Origin: Thermalbibacter longus
GTDB lineage: Bacteria; Chloroflexota; Chloroflexia; Thermomicrobiales; Thermomicrobiaceae
Assembly: GCF_023806485.1 (NCBI RefSeq)
Contig: NZ_JAMSLR010000005.1
Coordinates: forward strand, 95,976 to 159,975
DNA length: 64,000 nucleotides
Reading direction: 5' to 3'
Both the position numbers and the translations under genes were made by a program. Below the pieces are notes generated by a model. That model ran no database searches. It worked only from the letters and a program-made list of their open reading frames with translations, and was not told where the DNA came from. Position 1 is the first letter of the stretch, and every line of letters begins with the position of its first letter. Shown here one piece after another: positions 1 to 64,000 of the stretch.

Positions 1-1929
1 GCGCAGTGACACGTCGGGATCTCCGAACTCCAGCCCGCGGCTTCGCCAGTAGGCCCGGAAGTACGAGCAGACCCGGTGCCCGGTTTGCCAGAAGTAGGTG
101 CAATCCTCGCGCTCTTCCGGCACTGGCTCGCGTGGCTGGAACGGCTCGGTGTCGAGGAGCCCGCGAGAGGCCGCATCCTCGTATCCCAGGAGCCCGAGCT
201 GGACCTCGTACGGCGTACCGCTGAGCTCCGGGTGGTACTCGAGGCGTGCCCGCTCGAACTCCTGCACAGTCACTGCCTGGCCTGTCCGTGGGTCTCTCCG
301 TTCGACCGCCTCGCTGATCGGATAGCCGAAAGTCGAGAGCCCACCGTTCCGCTCCCAGAACGCTCTAAAGACATCGGCGATCGCCTCCTCAGGCAGCACA
401 GCCCGTCCGGGGGTGAGACCTGGTGGAGATGACTCGGGGGACAGGGCCTCGGCCTCGTTGATCGCTCCGGTCTCGGTCGTGGTCTCTGCCGGCGGGCCTG
501 CCTGGCTCTGAGCGGGCAGCGGCGTATCGGTCGACTCTGCCGGTGCCCGGCCGGAGCCGAGCGCGAAGACGGTCAAACCGATCACCAGCGTCGCGCCGGT
601 CATTGCTAGCGCCGCTGTGCGGTAGCCATGAGACGGTACCGGGAGCCTGAGCCAGGTTAGCAGGTGAGGCCGGCCCACGAACAGCAGCCCAACAGCGAGC
701 AGCCCGACCAGCACGCCGGCCACGGCCATGTCGAGGTAGCTGATGACCAGTAACTCCGCTTCCTGATTCTTCGAGAGCGCGACCGGCGAGGCGGGTGAGA
801 GTCCGGGGGCGCCTGCGACACTGACCAGGTATTCCCCACGTGGGAGCGACGTGACGAACGCCTGCCGGTCTGGACCGAACGGGATGACCTCAACCGAACC
901 GTCGGGATACTGGAGCTTGATACCCTCGCCGATCGGAAAGCCGAACAGCGCATCTCGCGCCGTGAACCGGGCTGCGTAGAGCAGCAGCTCGATCTGCAGT
1001 CGAGCGCCGGGCTGGAGGTAGAACCGCTGCTGGAACTGGTTCACGACGTTGGTGCCGCCGATGATGACGCTTTCGACCGACCACTGGACGGGCGTTTCCT
1101 CCAACCCGTTGACGCGCCGGACAACCCGCCCAGCTTTGAACCACTCTGGGCCCGGGTCCGTTAGCGTGCGTGTCTCGCCGAGGCTGCTCTTGAGCGTGAT
1201 CGAGGTGATCCGCTTCGGGTCTACCGGCAACCCCGCGAGATCGACGAACGAGAAGCTCGCCTGATAGCTGACGTCGAATCCGACCTCGAGCGACTTCATC
1301 TCCGGGATCTCGACCTCGCGTGCGGTGGTGAAGATCTCGTCCCCCCAGCGGCTGAACTCGGCGCGCATGTCGTCCCGCTCGATGGGGAGCACTTCCAGCG
1401 GGTAGATCCCGGGCGTCGAGACCTCGACGCGCGCTACGCCGTCCGCACCCGAGCGGAGGGTCTGCCCATTGAACGAGAAGGTGACGCCAGCGAGGGCTGG
1501 GACGGTTTTGATCTCGAGCACGGCCGGCGCGATCGTCAGCGTCGCTGTGGCGCTCGCCGGTTGCAGCGAGCGGCTGCCTGCGTACACCACCGTGACGGTG
1601 TATTGCCCGACTGGGAGGAATCGGCGGATCGGGAACGATGCGACGCCGGCGAAGTTCGTCCGTGTTCGCCGCTCGCGCACGCCATCGATAAACAGCTCGA
1701 GTGCCTCATTGTTGACGGCGCCGGGGATGTCGCCAGTCGAGCTGGTGAGCTGGGCGACGATGGTAAAGTCCTCGCCGACCGTGACCGGATCGAGCGGCTG
1801 GATCGTCAGCGCAGTCGGAAGCGGCGAGTCCTCGGCGGCTCGGGCCGACGCCGCGGGTAGCAGCGTGCCGAAGGCGATGAGCGCTAGAGCGAGAATTATG
1901 CTCGCGAAATACCCTTTTGATGATCTCAT
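1..1929 (-). CDS. Exported membrane-anchored protein with C-terminal FW-NGG-FGYPI repeats (partial, C-terminus outside window)
   Basis: An open frame runs from ATG at 1929 to the window edge with no stop (at least 643 codons). It begins with a signal peptide (basic start, hydrophobic stretch, ASARA cleavage-like site at about residue 30), followed by Ig/bacterial beta-sandwich-like sequence (residues 35-390), two hydrophobic segments near residues 400-450, a Pro/Thr/Glu-rich linker, then a repeat around residues 508-600 with FW..NGGL, FGYPI and F.RARLEYHPE motifs. A second copy starts at about residue 608 and is cut off. Such repeats are common in secreted Chloroflexota proteins and are presumed to bind cell-surface polymers. 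The start overlaps the stop of the upstream phosphoesterase gene by ATGA, so the two are translationally coupled. Specific function is unknown. Confidence 0.8.
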   Translation of the reverse strand, partial: MRSSKGYFASIILALALIAFGTLLPAASARAAEDSPLPTALTIQPLDPVTVGEDFTIVAQLTSSTGDIPGAVNNEALELFIDGVRERRTRTNFAGVASFPIRRFLPVGQYTVTVVYAGSRSLQPASATATLTIAPAVLEIKTVPALAGVTFSFNGQTLRSGADGVARVEVSTPGIYPLEVLPIERDDMRAEFSRWGDEIFTTAREVEIPEMKSLEVGFDVSYQASFSFVDLAGLPVDPKRITSITLKSSLGETRTLTDPGPEWFKAGRVVRRVNGLEETPVQWSVESVIIGGTNVVNQFQQRFYLQPGARLQIELLLYAARFTARDALFGFPIGEGIKLQYPDGSVEVIPFGPDRQAFVTSLPRGEYLVSVAGAPGLSPASPVALSKNQEAELLVISYLDMAVAGVLVGLLAVGLLFVGRPHLLTWLRLPVPSHGYRTAALAMTGATLVIGLTVFALGSGRAPAESTDTPLPAQSQAGPPAETTTETGAINEAEALSPESSPPGLTPGRAVLPEEAIADVFRAFWERNGGLSTFGYPISEAVERRDPRTGQAVTVQEFERARLEYHPELSGTPYEVQLGLLGYEDAASRGLLDTEPFQPREPVPEEREDCTYFWQTGHRVCSYFRAYWRSRGLEFGDPDVSLR

Positions 1930-3353
1930 TCGTCGGGTGCTCCCCTCGATCTCTTCGTCATCGAGCGCCTCCGGCGCCGGGTGAGTCTCCTCAGTGGGTA
2001 GACAGGGTCGGCGCTTCGCTGGCGGCGGGAATCGAGCGCTGCCCAGCCGATGACCGAGCCGGCCAGGACGAGCCCCATCCCGTAGGCGCTATAGATCACG
2101 CCGCGTCGCGGGCTGGGGCGCTGCTCCTCACTGACTCGTTCCTCCGGGATGAAGACTGGTGGCCGGGGTGGCTGGGAGAAGTCGAAGGCGTTGATGATGC
2201 TGTTGGCGCGGGCGTCGCGCTCCGCTAGTGGCTCGAGCCCCCAGTTCTCCTCGATGAACTTGAGGATCGAGGTGAAATCGAGCTCAGTGTGATCGATATA
2301 GCCGCGCTTGGCGTACGGGCTGACCAGGAAAGCCGGGACGCGGAAGCCGTAGCCGTAGTCGTCGACCTTCGGCGGAGGAACGTGGTCGTACCAGCCGCCC
2401 CAGTCGTCGTAGGTGACCATGAAGGCCGAGCTCTCCCACGCGTCGCTACGCATCAGGGCCTGGATCAGCGACTTCACGAACCGCTGCCCTGCCCGGATGC
2501 TCCCGGGCGGGTGCTCGCTGGCGCCCGATGGCACGATGTAGGCCACCGAGGGCAGCGTGCCGTTCTGGAGATCGGTGAAATACTCGTCCAGCGGCACGAT
2601 GTGGCTGAACAGATCGGGATTGTCGATGAAGCGCGGGAAGTTGAGCAGCGGGCACCACACTACCTGAGCGGCGCGCTGGCCTCCCTGGTCCATCGTGCGG
2701 AAGGTGATCGTCGGGTCGTAGTTCTGGATGTAGAACTTCCAGGAGATCCCGCGCTCCTCCAGCCGGTCGAAGATCGTGATCACGTCGTCGCCGTATCCCT
2801 CGGGAGGGATCCGGTTCTCCTCGCTGCCCGGCTGGGCCGCGACCCAGTACATGTGGTTCCAGACGCTGCCGCCTATGGCGGAGCTGAAGAAGCGATCGAA
2901 TAGCACGTACTGGTCGACCAGGTTCCAGTAGTAGGGCAGGTCGCGGCCATCGTAGTAGCCCATGGCGAGCGATCCCTCCTGGTTGCGCAGTCGCAGGGCC
3001 CAGATGAAGCCGTCCATCTTCCCGCCGTTGTACTGGTTCAGTGCAGTCGCGGTGCTGTGATCGAGGTCTTCGATCGGCCGGTTTCCGATGTGGAACGGCT
3101 CGACGCACTCGCTCGCTGGGTCGGCGGGATCGACCGGCATGCAGACCCCCTCCGGGATCCCGTCGGCGCCGGGGTAGGTGCCGAAGTAGTTGTCGAAGGT
3201 GTGGTTCTCCTGCATCAGCACGATGAAGTGCTTGATCGGCGTCTTCGGCTGTGGCTCGGCGGCCCGCGCCGCGCGCTGGGGCAGGAGCCCGATGAACAGG
3301 GCCAGGCAGGCCAGGAGTGTCGAGACAGTGGAAAAGACTCGCCGGCCGATCAT
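1926..3353 (-). CDS. Phospholipase C / acid phosphatase family phosphoesterase, membrane anchored
   Basis: 475 aa. Residues 1-31 form a signal peptide ending in ARA. The family (PF04185, phosphoesterases including phospholipase C and AcpA-type acid phosphatases) is shown by the N-terminal metal-site motif HFIVLMQENHTFDNYFG at about residues 42-58 and by TYDDWGGWYDHV around residue 315. These supply the Asn/Glu, Asp and His ligands expected in the family. Near residues 420-445 a hydrophobic segment (YGMGLVLAGSVIGWAAL) followed by an Arg-rich tail should anchor the enzyme with the catalytic domain outside. It hydrolyses a phosphodiester or phosphomonoester in phospholipids or polymers; the substrate is not evident. 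It overlaps both neighbours by ATGA and so belongs to the envelope operon. Confidence 0.88.
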   Translation of the reverse strand: MIGRRVFSTVSTLLACLALFIGLLPQRAARAAEPQPKTPIKHFIVLMQENHTFDNYFGTYPGADGIPEGVCMPVDPADPASECVEPFHIGNRPIEDLDHSTATALNQYNGGKMDGFIWALRLRNQEGSLAMGYYDGRDLPYYWNLVDQYVLFDRFFSSAIGGSVWNHMYWVAAQPGSEENRIPPEGYGDDVITIFDRLEERGISWKFYIQNYDPTITFRTMDQGGQRAAQVVWCPLLNFPRFIDNPDLFSHIVPLDEYFTDLQNGTLPSVAYIVPSGASEHPPGSIRAGQRFVKSLIQALMRSDAWESSAFMVTYDDWGGWYDHVPPPKVDDYGYGFRVPAFLVSPYAKRGYIDHTELDFTSILKFIEENWGLEPLAERDARANSIINAFDFSQPPRPPVFIPEERVSEEQRPSPRRGVIYSAYGMGLVLAGSVIGWAALDSRRQRSADPVYPLRRLTRRRRRSMTKRSRGAPDE

Positions 3354-4981
3354 GGGCGCACCTCGTAGATGACGATGACCGGCTTCTGCACGACGGAGCC
3401 GTCAGGGGCGGCCACCGGGATCGACTCGGTGTGCACGATCCGCCCGTGGTATCGCCGGGCGTAGCTGAGCAGCTTCTCGGAGAAGAACGGTGATCGACCG
3501 GCTGAGAACGAGTCCCAGACGATGTACTGCAGCTCGCCGCTCCGGAGCTGGAGGTCAGGGTTGAAAATGGGTTCGTAGGACGGATTGCGGTGCAGCGGGT
3601 TCGGGCTGACGGAAAGCCCTTTCCCCTGGCGATGCCCGTAGAACTGGATGATGTTCGCCATCGACGGCCCGACGGTCATGAAGCGCGCTCCCTCCGGGGT
3701 GTTCTCTCGGATCCACTCTCCCGCTTCGCGCCCGCCCGGCACGCCTCCCGAGCCAGCGAGGAACCGGTCTGACGTCGAGGCCTGGATGCGCGACCAGCTC
3801 GGAACCAGCAGCGTCAGCGCGATAGCCCCGGCCAGGAGCGGGGCGAGCCACCCCGCACGCCGGATCTTGGTGGCGGCTGCCCGTTGTCCGAGCTGGATGA
3901 CCGCTTGAGCGGCGAGGATCGCGAGGGGCGGTGCGATCGGCAGGAGGTACTGGAACCCTTTCGTCGGCCAGGACTGGAAGAACAGCACCGGCACTACGAT
4001 CCAGGCCACGAGCAGCTTCTCGCGCCAGCTCCACCGGCGGCGAACCAGCCAGAGCCCGAGGAGCGCGGTCAGGATCAGGAGCGGGCCGATGGCGAGCGGC
4101 ACCGTCGAGGGATAGAACGTCCACTCGTGGTTCGGCCGCCGGAACAGTTGCCAGACGAGATACTGGTGAGCGCGCTGCGAGCCGCCCCCGCCGGCCAGCG
4201 TGATCGAGAGGGGGAAGGGGGCGATGACCAGCGCCATGATGGCGGTGGAGAGCGCCAGGTCGCGCAGGCGAAAGCGGATCTCCGGTGCCAGGGCCAGGAA
4301 GGCGTAGATGCTACCGAGCAGGATGATGCCGGTCTCCTTAGCCAGGAAGGTCAGACCCATGCCGGCTCCGGCGGCGTAGAGCCACACCGGGCGCTCGGTG
4401 GCCGCGAAGCGCGACACCATGTAGAGGCTGAGCGTTGCGCAGAAGGTCATCGGGCCATCGAGCAGGATCTGGCGCGTCACGATAACGTGGTACGGCATGA
4501 GCGCCAGGAACAGCGCAGCGATTGCGCCGGCGCGTCGCCCGTAGAGCCGCGCTCCGGCCCGGTAGACCAGGTACACCGTTGCCAATCCGACAGCGACGGA
4601 GACGAGCCGGCCGACCAGGTCGGATCCATCCGTGCCGCCGATCGGATACGCGAGGGCCAGGATGAACTGGAAGAGGAGCGGATGGGCGCGGAAGATCGGA
4701 AAGAACTGGCTCAGGATCGGGTCCCCGGCGATGGCCGCTGCCTGTCCCAGGTAGACTGCCTCGTCGCTGTTCAGGCCGAGGCTGTTGATCTGCCAGAGCC
4801 GGAGCGCGGCTCCGGTAACCAGCGCAAGTGCGAGTATCAGCCGATCGACCGTCGCTGCCGCCCCGGCGGCCACCAGCGCGCGCCGGGGCCAGGGGTGAGC
4901 GCCGACCCGAGGGAGGGACGTGGCTGGAGATGCGTTGCTCTTTGTGCGTTGTCGTTGATCGATATGAGGCTTCGTTGCCAC
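3350..4981 (-). CDS. GT39/ArnT-like polytopic glycosyltransferase
   Basis: 543 aa beginning at GTG, chosen because AGGAGCAAGA precedes it. After about 50 polar residues the protein has roughly ten to twelve hydrophobic helices, with an acidic motif after the first (NSLGLNSDEAVYLGQAA, residues 68-84), the signature of PMT/ArnT-type enzymes (PMT_2, PF13231). These transfer a sugar from a polyprenyl-phosphate donor on the outer membrane face. The C-terminal approximately 110 residues are soluble and include GEWIRENTPEGARFM, typical of the extracytoplasmic domain of this family. The downstream phosphoesterase starts within its stop codon. The adjacent GT2 fusion could supply the lipid-linked sugar donor, a common pairing, so a role in decorating a surface protein, lipid or polymer is inferred. 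Confidence 0.85.
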   Translation of the reverse strand: MATKPHIDQRQRTKSNASPATSLPRVGAHPWPRRALVAAGAAATVDRLILALALVTGAALRLWQINSLGLNSDEAVYLGQAAAIAGDPILSQFFPIFRAHPLLFQFILALAYPIGGTDGSDLVGRLVSVAVGLATVYLVYRAGARLYGRRAGAIAALFLALMPYHVIVTRQILLDGPMTFCATLSLYMVSRFAATERPVWLYAAGAGMGLTFLAKETGIILLGSIYAFLALAPEIRFRLRDLALSTAIMALVIAPFPLSITLAGGGGSQRAHQYLVWQLFRRPNHEWTFYPSTVPLAIGPLLILTALLGLWLVRRRWSWREKLLVAWIVVPVLFFQSWPTKGFQYLLPIAPPLAILAAQAVIQLGQRAAATKIRRAGWLAPLLAGAIALTLLVPSWSRIQASTSDRFLAGSGGVPGGREAGEWIRENTPEGARFMTVGPSMANIIQFYGHRQGKGLSVSPNPLHRNPSYEPIFNPDLQLRSGELQYIVWDSFSAGRSPFFSEKLLSYARRYHGRIVHTESIPVAAPDGSVVQKPVIVIYEVRP

Positions 4982-5041
4982 TCTTGCTCCTGATCCACCC
5001 CGGGGAGACTAGTCCCGCTTCCGAAACCAGTCGCCCATGCT

Positions 5042-7378
5042 CTACGTCGCGCTCGCCCCGGTCGCCACGACCGGCGATGCCGGTTGCTCCACCGGAGGTC
5101 GTGCATCGCGCAGGTTGACGAGCATCGGGATACGCTGCCACCAATCCATCGCGCTGCTGCGGAGCAGCCGGGCCGGAACGCCGCTCAGCGCCCGCTCGAC
5201 GATCTGGCGCTCGAGCAGTTGCAGGTCCTGTCCTCCGGAACTGTGGAGGTAGTGGCGGATCACCGGGTACGGTGGGAACCCGTACGCGTCGTCACTGTTG
5301 CTCAGCAGCGTCTCCAGCGCCGCGCGATCATCGAGCGGGACTTCTCCCTCACCGCCGCGCTCGATGACGAACATCCCAGCGAGCTTGGCTTCGCGCGTCC
5401 ACTTCGCGCGCGGTACGAGCTGCTGGATGTGGTACTTGGGCGGCGGCACGATCCACTGCACCACAGCGTTGATGGTGGCGACCGGCAATCTCGTGCGGGC
5501 TAGCAAGAGTGCGAACCGTCGCCCCTCTCGCGAGTGCAGGCGACTCTGCACCCAGAGGCCGAAGCGCTGCCGGCGTGTGAGCATCGGGGTGTTGACGGCG
5601 GCGACCGTGTGCCGGCTGATCGTCATCGGCTTCGGATAGCTCAGGACCCGACCGTCGGGACTGAGCAACGTCAGATCGTCGGAGAGGAAGGCGCCAGTAT
5701 CGGTGGCCCGGCGCTGGCGGTCGAGCACGCGCAGGATGGTGGTGGTCTTTCCGGTATCGGTGCGGGCCGTCACCAGGTAGGCTTCGTCGCCGAAGGCGAT
5801 GCAGGCGCCGTGGACGAGGGCATAGCCCTTTCTCACGAACGTCCACCGCAGGATCGGCTCCACCACGTTGGTGTAGAGCACATGCGGCGATCGGCGTAGG
5901 AACGGCGAGGCAATCACCTCGACTGTCTCACCCATAGTGACGTCGATCCAGAATCCCAGTGGGCCGAGGCCATCGTCGTAGAAGAATCGCCGGCCATCCG
6001 GCGTCGCGCCGACCGTCCCTGGTCGGCCGAGCGGGCCCGGTGGCCGCAGCCCGCCGATCCGCACCCGGATCGTCGGCTGAGCAATCGTCTCGGTGGTGAG
6101 GAAGCGCTCCAGCTCAGGCAGCCAGGTCTCCGACCAGACGGTGACGATCCCGTGGATGTCATAGCAGTACGGGCCGCGCGCACGTGGCTGGTGCGTGACC
6201 TTCCAGATCCAGGCGTCTGACATCCCGTAGCGCACGAGCGACAGGGAGACCAGCGAGATGATGTTCGAGAGCACGTAGTAGATGCCCAGGATCGAGGTCA
6301 GGACATAGATCATCGGGCCGCGCACGAGCAGTGCCAGCGTGTTCACGAACGCGAACATCGCTAGACGCTCGCCCCATCGGTTGGCTTCTCGCCGGTCACC
6401 GAAGACCCAGGCGTCGGTCAGGCTGAAGTTCCAGAGCGTCGATGCCCAGGTTGCGAAGACGACCGAGAGCAGATAGTGGAAGCCGACGAGCTCGGTACCG
6501 GCAAGCAGGACGAGCGTGTTCACGAGCAGGCCGGAGAGGCCGATCGCGGCGAAGGCGGCGAAGCGCAGCGCGTCGTTGCCCAGCCGCAACGTGCCGAGAT
6601 GGGCCAGATAGCGGAACCCCTCGCGCAGCGATGCCTTGCTCTCCCCTGCATACCGTTTGCCGAACTCGAAGCCGACCTCGCTCACCTTGAGATGCCGATT
6701 CCGTACCAGAATCTCGAGCAAGATCTTGAACCCTCGTGGTCGCAGGGCGTCGATGTCGATCAGATCTTTCCGAAGCAGGAAAAATCCGCTCATCGGGTCA
6801 CTGACTCGTCGCAGCCGGCGAGGAAAGGCGAGGCGCGCAGCCGTCGTGGAGGTGCGAGAGATTGCTGTGCGTATCCCGTCGAGCCCCTCAGCTTTCCCCT
6901 CGTCGCAGTACCGGCTGGCGATTACCAGGTCGGCCTGGGTCAACCGGGCCTGAGCCAGCAAGCGCGGGATCAACTCCGGCGGGTGTTGCAGGTCCGCGTC
7001 CATAACGCATGCCCAGGATGAGCGGGCGGCTCGTAACCCAGCGACGACCGCTCCACCCAGCCCTCCGTCTCGTTGGCTGGGCGGGCGATGGATCAGGCGA
7101 ATCGGGCAGCGCGAGCGTAACGCTACCGACTCGATTACCGCAGGCGTATCGTCCTCGCTGTCATCGACGAAGATGATCTCGGAGCCTTCAGGAAGCACGC
7201 GCTCTAGCCGAGCGACGAGCGGCGCGATGTTCTCCGCCTCGTTGCGCGTCGGCGCGATGACCGATACGGGAGCGAGGACGTGCGACTCCAGGTGATGACC
7301 GTTCCCGGAGACCGGAGCCTCTGTCAGGTGGGGTGCTCGAGGGGTATCCGAACCCTCGAACGTGTGGCGGTGCTCCAT
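5042..7378 (-). CDS. GT2 glycosyltransferase - GtrA - HprK-like P-loop fusion
   Basis: 778 aa from ATG at 7378, chosen over an upstream ATG at 7537 because a GGGGGG Shine-Dalgarno lies 6 nt away and homology begins just after it. Residues 40-245 are a GT2 polyprenol-phosphate sugar synthase (SVIAPTRNEAENI; IFVDDSEDDTP; VMDADLQHPPE). Residues about 255-375 are a four-helix GtrA-like domain (AAIGLSGLLVNTLVLL, WNFSLTDAWVF). Residues about 385-778 resemble HPr kinase/PEP carboxykinase-like domains, with a Walker A-type ARTDTGKTTT near residue 540 and LSDDLTLL about 25 residues later. GT2-GtrA would make and flip a polyprenyl-phosphate sugar for the next-gene GT39 enzyme. The HprK-like tail is unexpected here and its substrate is unknown. 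First gene of the four-gene leftward operon. Confidence 0.85.
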   Translation of the reverse strand: MEHRHTFEGSDTPRAPHLTEAPVSGNGHHLESHVLAPVSVIAPTRNEAENIAPLVARLERVLPEGSEIIFVDDSEDDTPAVIESVALRSRCPIRLIHRPPSQRDGGLGGAVVAGLRAARSSWACVMDADLQHPPELIPRLLAQARLTQADLVIASRYCDEGKAEGLDGIRTAISRTSTTAARLAFPRRLRRVSDPMSGFFLLRKDLIDIDALRPRGFKILLEILVRNRHLKVSEVGFEFGKRYAGESKASLREGFRYLAHLGTLRLGNDALRFAAFAAIGLSGLLVNTLVLLAGTELVGFHYLLSVVFATWASTLWNFSLTDAWVFGDRREANRWGERLAMFAFVNTLALLVRGPMIYVLTSILGIYYVLSNIISLVSLSLVRYGMSDAWIWKVTHQPRARGPYCYDIHGIVTVWSETWLPELERFLTTETIAQPTIRVRIGGLRPPGPLGRPGTVGATPDGRRFFYDDGLGPLGFWIDVTMGETVEVIASPFLRRSPHVLYTNVVEPILRWTFVRKGYALVHGACIAFGDEAYLVTARTDTGKTTTILRVLDRQRRATDTGAFLSDDLTLLSPDGRVLSYPKPMTISRHTVAAVNTPMLTRRQRFGLWVQSRLHSREGRRFALLLARTRLPVATINAVVQWIVPPPKYHIQQLVPRAKWTREAKLAGMFVIERGGEGEVPLDDRAALETLLSNSDDAYGFPPYPVIRHYLHSSGGQDLQLLERQIVERALSGVPARLLRSSAMDWWQRIPMLVNLRDARPPVEQPASPVVATGASAT

Positions 7379-8052
7379 GAGTTTCCCCCCTCTGTACCCT
7401 GCACAGACGTGGTGACTTCTGCTTTGCCAAAACAGAACCGGCCGATCGTGAGCTCTCGAGATCGGCCGGTTGCGCCACTCGCTCCGCGCGGGCCAGGCGC
7501 CCAGAGTTACGACCCGCGTATCATCGCTTCCGAACATTGCTGACGAGATCTCGGTTTGCCTTTACCGGAGGTCTCGGCACGCTCGTTCGATATCACCCCG
7601 CATCTACCAGCTCAAATACCTGATCTACCTCGTCATCTGCTCGTCTCACCTCCTCGAGGAGGGCGCAAGGTACACCCGCGGCATGACGTCGGGAGTGCCG
7701 TCCGGCAAGGATGGAGTGGAATCGCGATGTCCCCCGTTAGCTGCGTGCCGCTGAGGGCCGGATCACGGGAAGCGTCCCCCGGGGGTTGACACCCTGCTCG
7801 CTGGCTCCCTCGCTGCCCCTTCATCTTGTCGCAACATAATGTAGAGGGCTGGTGGGGTGAGTACCAGTCACAGGGCTGGCCAATGCGTGGTCACTCGGTG
7901 TTCAAGAGCTGTCCAATCGATGCTCACCGACGGGACGTGATGCGGCGGATCGCCAGGCGAATAGCCAAAATCCGGCCACGCGGTAAGATCGGGGGAGTGC
8001 TCGTCGGGTTGTGGGGCAGGAGGCAGGGACGCTAGATGAGAGGAAGCGGTAG
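7379..8052. other. 674-bp divergent intergenic region
   Basis: No convincing gene, tRNA or known riboswitch seen. It lies between divergent genes and must hold both promoters. Besides the leader hairpin at 7437-7470 it has a perfect 14-bp palindrome at 7649-7662 (CCTCCTCGAGGAGG) and a CCCCCGGGGG palindrome at 7776-7785. A TAAGAT box at 7984-7989 could be a -10 for the histidinol-phosphatase-like gene, but no good -35 is present. Short open frames in it lack coding character. Confidence 0.5.
7429..7470 (-). terminator. Terminator-like hairpin in the leader of the envelope operon
   Basis: A perfect 11-bp inverted repeat (ACCGGCCGATC at 7437-7447 and its complement at 7460-7470) encloses a 12-nt loop. 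Read on the minus strand it is followed at once by TTCTGTTTT, giving an intrinsic-terminator shape. It lies about 60 nt upstream of the GT2 fusion start and there is no minus-strand gene before it, so attenuation of the operon is the simplest reading. An operator is the alternative. Confidence 0.5.
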
Positions 8053-8931
8053 ATGAGCGCGACGATCAGCGGGAGCTTTCACAATCACCCCGGCTACTGC
8101 GATGGCTCCGGCTCAATCGACGCGTACGCGGAGTCGGCACTGGCGGCTGGCCTGCGCAGTCTGGGCCTCTCGTCGCACGCTCCGGTACCGTTCCCCTGCT
8201 CTTGGACGATGCCCCTGGAGCGCCTGCCGGCGTACTGTGCCGACGTGCGCGCCGCCCGGGTGGCGTACCAGGGCCGCCTGCGCTTGTGGCTGGGACTGGA
8301 GCTGGACTATCTCTCCCCAGCCCTGATCCCGGAGGGGACGGCGTTCCAGCGCCAGAAGATCCTGGTACACCGGCCCGACTACGTCGTGGCCAGCGTGCAC
8401 TTCGTGGGGCGAGACCCCGATGGCCTGCCCTGGACGATGGATGAGTCCGCCGAATCGTTCGTGCGCCAGCTCGAAACGGTCTACCGGGGCGACGCGCGCC
8501 GGCTGGTCGAGGAGTACTATCGCCTGCTCGTCGAGATGGCGCTGGCGATGCCGGGTTTGGGTCTGCCGGTCATCGCTGGGCACATCGACAAGATCAAGAT
8601 GTGGAATGCGGGTGGGCGCTACTTCGCGGAGGACGCTCCTTGGTACCTGGCGGCGATCGAGGAGGCGCTGCAGGCTATTCAGGCAGCCGGGCTGGTGGTG
8701 GAGGTGAACACCGCTGGGCTGCGCCGCGACATCGGCGAGCCGTATCCCGGGCCGCGCGTGCTGCACCGGTGCAAGGCGCTGGGCATCCCGGTGACGATCT
8801 CGTCCGACGCGCACCGGCCGGAAGACCTGACCGCCGGCTTCGAGGAGGCCGCTGCCCTCCTGCGCGCGGTGGGCTACCGGGAGGTCGTGACCCTGGATGA
8901 GGACGGTTGGACCAGACACCCGCTGTCGTAG
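8053..8931 (+). CDS. PHP-domain histidinol-phosphatase-like phosphoesterase (HisJ/HisK type)
   Basis: 292 aa, with AGAGGAAG as ribosome binding site. The PHP fold is shown by the N-terminal metal motif FHNHPGYCDGSGS (residues 8-20), SSHAPVPF near residue 42, GLELDYL near residue 82, VIAGHIDKIK near residue 177 and SDAHRPED near the C-terminus; these carry the His/Asp/Glu ligands of the trinuclear metal site. Family members of this length dephosphorylate histidinol phosphate in histidine biosynthesis, although some act on other small phosphates. No his genes are adjacent, so the histidine role rests on family membership only. It converges on the DUF84 gene 56 bp away. Confidence 0.85.
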   Translation: MSATISGSFHNHPGYCDGSGSIDAYAESALAAGLRSLGLSSHAPVPFPCSWTMPLERLPAYCADVRAARVAYQGRLRLWLGLELDYLSPALIPEGTAFQRQKILVHRPDYVVASVHFVGRDPDGLPWTMDESAESFVRQLETVYRGDARRLVEEYYRLLVEMALAMPGLGLPVIAGHIDKIKMWNAGGRYFAEDAPWYLAAIEEALQAIQAAGLVVEVNTAGLRRDIGEPYPGPRVLHRCKALGIPVTISSDAHRPEDLTAGFEEAAALLRAVGYREVVTLDEDGWTRHPLS

Positions 8932-8987
8932 CCGGCGCCTGAGCGCGAGCGCGGATGAGGGCAGGGGCGAGCACCTGAAATCGGCTG

Positions 8988-9515
8988 TCAGCTCCGCTTG
9001 AGCAGGTCCATGAAGGCGTGGAGGACGGCGACCGCTAGGAGGTCGACCCGGTTCCGGCGCCCGCCGGTGAGGGCCCCGACCGCGCCCAGCTCAGGCCGGG
9101 TTTCCTCATTGCCGGCCAGCATCTCCAGCAGCCGCCCGAGCTCTTCGCCGGCTCGCAGCCGCTCGACGGCTACGTCCGGCAGCGGGAAGCGCTCCGCGCC
9201 GCCGACGCCCAGCCGCGCCCGGCGGTCGACGACCACCGCCCAGCTCACCGCGTAGACGCGGCCGAGGGGCCCTTCGACTACCCCTGACTCGATCCCGATC
9301 CCGTAGTCGGCCCCGGTGAGTTTCTGGGCCTGCCTGGCCCGCTCCCAGGCTCCCCGGGCCGTCTCCTCATCGCCCCAGGGCTGGCGCGGTACCCCGCTGG
9401 GGACTTCGAGCGTCTCTAGTTGCCACTCGCTGAAGAGCTGGGGCGCGATCCGCTCGACCGCGGCCCGCTTGACCGGGCTCATCGAGCCGAGCGCGAGGCG
9501 GACGGGCGCGCCCAT
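8988..9515 (-). CDS. DUF84 family NTPase (inosine/xanthosine triphosphatase-like)
   Basis: 175 aa. The start LALGSMSPVKRAAV resembles the GSxNPVKxxAV opening of YjjX/DUF84 enzymes, and the middle (YGIGIESGV, YAVSWAVVVD) contains the conserved glutamate and strand pattern. Family members hydrolyse non-canonical purine nucleoside triphosphates (ITP, XTP) to the monophosphates, cleaning the nucleotide pool in the cytoplasm. It begins 3 nt after the stop of the ABC permease and is probably its operon partner, though no functional link is evident. The length is typical of the family. Confidence 0.8.
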   Translation of the reverse strand: MGAPVRLALGSMSPVKRAAVERIAPQLFSEWQLETLEVPSGVPRQPWGDEETARGAWERARQAQKLTGADYGIGIESGVVEGPLGRVYAVSWAVVVDRRARLGVGGAERFPLPDVAVERLRAGEELGRLLEMLAGNEETRPELGAVGALTGGRRNRVDLLAVAVLHAFMDLLKRS

Positions 9516-9518
9516 ACC

Positions 9519-10610
9519 TCAGGCGACCTCCCGCCGCAGCGTCACCATCGCCAGCACGGCCATCGCCGCCGCGAAGCCGATGAGCACCATCAGGTGCAGG
9601 CCGAGCGCATCGAGCCCCTCGCCCCGGATCATGACAGCGCGCAGCGCCTCGTTAGCCCAGGTCAGCGGAAGGGCCTGGGCCAGCCACTGGAGCGGGCGAG
9701 GCAACGAGTCGACCGGCCAGATGATGCCGGAGAGTAAGCCCTGCGGGGTGATCACCATCGGGATGAACTGCACTACCTGCAGCTCGGTGCGGGCGAAGGC
9801 CGACAGGAAGATCCCCAGGTTAACCGCCCCCACGGTCAGCAGGAAGGTCAGGAAGACGACGAGCCAGAGCTCGCCGGCGTAGTGGATGCGCAGCACCGCG
9901 ACGGTGAAGATCACCATCACGATCGACTGGACGGTAGCGAAGAGGGTGAAGCCGAGCATGTAGCCGAGCACGATCTCCTTGCGGTCGAGCGGCGAGACGA
10001 TCAGCCGCTCGATGCTTCCTTGCAGCCGCTCGCGCAGGAACGAGACCGAGGTCAGCAGGAAGACGAAGAAGAACGCGAAGAAGCCGATGAAGGTCGGCGC
10101 GAAGTAGTCGAGCTGGTCGAACTGCGGCCCGCCGTGCAGGAACCTCGGCTCGAGCTGGATCGCCTGCCCGGACGAGCTCATCGTCTGGATGATCGCCTGG
10201 GGCAGCGCGCGGCTGACCGCGCTGGCGATCGCGCCAGCGGCGCTGGGCTGCGAGCCCTCCAGGATCAGCTCGACCTCCGGCCGCGTCCCCGGTTGAGGAG
10301 GCAGGGCTGGCAGGACCAGGACGCCGTCGACCTCCCGCCGATCGACTGCCTGGAGTGCCTGCTCTCGCTCCATCACGAGCACGTGAAGGGACGAGTCCTC
10401 CTCCAGGAGCGCGATGACCTGCGGGGCGAGCGGGCTCTCGCCCTGGAGCACGACGGCGAGGCGGGTCGGCTCGCCCGAGCCGCGGTAGATGTAGCCGAGG
10501 AGCGAGAGGACGAGCACCGGCACCACCAGGATCAGGGCCAGCGTGCGCCGGTCGCGCCGGAACTGCCGGACGATGCGGAGCATGAGCGCCAGGACTCGCT
10601 GCCAGCTCAT
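9519..10610 (-). CDS. ABC-2 type transporter permease
   Basis: 363 aa with one N-terminal membrane helix (LALILVVPVLVLSLLGYIY, residues 25-43), a large extracytoplasmic segment of about 120 residues, then five helices in the C-terminal half. This is the ABC2_membrane_3 topology of DrrB/YhgE-like exporters. The segment FLRERLQGSIERLIVSPLDRKEIVLGYMLG, around residues 190-220, is the typical cytoplasmic coupling loop. Its start codon overlaps the ATPase stop (TAATG), so the two form one exporter. The cargo (drug, lipid or glycan) cannot be told from sequence. Confidence 0.88.
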   Translation of the reverse strand: MSWQRVLALMLRIVRQFRRDRRTLALILVVPVLVLSLLGYIYRGSGEPTRLAVVLQGESPLAPQVIALLEEDSSLHVLVMEREQALQAVDRREVDGVLVLPALPPQPGTRPEVELILEGSQPSAAGAIASAVSRALPQAIIQTMSSSGQAIQLEPRFLHGGPQFDQLDYFAPTFIGFFAFFFVFLLTSVSFLRERLQGSIERLIVSPLDRKEIVLGYMLGFTLFATVQSIVMVIFTVAVLRIHYAGELWLVVFLTFLLTVGAVNLGIFLSAFARTELQVVQFIPMVITPQGLLSGIIWPVDSLPRPLQWLAQALPLTWANEALRAVMIRGEGLDALGLHLMVLIGFAAAMAVLAMVTLRREVA

Positions 10611-11350
10611 TACGGCTCTCCGACTGGTACGCCGGGCTGCCCAGCCAGGGCCAGGAAGGCGTCTTCCAGATCCGCCTGGCCGGTCTGCACGCGCAGCGCC
10701 GCTGGGGTATCGCTAGCTAGCAGGCGGCCGCCGCGCAGGAAGCCGAGCAGATCGCAACGATCGGCCTCGTCCATCGTATGGGTCGAGATCAGCAGTGTCT
10801 TGCCCTCCTCGGCGAGCTGTCGAAAGTGCGCCCAGAGCGAGCGGCGCAGCACCGGGTCGAGGCCGACGGTTGGCTCATCGAGCACCAGCAGCTCGGGCTG
10901 GTGCAACAGGGCGCAGGCCAGCGAGGCGCGCTGGAGCATGCCGCCGCTGAAGCGGTAGAGCTGCTGGTCGAGCCAGCCGAGCAGCCCGAGGTCGTTCACG
11001 AGTTGCTCGACTCGATCCTCCAGCTTCCGGCCGCGGAGGCCGTAGATCCGGCCGAAAAACGCGAGGTTCTCGCGCAGGGTCAGGTCGGGGTAGAGCGCGG
11101 CAGTCTGGGGCATGTAGCCGATCTGGCCGGCTACCGCGCGGTCGGGCATGGTCCGGCCCAGCACGAGGAGCCGGCCCTCGGTCGGGCGGAGCGCGCCGAC
11201 GACCATGCGCAGGAAGGTCGTCTTGCCGGAGCCGCTCGGGCCCAACAGACCGTAGATCACGCCGGTCGGGATCTCCAGGGTGAGGCGGTCGATCGCGCGG
11301 ACTGGCCCGAAGGTACGGCTGACCTCATCAGCAACGATGGTAGCGCCCAT
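10610..11350 (-). CDS. ABC transporter ATP-binding protein (drug/polymer exporter type)
   Basis: 246 aa with all nucleotide-binding motifs: Walker A GPSGSGKTT (about residue 38), Q-loop YMPQ, signature FSGGMLQR, Walker B LLVLDEP, D-loop and switch His (STHTMDEAD). The signature is an FSGGM variant common in the DrrA/CcmA exporter family. It energises the permease encoded next and is followed by the DUF84 gene in the same operon. GGAGGG before the ATG supports the start. Divergent from the MmgE/PrpD gene. Confidence 0.92.
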   Translation of the reverse strand: MGATIVADEVSRTFGPVRAIDRLTLEIPTGVIYGLLGPSGSGKTTFLRMVVGALRPTEGRLLVLGRTMPDRAVAGQIGYMPQTAALYPDLTLRENLAFFGRIYGLRGRKLEDRVEQLVNDLGLLGWLDQQLYRFSGGMLQRASLACALLHQPELLVLDEPTVGLDPVLRRSLWAHFRQLAEEGKTLLISTHTMDEADRCDLLGFLRGGRLLASDTPAALRVQTGQADLEDAFLALAGQPGVPVGEP

Positions 11351-11558
11351 GTTCCCTCCGCCACCGGGACAGCCAGGCCTGGGAAGGGCTCTCCGTGCTG
11401 CTCACCGGCGGAAGGATACCTTTAGCGGACGCCGGTCGCACGTGGGTGTCCTGGCGTGTTCATCGCTCGCTTCCCGGAGGTGAGATCCGGGAGATCGGTA
11501 CAATCAAGCGCTGCCGGATTGCCCCGGCGATGGTCGGCTGTTAGGGAGTGGGGGCGCC

Positions 11559-12938
11559 GTGTACCTCGCGGAGCGGATGGCCGAGTTCGCGCGGAGCATC
11601 GATATTCGCGCGCTGCCGTCATCGGTGGTGGAAGCGACCGTCCGGATTGTCGCCGACACCCTCGCGTGCGGCGTGGCGGCGCTGGAGGAGCCTGGCCCGA
11701 TGCTCCTGAGACAGTACGCGCGGGAACGCGCCGGCCGCCCGGAAGCGACGCTGCTCGGAAGCGGTGAGCGCGTCGACCTGCCGCTGGCAACGCTGGTCAA
11801 CGCTACGCTGGTGCGCGACCTCGACGCGAACGATATCTACGCGGCGCCACCGGGCAAAGACACCGGGCACTTCTCCGACGCGATCCCGGCGCTGCTCGCT
11901 GCCGCCGAGCTGGCCGGAGCCAGCGGTCAGGATCTCCTGGCTGCGGTCGTGGCGGTCTACGAGCTGCAAGCAGCGCTCGCCGAGGCGTACCACTGGATGC
12001 AGCGGGGGTTGCACTCGGTTAGCCAGGTTGCCTGGGCCGTGCCTGCCGCCGCCGGCTGGCTGCTCGGGCTGAGCCGGGAGCAGACGGTCTCGGCGATCGG
12101 CCTGGCCGGGACGACTGGCGGGCTGGTGCTGCAATCCTGGCTCAAGCCGGGGCCAGAGCTGCCGCTCATCAAGGGCGCGGCGCCTGGTCTCGTCTGCCAG
12201 CGAGCGCTGGAAGCTGTCCAGCTCGCGGCTCGCGGGCTGACTGCGCCGCCCGACGCGCTGGAGGCGCTCTTCGAGCGCCTGCCGGCTGACGTCGACCCCG
12301 CAGCGTTCGACCGGCTCGACGGCAGGGGCGACTGGGCGGTGCTCCGGACGATCGTCAAGCGCTACCCCGCGCAGTTCTACACGCAGGCGGCGATCGCGGC
12401 TGCATCCTCGCTCCACCGCGAGATCGGCTCGGTGGACGACATCGCCGTCGTGACCGTCTACGGTCATCGGCAGGTCACAGCCGGCGTGCAGGGCTCACCC
12501 AGCGCGTATGCTCCCCGGACGCGGGCGGCGGCCGACCACAGCACGCCCTTCGTGGTTGCGATCGCGCTGCGGGATGGCGACCTCACCCCGGCCAGCTACC
12601 AGGGCGAGCCCTGGCACGACCCTGCGCTGCTCGACCTGATGCGACGGATCGACCTGGTCATCGATCCTGAGTTCGAGCGCGCGTTCCACGAGGAGGGCGT
12701 GCTGGGCTGCCGGGTCGTGGTCGAGCTGATCGACGGTCGACGGCTGGAGACGACAGTGCGCCAGCCGCCCGGACATCCCGATTCCCCGCTGGCGCGCGAG
12801 GAGCTGCTGGCCAAGCTGCGGGCGCTGGTCGAGCCGCGGCTCGGCCCCGGCGCGGCCGATCGCCTGCTCTCGACCGCCGAGCGGCTGCCGGAGGCGCCGG
12901 ATGTGGCAGTGCTGCTGCACGCATGCCGCGTGGTGTAA
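11559..12938 (+). CDS. MmgE/PrpD family protein
   Basis: 459 aa with the full-length all-helical plus small-domain layout of MmgE/PrpD (PF03972): an N-terminal conserved stretch with LVNATLVRDLDANDIY and KDTGHFSDAIPALLAAAE, and TGGLVLQSWLKPG and KRYPAQFYTQAAI further on. Members include 2-methylcitrate dehydratase, cis-aconitate decarboxylase and uncharacterised catabolic dehydratases or decarboxylases. No methylcitrate genes flank it, so the substrate is open. Start is GTG at 11559 preceded by AGGGAGTGGGG; an ATG six codons in is possible. A TACAAT box at 11499-11504 could be its -10, with no clear -35. It precedes the catabolic regulator and may belong with that block. Confidence 0.82.
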   Translation: MYLAERMAEFARSIDIRALPSSVVEATVRIVADTLACGVAALEEPGPMLLRQYARERAGRPEATLLGSGERVDLPLATLVNATLVRDLDANDIYAAPPGKDTGHFSDAIPALLAAAELAGASGQDLLAAVVAVYELQAALAEAYHWMQRGLHSVSQVAWAVPAAAGWLLGLSREQTVSAIGLAGTTGGLVLQSWLKPGPELPLIKGAAPGLVCQRALEAVQLAARGLTAPPDALEALFERLPADVDPAAFDRLDGRGDWAVLRTIVKRYPAQFYTQAAIAAASSLHREIGSVDDIAVVTVYGHRQVTAGVQGSPSAYAPRTRAAADHSTPFVVAIALRDGDLTPASYQGEPWHDPALLDLMRRIDLVIDPEFERAFHEEGVLGCRVVVELIDGRRLETTVRQPPGHPDSPLAREELLAKLRALVEPRLGPGAADRLLSTAERLPEAPDVAVLLHACRVV

Positions 12939-13243
12939 GTCAACCGGCCAGCACATCTGCCTCTGGCTTACCGGGACGCCGGGAATGATGAGCAGCGCTC
13001 CGAGGGACCGTAGCTGCACGCAGGCGCCAACTGAGCCGGCTGTCGTCCGGGCCGGCGCGCCCGGGCCCGGAGGTCTGCCGCTGGCTTCACCGACGAGCGG
13101 TCAGTGTCGTCACACAGCGGAGCGAAGCTGGGACCCTCGAGCCGAGACGGTTATAGTTGCATTGTCCACCCTCCGCGCATGTGCCCCGATGGGAGCGTCG
13201 CACGGACGAGCAGGCCGCATCTCGATATAAGGAGTGCTGCTCT
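12939..13243. other. 305-bp intergenic region before the PucR regulator
   Basis: No gene seen. A GC hairpin (CCGGGC/GCCCGG, 13047-13064, 6-nt loop) about 110 bp after the MmgE/PrpD stop may help end its transcript. TATAGT near 13153 may be a -10 for the regulator; the -35 is poor. Confidence 0.4.
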
Positions 13244-15136
13244 ATGGCGAAGAGGTTGCCCCGAGTCGATGGCCTGCTGATCGGCGAGATCTTCCGGGTG
13301 CTCGCGGAGTTTCAGCCACTCCAGACGACGCTGGAGACGATTGCCGCCACTGTCCGCGCCCGGCTGGGCTTTCGCTCCTGCGCGATCTTGCTGGAGCGGT
13401 CCGGAGCGGATCTGCTCATGATCGAGGGGGCGGCCGGGCTTGCCTCCGGCTACGTCGATGCGGTCAACCGCAGCCATCCGATTCGCATCGAGGATCCGAT
13501 GCTCAGCGAGGGACCATCCAGCCAGGCGTTCCGCACCGGGCAGCCGGTCATCGTGGAGGATACGGAGACCGACCCGCGGTTTCGCCGCTGGCGCGCGCTG
13601 GCCCGCCAGCACGGCATTCGCTCCTTGATCGCTGTCCCGCTCTGCTCGCGGGGGAGCGTGATCGGGACGCTGAATGGCTACCAGGGCGAGCCCCGTCGCT
13701 ATCGTGACGAGGAGGTACAGGCCCTCCTCACGGTCGCCACGCAGGCCGGCATCGCGATCGAGATCGCTCGCATGGTCGAAACCCAGAAGCAGACCATCCG
13801 ACGCCTCGGTGAGCTGACCGCCGAGCTGGAGGAACAACACCGGCTCCTCGAGCGCGCGGCCGAGATCCACGACGCGCTCACCCAGCTCGTGCTCACCAAC
13901 CAGGGCATCCCGACCATCGCGCGCACGCTGGCCAGGCTGGTCGATCGTCCGGTGCTGGTGCAGGACCAGTTCCTTCGCGTGGTGTGCGAAGCGCACCCGA
14001 CCGAGGAACCGGCCACTGCATTGACTCCGCTCACCCAGGAGCTGCTGTCCTCACCTGGGCTGCGCCTCGGCCAGCGTGACGCGAGGGGGCCGTTCGAACT
14101 TCCGGCACTGCCCGAGCGCGGTCTCGATCACCCGTGCGCCGTCGCGCCGATCGTCGCCGGTCGGGATCTCCTCGGCTACGTCTCGCTGGCTCTGGCTGAA
14201 CTGCCGGCGCCGCCGCTGACCATGCGCACGCTGGCGCACGCGGCGACGGTCCTGGCGCTGGCGATCGTCAAGGACCGCCTGGCTCACGAGATCGAGCTCC
14301 GGGTGCGCCATGGCTTTGCCGAGGACCTGATCGCTGGCCGGTTCGACGACGCCCAGCTAATGCGCGATCGCGGCCGGTATCTCGGCTACGACCTGCGCGG
14401 CCCATTCCAGGTCCTTGTGTTCGATATCGACCATGAGAGTCACGATCATACCAGGGCACAGCCACCGGAAGCCGGCATCGATCGCCTCAGGCAACGGTTC
14501 TTCAGCGTGCTCCAGAGCGTGGCCATGGCGCATGCCCCACATGCGCTGATCGCCAGTCGCCATGGCAACGTGGCCGTGATCCTCACGGCCGTCGAAGGGC
14601 CACGGGCCAGTGCTGCGGACGCGATCGTCCACGCGGTCCAGCACGCCGTCGCTCGGGCGCTGCCCGATCTCTCGGTGTCGGTCGGCATCGGCCGCGTGAC
14701 AGATCACCTCGGAAAGATCGCCACGAGCTACCAGGAGGCCGAGCGAGCGCTCCGGGTGATCCGCCGGTTCGGCGGTCAGGCCAAGGTGCTGCGATACACC
14801 GACATCGGGGCGGCTCGACTGCTCTTCCACGTGAACGAGCCGGCCGAGCTGATCGACTTCGCGCGCCAACGACTGGGCCCGGTGCTCGCCTACGACCAGC
14901 GGCACGGGGGCATCCTGATCCAGGCGCTGGAGGCGTACCTGGATGCCGGCCAGTCGGTGCCCCTAGCGGCGGAACAGCTCGGTCTCCACCCCAATACGCT
15001 CCGGTACCGGCTGCGCAAGGTGGAAGAGCTGCTCGGCGCTCCGCTGGCCGATGTCTCGCTGCTGCTGGATATCCAGCTCGCCCGTATGATCCTCCGCCTG
15101 ATGGATCAGACCAGCACACCGTCCCCCGCTGTATAA
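13244..15136 (+). CDS. PucR/CdaR family transcriptional regulator with N-terminal GAF domain
   Basis: 630 aa. The ATG at 13244 is preferred to one 87 nt upstream because AAGGAG lies 9 nt before it. A GAF sensor domain covers about residues 25-180 (SCAILLERSGADLLMIEGAAG, IAVPLCSRGSVIGTLNGY in pieces), then a short coiled coil (residues 180-210), a PucR-type middle region, a degenerate GGDEF-like CdaR domain (about 400-540) and a C-terminal HTH_30 (PLAAEQLGLHPNTLRYRLRK). Such proteins are ligand-responsive activators of catabolic genes such as purine, amino acid and diacid degradation. The Mo-hydroxylase operon begins 416 bp downstream on the same strand and is the obvious target. Confidence 0.87.
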   Translation: MAKRLPRVDGLLIGEIFRVLAEFQPLQTTLETIAATVRARLGFRSCAILLERSGADLLMIEGAAGLASGYVDAVNRSHPIRIEDPMLSEGPSSQAFRTGQPVIVEDTETDPRFRRWRALARQHGIRSLIAVPLCSRGSVIGTLNGYQGEPRRYRDEEVQALLTVATQAGIAIEIARMVETQKQTIRRLGELTAELEEQHRLLERAAEIHDALTQLVLTNQGIPTIARTLARLVDRPVLVQDQFLRVVCEAHPTEEPATALTPLTQELLSSPGLRLGQRDARGPFELPALPERGLDHPCAVAPIVAGRDLLGYVSLALAELPAPPLTMRTLAHAATVLALAIVKDRLAHEIELRVRHGFAEDLIAGRFDDAQLMRDRGRYLGYDLRGPFQVLVFDIDHESHDHTRAQPPEAGIDRLRQRFFSVLQSVAMAHAPHALIASRHGNVAVILTAVEGPRASAADAIVHAVQHAVARALPDLSVSVGIGRVTDHLGKIATSYQEAERALRVIRRFGGQAKVLRYTDIGAARLLFHVNEPAELIDFARQRLGPVLAYDQRHGGILIQALEAYLDAGQSVPLAAEQLGLHPNTLRYRLRKVEELLGAPLADVSLLLDIQLARMILRLMDQTSTPSPAV

Positions 15137-15552
15137 AGGGACAAGAGCATTCCTTCCGATTTGTCCGCTGCGACATTCTCCGGCGCACAACCTCCCCTGT
15201 AGGATAGGGGTAACACGCTTCGACGCCGATGGTTTCTCACGCCTCTGCACGGAGCGGTCGCCTGCCGGCCGTTGCGTGATCACATCTGGAGCTGCCGTCA
15301 GGATGAAGGAGCGCTGAGCGATGCAGCGTTGTGACGCCAGCCCACTGAGTGCGGTGCCGGATCGATCGGCAGCGGCGACACCGGCAGTGCGCCGCTGCCT
15401 GTTGTCTGGAACCGGCTGCAATGGTTGGGTGAGTCTCCTCGGTCGAGCCGCGCGGGGCGCGCGTCCTCCGGGATCGACATGCCTTCCAAGCCCGGGGCGC
15501 GGGTGTCTCCGCGCTCGACCAGGACGATGGTGCGGAGGAGGGTGACGAGGCG
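15137..15552. other. 416-bp leader/regulatory region before the Mo-hydroxylase operon
   Basis: No credible gene. It contains a GGACAA-N16-TTGTCC inverted repeat at 15139-15166 and a small hairpin CCCCT-N7-AGGGG at 15194-15210. A 74-codon open frame (15321-15545) has no recognisable character and no good ribosome site. I found no convincing -35/-10 pair. Confidence 0.4.
15139..15166. repeat. Inverted repeat GGACAA-N16-TTGTCC
   Basis: Perfect 6-bp arms at 15139-15144 and 15161-15166, starting 2 bp after the regulator stop codon. It could be an operator for the Mo-hydroxylase operon or part of the transcript end of the regulator. A related GGACA-N9-TGTCC element precedes the monooxygenase gene. 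Confidence 0.3.
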
Positions 15553-16425
15553 ATGAAACCGGTCGCGTTCGACTACTACCGCCCGACATCGGTGGAGGAA
15601 GTCCACGCTCTGTTGGCCAGTCACGGCGGGGGCGGGAAGATCCTCGCCGGTGGCCAGAGCCTGGTGCCCTTGCTCAATATGCGCCTGGCCCGGCCCGCGG
15701 CGATCATCGACATCAACCGCGTGGCCGCGCTCGAGTACCTCCACGCCAACGGCGACGGGCTCGTGCTCGGCGCGCTGACGCGGCAGCAGTCGTTGCTGGA
15801 GAACCGCGCGGTAGCCGAGCGCTACCCGCTGCTCGTCGAAGCAGTCCGCTACATCGGGCACCGTCAGATCCGGAATTGGGGAACGGTCGGCGGTTCATTG
15901 GCCCACGCCGACCCTGCGGCCGAGCTCCCGGTAACGATGGTCGCGCTCGACGCGGAGATCACGGCCAGCAGTGCGCGCGGGGCGCGAGCCATTCCGGCTC
16001 GGGAGTTCTTTCTCGACACCCTGACGACCGCGCTCGAGCCGGATGAGCTGCTGGCCTCGGTGCGTCTCCCGGCGCTCTCGCCGGGCACCGGCTGGTCATT
16101 CCTGGAGGTAAGCCGGCGGCATGGCGATTTCGCCCTCGTGGCCGTGGCGGCGCTGGTGACGCGCGACGAGGCGGGTGTCTGCACCGATGCGCGACTGGTG
16201 CTGGGCGGCGTCGGGCCGGTTCCCCAGGTGGTCGAGGTGCGCGACCTCCTGATCGGGCAGCAGCCGACCCCGGACGCCATCGCTGCTGCCGCTGACGTGG
16301 CCGGGGCAGTGATCGAGCCCGCGTCCGATGTCCACGCCACGGCCGAGTACCGGCGGCACGTCGCACGGGTGCTCGCGCGCCGGGCGCTGACCACGGCAGT
16401 CGAACGCGCGGGTGGGAGGAGGTAG
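15553..16425 (+). CDS. Molybdenum hydroxylase FAD-binding subunit (CoxM/NdhA type)
   Basis: 290 aa, the usual size for the medium subunit of xanthine dehydrogenase-family enzymes. FAD-binding motifs are ILAGGQSLVPLLNMR (about residues 33-47), which fits the AGGxSL pyrophosphate loop, and RQIRNWGTVGGSLAHADPAAELP (about residues 105-127), the TxGG loop that contacts flavin. The C-terminal CO_deh_flav_C domain follows (ARLVLGGVGPVPQ). It passes electrons from the 2Fe-2S centres to the terminal acceptor. The next gene begins 2 bp after its stop and the Mo subunit follows, so this is the standard three-gene M-S-L order. Confidence 0.92.
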   Translation: MKPVAFDYYRPTSVEEVHALLASHGGGGKILAGGQSLVPLLNMRLARPAAIIDINRVAALEYLHANGDGLVLGALTRQQSLLENRAVAERYPLLVEAVRYIGHRQIRNWGTVGGSLAHADPAAELPVTMVALDAEITASSARGARAIPAREFFLDTLTTALEPDELLASVRLPALSPGTGWSFLEVSRRHGDFALVAVAALVTRDEAGVCTDARLVLGGVGPVPQVVEVRDLLIGQQPTPDAIAAAADVAGAVIEPASDVHATAEYRRHVARVLARRALTTAVERAGGRR

Positions 16426-16427
16426 GC

Positions 16428-16913
16428 ATGGCGGAGAAGCATGCGATCACCGTCACCGTGAACGGCCGGCTCTATCGGGCCGAGGTGGAGCCGCGTCGCA
16501 CCCTGGCTGACTTCCTGCGAGAAGACCTCAACCTGGTGGGCACGCACCTGGGCTGCGAGCACGGCGTCTGCGGCAACTGCACGGTCCTGGTCGATGGGAA
16601 GAGCACGCGCTCGTGTCTGATGTTCGCCGTTCAGGCAGACGGTCGCGAGGTGCTCACCGTGGAGGGGCTGGCGCCGAATGGGGACCTTCATCCGCTCCAG
16701 CGGGCATTTTGGGAGCACCATGCGCTGCAGTGCGGCTTCTGCACTCCGGCCATGCTGCTGACCGCCTACGAATACCTCACGACTCGACCGGACGCCGGTA
16801 CCGACGAGGAGATCCGGGAGGCGATCAGCGGCGTCCTCTGCCGCTGCACCGGCTATCAGAACATCGTGACGGCCATCCGTGCGGCGGCGAAGCAGATGGC
16901 GCCTTCGCCGTAG
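16428..16913 (+). CDS. Molybdenum hydroxylase 2Fe-2S subunit (CoxS type)
   Basis: 161 aa. The N-terminal plant-type ferredoxin cluster is bound by CEHGVCGNC plus a downstream Cys (CLMF), about residues 44-66, and the C-terminal four-helix domain binds the second cluster through CGFC and CRC (SGVLCRCTGYQNIV, about residues 135-148). All eight cysteines are present. It links the Mo site of the large subunit to the FAD subunit encoded just upstream. The tight spacing on the left and the 60 bp before the large subunit indicate one operon. Confidence 0.95.
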   Translation: MAEKHAITVTVNGRLYRAEVEPRRTLADFLREDLNLVGTHLGCEHGVCGNCTVLVDGKSTRSCLMFAVQADGREVLTVEGLAPNGDLHPLQRAFWEHHALQCGFCTPAMLLTAYEYLTTRPDAGTDEEIREAISGVLCRCTGYQNIVTAIRAAAKQMAPSP

Positions 16914-16973
16914 TCAGAGCGCGCCGGCCCGATCGAGGTGGATGAGCATGCTTTGCACAGGAGGAGGCTGATC

Positions 16974-19391
16974 ATGGCCGAGGTAGCGACGAAGCGCCCC
17001 AGGTGGATCGGCAAGAGCATGCCACGGGTGGAGGACCTCCGCTTCCTGCGCGGCAAGGGGCGCTACATCGACGATCTCAAGCTGCCGAATATGGCGCACG
17101 CCGCGATTCTCCGCAGCCCCTATGCCCACGCCCGGATCGTCCGCATCGATACCAGCGCTGCTGAGCGGCTCCCCGGCGTGTACAAGGTCGTTACCGGCAA
17201 GGATGTCGCCGAGCGGATGAACCCGCTGCCGACGTTCGCCGTCGGCCCGATCTACCAGCACCTGCTGGCCGTCGACAAGGTGCGTTACGCCGGCGAGGCC
17301 GTCGCGGCGGTCGTAGCCGAGAACCGGTACATCGCCGAGGATGCGTGCGACCTGATCGAGGTGGAGTACGAGCCCTTGCCGCCGGTGGTCGATCCCTTCG
17401 AGGCGATGGAGCCGGGCGCGCCGCTGGTCCATGAGGCGCTCGGCAGCAACATCGCCTACAGCCGCACCTTCACCTTCGGCGATGTCGAGGGCGACTTCGC
17501 CAACGCGGATCATGTCGTCAGCGCCAGGCTGCGCTGGCCACGATCGAGCGCCATGCCGATGGAGACCAACGGCGCCATCGGCGACTACGACGAGGGGACC
17601 GGCACGCTCACGATCTACGCCAACTCGATGAACTTCACCTACTTCCAGTGGCTGATCGCGACCTCGCTCAAGATCCCGGCGAGCAAGCTCAAAGTCGTGC
17701 CGATCAACGCCGGCGGCAGCTTCGGCTCCAAGTTCTTCATGCACAAGGTCCCCACCATGGCGGGCTTCCTCTCGATGGTGGCGGGGCGGCCGGTGAAGTA
17801 CGTGGAGGATCGGATCGACCACATTCTCAACAACGACCACTGCGGCTCGGACCGGTACTACGATGTCTCGCTCGCCTTCGACAACGACGGCACCCTACGC
17901 TCGTTGAAGATCGACTGCGTGGATGACTACGGGGCCTATCTGCAGTTCGGCACCGGCACCCATGGCAATGCGCTGGCGCAGGTGGTCGGCCCCTACCGGA
18001 TCCAGAGCGTGCAGTACAAGCTGACCGCCGTGCTGACGAACAAGAACCAGCAGGGGGCCTACCGAGGATTCGGTTCCGAGGTCAACAACTGGGTGCTGGA
18101 GCGGATGGTCGATCTGGCGGCCCGCAAGCTCGGCATGGACCGGGCCGAGATCCGGCGCAAGAACTTCATCCGCCCCGAGCAGTTCCCCTACAAGATCCCG
18201 ACCGGGAATATCTACGACAGCGGCAACTACGAGGGCGTGCTCGACAAGGCCCTTAAGCTCGTCGACTACGAGTACTGGGTCGGGGAGCGGGAACGCGCGC
18301 GACAGGAGGGGCGGTACCTCGGCATCGGCATCGTGACCGCGCAGGAGCGGAGCGTCTTCAGCTCCACCGAGTTCTGGTTCTGGTTCGATCAGCCGTCATT
18401 CCCGGTCACCAGCAGCCCGGAGAGCGCGACCATCACGATCGACCCCACGGGCAAGTTCGTGGTAACGCTCCACTCGCTAGCCTTCTGGGGCAACAGCCCG
18501 GAGACCGTCGTGACCCAGGTCGTCGCCGAGGAGTTCGATGTCGACCCATCCGATATCGTGGTGACGTACGCCGACTCCCAGCATGCTCTCCCGGGCACCG
18601 GGCCGGGAGGCTCGCGGTTCACCGTCATGGTCACCGGCGCGCTGGTCGGCGCCTCGGCTCGACTCAAGGAGAAGATCAAGAAGATTGCCGCGCACGAGCT
18701 GGAAGTCAGCCCGGACGATCTGGAGTTCAGCGAGGGGAAAGTGCGGGTCAAGGGTAGCCCCGACCGCGCACTGACGCTCGACCAGATTGCGCTGAAGGCC
18801 TACATGTTCCGGCTGGACTTGCCAGAAGATATCGAGAGCGGGCTGGAGGCCAGCTATACCTACGATCACCCCTACACTACCTTGCCTTCGGCCGACCGCA
18901 AGGATCTGGGCGTCTTCTATCCGTTCGTCGGGCACGCCTGTCACATCGCGGTGGTGGAGGTCGACCCGGAAACGGGCCAGTTCACCTACCACAAGTACGC
19001 GGCGGTGCACGACTGTGGCACGGTGGTCAACCCGATGACCCTCCACGGGCACATCACCGGCGGAGCTGTCCAGGGATTGGGGACCGCGCTGTTTGAGGAG
19101 TACGTCTACGACGAGAGCGGGCAGATGCTCACGGCCAGCTTCATGGACTACCTGGTGCCCACGGCGATGGACGTCCCCAGGTTCGACATCGACCACCAGG
19201 AAACGCCATCGCCCTACACGCCGTACGGGATCAAGGGAGGCGGCGAGGGCGGTCGGATGATGTCGCCGGGCGCAATCACCGCCGCGCTGGAGGATGCGCT
19301 GGAGCCGTTCGGCGTGCGGATCACCGAGCTGCCGATCACGCCGAGCAAGATCGTCGGCTGGATCCAGCAGGCGCGCGGCGGCCAGGCATGA
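16974..19391 (+). CDS. Molybdenum hydroxylase large (molybdopterin cytosine dinucleotide) subunit
   Basis: 805 aa from ATG at 16974, preceded by AGGAGG; the ATG 36 nt upstream has no such site. The N-terminal aldehyde oxidase/xanthine dehydrogenase a/b hammerhead domain is at residues about 25-130, followed by the two Mo-binding domains. Motifs visible are GGSFGSKF (Q/S loop), QGAYRGFGS, and the catalytic glutamate in [10 protein letters not shown] near residue 760. The AYRGFGS loop lacks the CSFR of form I CO dehydrogenase, so this is an organic-substrate hydroxylase. With the dihydroxypyridine hydroxylase-like gene nearby, hydroxylation of an N-heteroaromatic ring is a reasonable guess. Last gene of the operon, ending before a strong bidirectional hairpin. 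Confidence 0.9.
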
Positions 19392-19478
19392 GGCGAGACC
19401 CATCGATGAGTGCGCGATGCTGAGCACCGGAGGGGGAGGCGGTAGCGGGACCGGCATCTCTCGGCGCGATCTGATGAG

Positions 19479-19517
19479 AAGCGGTGGGGGATCGAACGCG
19501 CGGCGCCCCCACCGCTT
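19479..19517. terminator. Bidirectional terminator hairpin between convergent genes
   Basis: A perfect 12-bp stem (AAGCGGTGGGGG at 19479-19490, complement at 19506-19517) with a 15-nt loop, about 90 bp after the Mo subunit stop and 130 bp from the VOC gene stop. No real U tract follows on either side. The rest of the 258-bp gap shows nothing else. Confidence 0.6.
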
Positions 19518-19649
19518 CGGTACAAGGGGCACCGGGGCACGTGGAAGCAGCCGCCCGGCGGGCGGGTGAGACGCCGGGCGATCCCAGCGTCATCACGGCT
19601 AAAGCGAACCGGACATGCCCTTCCGGCGAGCGTTCGCCGGGACGTAACG

Positions 19650-20135
19650 TTAGGAAACGCGGCCGGCCTGCCTGTCCAGGAAGAGCGTCGCGCGCTGGTT
19701 GTCCTCGCCCTGTGGATACCGGTCCGCCAGCTTCTTCATATCGGCGAGGATGTCCGGCGAGAGCGTCGTCACGTCGGGCCAATCGACCTCAACGAGGTTG
19801 CCGGCCGGGTCACGCAGGTACATCTGGACGTTCTGGTTCGGGAGTTCATACAGGTGATGGCCGAAGGTGGTATAGTCGTGGATCCCGAGCACCTTTGCCT
19901 TGTGATAGACCGCTTCGAAGTCATCGACGGTGAGCCCGAGGTGGTGATACGTGGGCGCATCCCCGGGGCGCTCGAAGATGTGGAGCTGGAGGGATCCGAC
20001 CCGAAGCCATTGCACCGGGAAGCCGAAGTTCGGTGTCGGGATGCGCTCCATCCCGAAGAGCTCCTCGTAGAAGCGTACCGACTCCTCCAGATTTCTCGCG
20101 CTGACGCTCACGTGGTTCAGGCTGATCGCTGGCAT
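19650..20135 (-). CDS. VOC superfamily (glyoxalase/dioxygenase fold) protein
   Basis: 161 aa from ATG at 20135, fixed by GAGGAGG upstream; an open frame extends farther but overlaps the next gene. It shows the paired beta-alpha-beta-beta-beta modules: LNHVSVSARNLEESVRFYEEL with the first metal His, HHLGLTVDDFEAVYHKA, and YLRDPAGNLVEVDW with the final Glu ligand. Members are metal-dependent lyases, dioxygenases or epimerases; the exact reaction cannot be read from sequence. The gene lies 52 bp after the flavin monooxygenase on the same strand, and ring hydroxylation followed by a VOC extradiol-type step is a common catabolic pairing, so it may open or modify the hydroxylated ring. Confidence 0.85.
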   Translation of the reverse strand: MPAISLNHVSVSARNLEESVRFYEELFGMERIPTPNFGFPVQWLRVGSLQLHIFERPGDAPTYHHLGLTVDDFEAVYHKAKVLGIHDYTTFGHHLYELPNQNVQMYLRDPAGNLVEVDWPDVTTLSPDILADMKKLADRYPQGEDNQRATLFLDRQAGRVS

Positions 20136-20187
20136 CGGTGTGCCTCCTCTCTTCCTCGCGTCTCGTCTCCGGCGACTTCCCCGCTCG

Positions 20188-21408
20188 TCACCCGAGGTCC
20201 TCGAGTTCGTCGTCGAACGCGCTGTCGCCGATCTCGTAGAGCCCGAACGGCAGCGACTCGCCAACCGGCCACCGGCCATGCTGCAACCGCGTGCCGACGT
20301 GGCGCGCTCGGGCCACGAGCTGCCGGCCGAGCGCAAGCTGGCCTGGCTCCCATCGCTCGAGCGCGGTGACCACATCGCCGCCGCAGGCTTTGACCGCCTC
20401 ACCCAGCTTCCAGGCGTCTTCAGCCGCTTTCGCCGAGCCGGCAGCGGCGTGGGGACGAGCGGTGAACGCGGCATCGCCGATCAGGCAGACGCGCCCGAAC
20501 GCCATCCGAGGGACCTCGATGTCGATAATCACCTGGAGGAAGGGCTCTCTGGTCCTGGCGATCATCTCCGCGAATGCCGGTGGGAGCGCGGCAGCATCCT
20601 CGCGCAGCTGCCGCAGATGCCGCTCCTGGACGAACCCTGGAGGGACCGAGGTGGTGAAGCGTTCCCCGCCCCGGCCGGTGAGCAAGTCCTCGAGCTCAGC
20701 GCCGGGAGTGGCGTTCCGGTACCAGAGCCAGTTCGTGAGCCGGCGGCCGTCCTCCACCGTGCCGTCCCGATTGGGAATCGGGTAGCTCAAGACGTGGTTG
20801 TCCGCTTGTAGGGAGTAGGTGATCGCTTCGTGCAGGGCAGCAAACGCCTGGGGGCTCAGCTCCTGCTCCTCGACCGTACCCCGCCAGGCCACGTAGCCGG
20901 AGTACTGCTGCCGGACTTCCGGGAGCAGGAGCCGTCGCCCGATCGAGTTGATCCCGTCGGCAAAGACGAGCAGATCGCACCGCTCGACCCGGCCGCTGGA
21001 GAACCGAACAGTGACCCCGTCCGCGTCTTGGTCGAACGCGATGCACTCCTCGCCGAGGTGGTACCGGCGCTCGTCGAAGCAGGAGAGCAGGCCGCGATAG
21101 AGGACGTTGTAGGAGGTGAAGCGGTACCGGCACGGCTCTTCGTAGATGAGGTCACCGCCGTTGCCCATGCAGCGAAACCACTGTGCCGAGGCGCTGATCT
21201 GTGTCACGTCCAGCAGGCGATGGGCGATGAAGTAGCGGATCGTCGCCGGGTTGAGCACGATGCCGGCGCCTCGGTCCTCGAGTGGCACCGGGACGCGCTC
21301 GAACACCTCAACGTCGCAGCCGGCTTCACGCAGCCACAGCGCGGCGTTCAAGCCACCGAGCGAGCCACCGATGACGATGACGCGCGGCTGTGACGTGCTG
21401 GAGGTCAT
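20188..21408 (-). CDS. FAD-dependent aromatic monooxygenase, 2,6-dihydroxypyridine 3-hydroxylase-like
   Basis: 406 aa with the PHBH-fold signatures: GxGxxG-like VIGGSLGGLNAALWLREAG at residues 11-29, FADGINSIGRR (DG motif) near residue 150, and GRVCLIGDAAFTARPHAAAG (GD motif) near residue 305. The opening residues, YSGYVAWRG, SYPIPNRDG, the ARPHAAAGSAKAAEDA segment and the RLQHGR tail match what I know of 2,6-dihydroxypyridine hydroxylase of nicotine degraders better than salicylate or PHBH types. It would add a hydroxyl group to an electron-rich heteroaromatic ring with NADH and O2. GAAGGAGT before ATG fixes the start. Likely co-transcribed with the VOC gene. Confidence 0.85.
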   Translation of the reverse strand: MTSSTSQPRVIVIGGSLGGLNAALWLREAGCDVEVFERVPVPLEDRGAGIVLNPATIRYFIAHRLLDVTQISASAQWFRCMGNGGDLIYEEPCRYRFTSYNVLYRGLLSCFDERRYHLGEECIAFDQDADGVTVRFSSGRVERCDLLVFADGINSIGRRLLLPEVRQQYSGYVAWRGTVEEQELSPQAFAALHEAITYSLQADNHVLSYPIPNRDGTVEDGRRLTNWLWYRNATPGAELEDLLTGRGGERFTTSVPPGFVQERHLRQLREDAAALPPAFAEMIARTREPFLQVIIDIEVPRMAFGRVCLIGDAAFTARPHAAAGSAKAAEDAWKLGEAVKACGGDVVTALERWEPGQLALGRQLVARARHVGTRLQHGRWPVGESLPFGLYEIGDSAFDDELEDLG

Positions 21409-21462
21409 GCGTGTTGGACTCCTTCAGGTGCACCTTCCGTACTTGCCTGGGCGCTGCCTGGC

Positions 21463-21495
21463 TCACCCTGTCGGCGCGATCATCGTCCCAACCAT
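21463..21495 (-). other. Possible 10-codon leader ORF upstream of the monooxygenase
   Basis: On the minus strand AAGGAGG stands 6 nt before an ATG at 21495 that opens a 10-codon frame (MVGTMIAPTG, stop at 21463), 54 nt before the monooxygenase start. The strong ribosome site without a long frame suggests a leader peptide, though it could be chance. Confidence 0.25.
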
Positions 21496-21657
21496 CACGT
21501 GCCTCCTTGCCCGTGAGGCGGGGATTTCGCCGCCGGGCTCGTCGCCGCGACGGATGCGCCCGGTATGCAAGCGGCGCCGAGGTCCACGCCGGACGACGCC
21601 GTTGCTGGCGACGGCATCGTACGGGCTGACCGGTGAGGCTGATCGCCCTTACGCCCG

Positions 21658-21686
21658 ATCGTAGCGATGAGATCCCAGGAGAGCAA
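21658..21686 (-). promoter_or_regulatory. Candidate sigma-70 promoter for the monooxygenase-VOC pair
   Basis: On the minus strand TTGCTC (21686-21681), a 17-bp spacer, then TACGAT (21663-21658). The match is moderate (3/6 and 4/6). The 5' leader would be about 240 nt. Confidence 0.4.
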
Positions 21687-21695
21687 TGTCTTGCG

Positions 21696-21714
21696 GGACA
21701 AAAGAATAGTGTCC
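21696..21714. repeat. Inverted repeat GGACA-N9-TGTCC upstream of the monooxygenase promoter
   Basis: Arms at 21696-21700 and 21710-21714 with an AT-rich 9-bp centre (AAAGAATAG), about 10 bp upstream of the candidate -35, which is a usual place for an activator site. Similar half-sites occur before the Mo-hydroxylase operon. Confidence 0.35.
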
Positions 21715-21911
21715 TTGTTGTACCGGCCGCCAGCGAACGCGCGCCGCGTTGCCCTCCACGGTTGGCGCTCCTTGTTCGGAGGGGTAGTTGGCAGCATGGA
21801 GTTCGGCCTGGGGCTGCTGCTGATCAGCGCGTCCCGTATCTACCGGTTTCCCTGCAGCGCTGCGTCCTGCCGGCTGGCTCGAGTGATCCGACTGGCCGAG
21901 GGTGTGCAGTG

Positions 21912-22532
21912 TCAGCGTCTCCGGCGAGGGGGGCGCTGGCCGTGTGCCCCGGGTTTGGAGCGTCTGGGGGTGGGCCGCCGTCCGCCCGGCTGGCGTGCCT
22001 GGGAGCGCCCGGCCGGCGCTTCGACGCGGGAGGCGGCCTCGATCGCCTGGGGGAGCAGCTCGTCGATCTGCTCGGGATCTGCCCCGGCAGCACCGCGCTC
22101 GAGCAGCCAGCGTACCGCCCGTGCGACGAAACGTGCCTCGAGCGGCTTGCCGGCCGCACCGGCTTCCGTCGCCACAGCCAGCAGCAAGATGTCGTTCACC
22201 TCGGCACCGATGAGCCTGCGGCAGCGGCCGATGAAAGCGCGCTGGGCCTCCGGGTGAGCAGGTCGACCCTGCAGGGCGAGATAGGAGCCCAGGAGACGCC
22301 ATAGCTCGGGGTGGCGGCGCTGCCGGGCGGATCGGTCGCCGTGGATGGCGGAGACGAGCTCAGCCACCCGCTCGACCGTCACCGGAGTACGGGTACGCCG
22401 GAAGGCCTCGAGCACTGGCTCCAGGTGCCGGGGAGAGACGCGCCAGCCGGCAGCGCGGCGCACGGCGCGCAGGAATTCCGGTGTCTCCGGCGCCGGCTGC
22501 TCGTGTCCTCTGGCGTCTGGGCCCGTCGCCAT
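21912..22532 (-). CDS. Hypothetical arginine-rich helical protein
   Basis: 206 aa from ATG at 22532; an ATG at 22580 would add 16 residues and neither has a good ribosome site. The frame continues upstream but would overlap the divergent aminotransferase, so the longer version is rejected. The sequence is predicted helical, with a Pro/Gly/Glu N-terminus, a core of amphipathic helices (PEFLRAVRRAAGWRV, LWRLLGSYLALQG, VNDILLLAVATEAG) and a tail after residue 175 rich in Arg, Pro and Gly. No family recognised. The basic tail may bind nucleic acid. High-GC codon bias supports coding, but function and start are uncertain. Confidence 0.5.
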   Translation of the reverse strand: MATGPDARGHEQPAPETPEFLRAVRRAAGWRVSPRHLEPVLEAFRRTRTPVTVERVAELVSAIHGDRSARQRRHPELWRLLGSYLALQGRPAHPEAQRAFIGRCRRLIGAEVNDILLLAVATEAGAAGKPLEARFVARAVRWLLERGAAGADPEQIDELLPQAIEAASRVEAPAGRSQARQPGGRRPTPRRSKPGAHGQRPPRRRR

Positions 22533-22745
22533 GGTGCCCGCCTGTCTCTCGTCACTCTGCCGAGATCTGAGGCCCTTCATCCCCCTGGGCCTGCCCTGAG
22601 TGTACACTGGACGCCCGTGGGCCCTGGTGACAGCAGGCGTTGAGGCCACCTTCCCTCTCACACCGCGATCCTCGTCCCGGGCGCCTGGGCTGAGGGTCTC
22701 GCCTGCGCGCGACCGCCTCCGGTTCGGGAATCTATTCGCGGGCGA

Positions 22746-22774
22746 TTGAGTCTGACGGCACCTGGGCATACAAT
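22746..22774 (+). promoter_or_regulatory. Sigma-70 promoter of the aminotransferase gene
   Basis: TTGAGT (22746-22751), 17-bp spacer, TACAAT (22769-22774); the start codon is 44 bp after the -10. The -10 lies inside a palindrome. Confidence 0.7.
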
Positions 22775-22781
22775 GCCCAGG
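22761..22781. promoter_or_regulatory. Operator-like palindrome over the aminotransferase -10
   Basis: CCTGGGCAT-ACA-ATGCCCAGG: perfect 9-bp arms with a 3-bp centre, enclosing the -10 hexamer and reaching the expected transcription start. The placement suits a repressor that blocks RNA polymerase. Confidence 0.6.
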
Positions 22782-22817
22782 CCGGCGCAGAACGGTCGGG
22801 GGAGAGCGGGAGGTACC

Positions 22818-24029
22818 ATGGCGCGCGCAACCGGTCTCGAGGTCACGGGCCTGCTGAGCAGCAAGGCGCAGCGTGCCGGCCCTGGCTGGTTCGGGGTTCC
22901 CCGCTCTGCCGAGGGGCGGATCTCCTTGCTCGGCGGCTTTCCTGAACCGAGTAGCTTGCCCCGCGAGGAGATCCTGGAGTGCGCGCGGCTGGCGCTGGAG
23001 CGAGACGGCGTCTGGGCGCTTGAATACGGCGCGACCCGTGGGTACGAGTTGCTGGTCGAGCAGCTCCTGGTCAAGCTGCGTCGCGACCAGGGCATCGCGG
23101 CGACGCCGGAGCAGGTGCTGATTACCGCAGGCGCCTCGCAGGCGCTCGGGCTGCTCGTCGACGCGCTCTGCGACCCCGGCGACGTCGTGCTGAGCGAGGA
23201 GCCGACCTGGATGGGCGCGGTGCGGATCTTCCGTGCCGCCGGCGTGGAGGTGCGCCCGGTGCCGCTCGGGGCCCAGGGGATCGAGCTGGACGCGCTGGCG
23301 GCGATCCTCCGGGAACTGGCGGCTGGGGGGCGGCGCCCCAAGCTCCTCTACCTGATCCCGACCTTCCAGAACCCGACCGGTGTCACCATGCCCCTCGCGG
23401 CCCGCCGCGAGCTCCTCGCCTTGGCCTACGAGCACCAGCTTCTGGTGATCGAGGACGATGCCTACTACGACCTGCGCTACGAAGGAGAGCGGGTGCCGCC
23501 GCTTCGCGCGCTGGACGACCGGGGCCACGTTGCCTACCTGGGCACATTCTCCAAGATCATGGCGGCTGGCATGCGGCTGGGCTGGATCGTAGCCGACCCC
23601 GCGCTCGTCGCGGCGGTCGCCGGCCTGAAGCCGGAAGGGGGCACCAGCCCGTTCGCCGGCGCTGTCGCCGCCCAGTTCTGCGCGACCGGCATGCTGCTGG
23701 AGCACGTGGCCGAGCTACGCGTGATCTACCGCGAGCGGCGCGACGCGATGCTGCGCGCGCTCTCCGAGACCATGCCCGAGGGCGTCACCTGGACGCGCCC
23801 AGAGGGGGGCTTCTTCATCTGGCTAACGCTCCCGCCGGGCGCAAGTGCTGCCAGGGTCGCCGAGCGTGCTGCCGCGGCCGGGGTCGATGTCATGCCCGGC
23901 TCGGCCTGCTCGTTCTTCTCCTCGGGCGACAGCGCGCTCCGGCTCTGCTACTCGTTCGCGACGACCGAGCAGATCGGCGAAGGCATCGCCCGGTTGGCCG
24001 AGGCGATCCGCGAGGAGCTGGCGGCCTGA
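22818..24029 (+). CDS. PLP-dependent fold-type I aminotransferase (2-aminoadipate/MocR-like)
   Basis: 403 aa from ATG at 22818 with GGGAGG before it. The fold-type I order is clear: ALEYGATRGYELLVEQL (residues about 70-86), ITAGASQALGLLVDAL (about 100-115), IPTFQNPTGVTMP (about 178-190), EDDAYYDLRY (about 213-222) with the Asp that contacts the PLP nitrogen, and YLGTFSKIMAAGMRLGW (about 238-254) with the PLP Lys in SK. This is the Lys-N/2-aminoadipate and aromatic aminotransferase subfamily, without a GntR domain. The substrate is unknown. It is monocistronic with its own promoter and operator and converges with the PAP2 gene. Confidence 0.9.
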   Translation: MARATGLEVTGLLSSKAQRAGPGWFGVPRSAEGRISLLGGFPEPSSLPREEILECARLALERDGVWALEYGATRGYELLVEQLLVKLRRDQGIAATPEQVLITAGASQALGLLVDALCDPGDVVLSEEPTWMGAVRIFRAAGVEVRPVPLGAQGIELDALAAILRELAAGGRRPKLLYLIPTFQNPTGVTMPLAARRELLALAYEHQLLVIEDDAYYDLRYEGERVPPLRALDDRGHVAYLGTFSKIMAAGMRLGWIVADPALVAAVAGLKPEGGTSPFAGAVAAQFCATGMLLEHVAELRVIYRERRDAMLRALSETMPEGVTWTRPEGGFFIWLTLPPGASAARVAERAAAAGVDVMPGSACSFFSSGDSALRLCYSFATTEQIGEGIARLAEAIREELAA

Positions 24030-24053
24030 GTCGCTGCGCGCGGGTGCTCGCCG

Positions 24054-24761
24054 TCAACGGGTCCGAGCGTTGCCGCCCTCCGTCCCTGTCTCCTTACCGG
24101 CCCCCGTTTCCAGGCGCGCCGCGACCCGGAGCAGGGGGAGCAGGACGAGCAGTCCCCAGAGATAGCCGCCGAGCACGTCCGAGGGCCAGTGGGCGCCGAC
24201 CAGCACCCGGCTGTAGCCGGTGGCGAGGATCAGGCACAGCGCGAGCGCACGGAGGGCGCGGCTCGCGAGCTGGCTTCTGGCCAACCTCGGCGCCAGCCAC
24301 CAGAGGAGACCGAAGACGAGCACGGCCCCGAACGCATGACCGCTGGGGAACCCTGGATCAGCAGGGGATTCGAGCACCTCGACGATGTCTGGCGTAGGCC
24401 GCGGGCTGTCGACGATCGCTTTGAGCGCGCTCGGCAGTAACCGCAGCGGCAGGGTACCGAGGATGACGGCTGCGGGACGTGGATGCCCGCGCCAGACCAG
24501 GAGACCAGCGAATACCACCGTGATGGAGATCGCGCCGGGCGCGTACCCGAGCATATTGATCGCGTGGGCAAGCTCTCGACTGAACGGGAACGGATGCATC
24601 TGCAGCCAGCGGGCGCTGGCGACATCGCCGGGCAGGACTGGCCAGGCCGCCGCCCAGAGACTGAGTACCAGCGTCGCTCCGGCCACGACGGCGAGCGCAA
24701 TGCTCCAAAGAGCCGACCGGGCTGGGGCGGAGAGGCCGCGGGCTGCTGGCTCGAGCGTCAT
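24054..24761 (-). CDS. PAP2 family membrane phosphatase
   Basis: 235 aa from ATG at 24761 (GGGAG upstream); the frame extends upstream but without homology. It has about six hydrophobic helices and the PAP2 catalytic triplet: KAIVDSPRPTP (motif 1, K..RP, near residue 112), PSGHA (motif 2, near 139) and SRVLVGAHWPSDVLGG (motif 3, near 183). Such enzymes remove phosphate from lipid phosphates such as phosphatidate or undecaprenyl pyrophosphate on the outer membrane face. Stand-alone gene between the aminotransferase and the divergent potassium-uptake operon. Confidence 0.9.
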   Translation of the reverse strand: MTLEPAARGLSAPARSALWSIALAVVAGATLVLSLWAAAWPVLPGDVASARWLQMHPFPFSRELAHAINMLGYAPGAISITVVFAGLLVWRGHPRPAAVILGTLPLRLLPSALKAIVDSPRPTPDIVEVLESPADPGFPSGHAFGAVLVFGLLWWLAPRLARSQLASRALRALALCLILATGYSRVLVGAHWPSDVLGGYLWGLLVLLPLLRVAARLETGAGKETGTEGGNARTR

Positions 24762-24862
24762 GCATGCTCCCGGGAACAGAGCTGATGCGCGCGTTCCCTT
24801 TATCGCATACGCTGGCCCGCGAGGGGTATCCCCCATGACGAAGACCGCAGGCGCGCCTGGCG

Positions 24863-24891
24863 TTGACAGTTGTCGCAATCCGGCGTACGCT
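24863..24891 (+). promoter_or_regulatory. Sigma-70 promoter of the trkH-trkA operon
   Basis: TTGACA (24863-24868), 17-bp spacer, TACGCT (24886-24891). Perfect -35; transcription would start near 24898, leaving a leader of about 110 nt. Confidence 0.75.
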
Positions 24892-24926
24892 TCAGCCCGG
24901 CGCTGTCGAGCGGGCCGACTCGAATA

Positions 24927-24941
24927 GCGATCCAGGATCGC
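24927..24941. promoter_or_regulatory. 15-bp palindrome in the trkH leader
   Basis: GCGATCC-A-GGATCGC, 7-bp arms around one base, about 30 nt after the predicted transcription start. Possible operator. A TCCCC-CTTC-GGGGA hairpin follows at 24970-24983. Confidence 0.35.
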
Positions 24942-25008
24942 GTGGCTCCCGGCGGTGCAGGGTATTCCATCCCCCTTCGGGGAGGATGTGGACTGAGATC
25001 GACCACCT

Positions 25009-26457
25009 GTGAGCCAGCCCACTCGTCCGACCCGTCCACCGCAGGCAGTCCGGCGGCCTGGCGACCGTGTGGTGCGCCGGGCAGTTTTACGTACTGAGAC
25101 CGTCAAGCTCCGGCCCCCGCGTCCACCGCGCCGCGGCCGTCCGGTCGCGCTGACACTGGTCTACGGCTTCATCGGCCTGATCGCGCTCGGTACGGCCCTG
25201 CTCAGCCTGCCGATCGCGACGGCCTCGGGAGAGCGGGCACCGCTGGTCGATGCGCTGTTCACCGCGACCTCGGCGGTCTGCGTCACCGGCCTGGTCGTGC
25301 ACGATACCGGCACCTACTGGAGTCGCTTCGGCCAGGCGGTCATCCTGCTGCTGATTCAAGCCGGGGGCTTCGGCTTCGCTACCAGCGCCACGCTGCTGCT
25401 GGTCACGATCGGGCACCGGGCGACCCTGCGCGAGCGGCTGGCGTGCGGCTTCAGCCTCGGCGCGGATACCACCGCGCCTGGCGAGATCCTGCGGCTCGTC
25501 CGTCGCTTCGCCGTTCTAACCTTTCTCATCGAATTGGCGGGGGCGCTGCTCCTCCTGCCGCGCGCGCTCGACGTTCATCCGCCCGGGCATGCGATCTGGT
25601 GGAGCCTCTTCCACAGCGTCTCCGCCTTCAACAACGCCGGCTTCGACATCACTGGTGGGTACCGTAGCCTGATCCCCTACCAGCGCGATCCCTGGGTCTT
25701 GCTGACGATCGGACTGCTGATCGTCCTCGGCGGGATCAGCTTTGTCGTGCTTAGCGATATCGCGGTCGAGCGGCGCTGGCGGCGGCTCACCGTCGACAGC
25801 AAGCTCGTGCTGACGACCACAGGCTTCCTGCTTCTGATCGGCATGGTGGCGTTCCTGCTGATCGAGAGCAGCAACCCGGCGACGCTCGGGCGCCTGGATT
25901 GGGGCTCCCGCCTGCTCAACGCGCTCTTCCACAGCATCACGCCGCGCACGGCCGGCTTCAACGCGGTCGATATGAGCGCGCTGCGCGAGGAGACGCTGTT
26001 CCTGATCACCGCGCTGATGTTTATCGGCGGCGCGAGTGGTTCGACGGCGGGCGGCATCAAGGTGCAGACCTTTAGCCTGCTCTTCTTCGCGATCCTCGCG
26101 AGTGTGCAGGGACATACCCGGGTAGTCGCCTTCGGCCGCGAGGTGCCGCACGTGCAGGTGTACCGGGCGCTGGCGGTGGCGCTGCTCTCGATCGCGGTCG
26201 TCTTCAGCGTGGCGCTGACGCTGGCGCTGACGATCGAGACACGCTTCATCGATGTCTGGTTCGAGGCCGTCTCGGCGTTCGGCACCGTCGGTCTCAGCAC
26301 CGGCATCACGCCGGAACTCAACACCGTGGGCCGGCTGATCCTGATCGCCACGATGTTCACCGGGCGTCTCGGGCCGCTGACCCTTGCCCTGGCACTGGCC
26401 GCGCGAACGCGGCCCAGCCCGGTTCGCTACGCGCCGGAGACCGTCCGGCTGGGGTAG
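25009..26457 (+). CDS. Potassium uptake protein, TrkH/KtrB family
   Basis: 482 aa. A basic N-terminal tail of about 45 residues precedes roughly ten membrane helices. The four pore-loop filters are visible: TSAVCVTGL (near residue 86), SAFNNAGFD (near 207), TPRTAGFN (near 312) and SAFGTVGLSTG (near 424), each with the conserved Gly. It forms the membrane pore taking up K+ and is gated by the RCK protein encoded 21 bp downstream. The GTG start has no good ribosome site; an 8-codon frame (ATG at 24986) ends in the overlapping GTGA, so coupling is possible, as is a start farther in. Confidence 0.9.
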   Translation: MSQPTRPTRPPQAVRRPGDRVVRRAVLRTETVKLRPPRPPRRGRPVALTLVYGFIGLIALGTALLSLPIATASGERAPLVDALFTATSAVCVTGLVVHDTGTYWSRFGQAVILLLIQAGGFGFATSATLLLVTIGHRATLRERLACGFSLGADTTAPGEILRLVRRFAVLTFLIELAGALLLLPRALDVHPPGHAIWWSLFHSVSAFNNAGFDITGGYRSLIPYQRDPWVLLTIGLLIVLGGISFVVLSDIAVERRWRRLTVDSKLVLTTTGFLLLIGMVAFLLIESSNPATLGRLDWGSRLLNALFHSITPRTAGFNAVDMSALREETLFLITALMFIGGASGSTAGGIKVQTFSLLFFAILASVQGHTRVVAFGREVPHVQVYRALAVALLSIAVVFSVALTLALTIETRFIDVWFEAVSAFGTVGLSTGITPELNTVGRLILIATMFTGRLGPLTLALALAARTRPSPVRYAPETVRLG

Positions 26458-26478
26458 GCGCCATCAAGAGGAGGATCG

Positions 26479-27129
26479 ATGGGACGGCAGATCATCGTCA
26501 TCGGAGTCGGACGCTTCGGCAGCGCGGTGGCGATGGAGCTCGAGCGGCTCGGCCATGAGGTGCTGGCGATCGACCGCTCGAGCCGGGCGATCGAAGCGGT
26601 AGCCGACTATGTCACGCACGCTGTCACCGCCGATGTGACCGACCTGGAGACGCTGCGCGAGCTCGGAGCCCAGGACTTCGACGCCGCGGTGGTCGCGATC
26701 GGCACTGACGAGCGTTCGAGCATCATGGCAACCGTGCTGCTGAAGAAGCTGGGCGTGAAGTTCGTGCTGGCCAAGGCCCAGAACGCCCTGCACGGCGATA
26801 TCCTCAGCATGGTCGGCGCCGATCGTGTGGTCTACCCGGAGCGCGAGACCGGCATCCGGGTCGCCCACAGCCTGACGATGCCGTTGGCCAAAGATTACTT
26901 CGATGTTGGCCCCGGCTACGGGCTCGCCAAGGTGTTCGTCGACTCCCGGCTGGTGGGGAAGACGCTCGAAGAGCTCGATCTGCGCGGGCGATTCGGCGTC
27001 ACGCCACTCTTCCTGCGGCGGGGCGAGCAAGTCATCATGAACCCTCATCGCGAGGAGCGCCTCCGCCTCGGCGACGAGCTGACCGTTGCCGGGCGAGACG
27101 AGCAGCTCGAGCAGCTCCTGCAGATGTGA
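26479..27129 (+). CDS. Potassium channel gating subunit, TrkA/KtrA family
   Basis: 216 aa, the standard KtrA length. Residues 1-125 form the RCK_N Rossmann domain: IIVIGVGRFGSAVAMELERLGHEVLAID is the nucleotide loop and ends in Asp, and DVTDLETLRELGAQDFDAAVVAIG follows. Residues 135-216 form RCK_C. It binds ATP/ADP or NAD(H) in the cytoplasm and, through RCK_C, possibly cyclic di-AMP, and controls the TrkH pore. GAGGAGGATCG before the ATG gives a strong ribosome site. It is followed by a cluster of hairpins that may end the operon. Confidence 0.93.
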   Translation: MGRQIIVIGVGRFGSAVAMELERLGHEVLAIDRSSRAIEAVADYVTHAVTADVTDLETLRELGAQDFDAAVVAIGTDERSSIMATVLLKKLGVKFVLAKAQNALHGDILSMVGADRVVYPERETGIRVAHSLTMPLAKDYFDVGPGYGLAKVFVDSRLVGKTLEELDLRGRFGVTPLFLRRGEQVIMNPHREERLRLGDELTVAGRDEQLEQLLQM

Positions 27130-27196
27130 GCCTGGCCGGGCTAGGACGCACTGCCACCTCATTGCACTCCTGATAGCGCCAAATACTTCGTGGGTG

Positions 27197-27275
27197 CGGA
27201 TGGCCATCCGTCCCGACATAGTTGTCGGCCCTCGCTGTCGCTCGTTGCGGAGGCCGTCGTCGTAAGAGGCCTCCG
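27197..27275. repeat. Three successive perfect inverted repeats after trkA
   Basis: CGGATGGCCATCCG (27197-27210, a 14-bp palindrome), CCGACA-TAGT-TGTCGG (27213-27228) and CGGAGGCC-N12-GGCCTCCG (27248-27275). They begin 68 bp after the trkA stop. They may end the transcript or bind a regulator; none has a U tract. Confidence 0.45.
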
Positions 27276-27377
27276 AGCCTGCGCCGGGAGACCTGGCTGA
27301 AGACTGAGTGACAGCACCCGCAATGCCCGCGTACCAGCCTGGTTGCTACCCGCACGTTACCGGCTTGCCCGCCGCGC

Positions 27378-27405
27378 TTGACGGCGCCGCCCCGGTGTGT
27401 AATAG
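27378..27405 (+). promoter_or_regulatory. Sigma-70 promoter before the RHH-like gene and htrA
   Basis: TTGACG (27378-27383), 16-bp spacer, TAATAG (27400-27405), 48 bp before the start codon of the next gene. Confidence 0.6.
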
Positions 27406-27453
27406 TGTAATCACGTAATAGCTACCCGCTACGAGTGCGATCAGGAGGAGACG

Positions 27454-27975
27454 ATGGTCGAGGGGATAGAGGCGGAGGTGCTCGGCTGGTTCATCGGGCG
27501 GATCCCGGAGGGCTGGTTCACCCAGCCGCCGGAACTCACGATGGATCGCGACGAGATTCTGGTCGTTGGGCGGCTCGCTGAGCCGAGCCTGCCCGAAGGG
27601 GCCGCTCCGGAGGCGCGGGCCGAGGCTGTGGTTGCCAGGATCCAGCGTTTCCGCGAGGAGACGCGACCCCAGCGGATGCGGATCGCGACGGAGGCAGAGC
27701 ACCGGTTCGGGCGCAAGGTGTCCTGGGGCGTGGTCTGCGGCGATCGGCGCGAACTCTTCACGGTACTGAGCGTGCCGGTCATGACCCGGCTGCGTCTGCC
27801 CGAGCGGCAGACCCTCGATACCCTGGTCGAGGCCGGGGTGGCGCGCAGCCGCAGCGAGGCGCTGGCCTGGTGCGTCCGGCTGGTGGCGAAGCACCAGTCG
27901 GAGTGGCTCGCCGAACTGCGCGAGGCGCTGGTGCGCGTGCAGCAGCTCCGGCAGAGCGGTCCGGAACTCGAGTAG
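27454..27975 (+). CDS. Hypothetical protein with ribbon-helix-helix-like C-terminus
   Basis: 173 aa, AGGAGG 6 nt before ATG. Residues 1-45 contain GWFIGRIPEGWFTQPPELTMDRDEILVVG, a compact N-terminal module with no family that I know by name. A helical charged middle follows (ARAEAVVARIQRFREETR, residues about 52-69). Residues 105-150 (MTRLRLPERQTLDTLVEAGVARSRSEAL in part) look like a CopG/Arc ribbon-helix-helix segment: beta strand, helix, GxxxSRSEA turn, helix. A DNA-binding or regulatory role is inferred. The htrA-like gene begins 25 bp downstream, so the two are probably one transcript from the promoter upstream. Confidence 0.7.
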   Translation: MVEGIEAEVLGWFIGRIPEGWFTQPPELTMDRDEILVVGRLAEPSLPEGAAPEARAEAVVARIQRFREETRPQRMRIATEAEHRFGRKVSWGVVCGDRRELFTVLSVPVMTRLRLPERQTLDTLVEAGVARSRSEALAWCVRLVAKHQSEWLAELREALVRVQQLRQSGPELE

Positions 27976-28000
27976 ACGAGCAGGGAAGAGACACGAGACG

Positions 28001-29056
28001 ATGCGACCGAAGACGATCCTCTTACAGTCCATCGCGGGCCCGAACGGGAGCGGCCAGCCCGGCGGAATAGCGGTGAGCCCAGAGGAGGCCGAGCTGCTGC
28101 TCGATGCCTACTCCCAGGCGGTCATCGCCGTCGTCGAGCAGGTGGCACCGGCCGTGGTCAGCATCACCTCGACGCGCCGCGGGATGGTCCGCACGCCGCG
28201 CGGGCCGGCGCAGTACGATCTGCCTGGTGCAGGCTCCGGCTTCCTCATCACGCCCGACGGCTACATTCTGACCAACAGCCATGTCGTCCATGGTGCCCGG
28301 CGTCTCGAGGTCACGCTGGCCGATGGGCGCACGCTCCCGGCCGAGCTTGTCGGGGAGGATCCGGCGACCGACCTGGCGGTGGTTCGCGTGCAGGGCAGTG
28401 GGCTACCGGTCGCGGAGCTGGGTGACTCGGACCGGCTGCGGGTGGGCCAGCTCGTGATCGCCATCGGCAACCCGTATGGCTTCCAGGCCAGCGTCACCAC
28501 CGGCGTGCTGTCGGCTCTGGGGCGCTCGCTACGGAGCCAGACCGGCCGGCTGATCGAGAACGTGATCCAGACGGACGCCGCGCTCAACCCGGGGAACTCG
28601 GGCGGCCCGCTGGTCGACAGCCGGGCCCGGGTGATCGGCGTCAACACGGCGATCATCGCCGGGGCGCAGGGCATGAGCTTCGCTATCCCGTCTAACACCG
28701 CCCGCTGGGTGGCCGGCCTGCTGATCAAAGAGGGCCGGGTACGCCGGGCCTTCCTGGGCATCACCGCCGAGCTGCGGCCGGTGCCGGGCCGGATCGCCCG
28801 CGAGCAGGGGTTGTCCCGTGGAGCCGGCATCAGCGTGCTTCAGGTGACGCCTGAGGGGCCGGCCGATCGCGCTGGTGTCCGTCCGGGCGATCTGCTCGTC
28901 AGCATCGATGGCCTGCCGCTAGAGGGGATCGACGACCTGCACCGGTTCCTGAGCCGGGCGACCATCGGGGCAACGGTGACGGTAGGCGTGGTACGCGAGG
29001 GGCGGTTGCTCACCCTGCCGGTGACGCTCGGCGCCGAGCCCGAGTCCGGCACCTAG
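28001..29056 (+). CDS. HtrA/DegP-like trypsin-family serine protease with one PDZ domain
   Basis: 351 aa. The catalytic triad is visible: His in LTNSHVVHG (about residue 91), Asp in DPATDLAVVRV (about 121) and Ser in NPGNSGGPLVD (about 199). A PDZ domain covers about 255-345 (GISVLQVTPEGPADRAGVRPGDLLVSIDG in part). No signal peptide or membrane helix is evident in the first 50 residues, unlike most DegP/HtrA proteins, so the enzyme appears cytoplasmic or uses another export route. A GTG-initiated start at 28073 would give a shorter N-terminus, also without a signal. It degrades or processes misfolded proteins by family; the partner is unknown. Confidence 0.9.
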   Translation: MRPKTILLQSIAGPNGSGQPGGIAVSPEEAELLLDAYSQAVIAVVEQVAPAVVSITSTRRGMVRTPRGPAQYDLPGAGSGFLITPDGYILTNSHVVHGARRLEVTLADGRTLPAELVGEDPATDLAVVRVQGSGLPVAELGDSDRLRVGQLVIAIGNPYGFQASVTTGVLSALGRSLRSQTGRLIENVIQTDAALNPGNSGGPLVDSRARVIGVNTAIIAGAQGMSFAIPSNTARWVAGLLIKEGRVRRAFLGITAELRPVPGRIAREQGLSRGAGISVLQVTPEGPADRAGVRPGDLLVSIDGLPLEGIDDLHRFLSRATIGATVTVGVVREGRLLTLPVTLGAEPESGT

Positions 29057-29060
29057 CTCG

Positions 29061-29085
29061 GCGGCCTCGCGTCAGGGGAGGCCGC
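29061..29085. terminator. Hairpin between convergent htrA and MFS genes
   Basis: GCGGCCTC (29061-29068), 9-nt loop, GAGGCCGC (29078-29085): a perfect 8-bp stem starting 4 bp after the htrA stop and overlapping the last codons of the MFS gene. Probably stops htrA transcription. Confidence 0.5.
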
Positions 29086-30394
29086 GAACGTCGGGGAAGG
29101 CCTGGTAGGCCAGAGCCGCGAAGGCGACTACCAGCAGCGCAGCGACCCCCACCACCAGCGGGACGCCGAAGTACTCGCCGAGTGAGCCAAGGAGCATGGT
29201 GCCGAGCGGCATGAAGCCCATCGGGATCAGCGTATAGACGCTCATCACCCGGCCGCGGACTTCTTCCGGCACGTTGAGCTGGAGCAGCGTGTTCGTCAGC
29301 CCCATCATCATCGTCTGGCTGGCCCCGACCAGCAGCAGGAGTGCGGCCGAGATCAGGAACCAGTGCGAGAGGCTGAAGGCGACGAGCGTGACGCCGAAGG
29401 CGGCGCTGACGAGGAGAAGGCGCTTCCCCTTACCGTGCCGCGACCCCGTCGCTCCGACCGCCAGCGCGCCGAGCAGAGCTCCGAGCCCGTTCGTTCCCAT
29501 CAGCAGGCCGTAGCCCGAGGCATCGGCATGCAGGACATTCCGGGCGAACACCGGCATGAGCTGGAGATACGGTCGCCCCAGCAGCGTGGGGACGGCCAGC
29601 ATGGTCAGCAGCCCCCAGATGCGGCGATCGCTGCGGATGAAGCGCAGCCCGGCGATCAGGTTCTGCGCCAGGCCGGTGCGCGGCCGAGGTTGGGCCTGGG
29701 CCGGCTGGATCGTCCAGACGGCCCAAATCACCGGGAAGTAGCTCAGTCCGTTGAGGACGAAGGCGCCGCCGGTGCCGGCTGCAGCGACCAGCAGGCCGGC
29801 CAGCGACGGCCCTACTACGGCTGCGGAGTTCCAGGCCGCCGAGTTGAGCCCGACGGCGCTGGCGATCCGCTCGCGCCCGACCAGGCTCGGCACCAGCGAC
29901 TGGCGGGCTGGGTTATCGAAGGCCATGACAGTCGCGCTCAGGAAGGCGATCGCCAGCACATGCCAGATCCGCACGAGCCCGGCGAGGTCGAGCACGCCGA
30001 GGAGCAAAGCCAGCGCCGCAGCGGAGACCTGGGTCAGCAACAGGATCCGGCGACGATCGAAGCGGTCTGCGACCACCCCGCCGACGAGCGTGATCGTCAA
30101 CGCCGGGATGGAGCGGAGCAAGCCGAAGAGACCGAGGTAGAAGGGGGAGTTGGTGAGCTCGAGGATCAACCACCCTTGAGCCACCAGTTGCATCCAGCTC
30201 CCGATGTTGGAGACGATCAGGGCGATCCAGAAGCGCCGGAACTCCGGAACGGCCAGCGCGCTGCCTTCCGGCCGGAATCGTCGCCAGGCAGCCGGCCAGG
30301 CAAGCGTGGCCGGGCGACCACGAACCTCGGCATCAGCTCGCAACTCGCTCGCGGCCCGACCGGCGCACCGGTCAGGCGTCGGCGCTTTGGCCAT
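29072..30394 (-). CDS. MFS transporter (EntS/MdfA-like exporter, MFS_3)
   Basis: 440 aa from ATG at 30394, chosen because GGGAG precedes it; a GTG 33 nt upstream is less likely. A polar basic N-terminal segment of about 50 residues is followed by twelve hydrophobic helices. The loop between helices 2 and 3 has GGVVADRFDRRRIL, the MFS signature, repeated less well in the second half (LAVGATGSRHGKGKRLL). The family exports small molecules such as siderophores or drugs using the proton gradient. Not obviously linked to its neighbours. Confidence 0.88.
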   Translation of the reverse strand: MAKAPTPDRCAGRAASELRADAEVRGRPATLAWPAAWRRFRPEGSALAVPEFRRFWIALIVSNIGSWMQLVAQGWLILELTNSPFYLGLFGLLRSIPALTITLVGGVVADRFDRRRILLLTQVSAAALALLLGVLDLAGLVRIWHVLAIAFLSATVMAFDNPARQSLVPSLVGRERIASAVGLNSAAWNSAAVVGPSLAGLLVAAAGTGGAFVLNGLSYFPVIWAVWTIQPAQAQPRPRTGLAQNLIAGLRFIRSDRRIWGLLTMLAVPTLLGRPYLQLMPVFARNVLHADASGYGLLMGTNGLGALLGALAVGATGSRHGKGKRLLLVSAAFGVTLVAFSLSHWFLISAALLLLVGASQTMMMGLTNTLLQLNVPEEVRGRVMSVYTLIPMGFMPLGTMLLGSLGEYFGVPLVVGVAALLVVAFAALAYQAFPDVRGLP

Positions 30395-30461
30395 CCCAAC
30401 TCCCGCCGCGCGGTCTGGTCCTTTCACCGTACCATGAATTGGACGGGAAGACCAGAGCCGC

Positions 30462-31103
30462 TCAGTCCTGGTTCATACGCTCCCCCACCGGCCCGGCCCG
30501 CTCGAGAATCGCTCCCAGAAGCTCTCGGGCGAGCGGGTCGACGCTCTCTGCATCAGCGCCGAGGAGAAAGGAGTCGATGGTGATCTCCGGCTGCTCCGTG
30601 CGGTACTCGATTGCCTGGAGCGCTGTCTCCAGCTTGTCGAACTGGCGGACCAGCCGGGCTTCCGGCGTCGCTCCGGCCTCGTATTCCTCCCATGCCTCGC
30701 TGAGCAGTCGCGCGAGCTCATCCGGCAGCCGGGCGACCATCTGCGCCAGGGCGGCCCGCTCGCGCGCGCTCTTCTCTGCCTCGGCCTCTGGGGAGTAGCT
30801 GGGATAACTGCGGAAGAGCTGTGCTGGATCGGCCCCTGCCTCGAGCTGCCGGTCGAACGGGGTCTGGTCGCCGGCCAGCGCTTCCGGCAAATCGTGGACG
30901 AGCGCCAGGATCGCCGCGCGCCCGACGTCGATCTCGGGATGGAGCGAACCGGCGAGTAGCGCCAGCAACGCCAGCCGGTAGCTGTGGTCAGCCACGGACT
31001 CCGGAGCCGCGACGCCGCGGTCGACCCAGCCCTTCCGGCGCAACCGCTTGAGCCGTCCGGCCTGCTCCAGGAAATCCAGCAGCGCGTCCCAGTGCTGGCC
31101 CAT
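30462..31103 (-). CDS. HD-domain phosphohydrolase (YfbR/HDDC2-like)
   Basis: 213 aa. The metal-binding residues of the HD fold are visible: ESVADHSYRLALLAL with the first His (about residue 40), LVHDLPEALAGD with the HD dyad (about 68-79) and a later Asp (QFDKLETALQAIEY, about 150). This arrangement fits the HDDC2/YfbR group, 5'-deoxynucleotidases that act on deoxynucleoside monophosphates in the cytoplasm. It lies 41 bp downstream of the FAH-family gene on the same strand and is probably co-transcribed with it. The substrate is inferred from the family only. Confidence 0.85.
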   Translation of the reverse strand: MGQHWDALLDFLEQAGRLKRLRRKGWVDRGVAAPESVADHSYRLALLALLAGSLHPEIDVGRAAILALVHDLPEALAGDQTPFDRQLEAGADPAQLFRSYPSYSPEAEAEKSARERAALAQMVARLPDELARLLSEAWEEYEAGATPEARLVRQFDKLETALQAIEYRTEQPEITIDSFLLGADAESVDPLARELLGAILERAGPVGERMNQD

Positions 31104-31144
31104 CGATCTGCCCCTGCCTCGGGGCGGCGTCTCCTCCCCCGGCC

Positions 31145-31909
31145 CTACTCCCGCGCCGCGACCGGGTTCCGCAGCACGCCGATCCCTTCGACTTCGACCT
31201 CGATCACGTCCCCTGGTCGCATCGGCCCTACGCCCTCGGGCGTCCCGGTCATGATCACGTCGCCTGGCTTCAAGGTCATCACGTTGGAGATGAAGGAGAC
31301 CAGGAAGGCGGGGCCGAAGAGCATGTTGCTCGTGCGACTGCTCTGCCGGACTTCGCCGTTCAGTCGCGACTGGATCGCTAGATCGCTCGGATCCAGCTCA
31401 GTCTCGATCACCGGGCCGAGGGGACAGAAGGTATCGAACCCCTTGGCCCGCACCCACTGGCCGTCCTTGCGCTGGTACTCGCGGTGGCTCACGTCGTTGC
31501 CGCAGGTGTAACCGAGCACGTAGTCGAGCGCGGCCTGTTCCGGTACGCGGTAGGCCTCGCGGCCGATCACGATGCAGAGCTCGGCCTCGTAGTCGATCCG
31601 GTTCCCGGATGGCAGCAGGATGCGTCCACCATGGCCGAGCAGGGCGGAGGGAGGCTTCATGAAGATCACCGGCTCGTCGGGGATCTGCCGGGTCGGGTCG
31701 TTCTCGGTGACATGGGCCGCGTAGTTGAGACCGACGGCGACGATCTTGCTCGGCTCGACCGGCGGCAGCACGGTGAGCTGGTCAAAGGCGGCGATCTCGG
31801 GACCGCGCCGGAGCCGGCCGAAGAGCTCACCTTCGGCCCGGTAGGCGATGCCGTCCTCCACGATGACCAGGGCCGGCTCCCCGTCCACGAGCACTCGCGC
31901 GATCTTCAT
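31145..31909 (-). CDS. Fumarylacetoacetate hydrolase (FAH) family protein
   Basis: 254 aa from ATG at 31909, with GGAGGAGAGG upstream; the frame extends further but without homology. FAH hallmarks: VGLNYAAHV (about residues 58-66), IDYEAELCIVIG (about 103-114) with the Glu ligands, YTCGNDVSHREYQ (about 130-142) and MTGTPEGVGPMRPGDVIEVE (about 215-234). Members of this size are 2-hydroxyhepta-2,4-diene-1,7-dioate isomerases, oxaloacetate decarboxylases or acylpyruvases, often in aromatic breakdown. Ring-fission genes are about 10 kb away, so a pathway link is possible but not shown. Confidence 0.88.
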   Translation of the reverse strand: MKIARVLVDGEPALVIVEDGIAYRAEGELFGRLRRGPEIAAFDQLTVLPPVEPSKIVAVGLNYAAHVTENDPTRQIPDEPVIFMKPPSALLGHGGRILLPSGNRIDYEAELCIVIGREAYRVPEQAALDYVLGYTCGNDVSHREYQRKDGQWVRAKGFDTFCPLGPVIETELDPSDLAIQSRLNGEVRQSSRTSNMLFGPAFLVSFISNVMTLKPGDVIMTGTPEGVGPMRPGDVIEVEVEGIGVLRNPVAARE

Positions 31910-32133
31910 GGTGCCTCTCCTCCCAGGAGCTGATTCCACCCTCACCGACCTGGCTATCCTAGCACGGCCGCGTGGGCATGCACGCCGGGATAGGGCGGCG
32001 ATACCCAGGCCGCACCGGCTCTCCCGTAACCTGCTGCGAACTGGTAGGCTTTCGTCAAGACGCCCAGCCCTGGCGATCCGGCTGCACGTGCCCAATGTCT
32101 GCTCGAGGTCGAGCCAGGAGAGGGAAGCTTGCC

Positions 32134-33531
32134 ATGGCCCAGCACGTACTTGTCCCCATTCTACCGACGTATCTCGATCCGGACCGGGTCACCCACTGCG
32201 CAATCCCCTACGGGCGGGCGATCGCCGCCCGGCAGCGCGTCCCGCTCGTTCTGGGCTCGGTCGTTGAGCTGGGGGATTACCTGCGCTCATTCCTGGAGGC
32301 CGAAGGCGAGCGCGCCCAGGAGCTCGCCCGGCGCTGGGCAGCCGAGCGTGAAGAGGCGTTACGGCGGCTGGCGCAGGCGATCACCGATGTCCCGGTCGAG
32401 ATCGAGGTACGGGTCGGCGATCCGGCGCGGCAGATCGCCGCGATGGCCAACGAGCTGCCGGCCTCGGTCGTCGCCATGACCAGCCACGCCCGGGTCGGGA
32501 TCTCGCGCCTGCTCGTCGGCAGCGTGACCTTCAGCGCCGTCCAGCGGATCGGCTGCCCGGTGCTGGTCGTGCGCGCCAGGACTCCGGCGCCGGCGCCGAA
32601 CACGATGGTGACGTTGACCCCTGTGCTCGTCCCGCTCGACGGCTCCCCGCTCGCCGAGGAGAGCATCGACGCGGTCGCCCGCGTGCTCGGCGCGGATGGG
32701 CTGGCCCTGCACCTCCTCCACGTGCAGGCGGCAGGTGCCGAGAGCAGGGACTGGGAAGCCTATCTTCAGAGCCTGGCCCAGCGGCTGACCTCGCAGGGGA
32801 TGGCGGTGACCTGGAGCGTTCGGCAGGGACACGTTGCCGAAACCATTGCCCGGGCCGCCGCTGAGATGAAGGCCGGGCTCATCGCGATGGCGACCCACGG
32901 GCGCAGCGGGATCCGGCGTGCCTTGCTCGGCTCCACCGCCGAGCACGTGCTGCACGACGCTCGCGTGCCGCTCCTGCTGGTTCGCCCCAGCGCGGTGAAG
33001 CGCCCCGAAGAGGTGGCCGTGCCTCCTGCCGCGGTGAGCGCCGGAGGGGAGGGGTCGGAGGTCGATGCGCGCCGGCTGACCTTGCGGGCGCGTGACGTGA
33101 TGACCAGCCCGGTCGTCACCGTTTCCCCTGATGACACGCTAGAGCAGGTGGTGCGGTCGATGCTCGAGCATGGTATCGGGGCGGTGCCAGTCGTCGATCA
33201 GGACGGTCGGCTGGTCGGCATCATCACCGAGCGTGATCTGATGGCCCAGGAGCAGGGGGTTCCCTTCTCGGTCTACCGGGCGCCCCAGCTCTTCGGCCAC
33301 TGGCTGCCGCCGGAGGGGCTGGAAGAGATCTATGGCCTGGGGCGGGCGATCAAGGCCAGGGAGGTCATGCGCAGCCCGGTGATCACTGTCGGCGAGGATG
33401 CCACCGTCTCCGAGATCGCCCAGCTCATGCTCGAGAAGGAGCGGGAGCACATCCCGGTGGTGCGGGATGGCCAGGTCGTCGGCATCGTGACGCGGCGCGA
33501 CCTGCTCAAGCTCATGGCCAGGAGCGCCTAG
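32134..33531 (+). CDS. Tandem universal stress protein - tandem CBS domain protein
   Basis: 465 aa from ATG at 32134 (AGGGAAG upstream). Two UspA modules occupy about residues 1-150 and 160-290; the second ends in the nucleotide motif GLIAMATHGRSGIRRALLGSTAEHVL, the first in VAMTSHARVGISRLLVGSVT. After a linker come two CBS domains (about 313-365 and 405-460) with VPVVDQDGRLVGIITERDL and IPVVRDGQVVGIVTRRDLL. Both modules bind adenosine ligands, so the protein is likely an energy or stress sensor in the cytoplasm. It is followed 53 bp later by a P-type ATPase on the same strand; control of that pump or of a stress response is conjecture. Confidence 0.88.
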   Translation: MAQHVLVPILPTYLDPDRVTHCAIPYGRAIAARQRVPLVLGSVVELGDYLRSFLEAEGERAQELARRWAAEREEALRRLAQAITDVPVEIEVRVGDPARQIAAMANELPASVVAMTSHARVGISRLLVGSVTFSAVQRIGCPVLVVRARTPAPAPNTMVTLTPVLVPLDGSPLAEESIDAVARVLGADGLALHLLHVQAAGAESRDWEAYLQSLAQRLTSQGMAVTWSVRQGHVAETIARAAAEMKAGLIAMATHGRSGIRRALLGSTAEHVLHDARVPLLLVRPSAVKRPEEVAVPPAAVSAGGEGSEVDARRLTLRARDVMTSPVVTVSPDDTLEQVVRSMLEHGIGAVPVVDQDGRLVGIITERDLMAQEQGVPFSVYRAPQLFGHWLPPEGLEEIYGLGRAIKAREVMRSPVITVGEDATVSEIAQLMLEKEREHIPVVRDGQVVGIVTRRDLLKLMARSA

Positions 33532-33584
33532 CTCGCTCCACTGTACTGCCGTCGCGGTGAGAACCAGGGAGACAAGGCCATCGC

Positions 33585-36446
33585 ATGCCGTCTGGTCGTG
33601 AGATGGACCCAACCGGCGACACGCACGTGTGGACCAGGAGGAAAGCGAGGGCTGGCAACAGAAACCGGTTCTTCCCCATGCCAGGCGATCGGCCGGTGCA
33701 CGCGACCGGTAGCCAGAGCACAGTGAGCGCTGAGTCTTGGCATGCGCTCTCGGCCGAGGAGTGCCTGCGCCGGCTCGGAAGCACGTCGTCGGGGCTGAGC
33801 CAGGCAGAGGCTCGACAGCGACTCCAGCGGTATGGCCCGAACCAGGTCGAAGAGATCCGACCACCGAATCTTCTCCGGCTGGCCCTTCATCAGTTTACGA
33901 GCCCGCTGATCTATATCTTGCTGGTAGCGGGGGTCGTGACCGCGTTGCTCGGCGAGTGGATCGACGCGGTGGTAATCGCGGCCGCGCTCCTGCTGAATGC
34001 CGCGATCGGCTTCACGCAGGAGTATCAAGCGGAGCGATCTCTCCGCTCGTTGATGCGCTCCCTCGCCCCGAGAGCACGTGTCCTGCGTGACGGCCGGGAG
34101 CGGATGTGCGACAGCCGCGATCTCGTCCCGGGCGACGTCGTGCTGCTGGAGTCAGGCATGCGCGTGCCGGCTGATCTCAGGCTGTTCGCGACAGTCGCGC
34201 TGCAGGTGAACGAGTCGTTGCTAACCGGCGAGTCTGTTCCTGTTGTGAAGCGGCCGGAGCCGGTTCCCGCCGAGACTCCCCTGGCTGAGCGGCGCTGTAT
34301 GGCTTATGCCGGGACGATCGTGTCGAGCGGGCGCGGCCGCGGCGTCGTCGTGGCGACGGGCCGGGAGACCGAGCTCGGCAAGATCGCGGCGGCGAGCCGT
34401 CAAGAAGTCCAGCCAGAGACACCCCTCCAGCGCCAGATCGGCCAGTTCACGCGGACGCTCGCATTCATCGTACTGGTTGTGATCGTGGTGCTCGCGCTCG
34501 TTGGCCTCGCTCGCGGCCAAGCACCTCTCGCGATCTTCGTCTTCGCCGTTGCCGCCGCGGTATCGATCGTCCCCGAAGGCTTGCCGATCGTGGTGACGAT
34601 CGTGCTCGCCGTTAGTGTGCAGCGGATGGCCCGACGCAATGCGATCGTGCGTTACCTGCCCGCCGTCGAGACACTGGGTAGCACCACCGTCATCGGGACG
34701 GACAAGACTGGCACGTTGACCGAAAACCGGATGGTTGTTCGCGCCGTCTGGTCTGCCGGGGACCTCGTCTGGATGGAGATGCCTGGCGAGGCGGATCCGG
34801 CCGCGCCCCGGAGCCGCAACCCGATCCTGCCCAAGGTCGAGGTGCCAGAGATCATCGAACAGCTCTCACCGGTGGAACTCACGCTCGTCGCTGGCGTGCT
34901 GCCGAACGAGGCTCGCCTGGTTCGTGGCGAGGACAACACGTGGGCCGGCATCGGCGACCCGACGGAGGTGGCGCTGCTGGTTGCGGGAGCGGCGTGGGGG
35001 CTCCTCCAAGAGGAGGTGCGTTCCCTCCTGCCGGTGGTCGCTGAAGTGCCCTTCGAACCGGAGCGTCGCTTCTCCGCCGCCGTCTGTCGCTCTGGTGGGG
35101 CGCTGTACTTGTTCGTCAAGGGCGCGCCGGAGCGCGTGCTGGAGATGTCGACCTCCTGGCTCACCAACGAGGGACCGGTTTCGCTCGACCGTGAGCAGAT
35201 ACTGGCGGCGCTCTCGCTCATGGGCCGGCACGGCCTGCGCGTGCTCGCGATGGCCTATCGCCGGCTGGATCAGGAGCCGGACGATATCGCCGAGTTGCTC
35301 CAGCCGGGCCAGCTCACGTTTCTCGGTCTGCAGGGGATGTGGGATCCGCCGCGTGCGGGTGTCGAAGACGCGGTCGCTCGCTGCCGGGAGGCGGGCATCC
35401 GTGTGGTCATGATTACCGGTGACCATGCCGATACCGCGCTCGCTATCGCCGAAGAGCTCGGCATCGCGCCGCGCGCTTCTCGGGTGCTTACCGGCGTCGA
35501 ACTCTCGTCGATGGACGACGAGCAGCTACGGCGCGTGGTGCGAGACGTCAACGTCTACGCGCGCGTCGAGCCTGTGCAGAAACTCCGCATTGTCCGCGCG
35601 CTCCAGGCGCAGGGCGAGGTGGTGGCGGTGACGGGCGATGGGGTGAACGATGCGCCAGCTCTGCGGGCCGCCAACGTCGGCATTGCGATGGGCCGGAGCG
35701 GCACCGACGTGGCACGCGAGGCCGCCGACATCGTGCTCGCCGACGATAACTTCGTAACCATCGTCGCCGCGGTCGAAGAGGGCCGGGGGGCGTTCGACAA
35801 CCTGCGCAAGGCGACCTTCTTCCTGGTCTCGACGAGCGCTGCCATGCTCGTGGCTCTGCCAGCGGCCATGGTTCTCGGTTGGCCTTTGCCTCTTCTCCCG
35901 GCGCAGCTCCTCTGGCTCAACGTGGTGACTGATAGCCTTCAGGACATCACGATGGCCTTCGAGCCGAAAGAGTCCGACCTGATGCGCCGGCGCCCACGGC
36001 CCCGCAACGAGGGCATCCTGTCACCAGTGCTCTGGGAACGGATGCTCCTGAGTGGTTTGGTCATGGCTGCCGGGACGCTCTGGCTGTTCGACTGGACACT
36101 CGAGTCAACCGGCTCGCTCGCCCTGGCGCGGACCGTCGCTCTGACGACAGTGGTGATCTTCCAGGTCTTCCAGGCCTGGAATGCTCGTTCCACCAGCCGC
36201 TCGATTTTCCAGATCAGCCCCTTCTCGAATCGCTACCTCTTCGTCGCCAATGCGGCCTCACTCGCCATCCACGTGATGGCTCTGTACCTCCCACCGACGC
36301 AGTTCGTCCTGCGTGTGGAGCCGCTTCCGCTGGAGCTGTGGTTGCAAATCCTCCTGGTGGCTGTATGGCTGCTCGTAGCGGTCGAACTCCACAAGCTGCT
36401 TCGGCGACGCTGGCCGAGCGGCAGATCACGGACGGTACCCGTCTGA
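33585..36446 (+). CDS. Cation-transporting P-type ATPase (P2, Ca2+-ATPase-like)
   Basis: Up to 953 aa; the real start may be ATG at 33678 or GTG at 33723, since homology begins around SAESWHALSAEECLRRLG. It has the N-terminal cation ATPase domain, four then six membrane helices, actuator TGES (LLTGESVPV), the phosphorylation site DKTGTLTENRM near residue 370, and the hinge GDGVNDAPALRAANVGIAMG near residue 685. Helix 4 has VPEGLPIVVTIVLA, the PEGL motif of the SERCA/PMR1 group. It exports Ca2+ (or Mn2+) at the cost of ATP. The gene lies after the Usp-CBS gene and converges on the malic enzyme gene. Confidence 0.92.
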   Translation: MPSGREMDPTGDTHVWTRRKARAGNRNRFFPMPGDRPVHATGSQSTVSAESWHALSAEECLRRLGSTSSGLSQAEARQRLQRYGPNQVEEIRPPNLLRLALHQFTSPLIYILLVAGVVTALLGEWIDAVVIAAALLLNAAIGFTQEYQAERSLRSLMRSLAPRARVLRDGRERMCDSRDLVPGDVVLLESGMRVPADLRLFATVALQVNESLLTGESVPVVKRPEPVPAETPLAERRCMAYAGTIVSSGRGRGVVVATGRETELGKIAAASRQEVQPETPLQRQIGQFTRTLAFIVLVVIVVLALVGLARGQAPLAIFVFAVAAAVSIVPEGLPIVVTIVLAVSVQRMARRNAIVRYLPAVETLGSTTVIGTDKTGTLTENRMVVRAVWSAGDLVWMEMPGEADPAAPRSRNPILPKVEVPEIIEQLSPVELTLVAGVLPNEARLVRGEDNTWAGIGDPTEVALLVAGAAWGLLQEEVRSLLPVVAEVPFEPERRFSAAVCRSGGALYLFVKGAPERVLEMSTSWLTNEGPVSLDREQILAALSLMGRHGLRVLAMAYRRLDQEPDDIAELLQPGQLTFLGLQGMWDPPRAGVEDAVARCREAGIRVVMITGDHADTALAIAEELGIAPRASRVLTGVELSSMDDEQLRRVVRDVNVYARVEPVQKLRIVRALQAQGEVVAVTGDGVNDAPALRAANVGIAMGRSGTDVAREAADIVLADDNFVTIVAAVEEGRGAFDNLRKATFFLVSTSAAMLVALPAAMVLGWPLPLLPAQLLWLNVVTDSLQDITMAFEPKESDLMRRRPRPRNEGILSPVLWERMLLSGLVMAAGTLWLFDWTLESTGSLALARTVALTTVVIFQVFQAWNARSTSRSIFQISPFSNRYLFVANAASLAIHVMALYLPPTQFVLRVEPLPLELWLQILLVAVWLLVAVELHKLLRRRWPSGRSRTVPV

Positions 36447-36575
36447 CCACCGCCGGGTGAAGGCATGGAGCGAGCGCGCCGGCGCTGCGGGTCGGGGTGC
36501 CCAGCCATCGGCAGCGTGCCCAGGCGCGAGGGGTTCAGGATGCATCGTCCACCGGGTCTCGGCATTCCACGCCGC

Positions 36576-39089
36576 TCAGCGGCGCGTGTCCTCGTAGAGC
36601 AGCTCGCGCGTCCGCGCGGCGATCTCCTCCGGGTCGACCGTGACCCGAGCCACGCCGGTCTCGATGGCCGCGCGGGCGACGGCGGCGGCCACGGCAGGGG
36701 GAACCTTGAGGTCGAGGCTATCGGGGATGATAAAGCGCGGCGAGAGCTCGCGCTCCGGCACCAGGGCCGCGATGGCCTCGGCCGCGGCCAGCTTCATCGC
36801 GTCGTTGATATCCCGAGCCTGCACGTCGAGCGCGCCGCGGAAAATGCCGGGGAAAGCGAGCGAGTTGTTCACTTGGTTGGGAAAGTCGGAGCGGCCGGTC
36901 GCTACCGCCAGCGCGCCCGCCTCCAGCGCCAAATCGGGGTGGATCTCCGGATCGGGATTCGCCAGGGCAAAAATGATGGGGTTGGGGGCCATCGAGCGGA
37001 TCATCTCCGGTGTCAGGATGTCGGGTGAGGAGAGCCCGATGAACACGTCGGTGCCCTCCAGCGCTTCGGCCAGCGAGGCCCGCGCGCCGGCCTTGTTGGT
37101 CAGGCGGGCGATCTCCATCTTGTAGCGATTCATCCCCGCCTCGCGCTCCCGGTAGATCGGACCGAGCCGGTCACAGAGGATCAGATCCCCCACGCCGTAG
37201 ACCAGGAGCAGCTTGGCGGTGGCGATCCCAGCGGCGCCGGCCCCGTTGATCACGATCTTCGCCTCGGAGAGCGGGGTGCCGCGCAGCCGGAAGGCGTTGA
37301 TCAGGGCGGCCAGTACCACGACCGCGGTGCCGTGCTGGTCATCGTGGAAGACCGGCAGGTCGAGTCGCTCCTTGAGCGCCGCCTCGATCTCGAAGCAGCG
37401 CGGCGCCGAGATGTCCTCCAGGTTGATGCCACCGAAGGAAGGCGCAATCGCGGCGACGATATCGACGATCCGCTGGGGATCGCGCTCGGCGATGCAGATC
37501 GGGAAGGCCTCGACCGCGCCGAGCGACTGGAAGAGCACCGCCTTGCCTTCCATCACCGGCAGGGCTGCCTGTGGGCCGATGTCGCCCAGGCCGAGCACGG
37601 CGCTGCCGTCAGTCACGATCGCGACCAGGTTGCTCTTGACGGTGAGGTCGTAGACTGCCTCGCGGTTGAGGCGGATCTCGTCCACCGGCGCCAGCGCGGC
37701 CGGGGGCAGGTAAACCAGGTTCAGGATGTGGTGGTCGCGGATCGGGATGCGGCTGCGGATCTCGAGCACGCCGCGGTAGCGCCGGCGGAGCTCCAGCGCC
37801 TCCTCGCGGAGCGTGGCCGGTCTCCTTCCGGTCCGTCGCCGTGGTTCGAAGATGCCCTCGTAGACGTAGCGCCGGGTGTTCTCGGCTACCGTGACCGGAT
37901 CGACCGGGCGCGTGGCTTCGTTCGTCTCCCGCGCCGCCTGGACGACCGCGGCCGCGATGGCCGGCGCGACTTGGAAGTCGAAGATCTGCGGCACGATGTT
38001 CTCGGCCGAGCGCTGCCCGGGCGGGACTAGGCTGGCCAGCGCCTCGGCGGCGTAGACCAGCGTGCGCAGGCGGATATTGCGGGCGCCAGAGTCGAGCAGT
38101 CCCCGGAAGACGCCGGGGAAGACGAGCGAGATGTCCATCATGTTGGGGTAGTCGGAGCGGCCGGTGGCGACGACGGCCGCTCCGGCAGCCTTGGCCTCGT
38201 GCGGGTCGATCTCGGGGGTGGGCAGCGCCAGCGCGAAGATGATCGGGTCCGGCGCCATCGAGCGGACCATCTCCGGCGTGACGATGTTCCCCTGTGCCAG
38301 GCCGATGAAGACGTCGGCCCCCTCGAGCACCTCGGCCAGCGAGCCGCGCCGGCGTTCGGGGTTCGTCTCCTTGGCCAGGTACGCCTTGGCCCAGTTCATC
38401 CGGTAGGGGCGGCCCTGGTAGATTGCCCCGGCACGGTCGCATACCACGATATCGCGCACGCCGACCCGGTAGAGCAGCCGGGCGACGCCGATGCCGGACA
38501 GCCCGGCGCCGGCGATGACTACCCGCACCGTCTCCAGCCGCTTGCCGACGACCTCGAGCGCGTTCTTGAGCGCGCCGAGCACCAGGATGGCGGTGCCGTG
38601 GTGCTGGTTGCTGAAGACCGGGATCGGCGCACCCTTCTCCAGATGATCGGCGATGGTGAAGCTGTGCGGTGCCCGGATATGGTCGAGGCAGATGGCGCCG
38701 AACGTTGGAGCCAGCGCCAGGGCGGCCTCGACGATTGCCAGCGGGTCGTGCAGGTCGACGCAGATCGGCACGGCGTCGACGCCGGCAAAAGTCTTGAAGA
38801 GGACGCTCTTTGCCTCGAGGAGCGGCAACGCAGCCTCGACCGGTCCGCGGGTGGGGCCGAAGAGGTCGGAGGCGTCGGTGAGCAGGGCGACCGCGTTGCC
38901 GCGGGAGGTAAGGTCGAACGAAGCGACCTCGTCCTGGCTGATCACCCGGCATGCCTCGGCAACGCCGGGGGTGTAGACCAGGCTGAGCATGGCGCGGTCG
39001 CGCAGCGGCACCTTGCTGGAGATCCCGATCAGCCCCCGGTAGCGGCGCCGGAACGCGAGAGCTGCGTCTGGCTGGTCAAGCAGGTACAC
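36576..39089 (-). CDS. Tandem-fused double malic enzyme with complementary active-site losses
   Basis: 837 aa from GTG; two full MaeB/SfcA-type malic domains, residues 1-415 and 425-837. Typical single enzymes are 380-450 aa. The N half keeps the general-acid Tyr39 (VYTPGVAEA) and Lys94, but the metal site LEDI is LDHI (135-138) and FHDDQHGTA is FSNQHHGTA (159-167), and FALANP is FALALP. The C half keeps LEDI (557-560), FHDDQHGTA (581-589) with both Asp, Lys516 and the NQVNN loop, while the TPGVA segment has become LPPAALA after Tyr460. Both nucleotide loops remain (AGAGLSGIG, NGAGAAGIA). By family it would decarboxylate malate to pyruvate with NAD(P)+. Whether one, composite, or no active site results is unknown. 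Confidence 0.9.
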   Translation of the reverse strand: MYLLDQPDAALAFRRRYRGLIGISSKVPLRDRAMLSLVYTPGVAEACRVISQDEVASFDLTSRGNAVALLTDASDLFGPTRGPVEAALPLLEAKSVLFKTFAGVDAVPICVDLHDPLAIVEAALALAPTFGAICLDHIRAPHSFTIADHLEKGAPIPVFSNQHHGTAILVLGALKNALEVVGKRLETVRVVIAGAGLSGIGVARLLYRVGVRDIVVCDRAGAIYQGRPYRMNWAKAYLAKETNPERRRGSLAEVLEGADVFIGLAQGNIVTPEMVRSMAPDPIIFALALPTPEIDPHEAKAAGAAVVATGRSDYPNMMDISLVFPGVFRGLLDSGARNIRLRTLVYAAEALASLVPPGQRSAENIVPQIFDFQVAPAIAAAVVQAARETNEATRPVDPVTVAENTRRYVYEGIFEPRRRTGRRPATLREEALELRRRYRGVLEIRSRIPIRDHHILNLVYLPPAALAPVDEIRLNREAVYDLTVKSNLVAIVTDGSAVLGLGDIGPQAALPVMEGKAVLFQSLGAVEAFPICIAERDPQRIVDIVAAIAPSFGGINLEDISAPRCFEIEAALKERLDLPVFHDDQHGTAVVVLAALINAFRLRGTPLSEAKIVINGAGAAGIATAKLLLVYGVGDLILCDRLGPIYREREAGMNRYKMEIARLTNKAGARASLAEALEGTDVFIGLSSPDILTPEMIRSMAPNPIIFALANPDPEIHPDLALEAGALAVATGRSDFPNQVNNSLAFPGIFRGALDVQARDINDAMKLAAAEAIAALVPERELSPRFIIPDSLDLKVPPAVAAAVARAAIETGVARVTVDPEEIAARTRELLYEDTRR

Positions 39090-39135
39090 GCGCTGTCACC
39101 CTGACCGAAGCGGCCGATGCCTCCTCCAGCGGCCG

Positions 39136-39164
39136 ATTGTACGCCCTCGCCATCCCCGCGGCAA
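39136..39164 (-). promoter_or_regulatory. Sigma-70 promoter of the fused malic enzyme gene
   Basis: On the minus strand TTGCCG (39164-39159), 17-bp spacer, TACAAT (39141-39136); 46 bp before the GTG. The 268-bp gap to fliO holds nothing else that I recognise. Confidence 0.6.
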
Positions 39165-39357
39165 TCGCGCGGCTCGCTCGTCCCAGCGGGTCGCGCGGTG
39201 CCCACAGGCCATCGTTGGCCGCCGATACCGCGCGGGCTACTTCGCCGGCCGCACCGGAAGTGCCTGAGCGACTCTCCGCGAACAGCCCGTCGCGTCGGCT
39301 GCTCGGACATCGGCGACGCTGCGGTCGAGGGCGAGCCGTGTTTGCCGAGACGGGAAC

Positions 39358-40161
39358 TCACCCGGCCGGCCTATCTGGCCGGTAACCGAACGAGGGCTGG
39401 GTGGCGGGTTGCTGGGCGACTCGCGGCGGCGTACCGGTAGCGCTCTCCGTGCCTGTCTCGCGAGGGTCACCCCGGTGGCCGAGGCCCTGGGCGAGCCTGC
39501 CCTCATGCTCCGGTACTGCCGTATCGAGGATGGACCAGGAGTGCGGGATGCGCGTCGCCAGCACGTCGCGGAAGCGGGGCAATACCGAAGTCATGCCCGG
39601 GGCTCCACCTGGCTGCGTTGCCCGCCTGGCCAGAAGCGCCCGCGCCTCCTCTGGTTCGAGCTCGGCGATCAGCGAGATCCCCGCGCCACCGGCGCCGATC
39701 ACCACCGCTCGCTCGCCGATGCGCACAACGTGCAGCACACCGGAGCCGCCGAGTGGCAGCGTATCGATCACCTCCAGGAGATCGCTGGTCGAGGCCGAGA
39801 CCGCCATGCGTCTGTTGAGGTAGCGCAGCCCCCGGATCGCCGCGTAGGCACCGGCGATCACCACGATCAGCGGGACGACCATGCTGCCCATGATCTCCCA
39901 GGCTGAGGGCGCGCTGGAGAAGCGATCGTCCGAGTCCTCGAGCTGCGCGTAGCCTTCCGCTAGAAACGTCGTTCCGTCGTTGCCGGCTGTCGGCGGCGGA
40001 GACGGAGACTCCCCCGCCCCTCGCAACCCCGCGAGTAGTTGGCCAGCCAGGAGCGCCACGACGAGCAGGCCAGCCAGGGCGATCCAGCGGCCGGGTGTTC
40101 GCCCGAGCCGGTCAGCCCCTCGCCAACGGCCTGGTACGTTGGGCCACTGTCGCCACATCAC
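39358..40161 (-). CDS. fliO: Flagellar biosynthesis protein FliO
   Basis: 267 aa. One N-terminal hydrophobic stretch (about residues 25-47), a polar segment, a second helix (SMVVPLIVVIAGAYAAIRGL, about 92-112), then the FliO domain with DLLEVIDTLPLGGSGVLHVVRIGERAVVIGAGGAGISLI (in pieces, about 127-165), in which LGxxxxLxVVRIGxR is diagnostic. The C-terminal 90 residues are low complexity. FliO helps assemble the FliP-FliR core of the flagellar export gate. It overlaps fliN by 4 bp and is the last gene of the leftward flagellar operon. Confidence 0.85.
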   Translation of the reverse strand: MMWRQWPNVPGRWRGADRLGRTPGRWIALAGLLVVALLAGQLLAGLRGAGESPSPPPTAGNDGTTFLAEGYAQLEDSDDRFSSAPSAWEIMGSMVVPLIVVIAGAYAAIRGLRYLNRRMAVSASTSDLLEVIDTLPLGGSGVLHVVRIGERAVVIGAGGAGISLIAELEPEEARALLARRATQPGGAPGMTSVLPRFRDVLATRIPHSWSILDTAVPEHEGRLAQGLGHRGDPRETGTESATGTPPRVAQQPATQPSFGYRPDRPAG

Positions 40162-40544
40162 GCGCCGCCGCTGCTGGCAAGTCGCTTCTCCGGCGAGACG
40201 ATCTCGACGATCCGGATCGCGAACTTCTCATCGACTACGACGACCTCACCCCGGGCAATCAGCGTCTTATTGATGGTCAGGTCGACCGGCTCGCCGGCTA
40301 ACCGGTCGAGCTCGATCACGGAACCCGGGCGTAGCCCCAGGATGTGCTTGATCTGCATCCGGGTCGAGCCAAGCTCCGCGGTCAACTCGACCTCGACATC
40401 CCGCAGTAGCTCGATCGGATGCAGTGGCCCCCCAGCCACCTGCTCGCCGAGCGAGACGAACTGTGCTTCCTGCACTGGCGTGTCGCCGGATCGGACGGAG
40501 CGCGTCTCGTCCGCTTTCATCCCGCTGCCTGCGTCGTTCCCCAT
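40158..40544 (-). CDS. fliN: Flagellar motor switch protein FliN
   Basis: 128 aa, C-ring protein. The SpoA domain fills residues 45-118: LLRDVEVELTAELGSTRMQIKHILGLRPGSVIELD in pieces, then the GEPVDLTINKTLIARGEVVVVDEKFAIRI core typical of FliN. The first 40 residues are polar and variable; no CheC-like domain is fused, unlike FliY of Firmicutes. The GGGAGGTG ribosome site 8 nt before the ATG at 40544 supports this start, though an ATG at 40520 overlapping the fliM stop is possible. It joins FliM in the switch that sets rotation direction and docks the export ATPase complex. Confidence 0.93.
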   Translation of the reverse strand: MGNDAGSGMKADETRSVRSGDTPVQEAQFVSLGEQVAGGPLHPIELLRDVEVELTAELGSTRMQIKHILGLRPGSVIELDRLAGEPVDLTINKTLIARGEVVVVDEKFAIRIVEIVSPEKRLASSGGA

Positions 40545-41551
40545 AGCGATTCACCTCCCTCATCGTCCATCTCCGTGGGCGCCGGCCACTCCTCCCCGTA
40601 CAGCCCGGCGATCCGCACCGCGAACGACCGTCCACGCCGCCCCGGGAAAGCCAGGAAGCACGGCTCCCCCTCGACGAACACCGGCAGCGGACGGTCGACC
40701 GGCGCGTGGAACAACAGGATGTCGCCGACATCCAGCTCCAGCAGCTCAGCGACCGTCAGCGTCGTCCGCCCGATCTCCACCCGGAGATGCAGGGATACCT
40801 CCTGAAGCTGAGCGGCCAGATCGGCGATCGATTCGCTGCTGGCGGTGCGGCGCGGGTTGGCGAAGAGCACCCGCGCATTGAGCCGCGGCATGATCGGCTC
40901 GAGTGTCGATGCAGGGAGCGTGATCGTCATCTCCCCGCGCGCGTCGAACAGGCGCACTTCATGGCGTACCAGCAGCACGATCTCGCTCGGCAGCATCCCC
41001 TGGAGCTGCTGTGCCGAGAGCACGACCTCGCAGCGCGAGGGCTGGAGCTTTACCACCTGGTCCCAGGCGCTGACCAGCTCGCGGAAGACCCCGTCGCCGA
41101 GGTCCTGCAAGAGCGAGAGTTCGATCTCGGTCACCGTCGAGCTCGTGAACGACGGGCGCTCCTCGCCAGCGCCGCCCAGCATGCGGTCGATGATGCGCGA
41201 GGCGATCCCGAAGTCCATCTGGATCAACACCCGCCCGACGAGCGGCTCCAGTTCGGCCAGGCAGAGGACGGTCTGAGCCGGTAGGCGGTCGAGGTAGTCA
41301 CCGAGGGTCGTCTGCTCGAGCTGCGCGAGCTCGACGTGCACTGCCGAGCGGACCTGGGCCGAGAGGTGATTGCTTACGTAGCGGTCGAACGTCTCGTGGA
41401 TGCTCTGAATCGAGCGGATGTGATCCTTGGAGAACTTGTCCGGCCGGCGGAAGTCGTAGGCGGCCGGCCGCCGCGTGCCACTGGCGCTGGCGCGCCGTGC
41501 TGGCGTGCTGCTCCCGGACGTGGTGAGCTGGTGACTCTTCTTGCCCGGCAT
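40517..41551 (-). CDS. fliM: Flagellar motor switch protein FliM lacking the N-terminal CheY-binding motif
   Basis: 344 aa. The family core begins at YDFRRPDKFSKDHIRSIQSIHETF (in pieces, residues about 31-54) with the usual FliM middle domain, and the C-terminal SpoA domain (GDILLFHAPVDRPLPVFVEG, about 272-295). FliM normally starts with a conserved LSQEEIDALL-type peptide that binds CheY-P. Here the first 30 residues are KKSHQLTTSGSSTPARRASAS-like, Ser/Arg/Thr-rich, with no such motif, and the fliL stop lies 13 bp upstream so no extension fits. The C-ring role is otherwise standard. Confidence 0.93.
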   Translation of the reverse strand: MPGKKSHQLTTSGSSTPARRASASGTRRPAAYDFRRPDKFSKDHIRSIQSIHETFDRYVSNHLSAQVRSAVHVELAQLEQTTLGDYLDRLPAQTVLCLAELEPLVGRVLIQMDFGIASRIIDRMLGGAGEERPSFTSSTVTEIELSLLQDLGDGVFRELVSAWDQVVKLQPSRCEVVLSAQQLQGMLPSEIVLLVRHEVRLFDARGEMTITLPASTLEPIMPRLNARVLFANPRRTASSESIADLAAQLQEVSLHLRVEIGRTTLTVAELLELDVGDILLFHAPVDRPLPVFVEGEPCFLAFPGRRGRSFAVRIAGLYGEEWPAPTEMDDEGGESLWGTTQAAG

Positions 41552-41564
41552 CAGAGCCTTGCCC

Positions 41565-42080
41565 TCACTGGATCACGAACTGGGCCAGGTAGACCGCCTT
41601 GATCTCGTGGTGGTGGAAGAGCGGTTGCAGGCGAGTCTTGAGCTCCTGCTTGAGCGCCTCCTTGCCTTCTGGCGTCGATACCTCGGCCACGGTCTTCGAG
41701 GTGAGCACCATCGTCAAGACGTCCTGGATCTGTGGCTGCCAGGGCTGGAGTTCGGCGCTCAACGCCTCCTGCTCGTGCGCGAGCTCCTCGGCGCTCATCT
41801 TCTCTGGGTCCATGCCCTCCACCGCTAGCTCGACGACGACCTCGGCCTTGAGATAGCGGAAGCCCCCTGGATCAGCGAGGTTGACGACCCGCTCGCCGAG
41901 CGAGACGGGGATGCCGCGCTCGGGCGATTTCTGCGGGGCAGCCTCTGCCTGCTTGCCCCCGATATTGACGTTCAAGACCACCGGCACGTGGACGATTCCG
42001 AGCTTCAGGGCCGCACCCGCGAGCAACACCAGCGCGAGCGGGATTACCAGGAGTACTCGATGTTTGAGCAGTCGCTTCAC
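41565..42080 (-). CDS. fliL: Flagellar basal body-associated protein FliL
   Basis: 171 aa with an N-terminal membrane helix (VLLVIPLALVLLAGAALKLG, about residues 9-28) and an extracytoplasmic FliL domain: VNLADPGGFRYLKAEVVVEL (about 66-85) is the diagnostic opening, and DVLTMVLTSKTVAEV follows. The family forms a ring around the stators and increases motor torque. It lies between motB and fliM, the common order. The length is typical. Confidence 0.9.
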   Translation of the reverse strand: MKRLLKHRVLLVIPLALVLLAGAALKLGIVHVPVVLNVNIGGKQAEAAPQKSPERGIPVSLGERVVNLADPGGFRYLKAEVVVELAVEGMDPEKMSAEELAHEQEALSAELQPWQPQIQDVLTMVLTSKTVAEVSTPEGKEALKQELKTRLQPLFHHHEIKAVYLAQFVIQ

Positions 42081-42107
42081 AACCCTTCCTCCCTGACCTA
42101 CCAGCGC

Positions 42108-42839
42108 TCAGGGGGCGACCGGGCTTGCCATCGATCCGGGTGCCGGCTGGAGGATCACGATGTCGACTCGCCGGTTCTTGCGCCGCCCCTCGAGCGTGCT
42201 GTTGTCGGCTCGTGGACGATACTGGGCATAGCCCACAGCCGAGAGCCGCTCGGGAGGCAGCCCCGATACATCTGTCAGATAGCGCACCGCAGCCACCGCC
42301 CGCATCACCGAAAGCTCCCAATTGTCCGGGTACGCACCGGCCGGAGGCGGTACATCGTCGGTGTGTCCCTCGACACGGACGTGGTTTGGAAACGTGGCCA
42401 GGATGCTGGCGATCCCATCGAGCACGCGGGCTGCCTCGGGCCGGAGCTGGGCCTGGCCGGGCGGGAAGAGCAGCGCGTCGGAGAGGTGGATGACGATGCC
42501 CTCGTACGTCAGCTCGACCTCGACTGACTCGCGGTCCAGCCCCAGGCGTGTCAGCAGCGACATCATCTCGGCGCGCACCCCCAGGTAGTCCGCGAAGCGC
42601 GGGTCCTGCTCCAGCGGCGCGGTGATGCGCTGGGGCGGAGCTGGGCTATCCAACACCTCCAGGTTGAACGCGGCTCGCAGCGAGGAGGTCACCTGCCGGA
42701 ACTTCTCGAGGTCGGCGCGCGAGATCGAGTACATCACGACGAAGAAGACGAGGAGCAAGGTGATCAGGTCGGCGTAGGTAATCAGCCACCGCTCGTGGTT
42801 CTCATGTTCCTGCTCGTGGTGCCGGGCTCGCCGCGCCAT
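42108..42839 (-). CDS. motB: Flagellar stator protein MotB
   Basis: 243 aa. A single N-terminal helix (WLITYADLITLLLVFFVVMYSIS, about residues 17-39) contains the ion-carrying Asp in TYADL. After the plug region comes an OmpA-like peptidoglycan-binding domain (about 115-235) with VEGHTDDVPP and SAVGYAQYRPRADNSTLEGRRKNRRVDI. It anchors the stator to the cell wall and works with MotA, encoded 6 bp upstream. The coupling ion cannot be decided from these residues alone. Confidence 0.95.
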   Translation of the reverse strand: MARRARHHEQEHENHERWLITYADLITLLLVFFVVMYSISRADLEKFRQVTSSLRAAFNLEVLDSPAPPQRITAPLEQDPRFADYLGVRAEMMSLLTRLGLDRESVEVELTYEGIVIHLSDALLFPPGQAQLRPEAARVLDGIASILATFPNHVRVEGHTDDVPPPAGAYPDNWELSVMRAVAAVRYLTDVSGLPPERLSAVGYAQYRPRADNSTLEGRRKNRRVDIVILQPAPGSMASPVAP

Positions 42840-42845
42840 CGCCGC

Positions 42846-43658
42846 CTACTCGCCCCCCGGTGCCATCGCGCTGGTGCCGACCTGTGCCGTCGCACCCCTG
42901 GTCGCGCGCCCGGATCGGGCAGCCGGTGGCAGCAGGACGACCAGCTTCTCGCGCAGCATGCGCGGGTTCTCGCCGGCCTGGATCCCGAGAATGCCCTCGA
43001 TGATGAGCTGCCGCTCCTCGACTTCTTCCTTGCTCCGCAGCTTCAACTTGTTGCCGATCGGGAGCCAGAGCAGGTTGGCCGAGGCGACGCCATAGAGCGT
43101 CGCCAGGAAGGCGACGGCGATCGCTGGCCCCAGCTCGTCCGGGTTCTCGAGGCTGCTCAGCACGTGCACCAGTCCCATGACGGTACCGATGATCCCCATC
43201 GTCGGCGCAAAGCCACCCATGGTCGTGAACATGCCGTAGGCTCGCGCGTGCCGTGCCGCCATCGCCTCGACATCGGCGTGCAGGATCTGTTCGGTCAGCT
43301 CGGGGTCGGTGCCATCGACCACCATCATCACCGCGCGCTTGAGGAAGGGATCGTCGATCGGATGTCCTTCCAGCGCGAGCAAGCCGTCCCGGCGCGCCAT
43401 CTCGGCCAGCTTGACGATCTCCTCCACCAGCTCCGGGCGCCGGTCAGGCGGGGTCTTCATCGATCTGGCGATCAACTTGGGAATACTCAGAATATCGGCC
43501 AACGAGTAGCTGGTCATCGTTGCGCCGATCGTCCCGCCGAACACGATCATCGCGGCCGTGATCCCGAGCAGCGACTCAGCGTGCCCGCCTTCCATGAGGA
43601 AGGCGACGATCAGCGACGCGAAGCCGAGGACGATGCCGACCAGGGTAGCGATATCCAT
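42846..43658 (-). CDS. motA: Flagellar stator protein MotA
   Basis: 270 aa with four membrane helices in the MotA pattern: two at the N-terminus (residues 1-20, 30-50), a cytoplasmic loop with the charged stretch RSMKTPPDRRPELVEEIVKLAEMARRDGLLALE in pieces (about 65-100), then helices at about 150-170 and 180-200 with GGFAPTMGIIGTVMGLVHVL, in which the conserved Pro and Thr face the channel. It forms the ion channel that drives rotation. It follows flbD by 12 bp. Confidence 0.95.
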   Translation of the reverse strand: MDIATLVGIVLGFASLIVAFLMEGGHAESLLGITAAMIVFGGTIGATMTSYSLADILSIPKLIARSMKTPPDRRPELVEEIVKLAEMARRDGLLALEGHPIDDPFLKRAVMMVVDGTDPELTEQILHADVEAMAARHARAYGMFTTMGGFAPTMGIIGTVMGLVHVLSSLENPDELGPAIAVAFLATLYGVASANLLWLPIGNKLKLRSKEEVEERQLIIEGILGIQAGENPRMLREKLVVLLPPAARSGRATRGATAQVGTSAMAPGGE

Positions 43659-43670
43659 CAGGCTACTTCC

Positions 43671-43904
43671 TCACTCGACGACTGGTGGCGATGGTGGCCG
43701 CGGCAACGCGACCCCCTCGATCCCTCCATGCACCGCTCGCCGGTAGGCGAGTACCCGCCGCACGATTTCATCGACCGGCTCTCGCACCATCAACCGCTTC
43801 TTGGTGACCAGCACGATCACGGTCTCCGGCACTGATTCGATCGACTCGATCAGTTCCGCGTTGATCACGATCTCCTCGCCGTCCAGCCGGGTCACCGCGA
43901 TCAT
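43671..43904 (-). CDS. flbD: Flagellar protein FlbD
   Basis: 77 aa from ATG at 43904; the frame extends upstream but homology begins here. MIAVTRLDGEEIVINAELIESIESVPETVIVL is a close fit, in pieces, to the FlbD family (MIxVTRLNGxxxxINxxLIExIExTPDTxI) of Gram-positive-type flagellar operons, where it sits between flgE and motA. The C-terminal tail of about 20 residues is Pro-rich. Its molecular role is not established. It is the first gene of the leftward flagellar operon. Confidence 0.9.
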   Translation of the reverse strand: MIAVTRLDGEEIVINAELIESIESVPETVIVLVTKKRLMVREPVDEIVRRVLAYRRAVHGGIEGVALPRPPSPPVVE

Positions 43905-44190
43905 GGCCCGCTCCGAACTGCAACCCCTGCGGGGCAAGGCAGTTTGAGCGCGACGTACCCAGGGCGCCAAGCTGCCGGTAGTCCCAACCCGATGAGTACT
44001 CCAGCCACAGGGCCGAACAGGAAGCAGGCCCTACCGCATCGGTACCGCTGTACCTCGCCAAGCCGTGACGCGCTGGGCATGCCCGCTCTCCGAGCGCCGG
44101 CGTAGAGTGCAGCGACGGGAAGGGATGAGATGTAGGTTGTCGTCGCGCGCCAGGCGGCAGCCCGAATCGCCACTGCCGGTGAGGATAACG
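43905..44190. other. Divergent flagellar intergenic region, flbD/fliP
   Basis: 286 bp that must hold promoters for both flagellar operons. I found no sigma-28 match and no strong sigma-70 pair. A TAGAGT box at 44104-44109 and TAGGTT at 44133-44138 are weak -10 candidates for fliP. Confidence 0.4.
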
Positions 44191-45006
44191 ATGGCCACGG
44201 CCAGCACTGCGGATTACGCACCGAGTCCCTCCGATCGACCGGCGGCGTGGCTACGCCGGGTGCGGCGCATCTGCGCCGTGCTCGGCATCGCGCTCCTGAC
44301 CTCGGCGTGTGGCCTGAACGCTACGCTCGGCAATACCCAGATCAACGTGCAGAGCGGGTCGCCGGATGGCCAGGTGAATTCACTGGCCTCGGGGCTGGAG
44401 CTGGTGTTCCTGCTGACGCTGCTGAGCCTGCTTCCGGCCATCCTGATGGTGATGACCTCGTTCACCCGGATCATCATCGTGCTCTCGTTCGTTCGGAACG
44501 CGATCGGCATCCCCCAGCTCCCACCGAACCAGGTCTTGATCGGCCTCTCGCTGTTCTTGACGATCTTCGTGATGGCGCCGGTCTGGCAGGAGATCAACCG
44601 GGCGGCGCTCCAGCCCTACCTGGCCGGCGAGATCGATCAGCGAACCGCCTTCGACCGCGGGCTCGCCCCCCTGCGCCAGTTCATGTTCGAGCAGGCGCGC
44701 GAGAAGGACATCGCCCTATTTATGAATCTCGGCAACCTGCCCCGTCCGCGTAACCCCGACGATGTGCCTACCTGGGTCTTAGTACCGGCCTTCATCCTGA
44801 GCGAGCTGAAGACAGCGTTCATGATGGGCTTCGTCATCTTCATTCCCTTCCTGATCATCGATCTCATCGTCTCCAGCACGCTGATGGCGATGGGGATGAT
44901 CATGGTGCCTCCGGTTGTGGTCTCGCTCCCCTTCAAGATCCTCCTCTTCGTCATGGTCGATGGCTGGGACCTGCTGGTGCGGTCGCTGGTCAGCAGCTTC
45001 GCGTGA
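44191..45006 (+). CDS. fliP: Flagellar export gate protein FliP
   Basis: 271 aa from ATG at 44191 (GGTGAGG upstream). A signal-like N-terminus (residues 25-48) is followed by the four-helix FliP core: LLTLLSLLPAILMVMTSFTRIIIVLSFVRNAIG in pieces and LPPNQVLIGLSLFLT are diagnostic, and PFLIIDLIVSSTLMAMGMIMV near the end is the second signature. FliP forms the pentameric core of the type III export gate in the cytoplasmic membrane, with FliQ and FliR encoded next. First gene of the rightward operon. Confidence 0.96.
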   Translation: MATASTADYAPSPSDRPAAWLRRVRRICAVLGIALLTSACGLNATLGNTQINVQSGSPDGQVNSLASGLELVFLLTLLSLLPAILMVMTSFTRIIIVLSFVRNAIGIPQLPPNQVLIGLSLFLTIFVMAPVWQEINRAALQPYLAGEIDQRTAFDRGLAPLRQFMFEQAREKDIALFMNLGNLPRPRNPDDVPTWVLVPAFILSELKTAFMMGFVIFIPFLIIDLIVSSTLMAMGMIMVPPVVVSLPFKILLFVMVDGWDLLVRSLVSSFA

Positions 45007-45019
45007 GAGGCAGGGGGCG

Positions 45020-45289
45020 ATGAACGAGCTGATGCTGCTGGAACTGGCACGCACCGCTATCACCACGCTTTTGCTGGTTCTGTTCCCGCTGCTGGCAGCG
45101 ATCCTGGCCGTCGGCCTGCTGGTCAGCATCGTGCAGGCGGTGACGCAGGTGAACGAGCAGACGCTCGTATTCATCCCGAAGATCGTGGTCGCCTTCCTGG
45201 TCGTGCTCTTCGCCGGGTCGTGGATGGCGCGGCAGCTCGCTGCCTTCACCGTGGAGGTGCTCACGATGCTGCCGTTGCTGCGCCGGTGA
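45020..45289 (+). CDS. fliQ: Flagellar export gate protein FliQ
   Basis: 89 aa, start at 45020 with AGGGGGCG before it. Two hydrophobic helices, TTLLLVLFPLLAAILAVGLLVSIVQAVTQV in pieces and FIPKIVVAFLVVLFAGSW, with the conserved NEQTL between them, are the entire FliQ fold. It lies 13 bp after fliP and 22 bp before fliR in the standard order. Confidence 0.96.
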   Translation: MNELMLLELARTAITTLLLVLFPLLAAILAVGLLVSIVQAVTQVNEQTLVFIPKIVVAFLVVLFAGSWMARQLAAFTVEVLTMLPLLRR

Positions 45290-45311
45290 CCGCGCCGGGA
45301 GGTGCTGACCG

Positions 45312-46094
45312 ATGGTGGTCGATTCCCCGCTGCTCCCCAGCTCGATGGCTGTCTTCCTCCTGATGTCCGTCCGCATCGGGCTGGTGATCACGCTGATCCC
45401 AGGACTGAGTGGCCGTTCGGTTCCGAACCAGGCCAAGGTTGCCCTCACCGTGATCCTGGCGCTGATGCTCAGCCCCTTCGTGCAGGCCGACGCCGTTGCG
45501 CTCAGCCGCGCGGAGCGGTTCGTCCTGGCGCTGGCGCAGGAGTTCCTGGTCGGCCTGGCGCTCGGGCTGGCGGTCGCGATGATCTTCGCCGCCGTGGAGA
45601 TGGCGGCCAGTATCATCAGCTTTCAACTGGGGTTCAGCCTGGCGAACGTCTTCAATCCAACGCTCAACGTGCAGGGGACGGCCCTGAACACGCTCTACCT
45701 GGCGCTGGCCGCCCTGCTGCTCTTCATCACCAATGGCCATCACCTCTTGCTGCTCGGGCTCCAGAGCAGCTTCCAGACCATCCCACTCGGCGGGGTCAGC
45801 CCGGCGCCCGGCGCCGACCAGACGCTGGTCGAGCTGAGCGCGGCGATGTTCTCCGATGCCCTGAGGCTAGGGTTGCCGATCGCCGGCACGCTGCTCGTCG
45901 CCGACGTCGCGCTGGGCATCCTGAGCCGGATGGTGCCGCAGATGAACGTCTTCTTCGTGGGCTTGTCCGCCAAAGTCTTCGCTGGACTGCTGCTGCTCGC
46001 CCTTACGCTCCCCTTCCTCGTCCGCGTGCTGGCAGACGTGGTGACGCGCGAGCTCGGCGACTCGGTGGCGCAGATGCTGCAGGTGCTTCGATAG
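45312..46094 (+). CDS. fliR: Flagellar export gate protein FliR
   Basis: 260 aa with about six hydrophobic helices. Typical FliR segments are visible: FLLMSVRIGLVITLIPGLSGRSVPNQAKVALTVILALML in pieces near the start, EFLVGLALGLAVAMIFAAVEMAASIISFQLGFSLANVFNP in pieces (about 75-115) and MNVFFVGLSAKVFAGLLLL near the end. It completes the FliPQR gate and contacts FlhB, encoded 7 bp downstream. GGGAGG precedes the ATG. Confidence 0.95.
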   Translation: MVVDSPLLPSSMAVFLLMSVRIGLVITLIPGLSGRSVPNQAKVALTVILALMLSPFVQADAVALSRAERFVLALAQEFLVGLALGLAVAMIFAAVEMAASIISFQLGFSLANVFNPTLNVQGTALNTLYLALAALLLFITNGHHLLLLGLQSSFQTIPLGGVSPAPGADQTLVELSAAMFSDALRLGLPIAGTLLVADVALGILSRMVPQMNVFFVGLSAKVFAGLLLLALTLPFLVRVLADVVTRELGDSVAQMLQVLR

Positions 46095-46101
46095 GAGAGA
46101 C

Positions 46102-47151
46102 ATGGCTAGCGAGCGCACTGAACGCGCAACGCCACGGCGGCGACAGGAGGCCCGCAGGCAGGGCCAAGTGGCCCGCAGTGCCGATCTCACCTCGGCGCTG
46201 GGGCTGCTCGCTGTCGGGCTCTTCCTTCCCTGGTACGGCGCCTACGCCTTCGATCACGTCAGCCGTTATCTCCAGGGAGCCTTCAGCCGCCTGCCGCGGG
46301 AGGATTTGACGACTGCGAGCCTGGCACAGCTCGGCTGGGATGCGGGCAGCGTCTTCTTCCGGATCACCCTGCCGCTGCTCGGCCTGATGCTCCTGACCGG
46401 GGTCGCGAGCACGCTGGCGCAGGTTGGGGTCGTCTTCGCGCCGGCCGCGTTGAAGCCTGATCTCAAGCGTATCGACCCGGTCGCTGGCTTCCAGCGCATC
46501 CTCTCGCGCCGCGGCGCCTTCGAGACAGCGAAGGCGGTGATCAAGATCGTCGTCATCGGCGCGGTCACCTACCCGCTGGTGCGAGCCGATCTCGCGCTCT
46601 TCGCCACGCTCACCGGCGCCGATCCCCTGAGCATTGGGCAAGCCATCGGCCGCTCGATCCGTGACCTCGGGCTTCGCGCCGGAGCGGCTTTTCTGGCGCT
46701 CTCGCTGTTCGACTATGGCTTCCAGCGCTGGGATCTCGAGCAGCGGCTCCGAATGACCCGCCAGGAGCTCAAGGACGAGCTGAAGCAGACCGAGGGCGAC
46801 CCGGAGATCAGGGCACGCATCCGCCGCCTCCAGCGCCAGTACGCCCAGCGCCGGATGATGGCGGAGGTGCCGAAGGCGACCGTCGTCGTGACTAACCCGA
46901 CGCACCTGGCCGTCGCGATCCGCTACGACGCTCGGAGCATGCGTGCCCCGGTCGTCGTCGCCAAGGGAGCCGGCCACCTGGCCGAGCGGATCAAGGCGGT
47001 GGCGCGGCAGCACGCCATCCCGGTGCTCGAGAACCGCCCGCTGGCGCAGTCGCTCTTCCGCGCGGTGGAGGTCGGTCAGGAGATCCCGGTGACCCTCTAC
47101 GAGGCGGTCGCCGACGTGATCGCGTACGTGTACCGGCTGCGACTCCGCTAG
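46102..47151 (+). CDS. flhB: Flagellar export switch protein FlhB
   Basis: 349 aa. The N-terminus is charged (ERATPRRRQEARRQGQVARSADL), followed by four membrane helices to about residue 210 and a cytoplasmic domain with the autocleavage motif NPTHLAVAIRY at about residues 268-278. Cleavage after Asn of NPTH switches export from rod/hook to filament substrates. All features are standard. AGGAGAG precedes the ATG, 7 bp after fliR. Confidence 0.96.
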   Translation: MASERTERATPRRRQEARRQGQVARSADLTSALGLLAVGLFLPWYGAYAFDHVSRYLQGAFSRLPREDLTTASLAQLGWDAGSVFFRITLPLLGLMLLTGVASTLAQVGVVFAPAALKPDLKRIDPVAGFQRILSRRGAFETAKAVIKIVVIGAVTYPLVRADLALFATLTGADPLSIGQAIGRSIRDLGLRAGAAFLALSLFDYGFQRWDLEQRLRMTRQELKDELKQTEGDPEIRARIRRLQRQYAQRRMMAEVPKATVVVTNPTHLAVAIRYDARSMRAPVVVAKGAGHLAERIKAVARQHAIPVLENRPLAQSLFRAVEVGQEIPVTLYEAVADVIAYVYRLRLR

Positions 47152-47173
47152 CCGGGCATCAGGGAGGGAAGGA

Positions 47174-49234
47174 ATGGCAGCCAGGCCAGGCGAGGCGACG
47201 GTGGTGGGGCTGCGGCGGCTCGTCCGCTACAGCGACGTGATGCTGGCAGCGGGCGTGGTCGCCATCGTCGCCATCATGATCATCCCGGTACCGACGCGCC
47301 TGCTCGACGTGCTGATAACGACGAACATCGCTGCCGCGATTACGATCCTGCTGGTCGCGCTCTACGTGCAGGAGCCGCTCCAGTTCTCGGCTTTCCCCTC
47401 GATCCTCCTGCTGGCGACGCTGTTCCGGCTGGCGCTGAACATCACCTCGACCCGCTTGATCCTGCTGCAGGGCGATGCCGGGGAGGTGATCCGCTCGTTC
47501 GGCACGTTCGTCGTGGGCGGCAACTACGTGGTCGGTATCATCGTCTTCTTGATCCTGGTCGTGATCCAGTTCGTGGTCATCACGAACGGCGCCGGGCGCG
47601 TGGCCGAGGTCGCCGCCCGCTTCACGCTCGATGCCATGCCCGGCAAGCAGATGAGCATCGATGCCGATCTCAACGCCGGGTTGATCACCGAAGACGAGGC
47701 CCGGCGGCGCCGCGAGGAGATCGCTCGCGAAGCCGATTTCTACGGGGCGATGGACGGTGCCAGCAAGTTCGTCAAGGGCGACGCGATCGCTGGCATCGTG
47801 ATCATCGTCGTGAACATCGTCGGAGGCATCGCCATCGGCGCGCTCCAGCACGGCATGCCGCTCGGCGAGGCGCTCCAGACCTATGCCCTGCTGACGGTCG
47901 GTGACGGGCTGGTCTCGCAGATCCCGGCGCTGCTCATCTCCACCGCAACCGGCATCATCGTGACCCGCAGTGCCGCCGATACGAACCTGGGCCTCGATGT
48001 CGCGCGCCAGATCTTGAGTACGCCGCGAGCGCTGGCGATCGCGGGGGTGCTTCTCGCTGTGCTCGGCCTAGCACCTGGTCTGCCCAAGCTGCCCTTCTTC
48101 GTGGGGGCGGCTGGACTGTTGCTGACCAGCCGGCTTCTGCGCCGACCTGCTGCTCCTCCAGCCGGTGAGCCTGCGGCGCCGGCTGCCGAGCCCGAGGATT
48201 CGCTGCCCGAGCTAGTCAGCGTCGACCCGCTGGAGCTCGAGATCGGCTACGGGCTGATCCCGATGGTCGATCAGTCCGCGGGCGGCCAACTCCTGCGCCG
48301 CATCACGCTCCTGCGCAAGCAGATCGCCCAGGAGCTCGGCATGATCGTCCCGACGATCCGTATCCGCGACAACCTGCAACTGCGGCCGAACGAGTACCGG
48401 GTACTGCTGCGCGGCGTGCGAGTGGCCCAGGGAGAGATCTACCCAGACCGGCTGATGGTCATGAGCCCCGCTGGTGGCCCACCCGAGATCGAGGGTATCC
48501 AGAGCAAGGAGCCGGCGTTCGGGTTGCCGGCTGTCTGGGTGCAGGAGGCCCAGCGGCCGGCGGCCGAGTTGCAGGGCTACACCGTCGTCGACCCCGCCTC
48601 GGTGGTCACCACCCATCTCAGCGAGGTTATCCGCGGTCACGCGGCTGAGCTCCTGCGCCGCCAGGATGTCCAGCGCCTGCTCGATCTCGTGCGGCAGGAT
48701 CATCCCGCAGTCGTCGACGAGCTCATCCCACACCTCCTCTCGCTCAGCGAGGTTCACCAGATCCTCCAGCACCTCCTCAGCGAGGGAGTTCCGATCCGGG
48801 ACCTGGTCACGATCCTAGAGACGCTGGGGAACCACGCGCGAAGTGTCCGCAACGTGGCGGCGCTGGCCGAGCACGCGCGGGCAGCGCTCGCCCCGGTCAT
48901 CACGCAGCAGTATCTCGAGGCGGATGGGTTCCTCTACGCCATCACGCTGCACCCCGAGCTGAGTGCCGAGCTGGGCGACGCGGTACACCCGACGGATGAG
49001 GGGCCCCAGCTCCTGATCAGCCCCGATCGACTCCAGCGGCTGGTCGCCAACCTGGCGCACGAGATGGAGCGTATGGCCGGCATGGGGCACCAGCCGGTGC
49101 TGCTCGTGCCGGGGACGATCCGGCTGGGCTTGAGCCGGCTGCTGCGACGCTCGCTCCCGAACCTGGCTGTGCTGGCCTTCCAGGAGGTCGCGCCTGGCGT
49201 GCAGGTTCAGGTGCTTGGATCGGTGAGAGGATGA
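47174..49234 (+). CDS. flhA: Flagellar export protein FlhA
   Basis: 686 aa, with the usual seven- to eight-helix N-terminal half (to about residue 325) carrying the FHIPEP-region motifs SAFPSILLLATLFRLALNITSTRLIL in pieces and GDAIAGIVIIVVNIVGGIAIG. The C-terminal cytoplasmic ring domain spans about 345-686 (LELEIGYGLIPMVD opens it). FlhA is the export gate that docks substrate-chaperone complexes. Length and layout match the family. It begins 22 bp after flhB and overlaps nothing. Confidence 0.96.
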   Translation: MAARPGEATVVGLRRLVRYSDVMLAAGVVAIVAIMIIPVPTRLLDVLITTNIAAAITILLVALYVQEPLQFSAFPSILLLATLFRLALNITSTRLILLQGDAGEVIRSFGTFVVGGNYVVGIIVFLILVVIQFVVITNGAGRVAEVAARFTLDAMPGKQMSIDADLNAGLITEDEARRRREEIAREADFYGAMDGASKFVKGDAIAGIVIIVVNIVGGIAIGALQHGMPLGEALQTYALLTVGDGLVSQIPALLISTATGIIVTRSAADTNLGLDVARQILSTPRALAIAGVLLAVLGLAPGLPKLPFFVGAAGLLLTSRLLRRPAAPPAGEPAAPAAEPEDSLPELVSVDPLELEIGYGLIPMVDQSAGGQLLRRITLLRKQIAQELGMIVPTIRIRDNLQLRPNEYRVLLRGVRVAQGEIYPDRLMVMSPAGGPPEIEGIQSKEPAFGLPAVWVQEAQRPAAELQGYTVVDPASVVTTHLSEVIRGHAAELLRRQDVQRLLDLVRQDHPAVVDELIPHLLSLSEVHQILQHLLSEGVPIRDLVTILETLGNHARSVRNVAALAEHARAALAPVITQQYLEADGFLYAITLHPELSAELGDAVHPTDEGPQLLISPDRLQRLVANLAHEMERMAGMGHQPVLLVPGTIRLGLSRLLRRSLPNLAVLAFQEVAPGVQVQVLGSVRG

Positions 49235-49238
49235 GACG

Positions 49239-50315
49239 ATGCCATACACCTATCGCGCGGCAACCGTCCAGGAAGCGATCCGGCTGGCCAAGGCCGAACT
49301 GGGACCCGATGCGCTGATCCTCGAGGTGCGCCGGATCAGCCCGGTCGTGCCCGGGCAGAGCCGGGAAGGCACTGTCGAGATCAGTGCCATCGCTGCCCAC
49401 CAGCAGGGTGTGGCCGGGCCGCTGATCGGCGGGGCGCTGCGAGGCTCGCCGGATCGAGCACCCGGCGCGCAGGGGCGCGAGCCGGGAGGTCATCGCACCT
49501 CGCCGATCGAGGTTGCCATGCGCAAGCTCCAGCGCCTGGGGATCAGCGCCACGCTGGCCGAGCGGCTGGCCGCAGTATACGACGGCACCCGCGCGCGGCC
49601 GACGGAGGAGCGCCGCGCCGCGCTGGCGACCGCTCTTGCCCGTCAGATCAGGTTCTGCACGTTGCCGCCGGCCGAGCAACGCCAGTCCATCGTCGCGCTG
49701 ATCGGCCCCAGCGGTGTCGGCAAGACCACGACGATCGCCAAGCTGGCGAGCCAGCTCCGGCGTCGGTATGCGCGCATCGCGCTGCTCGGGCTCGATCCTA
49801 ATCCGATCACCGGTAGCCTGCTGGCTGCCTGGGCCGAACACCTAGGGATCCCATGCGTGGTCGTCGGCAACCGGGTAGAGCTGGCTGAGGCCGTAGCAGC
49901 CGCCGGTCGAGCCGATCTGATCCTGATCGATACGCCGGGGTGCAACCCGTACGACCAGGCGCAGTTGAAGCGGCTGCGCGACGATCTCGGCTCCCGCGAT
50001 CCGATCGTCTGCTGTCTGGCGCTGGCTGTGACCGGGGACACTGCCGAGCTGATCGATATCGGGCGCCGCTTCCTCCGCCTGAACCCTACCGTGCTCCTCT
50101 TGACCAAGCTCGACGAGACCCGCCGAGCGGCCTCCTGCATCGGGATCGCCGAGCAGCTCGGCCTGCCGCTGGCAGGGCTCGCGACCGGGCCACAAGTGCC
50201 CGATGACCTGGTCCCAGCGAGCCCTGCGGCTTTGGCCGAGCTGGTGGCGTGGACGCTGGATCGCGAGCTGCGGTCGTCGCCGGTTGCGGTAGGACCTGTG
50301 GCCCACCGGGCCTAG
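49239..50315 (+). CDS. flhF: Flagellar SRP-like GTPase FlhF
   Basis: 358 aa. The N-terminus MPYTYRAATVQEAIRLAKAELGPDALIL is the FlhF opening. The NG GTPase part spans about 150-350: P-loop IGPSGVGKTTTIAKLAS (about 151-167), LIDTPGCNPYD (G3, about 228-238; the usual TxGR has C here) and LTKLDETRRAAS (G4, about 287-298). It places the flagellum at its cell site, usually together with FlhG. No flhG/minD-type gene follows; the next genes are an unknown membrane protein and fliA. Confidence 0.93.
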   Translation: MPYTYRAATVQEAIRLAKAELGPDALILEVRRISPVVPGQSREGTVEISAIAAHQQGVAGPLIGGALRGSPDRAPGAQGREPGGHRTSPIEVAMRKLQRLGISATLAERLAAVYDGTRARPTEERRAALATALARQIRFCTLPPAEQRQSIVALIGPSGVGKTTTIAKLASQLRRRYARIALLGLDPNPITGSLLAAWAEHLGIPCVVVGNRVELAEAVAAAGRADLILIDTPGCNPYDQAQLKRLRDDLGSRDPIVCCLALAVTGDTAELIDIGRRFLRLNPTVLLLTKLDETRRAASCIGIAEQLGLPLAGLATGPQVPDDLVPASPAALAELVAWTLDRELRSSPVAVGPVAHRA

Positions 50316-50441
50316 TACCACCCGACTGGCTCAGCTTGGACCGTGGGGGCTTCAGGACTTGCCAGGCCGGTCACTATGCTGGCTGCGACGTATCGGCTAG
50401 TGAGGTTCGAGCGCTTATCGGTACTCCGGCTTTCCGGGTGA

Positions 50442-50771
<330 letters not shown>

Positions 50772-50809
50772 CGGACCGTGTCGTAGCCGACAGGTGATGG
50801 GGGAGACCG

Positions 50810-51598
50810 ATGACGGCAATGCCATCGACCAATCTGGACCAGCCGGCGCGGCTCTGGCAGCGCTACACCATGAGCCACGACACGACGACCCGTGAGCAGC
50901 TCATTCAGCAGTACGCGCCACTGGTCAAGTACGTCGTCGACCGCTTGCGGATCTCCCTGCCACCGAGCCTGGAACGCGACGATCTGATCGGATACGGCAC
51001 GATCGGCCTCATCGAAGCGATCGATCGATTCGATCCCTCGCGGGGCGTCAAGTTCGAGAGCTACGCGGCTCTCCGTATCCGTGGCGCGATCCTGGATGCC
51101 CTGCGCTCGCTGGACATCGTCCCGCGCGGCGCCCGGCATCGAGCGCGGCAGATCGAGCAGGCGACGCGCGAGCTCTTCGCCGCGTCCGGCCGCATGCCCA
51201 GCGAGGCCGAGATCGCCGAGTACCTGGGGCTCAGCGTGCAGGAGTTGCACCAGGCGATCCAGGACGTGGCCTGCCTGTTCCTCCCGCTCAATAATGCCGA
51301 TGATTCTCATGAGCTGACGCTCGAGGAGCAGCTCGCTGACCACGACGCGCCCGATCCGGACGATCTCGCCGTGCAGACGGATTTGGCCGATCGACTGGCT
51401 GCGGCGCTCGAGCAGCTCAGCGGGCGGGATCGGTTGATCCTCTCGCTCTACTACTACGAGGAGTTGACCATGCGCGAGATCAGCGAGATTTTGGGAATCA
51501 GCGAATCACGCATCAGCCAGATCCTCACCCGTGTGCGGCTGCAACTGCGCACGCTTCTGCAGGAGCGTGGCGTTCACAGTAGCGATTTGACCCTCTAG
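50810..51598 (+). CDS. fliA: Flagellar sigma factor FliA (sigma-28/SigD)
   Basis: 262 aa; ATG at 50819 three codons in is an alternative start. Region 2 has YAPLVKYVVDRL, DDLIGYGTIGLIEAIDRFDPSRGVKFESYAALRIRGAILDALRSLD (in pieces, about residues 58-103), region 3 has RMPSEAEIAEYLGLS and region 4 has LSGRDRLILSLYYYEELTMREISEILGISESRISQI (in pieces, about 203-240). The match to FliA/SigD/WhiG rather than SigB is clear. It directs RNA polymerase to late flagellar genes; matching promoters lie before flgM and flgK below, and its antagonist FlgM is encoded 2.8 kb downstream. Confidence 0.95.
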   Translation: MTAMPSTNLDQPARLWQRYTMSHDTTTREQLIQQYAPLVKYVVDRLRISLPPSLERDDLIGYGTIGLIEAIDRFDPSRGVKFESYAALRIRGAILDALRSLDIVPRGARHRARQIEQATRELFAASGRMPSEAEIAEYLGLSVQELHQAIQDVACLFLPLNNADDSHELTLEEQLADHDAPDPDDLAVQTDLADRLAAALEQLSGRDRLILSLYYYEELTMREISEILGISESRISQILTRVRLQLRTLLQERGVHSSDLTL

Positions 51599-51614
51599 TC
51601 AGGAGGAACGTCCG

Positions 51615-52097
51615 ATGATAGCTCCGCTTTTCGTCGGTCTTCCGGAGATGGAAGCGATCGCCTTGATCGGGCTCCTGGGCATTGCGTCCGTAGCAGCCTG
51701 GACCAGTGCTGCTCTCTGGCAGCGCCAGCGCGCGATCGAGCGCGACTTCAGCCTGCTGTACGAGCAACTCCAGACCCTCCGCCCCGGTGATCCCGCTGCG
51801 CTTGCCCTGGATTGGGACGACGACCGGCTCCCGAGCCTCGAGGGCTTGGCGCGTGGGTCTCAGCCGGCGCCTTGGACGATCGAGTCAGCCGCCGTTGCCG
51901 GCTTCGCAAACTCCGGCACCTTTGCGGAGGCGTCGGCAGTGGCTGACCAGCTCCTCCAGTCCTCACCCGAATCGCTCCGCCGGCTGCTGCGCGGCTCGCT
52001 CGATCTGAGCCAGCCGGCGATCTATGCCTCGAGTGATGAGGCCGGCAACGGCGGCTATGCTGGCGTTCCCTGGCGGTCGAGCGACCTGGAGCGGTAG
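51615..52097 (+). CDS. Hypothetical single-pass membrane protein after fliA (SwrB-like position)
   Basis: 160 aa, AGGAGGAACG before the ATG. One N-terminal helix (AIALIGLLGIASVAAWTSAALW, about residues 14-35) with a basic flank, then a soluble region of about 120 residues with no recognised domain. B. subtilis has SwrB, a single-pass protein, directly after sigD; this gene sits in the same place and has the same topology, but I see no convincing sequence match. It overlaps neither neighbour and is 4 bp before the RskA-like gene. Confidence 0.6.
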   Translation: MIAPLFVGLPEMEAIALIGLLGIASVAAWTSAALWQRQRAIERDFSLLYEQLQTLRPGDPAALALDWDDDRLPSLEGLARGSQPAPWTIESAAVAGFANSGTFAEASAVADQLLQSSPESLRRLLRGSLDLSQPAIYASSDEAGNGGYAGVPWRSSDLER

Positions 52098-52101
52098 GTT
52101 G

Positions 52102-52731
52102 ATGGCAGCCAGCCGGCGTGATCTGCCGATACTGCGGGTTCTGGCGGCTCTCCTGCTGGCACTCGGTGGGCTGGTGGCGGGCAACATGGGGGCGGGGGCC
52201 GAGGCACTGCCAGTGCGGGTAATCCTCTCTCATGTACCGGTCATGACCACCTGGGGGCCTCCCGACGCCAACGGCGTGGTCATGCTGGTACTGGAAGAGG
52301 GTGATATCCGCGCCGATCTCGTCGGCCTGCCGCCGCTCGGTGGGAACGAGCGCTACGAGCTCTGGCTGCTGCAGTCGCAATCGGGCGAGACCCGCTCGCT
52401 CGGCCGGTTTTCGGTAGAGAGGGATACACCGGTCACCCACGTCGATTTCCTCCTCCCTGAGCCTATTCCAGACCTCGGGTGGGACATCGTGCTGGTGACC
52501 GTCGAGCCAGAACCGGATCCTGATCCGGCAACTCCGGACCCGAGGCGAGTGCTGGTAGGAGCCTTCCCCGGCACTCCGATCGAGCTGCAGCTCGTGCCAC
52601 CCGTGCTACCCAAGACCGGCGAAGGTGCGACCCTGCCCGGCCAGTGGGCAGGGCTGGTGGGCGCGAACACCGTGCTGCTCCTCGGTCTCCTGCGCTTGCG
52701 ACGAGCGAGAGGGGTTGGGAGGGGTCGATGA
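52102..52731 (+). CDS. Exported RskA-like (anti-sigma-K domain) protein with LPXTG-like C-terminus
   Basis: 209 aa. An N-terminal hydrophobic segment (ILRVLAALLLALGGLVAGNMG, about residues 10-30) acts as signal or anchor. Residues about 37-160 match the extracytoplasmic domain of anti-sigma-K factor RskA: GVVMLVLEEGDIRADLVGLPPLGGNERYELWLL (in pieces) and RFSVERDTPVTHVDFLL are typical. There is no anti-sigma helix bundle before it. After a Pro/Asp-rich stretch, LPKTG (169-173) is followed by a hydrophobic run and RRARGVGRGR, the layout of a sortase signal. The gene sits inside the flagellar operon; its stop overlaps the next start. A cell-surface role is inferred. Confidence 0.7.
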   Translation: MAASRRDLPILRVLAALLLALGGLVAGNMGAGAEALPVRVILSHVPVMTTWGPPDANGVVMLVLEEGDIRADLVGLPPLGGNERYELWLLQSQSGETRSLGRFSVERDTPVTHVDFLLPEPIPDLGWDIVLVTVEPEPDPDPATPDPRRVLVGAFPGTPIELQLVPPVLPKTGEGATLPGQWAGLVGANTVLLLGLLRLRRARGVGRGR

Positions 52732-53471
52732 TCCGAACGATCTACCAGGCTGCCTCGGCCATGATGGCCCAGATGGCGCGCCAGTTAACGATCAGCACCA
52801 ACCTGAGCAACGTCGACACGCCGGGCTATCGCCAGCAGCTCAGCGGCGTCAACGATTTCCGGGAGATGCTGCTCAGCCGGGTTGCCAGAGCGGATGTGCG
52901 GCTCATCGGGAGTATCTCGACGGCAGTGCGGCTCGATCAACCGGAACTCGACCTCAGCCAGGGGGCACTTGTCGAGACGGGACAACCGCTCGATCTGGCG
53001 ATCGCCGGCGCGGCCTTCTTTACCGTCCAGACTCCGGAGGGGCTGCAGTACACGCGCGATGGACGCTTCCGGCTGGACGAGCAGCGGCGCCTCGTGACTG
53101 CGGACGGCTTCCCGGTCCTCGGGGAGGGAGGGCCGATCACGATCCCACCCGGCGATGTTTGGGTCGATCCAGATGGCACGGTGCGGGTGAACGACCAGGT
53201 GATCGGCCGGCTGCTGTTGACCGAATTCCCTGCCGATGCCCAGCTTGAGCTCGTCGAGCAGAACCGTTACACCAGCGATGTCGCCGGCGTGCCATCACAG
53301 ACCGCCGGCGTGAGCCAGGGGTTCCTGGAACAGTCGAACGTCGACATTACCAGGGCGATCACCGATATGCTGGCGGCGAACCGCAGCTACGCCCTGGCTC
53401 AGCGGGCACTCCAGATCGCCGATGACTCGCTGCGGCTAGCGGTCAACGAGATCGGCAAGATCAGCGCGTAG
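52728..53471 (+). CDS. flgF: Flagellar basal-body rod protein, FlgF/FlgG family (first copy)
   Basis: 247 aa from ATG at 52728, overlapping the previous stop by 4 bp. The N-terminal helix IYQAASAMMAQMARQLTISTNLSNVDTPGYRQQ (in pieces) has the ANNLANxxTxGY-like consensus. The middle has GAAFFTVQTPEGLQYTRDGRFRLD (in pieces), and the C-terminus is the coiled FlgG tail (LEQSNVDITRAITDMLAANRSYALAQRALQ in pieces). Two FlgG-like genes in tandem correspond to FlhO/FlhP of B. subtilis, distal-rod proteins. The flgF/flgG labels follow position and are interchangeable in part. Confidence 0.9.
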   Translation: MIRTIYQAASAMMAQMARQLTISTNLSNVDTPGYRQQLSGVNDFREMLLSRVARADVRLIGSISTAVRLDQPELDLSQGALVETGQPLDLAIAGAAFFTVQTPEGLQYTRDGRFRLDEQRRLVTADGFPVLGEGGPITIPPGDVWVDPDGTVRVNDQVIGRLLLTEFPADAQLELVEQNRYTSDVAGVPSQTAGVSQGFLEQSNVDITRAITDMLAANRSYALAQRALQIADDSLRLAVNEIGKISA

Positions 53472-53482
53472 GGGGACGGCCG

Positions 53483-54262
53483 ATGAGCAGCCTCTACTTC
53501 CCGGCGGTCAGCGGGATCCGAGCCCAGCAGCAGCGGCTGGACGTCATCGCGAACAACCTGGCGAATAGCAACACCACCGGGTACAAAGCGGCGCGGGCCG
53601 AGTTCGCTGCGCTGCCACCGCAAGACGTGCGGGTGGCGCGGGCCGGCGCGACCGTGCTCGGCCAGGTGGACGTGGGTAGCGGGGTCATCCTCAACGGAAC
53701 GAGCCGGGCATTTACTCAGGGGCCGGTACAGGTCACCGGCAATCTGCTCGATGTGGCTATTCTCGGATCGGATGGGTTCTTTCAGGTCACCACGCCCGAA
53801 GGCGTCACAGCCTACATCCGTAGCGGCACGCTCTCGATAGACGGAGCAGGGCGGTTGACGCTCGGCGACGGCAGTCTCTTGACCCCACCTATCGTCGTTC
53901 CAGCCGGCGTTCGAGTGAGCCACGTGGACGAGCGCGGGGTAATCTATGGCTTGCCCGCTGGCGCCACCGAGCCCCAGCCGCTGGGGCAGATCGTGCTGGC
54001 ACGTTTCCCCAATCCTAATGGACTGCTGGCGATCGGGAACAACCGCTTCGTCGCCACGCCGGCGGCGGGCGCGCCGGAGCTCGGGGTGCCAGCGACGGAT
54101 GGCTGGCCGGCGATCGCGAGCGGCATGCTGGAAGCGTCCAACGTTGATCTGGCGGACCAGATGGTCCAGATGATCGAGGCCCAACGGGCCTACAGCGCCA
54201 ACGCGCGGGCGCTGGAGACCCTCGACGAGATGCTCGGCCTGGTGATCCGGACGCGCTCGTAG
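53483..54262 (+). CDS. flgG: Flagellar basal-body rod protein FlgG
   Basis: 259 aa. N-terminus VSGIRAQQQRLDVIANNLANSNTTGYKAARAEF in pieces carries the rod consensus (ANNLANxxTTGYK), the middle has VAILGSDGFFQVTTPEGVTAYIRSGTLSID in pieces, and the C-terminus LEASNVDLADQMVQMIEAQRAYSANARALETLDEML (in pieces) matches FlgG. It builds the distal rod. It starts 11 bp after flgF, and the operon appears to end here before the sigma-28 promoter. Confidence 0.93.
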   Translation: MSSLYFPAVSGIRAQQQRLDVIANNLANSNTTGYKAARAEFAALPPQDVRVARAGATVLGQVDVGSGVILNGTSRAFTQGPVQVTGNLLDVAILGSDGFFQVTTPEGVTAYIRSGTLSIDGAGRLTLGDGSLLTPPIVVPAGVRVSHVDERGVIYGLPAGATEPQPLGQIVLARFPNPNGLLAIGNNRFVATPAAGAPELGVPATDGWPAIASGMLEASNVDLADQMVQMIEAQRAYSANARALETLDEMLGLVIRTRS

Positions 54263-54321
54263 CCTCGTGCCTCCGATGCCCTCGATACGCAAAGCTGCTG
54301 AACCCTGCCATGCCGGTGGGT

Positions 54322-54348
54322 TAAGCTTTCGAGCGAGTCGGCCGATAT
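54322..54348 (+). promoter_or_regulatory. Sigma-28 (FliA) promoter of flgM-flgN
   Basis: TAAG (54322-54325), a 15-bp spacer, GCCGATAT (54341-54348); consensus TAAA-N15-GCCGATAA, 10 of 12 bases match. flgM begins 59 bp after the -10. Confidence 0.85.
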
Positions 54349-54407
54349 GGGATCATAGCGAGTGTTTTTCGCCCAGCTTTCGCGTGTAGAGGGGGTTGAG
54401 GATCGGA

Positions 54408-54725
54408 ATGGTACAGGGTATCGGGCCATCGGCCACCGACGCTCAAGTACAGCGGGTCGACACGACAGAGCGGCCTGAATTGAGGTCGCGCAACGTCGTC
54501 TCCTCCGATCAACGCGATGACATCCATGTCGGCGGCCAGGCTGTCGAACTCTCGCCACACCTGCGCGAGCTCCAGCGGGCGATCGAGACCGTCAAGCAAG
54601 CTCCCGACGTTCGCGTGGAGCGTGTCGCCGAGTTGCGCCAGGCGATCGAGTCCGGCCGGTATTCGGTCGATCCGGCTGAACTGGCTGTGCGGCTCGTGGC
54701 CAAGCTGCGTCCGGACCTCACATGA
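54408..54725 (+). CDS. flgM: Anti-sigma-28 factor FlgM
   Basis: 105 aa from ATG at 54408 (GAGG upstream). The disordered polar N-terminal half is typical. The C-terminal FlgM domain (about residues 48-105) has VELSPHLRELQRAIETVKQAPDVRVERVAELRQAIESGRYSVDPAELAVRLV in pieces; VRxERVAELRQAIExGxYxVD is the signature. FlgM binds and holds FliA until the hook is complete and FlgM is exported. It sits under its own sigma-28 promoter, giving a feedback loop. Confidence 0.93.
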   Translation: MVQGIGPSATDAQVQRVDTTERPELRSRNVVSSDQRDDIHVGGQAVELSPHLRELQRAIETVKQAPDVRVERVAELRQAIESGRYSVDPAELAVRLVAKLRPDLT

Positions 54726-55162
54726 GCCTGGTTTCCCGACTGGCAGAACAGCTCCGAACCCTGCGCTCCGTTCGTGCTCAGTTGGCCGAGCTGGAGCGGG
54801 CCGTGAGCCGCGGGGATCTTGCCGCGGTTCACCTTGCCATCAGGCGAGTCGAAGAGGCGGCCGAACTAGCCGGTACCGCGTATGACGGGCTCGCTTCAGA
54901 GCTGCGCGCGTTCCAGACCGGGGTGCGCTCCGAGGCCGGCGTGGATGATCGCTCCCTCGCTCAGCTCCAGCGCGAAGTGGAGGCCGAGCTGGCTCGCTTG
55001 CGGGAGCAGCGGACGCGGACGCTACACCTTCTCGAGACGCTCTTCACGCTTAATCACCATCTGGTGGTCGCGGTTCAGGAGCAGCTCGCCGCCGGGACGG
55101 ACTACGCCCACCGCCGGGCCGTCGAACTCGAAGAGCAGCGCCTCATCGACGCCTCGGCATGA
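54722..55162 (+). CDS. flgN: FlgN-like flagellar export chaperone
   Basis: 146 aa, almost entirely helical and coiled-coil in character (LAEQLRTLRSVRAQLAELERAVSRGD in pieces; LQREVEAELARLREQRTRTLHLLETLFTLNHHLV in pieces). FlgN family proteins (130-165 aa) keep FlgK and FlgL soluble for export; the family is poorly conserved, so position carries the call: the start overlaps the flgM stop (ATGA) and flgK and flgL follow. The name is a confident inference. Confidence 0.8.
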   Translation: MSLVSRLAEQLRTLRSVRAQLAELERAVSRGDLAAVHLAIRRVEEAAELAGTAYDGLASELRAFQTGVRSEAGVDDRSLAQLQREVEAELARLREQRTRTLHLLETLFTLNHHLVVAVQEQLAAGTDYAHRRAVELEEQRLIDASA

Positions 55163-55291
55163 ACAGTGTGGCCGGCAGATCGAACGCGTGCGGTAGGCCC
55201 GGCCTCGCCGGGCGCGCTGCGCCGTCTCGCGGCGCACGGCGTTCTGGCGCTCTCCGACATGGTACCCCGGTACCAGGAGATCGGGTTCGGC

Positions 55292-55318
55292 TCAAGCCCT
55301 GGCCTCCTGTGCCGATAG
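55292..55318 (+). promoter_or_regulatory. Sigma-28 (FliA) promoter of flgK-flgL
   Basis: TCAA (55292-55295), 15-bp spacer, GCCGATAG (55311-55318); 10 of 12 match the TAAA-N15-GCCGATAA consensus. flgK starts 51 bp after the -10. Confidence 0.82.
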
Positions 55319-55368
55319 TTCCAGGTAGGGATCGAGGGGCCGAGGTGGCGAGCGGAGAGGCGTGAGGC

Positions 55369-56775
55369 ATGTCGTTCCGGGCTTTGGAGACGGCCTACCG
55401 GGGACTGATCTCCCAGCAGCGGGCGGTCGACACCAGCAACCACAACGTGGCGAATGCGAACACTCCTGGTTTCTCGCGCCAGCGCGTCCTGTTCACGCCC
55501 ACCGCACCCTATACCGTGCCGGCGTTCAACCGGAGCGCGCTCGCTGGGCAGGTCGGCACCGGCGCGACCGTGGCGGCGATCACCCGGGTGCGGGAGTACG
55601 TCTTCGATTTCCAGCTCCGTGTGCAGTCCGAGGCGCTAGGGGACGCGTCTACCAGAGTGGCTACCTACACGCAGCTCGAAGGGATCTTCAACGAACCGGG
55701 TGAGAACGGTCTGGGCGCTCTCCTGGATCGCTTCTGGCGAGCCTGGCAGGCGGTCACGAACCAGCCAGAGGACCTGGCCGCCCGGGCCAGCCTGGTGCAG
55801 GAGTCGACTACGCTCGCAGCGAACATCAACCGCATTCGCCAGCAACTCGGACAGCTCCAGGAAGACCTGGTCCAGAAACTGACTTTGCAGACAGGCGAGG
55901 TCAACAGCATCGCCGAGCGGGTGGCGGCGCTCAATGCCCAGATCACCGCTGCGATCGCGACGGGCCAGAATCCGAACGACCTGGCCGACCAGCGCGACCT
56001 GCTGCTGGACCAGCTCGCGCAGTTCACCGGCGTCACCGCGCGGACGCTCCCCAACGGCGCCGTCAACCTGTACCTCGGAGGCTATCCGCTGGTCGACCAG
56101 GATCAGTCCTTCGCACTCGAGGTCGTCATCTCCGGCGGGACGGCGAGCATCGCCTGGCAGGCGAGCGGCAGCGCGGCCGCGATCCAGCGCGGCTCGCTGA
56201 CAGCGCTGCTCGACCTTCACAACACGGTCGTGCCTGGCCTGCTGGCGCAGGCGGAGAGCATCCGCGATGCCCTAGCGAACGAGGTGAACGCCTTGCACCA
56301 AACTGGCTACGGGCTGACCGATACCTTGCCGCCACCACGCGGGCGCGACTTCTTCGAGATACTGCCGAGCGGCGACCTCCGAGTGAATCCCGCTCTGGTG
56401 AGCGACCCAGCTCTGATTGCGGCATCGAGCGCCCCGGGGGCGCCCGGGAACAACGACGTGGCCCGGCAGATCGCCGATCTCCGTTACGCGCTGGTGATGA
56501 ATAGCAATACTGCCACGGTCAATGATTTCTACAATGCGCTGATTGCCGAACTCGGCGGGGATTCCCGGCAGGCGCGGGTGGCGAAGGAGAACCAGGAGAC
56601 GCTGGTGCAGGCGATCGACCGGCAGCGGCAGGAGATCTCTGCCGTCTCGATCGACGAAGAGATGGCGAACCTGGTCAAATTCCAGCACGCCTACCAGGCG
56701 GCAGCGCGAGCGATCACGGCGGTCGATGAGATGCTCGACCGCATTATCAACGGTATGGGCATCGTCGGGCGATAG
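55369..56775 (+). CDS. flgK: Flagellar hook-filament junction protein FlgK (HAP1)
   Basis: 468 aa. N-terminus ALETAYRGLISQQRAVDTSNHNVANANTPGFSRQRV (in pieces) has the HAP1 rod-like consensus, with VANANTPGFSRQR diagnostic. A long helical segment (about residues 90-210: EALGDASTRVATYTQLEGIFNEPGENGLGALLDRFWRAW in pieces) and C-terminus VSIDEEMANLVKFQHAYQAAARAITAVDEMLDRIIN (in pieces) complete the match. FlgK caps the hook and joins it to the filament. It is 10 bp before flgL and under the sigma-28 promoter. Confidence 0.95.
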   Translation: MSFRALETAYRGLISQQRAVDTSNHNVANANTPGFSRQRVLFTPTAPYTVPAFNRSALAGQVGTGATVAAITRVREYVFDFQLRVQSEALGDASTRVATYTQLEGIFNEPGENGLGALLDRFWRAWQAVTNQPEDLAARASLVQESTTLAANINRIRQQLGQLQEDLVQKLTLQTGEVNSIAERVAALNAQITAAIATGQNPNDLADQRDLLLDQLAQFTGVTARTLPNGAVNLYLGGYPLVDQDQSFALEVVISGGTASIAWQASGSAAAIQRGSLTALLDLHNTVVPGLLAQAESIRDALANEVNALHQTGYGLTDTLPPPRGRDFFEILPSGDLRVNPALVSDPALIAASSAPGAPGNNDVARQIADLRYALVMNSNTATVNDFYNALIAELGGDSRQARVAKENQETLVQAIDRQRQEISAVSIDEEMANLVKFQHAYQAAARAITAVDEMLDRIINGMGIVGR

Positions 56776-56784
56776 GAGTAGGGC

Positions 56785-57660
56785 ATGCGCGTCACTCATG
56801 GGATGCTGGTCGATACCCTGCTGCGCAACCTCTCGCGCAACCTGAGCCGGATGGAGCGCGTCCACGAGCAGATCACGTCGGCCAAACGAGTCAACCGGCC
56901 GTCAGACGATCCGGTCGGCGCGGCGACGATCCTCCGGCTCCAATCGGCGAGCGCGCAGATCGAGCAATACGTGCAGAACGTCGAGCAGGCCCGCTCCTGG
57001 CTCGACCTGACCGACCAGGCGCTGACGACCATCGGTAACGCCCTGCAGCGGGCACGCGAGCTGGTCGTCCAGGCAGCCAACGACACGCTCTCGGCTCCAG
57101 ACCGCAACGCGATCTGGCAGGAGTTGACGGCGCTGCAGCAGCAGATCGCCAACACCGGCAACTTCGCTCACGCGGGTCAGTACCTGTTCGCTGGCCAGAG
57201 GACGCAGACCGAGCCGTTCGACCTGACGACCGACCCCCCGACCTATCAGGGCGACAGTGGTAGCTTGGAGCGGATGATCGATGCCGGCGTCACTCTTCCC
57301 ATCAACGTGACGGGCGACGTGGCGATTCTGCCGGTGCTGCAAGCGGTCAAGGCCGCCCGCGATGCCGTCGCGCTCGGCAATGCCGCTGCCATTCAGGCGA
57401 GCCTCAGCCAGCTCGACAGCGCCCACAGCCAGCTTCTCGCCGCCCAGGCTGAGGTCGGCGCCCGGGTCAACCGGCTCGACGCCCAGCGCGACCGGCTGCT
57501 CGACGCGCATACCAGCACGCTGCGGCTCTTGAGCGAGGCCCACGATACCGATATGGCCGAGGCGATCACCCGCTTCGCGAAGGAGGAGTTGACCTACCGT
57601 GCCGCGCTCCAGGCCGGCGCCAAGGCGATTCAGCCTACGCTGGCTGACTACCTGCGCTGA
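56785..57660 (+). CDS. flgL: Flagellar hook-filament junction protein FlgL (HAP3)
   Basis: 291 aa with a flagellin-like N-terminal region: RVTHGMLVDTLLRNLSRNLSRMERVHEQITSAKRVNRPSDDPVGA (in pieces), where GKRxxxPSDDPxxA is diagnostic, and a C-terminal RFAKEELTYRAALQAGAKAIQPTLADYLR in pieces. Helical ends and a shorter variable middle (about residues 130-190) distinguish it from flagellin, which is longer and not seen here. It joins FlgK to the filament. fliW follows 30 bp later. Confidence 0.93.
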   Translation: MRVTHGMLVDTLLRNLSRNLSRMERVHEQITSAKRVNRPSDDPVGAATILRLQSASAQIEQYVQNVEQARSWLDLTDQALTTIGNALQRARELVVQAANDTLSAPDRNAIWQELTALQQQIANTGNFAHAGQYLFAGQRTQTEPFDLTTDPPTYQGDSGSLERMIDAGVTLPINVTGDVAILPVLQAVKAARDAVALGNAAAIQASLSQLDSAHSQLLAAQAEVGARVNRLDAQRDRLLDAHTSTLRLLSEAHDTDMAEAITRFAKEELTYRAALQAGAKAIQPTLADYLR

Positions 57661-57678
57661 GCCTCCTCTTGACAGAAA

Positions 57679-57690
57679 GGAAAGCTTTCC
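57679..57690. repeat. 12-bp palindrome covering the fliW ribosome site
   Basis: GGAAAGCTTTCC ends directly at the fliW ATG (57691), so AAGGAAAG, the likely Shine-Dalgarno, sits in the left arm. The GGA in it is also the core of CsrA targets. Confidence 0.4.
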
Positions 57691-58149
57691 ATGAGCATGC
57701 CCAAGCAGAGCCAGCAGCCGGCCTCGGGAAGCCTCGAGGTTGCCCCAGGCCGGGAGCCGGTCGAGATCGTTTTCCCCTTCGGTCTGGTCGGCTGCCCGGA
57801 GTGGCGGCGCTTCGCGTTCGTCGTGCCGGGCGAGGTGCCCGGGCTTGCAGTGCTGCAATCGCTCGATGATGAGGACGTCGCGTTCGTCCTGGCTGAAGTG
57901 GAGGACCTGGTACCCGGCTTCCTGTCGACGCTGAACCCCGATGATCTCGGGCTACTGCACGCCCTCGGTCTGGGACGTGACCCGTCCGTGCGGCTCTACT
58001 GCACGCTGTCGGTGCACGCGGACGACTCGGTCACCGCGAACCTGCTCGGCCCGCTGGTGCTCGATTTCGGGCGCGGCTGCGGCTCGCAAGTCGTGCTGTC
58101 GGGTTCACCCTGGAGCACGCGGCATCCGGTCGCTCCGGCCGGAAAGTGA
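57691..58149 (+). CDS. fliW: Flagellar assembly factor FliW
   Basis: 152 aa; VEIVFPFGLVGCPEWRRFAFV (in pieces, about residues 26-45), the family's GLxGFxxxxxF opening, then LQSLDDEDVAFVLAEVEDLVPGF (in pieces), SVRLYCTLSVHADDSVTANLLGPLVLDFGRGCGSQVVL (in pieces) are typical of FliW. FliW binds the translational regulator CsrA, encoded 8 bp downstream, and antagonises it; when flagellin accumulates it frees CsrA. The first 24 residues are variable. Overlaps a palindrome at the ribosome site. Confidence 0.9.
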   Translation: MSMPKQSQQPASGSLEVAPGREPVEIVFPFGLVGCPEWRRFAFVVPGEVPGLAVLQSLDDEDVAFVLAEVEDLVPGFLSTLNPDDLGLLHALGLGRDPSVRLYCTLSVHADDSVTANLLGPLVLDFGRGCGSQVVLSGSPWSTRHPVAPAGK

Positions 58150-58157
58150 GGCGACCG

Positions 58158-58427
58158 ATGCTCGTCCTCAGCCGGCGGCCCGGCGAGGCGCTGGTCATCG
58201 GCGACGGCATCCGGGTGGTGATCCTCTCGGTAGAGGGAGAGCGAGTGCGGGTCGGGATCGAAGCACCGCGCGAGGTGCCGGTCCTGCGCGCCGAGCTGGC
58301 CGAGGCGGTGTCCGAAGAGAATACCCGCGCGGCCCGTGCCGGCTCCCGTCGCGAACTCCTCGGCAGGCTCCAGGGCCGCCTGAAGGGTTCACCGCCATCC
58401 TCCCATCCACCGCAGGAGCGGCGCTGA
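58158..58427 (+). CDS. csrA: Carbon storage/translation regulator CsrA with extended C-terminus
   Basis: 89 aa from ATG at 58158. MLVLSRRPGEALVIGDGIRVVILSVEGERVRVGIEAPREVPVLRAEL (in pieces) is canonical CsrA, with the RNA-binding strands (LVLSRRxGE and the ApREVxVLR-like loop). Typical CsrA is 60-75 residues; here a basic tail of about 25 residues (ARAGSRRELLGRLQGRLKGS) follows. It binds GGA sites in leader RNA, and FliW controls it. Terminal gene of the flagellar operon. Confidence 0.93.
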   Translation: MLVLSRRPGEALVIGDGIRVVILSVEGERVRVGIEAPREVPVLRAELAEAVSEENTRAARAGSRRELLGRLQGRLKGSPPSSHPPQERR

Positions 58428-58528
58428 GCGCCGCACGCGCTCGCCGGTAGCGTGTTCTGGTGAGCATGTAAGCTCGGCGCCATTCGTTCGCGCTCAGGGC
58501 AGGCCTCCGGCAGCGGCTGATGTCAGAG

Positions 58529-58552
58529 GGTAGGCCGCAGCCGTGGCCTACC
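58529..58552 (+). terminator. Hairpin after csrA
   Basis: GGTAGGCC (58529-58536), 8-nt loop, GGCCTACC (58545-58552): a perfect 8-bp stem about 100 nt after csrA. It lacks a U tract. Confidence 0.45.
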
Positions 58553-58720
58553 AGTACCACCACCTCCTCGGTACCCGGTCACCTATCGCGATCCCGTAAC
58601 GTTCCTACGCTCCGGCATGCGGCGTCGCACCTGACGGTAGCCGTGCCGATGCGCGGCTCAGGCACGCACAGGCAACCTGCGATCCCGGCGTGCCGGCACA
58701 GCATTCTGGCGCTGCTCCGC

Positions 58721-58749
58721 TTGACAGGGCGGGCCGATTCCTCTAGGAT
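58721..58749 (+). promoter_or_regulatory. Sigma-70 promoter of the IclR gene
   Basis: TTGACA (58721-58726), 17-bp spacer, TAGGAT (58744-58749), 26 bp before the start codon. Confidence 0.75.
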
Positions 58750-58775
58750 GTTACTGAGAGTAGAACGGAGTTTGA

Positions 58776-59612
58776 ATGAATCAAACAACCGTCGCTTCTA
58801 CACGCTACTACATCGACGCCGTTGGGCGAGCCGTTCAGCTCCTGCGTGCCTTCCTCACGCCTCCGCACAGGTTCGGCGTCACCGAATTGAGCCAGATTAC
58901 GGGACTCAGCAAGAACCAGGTGTTCCGGCTGCTGCGGACGTTGACTGCCGAGGGTCTGCTCAACTGGGATCCGGAGGCGAAGACGTATACGCTCAGCTAC
59001 GCGCTGACCGAGCTCGGGGCGGTCGCCTCGCGCGGCTCCTCGCTGGTCCAGGCGGCGGGTCCGGTACTCGATCGACTGGCGCAGGAGACTGGCGAGACGA
59101 TCAACCTGATCGCCCGCGCCGACGAGTTCACGGCGATCTGCATCGACAAGCGCGACAGCGCGCGGCTCCTCCAGATCACGGCCAAGATCGGCGCCCGCTT
59201 TCAGCTCCATGCGGGGGCCGTGCCCAAGTTGCTGCTCGCCTTCTCGGCGCCGGAGAGCATCGAGCGCTATTTGACCCATCGCCAGCCGCTCCAGCGGTTC
59301 ACCCCGCGGACGATCACCGACCCCGACGCGCTCCGGGCGGAGCTGGCGGCGATCCGCGAGCGCGGCTATTCCGTGAGCGACGAGGATCTGGACCTCGGTG
59401 CCTGCGCCATCGCTGCGCCGATCTTCGACCGCCACGGAGTAGTGATCGCCGGCGTGAGCATCGCCATGCCGGTCTCGCGCTTCGGTGCGGCCGAACGGGC
59501 GCGCTACCGCGCGGCCGTGACGGCTGCCGCTGCGGAGATCTCCCGGCGGTTGGGCTACCGCTTGGCCGGGTCGAACGGTCAGGCGCTCCCGGCTGGTGTG
59601 GAGCTCCGGTGA
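58776..59612 (+). CDS. IclR family transcriptional regulator
   Basis: 278 aa. The N-terminal winged helix-turn-helix (about residues 10-70) shows FGVTELSQITGLSKNQVFRLLRTLTAEGLLNWD in pieces; the ligand domain covers about 85-260 with TGETINLIARADEFTAICID (in pieces), RFQLHAGAVPKLLLAFS and GVVIAGVSIAMPVSRF. IclR proteins repress or activate catabolic or uptake genes in response to small organic acids. The oligopeptide-type transporter starts 80 bp downstream on the same strand and is the likely target. ACGGAGT precedes the ATG. Confidence 0.9.
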   Translation: MNQTTVASTRYYIDAVGRAVQLLRAFLTPPHRFGVTELSQITGLSKNQVFRLLRTLTAEGLLNWDPEAKTYTLSYALTELGAVASRGSSLVQAAGPVLDRLAQETGETINLIARADEFTAICIDKRDSARLLQITAKIGARFQLHAGAVPKLLLAFSAPESIERYLTHRQPLQRFTPRTITDPDALRAELAAIRERGYSVSDEDLDLGACAIAAPIFDRHGVVIAGVSIAMPVSRFGAAERARYRAAVTAAAAEISRRLGYRLAGSNGQALPAGVELR

Positions 59613-59691
59613 CGGCCGATACCCCGGATCGGTTTCGATCGAGAGTGGCGAATCGTGAGGAGGCTTCGAGGTGACGAGGAGGGAGGCATCG

Positions 59692-61449
59692 ATGGGAGAG
59701 TCAGTCGACCGGGTGCTCCAGCAACTCCGCGGCGCTGGCGTGCGTGTCTCGCGTCGCGAGCTGCTCCAGCTCGCCATGTTCAGCAGCGCCGCGCTCGTCT
59801 CGGGCGCCGCTCTGGCGGCCTGCGGCGGGGGCGAGGAGGGCGGTGCGTCGACCCCGAGCGGCGCTACTGGCGCTCAGCCGAGCCCGACGGCCGCCGCCGC
59901 GACGACGCCGGCCCAGCAACCAGCCGCTACCCCGACCACCAGTGCTGGCCAGCCGCGACGCGGCGGGGTCTGGCGCATGGCGCTCCATGCCAACCCGACG
60001 GCCTATCCAATTACAATCCCCGGCGCGCTGGCCGACCTGCTGGTGAACAAGACGATCTATAACTGCCTTACGCAGTACCAGCTCAAGGACAACCAGATCG
60101 AGGTCGTACCCGACCTGGCCGAATCCTGGGAGGCGAACGACGACCTGACCGAGTACACCTTCACGCTCAAGCAGGGCGTGAAGTGGCACGATGGTCAGCC
60201 CTTTACCGCTGAGGACGTGAAGTTCACCTTCGATGCGATTCTCAACCCCAACGTCAACGCGGCACTGCGCGGGCCGGTGTCGTCGATCGATCGCGTGGAA
60301 GTGGTCGACGAATACACCGTGCGCTTCGTCCTGAAGCGGCCGTTCGCGCCCTTCCCGGTGATGCTGGGGTACAACCAGGCCATCGTGCCCAAGCACCTGC
60401 TCGAGGGGAAGGACTTGAACCAGCCGACCGAATTCATCGCGAATCCGGTCGGAACCGGGCCGTTCAAGTTCAAGGAGTTCGTCCAGGGGAGCCACCTGGA
60501 GGTGGTGGCGAACCCTGACTATTTCGACGGGGCTCCGTACCTCGACGGGATCGTGTTCAAGGTCATCCCGGACGGCAATGCCCGGGTCGCTCAGGTGCGA
60601 GCAGGGGAAGTCGACTTCGCCGTCATCGAGCCGCCGCAGGTCGATGCTCTGCAGGGGGCGGAGAATGTCGAAATCCGCGAGGCGCCGCAGGTCAACTACT
60701 ACTTCTTCGCGGTCAATCACTCGGTGCCGCGGCTGCAGGATGTCCGGGTGCGCCGGGCGCTCTCCCACGCGATCGACAAACAGGCGATCGTGGAGCGCGT
60801 GCTGCGCGGGTACGGGCAGGTCGCGACCGGTCCGATCAACCCGCTGCTCGGCGACTACTACAACCCCGACGTTACGACGTACGAGTACGATATGGAGAAG
60901 GCGGCCGCGCTGCTCGAAGAGGCCGGCTGGACGAAGGGGCCGGACGGGATCCTCACCAACGCGAGCGGCGAGCGCTTCACCATCCTCTTCAACGGGCCCA
61001 AGGGGTTCCCGGTGATGGAGCAGGTCATCACCTACGCTCAGCAGCAGTACCAGAAGCTCGGCATCGAGGTGACCCTCGACATCGTGGACTGGCCGATCCA
61101 TCTAGAAAAGTACCGCAACCTCCAGTACGACCTGCTGATGGAGTGGTGGATCACGCCGCCCGATCCCGACCTCTACGACCACTACCACAGTGAGTCAGCA
61201 CAAAACCGGTGGGCCTACAAGAACCCGCAGCTCGACGAGTTGCTGGTCCAGGCGCGGAGCGAGCCGGATCGGGCCAAGCGCGTGCAGCTCTACCACGAGA
61301 TTCAGAAGCTGATCGCGGATGATCTTCCGGTCATCTATCTCTACTACCCGCGCGAGCTGCAGGCGATGAACACGCGGACGAAGGACCTGCCTCTGATCGG
61401 CTACCGTGACGCGCTGACTTGGATGGAGAAGGTCTGGCTCGAGGAGTAA
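59692..61449 (+). CDS. ABC transporter substrate-binding lipoprotein, family 5 (dipeptide/oligopeptide type)
   Basis: 585 aa from ATG at 59692 (GGAGGGAGG upstream; an upstream start is rejected). VSRRELLQLAMFSSAALVSGAALAAC (in pieces) is a Tat-like signal ending in the lipobox LAAC. A low-complexity Ala/Thr/Pro linker of 50 residues precedes the SBP_bac_5 domain: LAESWEANDDLTEYTFTLKQGVKWHDGQPFTAEDVKFTFD in pieces (about 140-180) is diagnostic. The family binds peptides, nickel or other compounds outside the membrane for import by the DppBC-like permeases encoded next. The ligand cannot be inferred. Confidence 0.93.
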   Translation: MGESVDRVLQQLRGAGVRVSRRELLQLAMFSSAALVSGAALAACGGGEEGGASTPSGATGAQPSPTAAAATTPAQQPAATPTTSAGQPRRGGVWRMALHANPTAYPITIPGALADLLVNKTIYNCLTQYQLKDNQIEVVPDLAESWEANDDLTEYTFTLKQGVKWHDGQPFTAEDVKFTFDAILNPNVNAALRGPVSSIDRVEVVDEYTVRFVLKRPFAPFPVMLGYNQAIVPKHLLEGKDLNQPTEFIANPVGTGPFKFKEFVQGSHLEVVANPDYFDGAPYLDGIVFKVIPDGNARVAQVRAGEVDFAVIEPPQVDALQGAENVEIREAPQVNYYFFAVNHSVPRLQDVRVRRALSHAIDKQAIVERVLRGYGQVATGPINPLLGDYYNPDVTTYEYDMEKAAALLEEAGWTKGPDGILTNASGERFTILFNGPKGFPVMEQVITYAQQQYQKLGIEVTLDIVDWPIHLEKYRNLQYDLLMEWWITPPDPDLYDHYHSESAQNRWAYKNPQLDELLVQARSEPDRAKRVQLYHEIQKLIADDLPVIYLYYPRELQAMNTRTKDLPLIGYRDALTWMEKVWLEE

Positions 61450-61517
61450 CCAGGAGGCCGTTGCTCGCTCGCCTGGCACAAGCTCTGGCGCATATGACGG
61501 ATCCTTCTGTGCTCGCT

Positions 61518-61549
61518 GCCCCTCCCGCCCGCATCGGGCAGGGAGGGGC
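61518..61549 (+). other. Intercistronic GC hairpin between binding protein and permease
   Basis: A 13-bp stem with one bulged A: GCCCCTCCCGCCC (61518-61530), 5-nt loop, GGGC (61536-61539), A, GGGAGGGGC (61541-61549). It has no U tract. Such hairpins often protect or partly terminate the transcript so that the binding protein is made in excess. The remainder of this 224-bp gap shows nothing else. Confidence 0.55.
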
Positions 61550-61673
61550 GGGCGGGGCAGGCCAGGACGAATGGCGCGCAGAGCGATCCCGCCCGAGACC
61601 TCGCACTCAGGGTAAGGATGTCAGCCGGCTCGGGCGACGCGCCGTATGCCCGCGATCAGGGTGAGAGGCGCGA

Positions 61674-62621
61674 ATGGCTGCGTATGTCGTGCGCCGGCTC
61701 TTGCAGGCAGTGGTGCTGCTGTTCCTCGTCAGCGTGCTCACCTTCCTGCTGATCCACTCAGCTCCCGGGGGGCCGGCGCTCCTCGCCAACCCAGAGTTGA
61801 GCCGTGAGCAGATCCAGCAGATGACCGAGCAGCTCGGGCTGGACGACCCGTTGCCGGTCCAGTACCTCCGGTGGTTGGGCAACGTTGCGCGGGGCGATTT
61901 CGGCAGCAGCTACAACACGGTGCAGCCGGTCACCCGGCTGATCGCCGAGCGCTTGCCGAACACCGTCATGCTGACCGGGCTCGCGCTGGTGCTTTCGATC
62001 CTGGTGGCGGTGCCGCTCGGCGTGCTCAGCGCCCTCAAGCGCAACTCGGCGATCGACCGGATTATCGCCGGCTTCAGCTTCATCGGGGTCTCGATCCCGG
62101 TCTTCTGGCTCGGCATCATGCTCATCATCGTCTTCGCCGTGCAGCTCAAGGTGTTGCCGGCTGGTGGGATGTATACGCTGGGCGCCGAGTTCTCGCTCGT
62201 TGACCGCTTGAAGCATCTCCTCCTGCCGAGCCTGGTGCTGGTCGTCGCGAACCTGGCCGAGCTGACACGGTACACCCGTTCGGGGATGATCAACGTGCTG
62301 GGCGAGGACTACATCCGAACGGCCCGGGCCAAGGGATTGCCGAACCGTGTGGTGCTCACACGGCACGCGCTGCGCAACGCGCTGATCCCGGTGATCACCA
62401 TCATCGGTGTGCTACTGCCGCGTGCCGTCAGCGGCGCGGCGATCACCGAGACTGTCTTCTCCTGGCCCGGCATGGGCCGGCTAGCGGTCGAGGCGGCGAT
62501 GACGCGCGACTATCCCGTCGTGCTGGGCGCGACGTTGACCGTGGCGCTAGTCGTGGTTTTGAGCAGTCTGGTGACTGACCTCCTCTATGCGTACATCGAC
62601 CCGCGCATCCGGCTGAGCTAG
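61674..62621 (+). CDS. ABC transporter permease, DppB type
   Basis: 315 aa. Six membrane helices with N-terminal YVVRRLLQAVVLLFLVSVLTFLLIH in pieces and the permease EAA loop YIRTARAKGLPNRVVLTRHALRNALIPVITIIG (in pieces, about residues 218-250). This is the DppB/OppB layout. With the next gene it forms the channel. The start lies 224 bp after the binding protein; AGAGGCGCGA precedes the ATG. Confidence 0.93.
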   Translation: MAAYVVRRLLQAVVLLFLVSVLTFLLIHSAPGGPALLANPELSREQIQQMTEQLGLDDPLPVQYLRWLGNVARGDFGSSYNTVQPVTRLIAERLPNTVMLTGLALVLSILVAVPLGVLSALKRNSAIDRIIAGFSFIGVSIPVFWLGIMLIIVFAVQLKVLPAGGMYTLGAEFSLVDRLKHLLLPSLVLVVANLAELTRYTRSGMINVLGEDYIRTARAKGLPNRVVLTRHALRNALIPVITIIGVLLPRAVSGAAITETVFSWPGMGRLAVEAAMTRDYPVVLGATLTVALVVVLSSLVTDLLYAYIDPRIRLS

Positions 62622-62634
62622 AGGGCGAGGGAGG

Positions 62635-63537
62635 ATGACCGGAACCTCGATGACCCGCTATCTGGAGCAGGTTCAGGAGCGGCCTCGTCGCTCCTGGTGG
62701 GCGCTGGCACGCCGGCGCTTCCTGCGCAACCGGGTGGCGATACTCGCAGCGCTTTACCTCGTCGCGATGTACCTGGTGGCCCTGCTCGCTCCGTTCATCG
62801 CGCCCTACGATCCTAACGAGGGCGACATCCTCTACATCCACGCGCGACCTTCGAGCGAACACCTGCTGGGTACCGACGAGAACGGCCGCGACGTGCTCTC
62901 GCGGTTGATCTACGGTGCCCGCATTTCGATGAGCGTCGGCCTCATCGCGATGGTGATCTCGATCGCGATCGGCTCGCTGATCGGTGGGGTCAGCGGCTAT
63001 GCCGGCCGCGTGGTAGACAGCGTGCTGATGCGCATCACCGATGGCATGATGGCGATTCCCTACTTCTTCCTCGTCCTGATCGTCGTGGCCGTCTTCGGCT
63101 CGAGCTTCCGCAATATCGTGCTGGTGATCGGCGTGACGAGCTGGATGGTGGTAGCGCGAATCGTCCGCAGCGAAGTGCTGCGCACGCGCGAGCTCGACTT
63201 CGTGCTGGCCGCTCGGGCGCTGGGCGCCTCGAGCACACGTATCCTGCTGCGCCACATCCTGCCCCACGCTGTGCCCTCGATCATCGTGGCGGCCACACTC
63301 GGCGTGGCCAACGCTATCCTGCTCGAATCGGCGCTGAGTTACCTCGGGCTCGGCATCCAGCCGCCTCAAGCGAGCTGGGGCAACATGCTCAGCAACTCCC
63401 AGGCCTACCTCTGGGAGAACCCGCTGTTGCCGCTCTATCCCGGTCTCCTCATCCTGCTCACTGTCCTCGCCTACAACTTCCTCGGGGATGCCCTGCGCGA
63501 TGCCCTCGACCCGCAGTACCGGGAGGGGCAGCTATGA
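62635..63537 (+). CDS. ABC transporter permease, DppC type
   Basis: 300 aa with an N-terminal OppC_N segment (RSWWALARRRFLRNRVAILAALYLVAMYLVALLAPFIAPYDP in pieces), then the membrane core and EAA loop LDFVLAARALGASSTRILLRHILPHAVPSIIVAATLG (in pieces, about residues 185-220). DppC/OppC type, partner of the preceding permease. Starts 13 bp after it; the stop overlaps the CapA start by ATGA. ATPase genes (DppD/F) are not in the window. Confidence 0.93.
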   Translation: MTGTSMTRYLEQVQERPRRSWWALARRRFLRNRVAILAALYLVAMYLVALLAPFIAPYDPNEGDILYIHARPSSEHLLGTDENGRDVLSRLIYGARISMSVGLIAMVISIAIGSLIGGVSGYAGRVVDSVLMRITDGMMAIPYFFLVLIVVAVFGSSFRNIVLVIGVTSWMVVARIVRSEVLRTRELDFVLAARALGASSTRILLRHILPHAVPSIIVAATLGVANAILLESALSYLGLGIQPPQASWGNMLSNSQAYLWENPLLPLYPGLLILLTVLAYNFLGDALRDALDPQYREGQL

Positions 63538-64000
63538 CGTCTCCCGCCTTGCCGACTATCGGACTGGCTGGCGACCTGATGCTACGGCGGCCGCTGGCGG
63601 ACGATGCCTTCGACCGCCGACCGGGGCTCGCGGCCGCTCGTGACGCGATCCTCGCCTGCGACTTGATGATCGCCAACCTAGAGATGCCGCTCTCGCGCCG
63701 GGGCTACCGGGTGCCCAAGCACTCCAACCTGCGTTCAGATCCCGAGGTCATCTGGAGCGTGCGCGAGCTCGGCGTCCTTGCGGTCACGCTCGCCAACAAC
63801 CACATGATGGACTACGGCCCCGAGGCGATGTTCGATACGCTCGCCGCCTGCGATGAGGCGGGGATCGCCCGCTGCGGCGCCGGGTTGGATCTCGATGCTG
63901 CCCTCGCGCCCGCCTGGCTGACGACACAGGGCACGAAGGTCGCCTTGCTCAGCGTCGCGAGCACCCTGCCGGTCGAATCGGATGCTGGCCCGGGGAAGCC
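63534..64000 (+). CDS. CapA-like metallophosphatase-fold protein (partial, 3' end cut)
   Basis: At least 155 residues. Opens with LAGDLMLRRPLADDAF (about residues 11-26) and has IANLEMPLSRRGY and VTLANNHMMDYG, the GDxxL, NLExP and NNHxxDxG motifs of the PGA_cap (CapA) family, a metallophosphatase-like fold. Members are linked to poly-gamma-glutamate capsule or to catabolic loci with unknown substrates. The gene overlaps the DppC stop by 4 bp, so it belongs to the transporter operon rather than a capsule locus. The C-terminal half is outside the window. Confidence 0.85.
   Translation, partial: MTSPALPTIGLAGDLMLRRPLADDAFDRRPGLAAARDAILACDLMIANLEMPLSRRGYRVPKHSNLRSDPEVIWSVRELGVLAVTLANNHMMDYGPEAMFDTLAACDEAGIARCGAGLDLDAALAPAWLTTQGTKVALLSVASTLPVESDAGPGK

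Follow-up and report, generated by a model that had tools for sequence, protein, structure and literature searches.

A DPMS-like glycosyltransferase fused to a conserved domain of predicted HprK/PEPCK fold in a glycosylation operon

The fusion protein and its operon

The window, a stretch of 64,000 nucleotides from Thermalbibacter longus, encodes on its minus strand a protein in which a GT2 glycosyltransferase domain and a GtrA-type membrane domain are joined to a C-terminal domain, here termed HK. The features of this gene and of its operon neighbours are as follows.

5042..7378, minus strand: three-domain GT2-GtrA-HK protein of 778 amino acids (ATG at 7378, stop at 5042)
6761..7264, minus strand: GT2 catalytic domain, DPMS-like, with the motif DADLQHPPE (residues 39-206; PF00535, 2.4e-24; alignment to 5mlz)
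6203..6553, minus strand: GtrA/DPMS four-helix membrane domain (residues 276-392; PF04138, GtrA_DPMS_TM, 9.8e-18; four long helices in the AF2 model)
5114..6193, minus strand: C-terminal HK domain of predicted PEPCK/HprK fold (residues 396-755, within the 383-residue C-terminal region 396-778; AF2 with Foldseek/VIA-align, and NCBIfam matches of relatives)
5810..5812, minus strand: His523, the His before the P-loop strand, equivalent to HprK His140 (invariant in 72/72; HMM alignment to 1knx)
5738..5767, minus strand: P-loop ARTDTGKTTT (residues 538-547; TDTGKT invariant in 69/69)
5675..5680, minus strand: Asp567-Asp568, equivalent to HprK Asp178/Asp179 (invariant in 72/72; HMM alignment to 1knx)
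3350..4981, minus strand: PMT_2 (ArnT/PMT-like) membrane glycosyltransferase, the next gene of the operon (PF13231, 4.9e-22)
1926..3353, minus strand: secreted, apparently membrane-anchored phosphoesterase (PF04185, 2.2e-77), its start overlapping the PMT_2 stop
1..1929, minus strand: Ig-like (Big_3_5) secreted protein with an internal hydrophobic segment (PF16640, 1.4e-10), its start overlapping the phosphoesterase stop

A G-rich stretch resembling a ribosome-binding site precedes the ATG at 7378, a plausible start, and a longer version of the frame extends up to 7537. The GT2 and GtrA_DPMS_TM domains both passed their Pfam cut-offs (86.6 bits versus 23.3 and 64.9 bits versus 26.1, respectively), and residues 37-392 matched the DPMS of Pyrococcus furiosus (5mlz) at 1.2e-59. 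A sequence-only reading had proposed three domains, the last an HprK/PEPCK-like P-loop module carrying ARTDTGKTTT; the motif is present at 5738-5767, and the third domain was recovered through the profile matches of its relatives and its predicted fold, described below. The fusion also occurs in three genomes of the same genus (G001-G003; dN/dS ~0.1), and in genome G050 GT2-GtrA is encoded by one gene and HK by its neighbour, ruling out chance read-through or a gene-calling artefact. The full-length AF2 model (pLDDT 85.5) contained four long helices in the GtrA part, for which reason HK, located C-terminal to these transmembrane helices, is expected to be cytosolic. The pTM of this model (0.57) makes the placement of HK relative to GT2 unreliable, and contact between the two is not claimed.

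Start-stop overlaps join the PMT_2, phosphoesterase and Ig-like genes, the last of which has its 3' end beyond the window (full length, 769 amino acids, in L097). Across the 50 HK loci with at least 4.5 kb of downstream sequence, PMT_2 was found downstream of HK in 46 and the phosphoesterase in 42, and GH99/GH71-like genes then follow in several HK loci. The genome of the window carries a 793-amino acid CBM96-GH99-metallophosphatase gene (L097:2-2380, plus strand) some 7 kb further downstream than the Ig-like gene, outside the window. The same genome also encodes a second GT2, 66% identical and without GtrA or HK (L107 5680-6390; G000:C12:69679-70389); its gene belongs to an exopolysaccharide-like cluster and has a glucose-1-phosphate thymidylyltransferase-like gene close by.

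Kinship, active-site residues and selection

Searched alone, the HK domain of the window protein gave no matches in Pfam, NCBIfam or PDB sequence searches, and a PF07475 profile search of its own genome was negative. The top PDB profile match, the de novo TIM barrel 6wvs, was rejected as a repeat artefact in which an 'SDD' motif matched four times. The cut-offs for HPr kinase/phosphorylase (PF07475, TIGR00679) were not reached; by curated models HK is not an HprK member and, with no Pfam model reaching its cut-off, annotation by such models misses the domain. The HprK similarity anticipated by the sequence-only reading became visible through 72 relatives, of which 57 matched HprK_rel_A (TIGR04352) weakly (best 1.2e-7, the window member itself remaining unmatched), 38 and 36 gave weak matches to HprK_rel_B (TIGR04355) and ScmC (TIGR04249), respectively, 18 matched hpr-ser (TIGR00679; best 2.7e-5) and 14 matched Hpr_kinase_C (PF07475; best 3.2e-4). 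Fold prediction pointed the same way: the structural matches of an AF2 model of HK alone (pLDDT 77) were almost exclusively PEPCKs and HPr kinases (Foldseek), with VIA-align Z scores of about 14 against both, the PEPCKs aligning over the whole domain and the HprKs over its P-loop half. The predicted structure of HK thus resembles solved members of the PEPCK/HprK fold.

The active-site residues of HprK include His140, Lys161 and Asp179 (PMC9399212). In an HMM alignment of the HK family to the Mycoplasma HprK 1knx, which is weak (E-value 0.3), His523, Lys544 and Asp567-568 line up, so that equivalents of His140, Lys161 and Asp178/179 are all present in HK. No substitution of the His, GKT and DD positions was seen in 69 family members or three distant cousins, and the invariance of TDTGKT in 69/69 members places the observation far beyond chance. 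Equivalents of HprK Glu204 (catalytic stretch 203-212) and of the Arg245 loop were not identified in HK, the alignment to 1knx ending after the DD motif. Near-invariant motifs special to the family are SPHVLYTN, TDTGKT, PKPxT, QSRxHS, PPPK and DAxxFPP. The canonical P-loop GxxGxGK[ST] is not preserved, HK having ARTDTGKT, in which, compared with HprK and PEPCK, the middle Gly is replaced by an invariant Asp (Asp541) and the first Gly by Ala.

This altered P-loop could permit nucleotide binding without phosphotransfer, and HK might then have lost phosphotransfer and bind only nucleotide or partner enzymes, as a scaffold or switch. The replacement of the middle Gly by Asp and the extensive motif conservation away from the P-loop and DD (SPHVLYTN, QSRLHSR, PPPKY) would suit such a role, which we nevertheless judge unlikely, given that H523, G543-K544-T545 and D567-D568 do not vary from the 69 members to the three cousins, unlike a decaying site. 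With its catalytic-type residues kept, HK looks like an intact kinase. Comparison with three same-genus genomes yielded dN/dS values of 0.09-0.12 for HK, 0.06-0.08 for GT2 and 0.09-0.11 for GtrA. HK is under purifying selection about as strong as that on the other two domains, ruling out that only the glycosyltransferase parts are conserved, one of two outcomes that the sequence-only reading had set against its own proposal; the other, a lack of profile similarity to HprK/PEPCK, did not occur either once relatives were brought in.

An HPr gene is present in seven of the 12 HK carriers searched, including the genome of the window, and was not found in the other five (G008, G011, G014, G018 and G050), four of which are at least 90% complete; HPr was therefore rejected as a general substrate of HK. 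That HK is a usual HPr kinase/phosphorylase acting on Ser46 of HPr is very improbable. The weak matches of its relatives to hpr-ser and Hpr_kinase_C and the HPr of the window's genome agree with such a function, to which are opposed the lack of any HprK model match in the window protein, the N-terminal HprK domain not found with Pfam, the carriers in which HPr was not found and the locking of HK to a glycosylation operon.

Distribution of HK and its link to PMT_2

A single scan of 84,980 species genomes recovered 78 HK loci, mostly in Chloroflexota/Thermomicrobiota and Actinomycetota, with further carriers in Dormibacterota and Deinococcota (Truepera) and single records in Acidobacteriota and Verrucomicrobiota; most records are metagenome bins, so the single records may be binning errors. 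The modular REARRANGEMENT of HK, counted by open frame in the 78 loci, comprised 42 GT2-GtrA-HK, 14 GT2-HK, 4 GtrA-HK and 15 HK-alone frames, the remaining 3 being cut by contig ends. GtrA lies nearby in 13 of the 14 GT2-HK loci, and the HK-alone frames, some possibly cut, have GT2 nearby in 13/15 and GtrA nearby in 13/15. Genome G312 encodes GtrA, HK and PMT_2 fused in one chain of 1211 amino acids (L101:5652-9284). The fusion had been called unusual from sequence alone, which holds insofar as it is absent from most genomes, but it turns up repeatedly in several phyla, with no fewer than four fused arrangements. On the tree the phyla form clusters that interleave, a pattern suggestive of transfer or differential loss, with bin errors and paralogy as alternatives. 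HK represents a genuine, conserved family of kinase-like domains that lacks annotation and belongs to a glycosylation operon found in several phyla.

The locus that differs most plainly from this operon is on a 737-kb Spartobacteria contig (L052), with GtrA-HK and no GT2, PMT_2 or phosphoesterase match within 6 kb. In a two-contig genome, a frameshift splits the GT2 part of the fusion (G004:C1:496191-497272; L006), representing a sequencing error or a pseudogene. Distant HK cousins (~22% identical) directly adjoin a WcaA-like GT2 in L103, L104 and L106, and the pairing of an HprK-like domain with GT2 thus recurs in another context; very large secreted proteins lie near the cousins in L103 and L104, with CBM96 and a metallophosphatase in L104.

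Among 61 relatives, strong HK matches and close GT2-GtrA matches fell in the identical 12 genomes; PMT_2 was confined to this group, occurring in 11 of the 12 and in 0 of the remaining 49. HK was detected at high significance in 19 of 400 genomes of the phylum and the PMT_2 of the HK operon in 15, in every case with HK on the same contig (15/15), 0.1-2.3 kb off or fused; in four of the 19 HK genomes no PMT_2 match at 1e-40 was found. Fisher's test for the co-occurrence of HK and PMT_2 in this sample gave 6e-24, a value inflated by the relatedness of the genomes, and the profile counts are likewise not independent. DPMS-like GT2(-GtrA) matches at 1e-40 were present in 75 of the 400 genomes, 59 of them without HK, and 17 of those 59 contained a full-length GT2-GtrA match. 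Since this PMT_2 always came with HK whereas DPMS-like proteins were often found without it, HK tracks one PMT_2 pathway and not general DPMS chemistry. The case for a pathway-specific step, and against a role in general control of the synthase or in polyprenol supply, depends mainly on this tracking.

As a regulator, HK would be a protein kinase or ATP sensor that phosphorylates a Ser or Thr of GT2, PMT_2 or another protein and tunes glycan supply to the energy state, comparable to the catabolite control exerted through HprK. In favour of this role, the substrates of known HprK-fold kinases are Ser hydroxyls in proteins or peptides (PMC8498205), a kinase joined covalently to the glycosyltransferase would make self-control possible, and the catalytic-type residues are intact. 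A regulator would, however, be expected to be lost occasionally while the pathway stays, yet all 15 PMT_2 genomes retain HK, no close GT2-GtrA lacks HK among the 61 relatives, and DPMS-like proteins elsewhere exist without it; we consider this role rather unlikely. The earlier proposal that the module could phosphorylate a sugar-lipid or a protein and thereby regulate glycan supply is accordingly only partly retained: the catalytic-type residues seem to be intact, but the distribution of HK is more readily explained by a pathway-specific step than by general DPMS control. Less likely still, HK could be a polyprenol kinase feeding polyprenyl phosphate to the attached GT2, which would account for a cytosolic-side fusion to a synthase using that lipid; against this, HK tracks the PMT_2 subfamily, is missing from 59 of the 75 genomes with DPMS-like GT2, and is in one copy fused to PMT_2 instead of GT2.

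Proposed pathway and comparison with known systems

Our preferred explanation, held with slightly less than even confidence, is a DPMS-type synthase fused to a cytosolic kinase of HprK/PEPCK fold that would act on a substrate specific to a surface pathway of the lipid-linked-mannose type; HK would thus be an integral enzyme of this pathway and not an HPr-type catabolite regulator. The explanation draws on what is established here: three domains in one protein, the predicted fold, nucleotide-binding and catalytic-type residues that do not vary in the family, the action of purifying selection, and close genetic linkage of HK to a single PMT_2 subfamily. GT2-GtrA would form a sugar-P-polyprenol on the cytosolic face and help its transfer across the membrane. 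The donor sugar is probably mannose, from GDP-Man, and the acceptor probably polyprenyl phosphate; for mannose we rely solely on the similarity of GT2 to its nearest solved relative, the GDP-Man enzyme 5mlz, and on the GH99-like neighbours. HK, using ATP, would phosphorylate a hydroxyl of a pathway-specific substrate before or during export, most likely the lipid-linked sugar and, as second choice, the acceptor. A pathway-specific hydroxyl is suggested because HprK homologues can take substrates other than HPr and because HPr was not found in five carriers. PMT_2 would move the product onto an acceptor outside, where the secreted phosphoesterase and the GH99-like glycosidase may trim or remodel the glycan.

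A more specific version is possible, if doubtful: HK would represent an undescribed HprK/PEPCK-fold kinase family that phosphorylates the lipid-linked sugar (or a protein acceptor) as an obligatory step in mannosylation-like glycan assembly by bacteria, the phospho-sugar being flipped, transferred by PMT_2 and then processed by the secreted phosphoesterase. The open-licence literature yielded nothing relevant on HprK with GtrA or on HprK-related kinase, nor a description of the phosphorylation step, which is no proof of absence. The GT2, GtrA, HK, PMT_2, phosphoesterase and GH99-like genes would form a defined set in which, for Chloroflexota and Actinomycetota, a lipid-linked sugar in phosphorylated form could be sought.

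The fold and the partner enzymes are known and their combination is new. The best named sequence relatives of HK, matched weakly, are HprK-related kinases A and B and ScmC (TIGR04352, TIGR04355 and TIGR04249), none of which is known to have a fused GT2, GtrA or PMT_2. In DPMS, which forms Dol-P-Man from GDP-Man at the cytosolic side of the membrane, a cytosolic catalytic domain is combined with four transmembrane helices (PMC5526996). The P. furiosus enzyme shares with the window protein the GT2 and four-helix GtrA-type domains, end to end over residues 37-392 and with DADLQHPPE kept, but it is archaeal, has no kinase-like C-terminal domain and uses a GDP-Man donor that was shown there and is inferred here. 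With HprK (1jb1, 1kkl, 1knx, 1ko7), HK has in common the core fold (Z ~14) and, in alignment, the P-loop Lys, the DD pair and the His preceding the P-loop strand; it differs in its altered P-loop, its other N-terminal part, a large helical region with family-specific motifs, its glycosylation-operon context and the several carriers in which no HPr was found. ATP-dependent PEP carboxykinase matches the fold over the whole HK domain (1-371; Z ~14, 280-291 residues aligned), but HK gives no Pfam sequence-profile match to it and stands in another genomic context.

The lasso-peptide kinases are HprK homologues that phosphorylate the C-terminal Ser of the precursor peptide; one of the clusters also has a nucleotidyltransferase, by which hexoses are subsequently attached to the Ser phosphate (PMC8498205). 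A further HprK-like gene (L016:1093-3080) adjoins a lookalike, judged by eye, of an NTP_transf_5-type nucleotidyltransferase, reminiscent of this phosphoglycosylating pair. HK is likened to these kinases by description, as an HprK-homologous kinase recruited to biosynthesis, there phosphorylating a pathway intermediate; they are peptide kinases in RiPP clusters, whereas HK is fused to membrane glycosyltransferase modules. HprK-fold kinases being known for HPr control and lasso-peptide tailoring, the HK family, spread over several phyla and physically linked to enzymes of a lipid-linked-sugar pathway, would add surface glycosylation to the roles of the fold.
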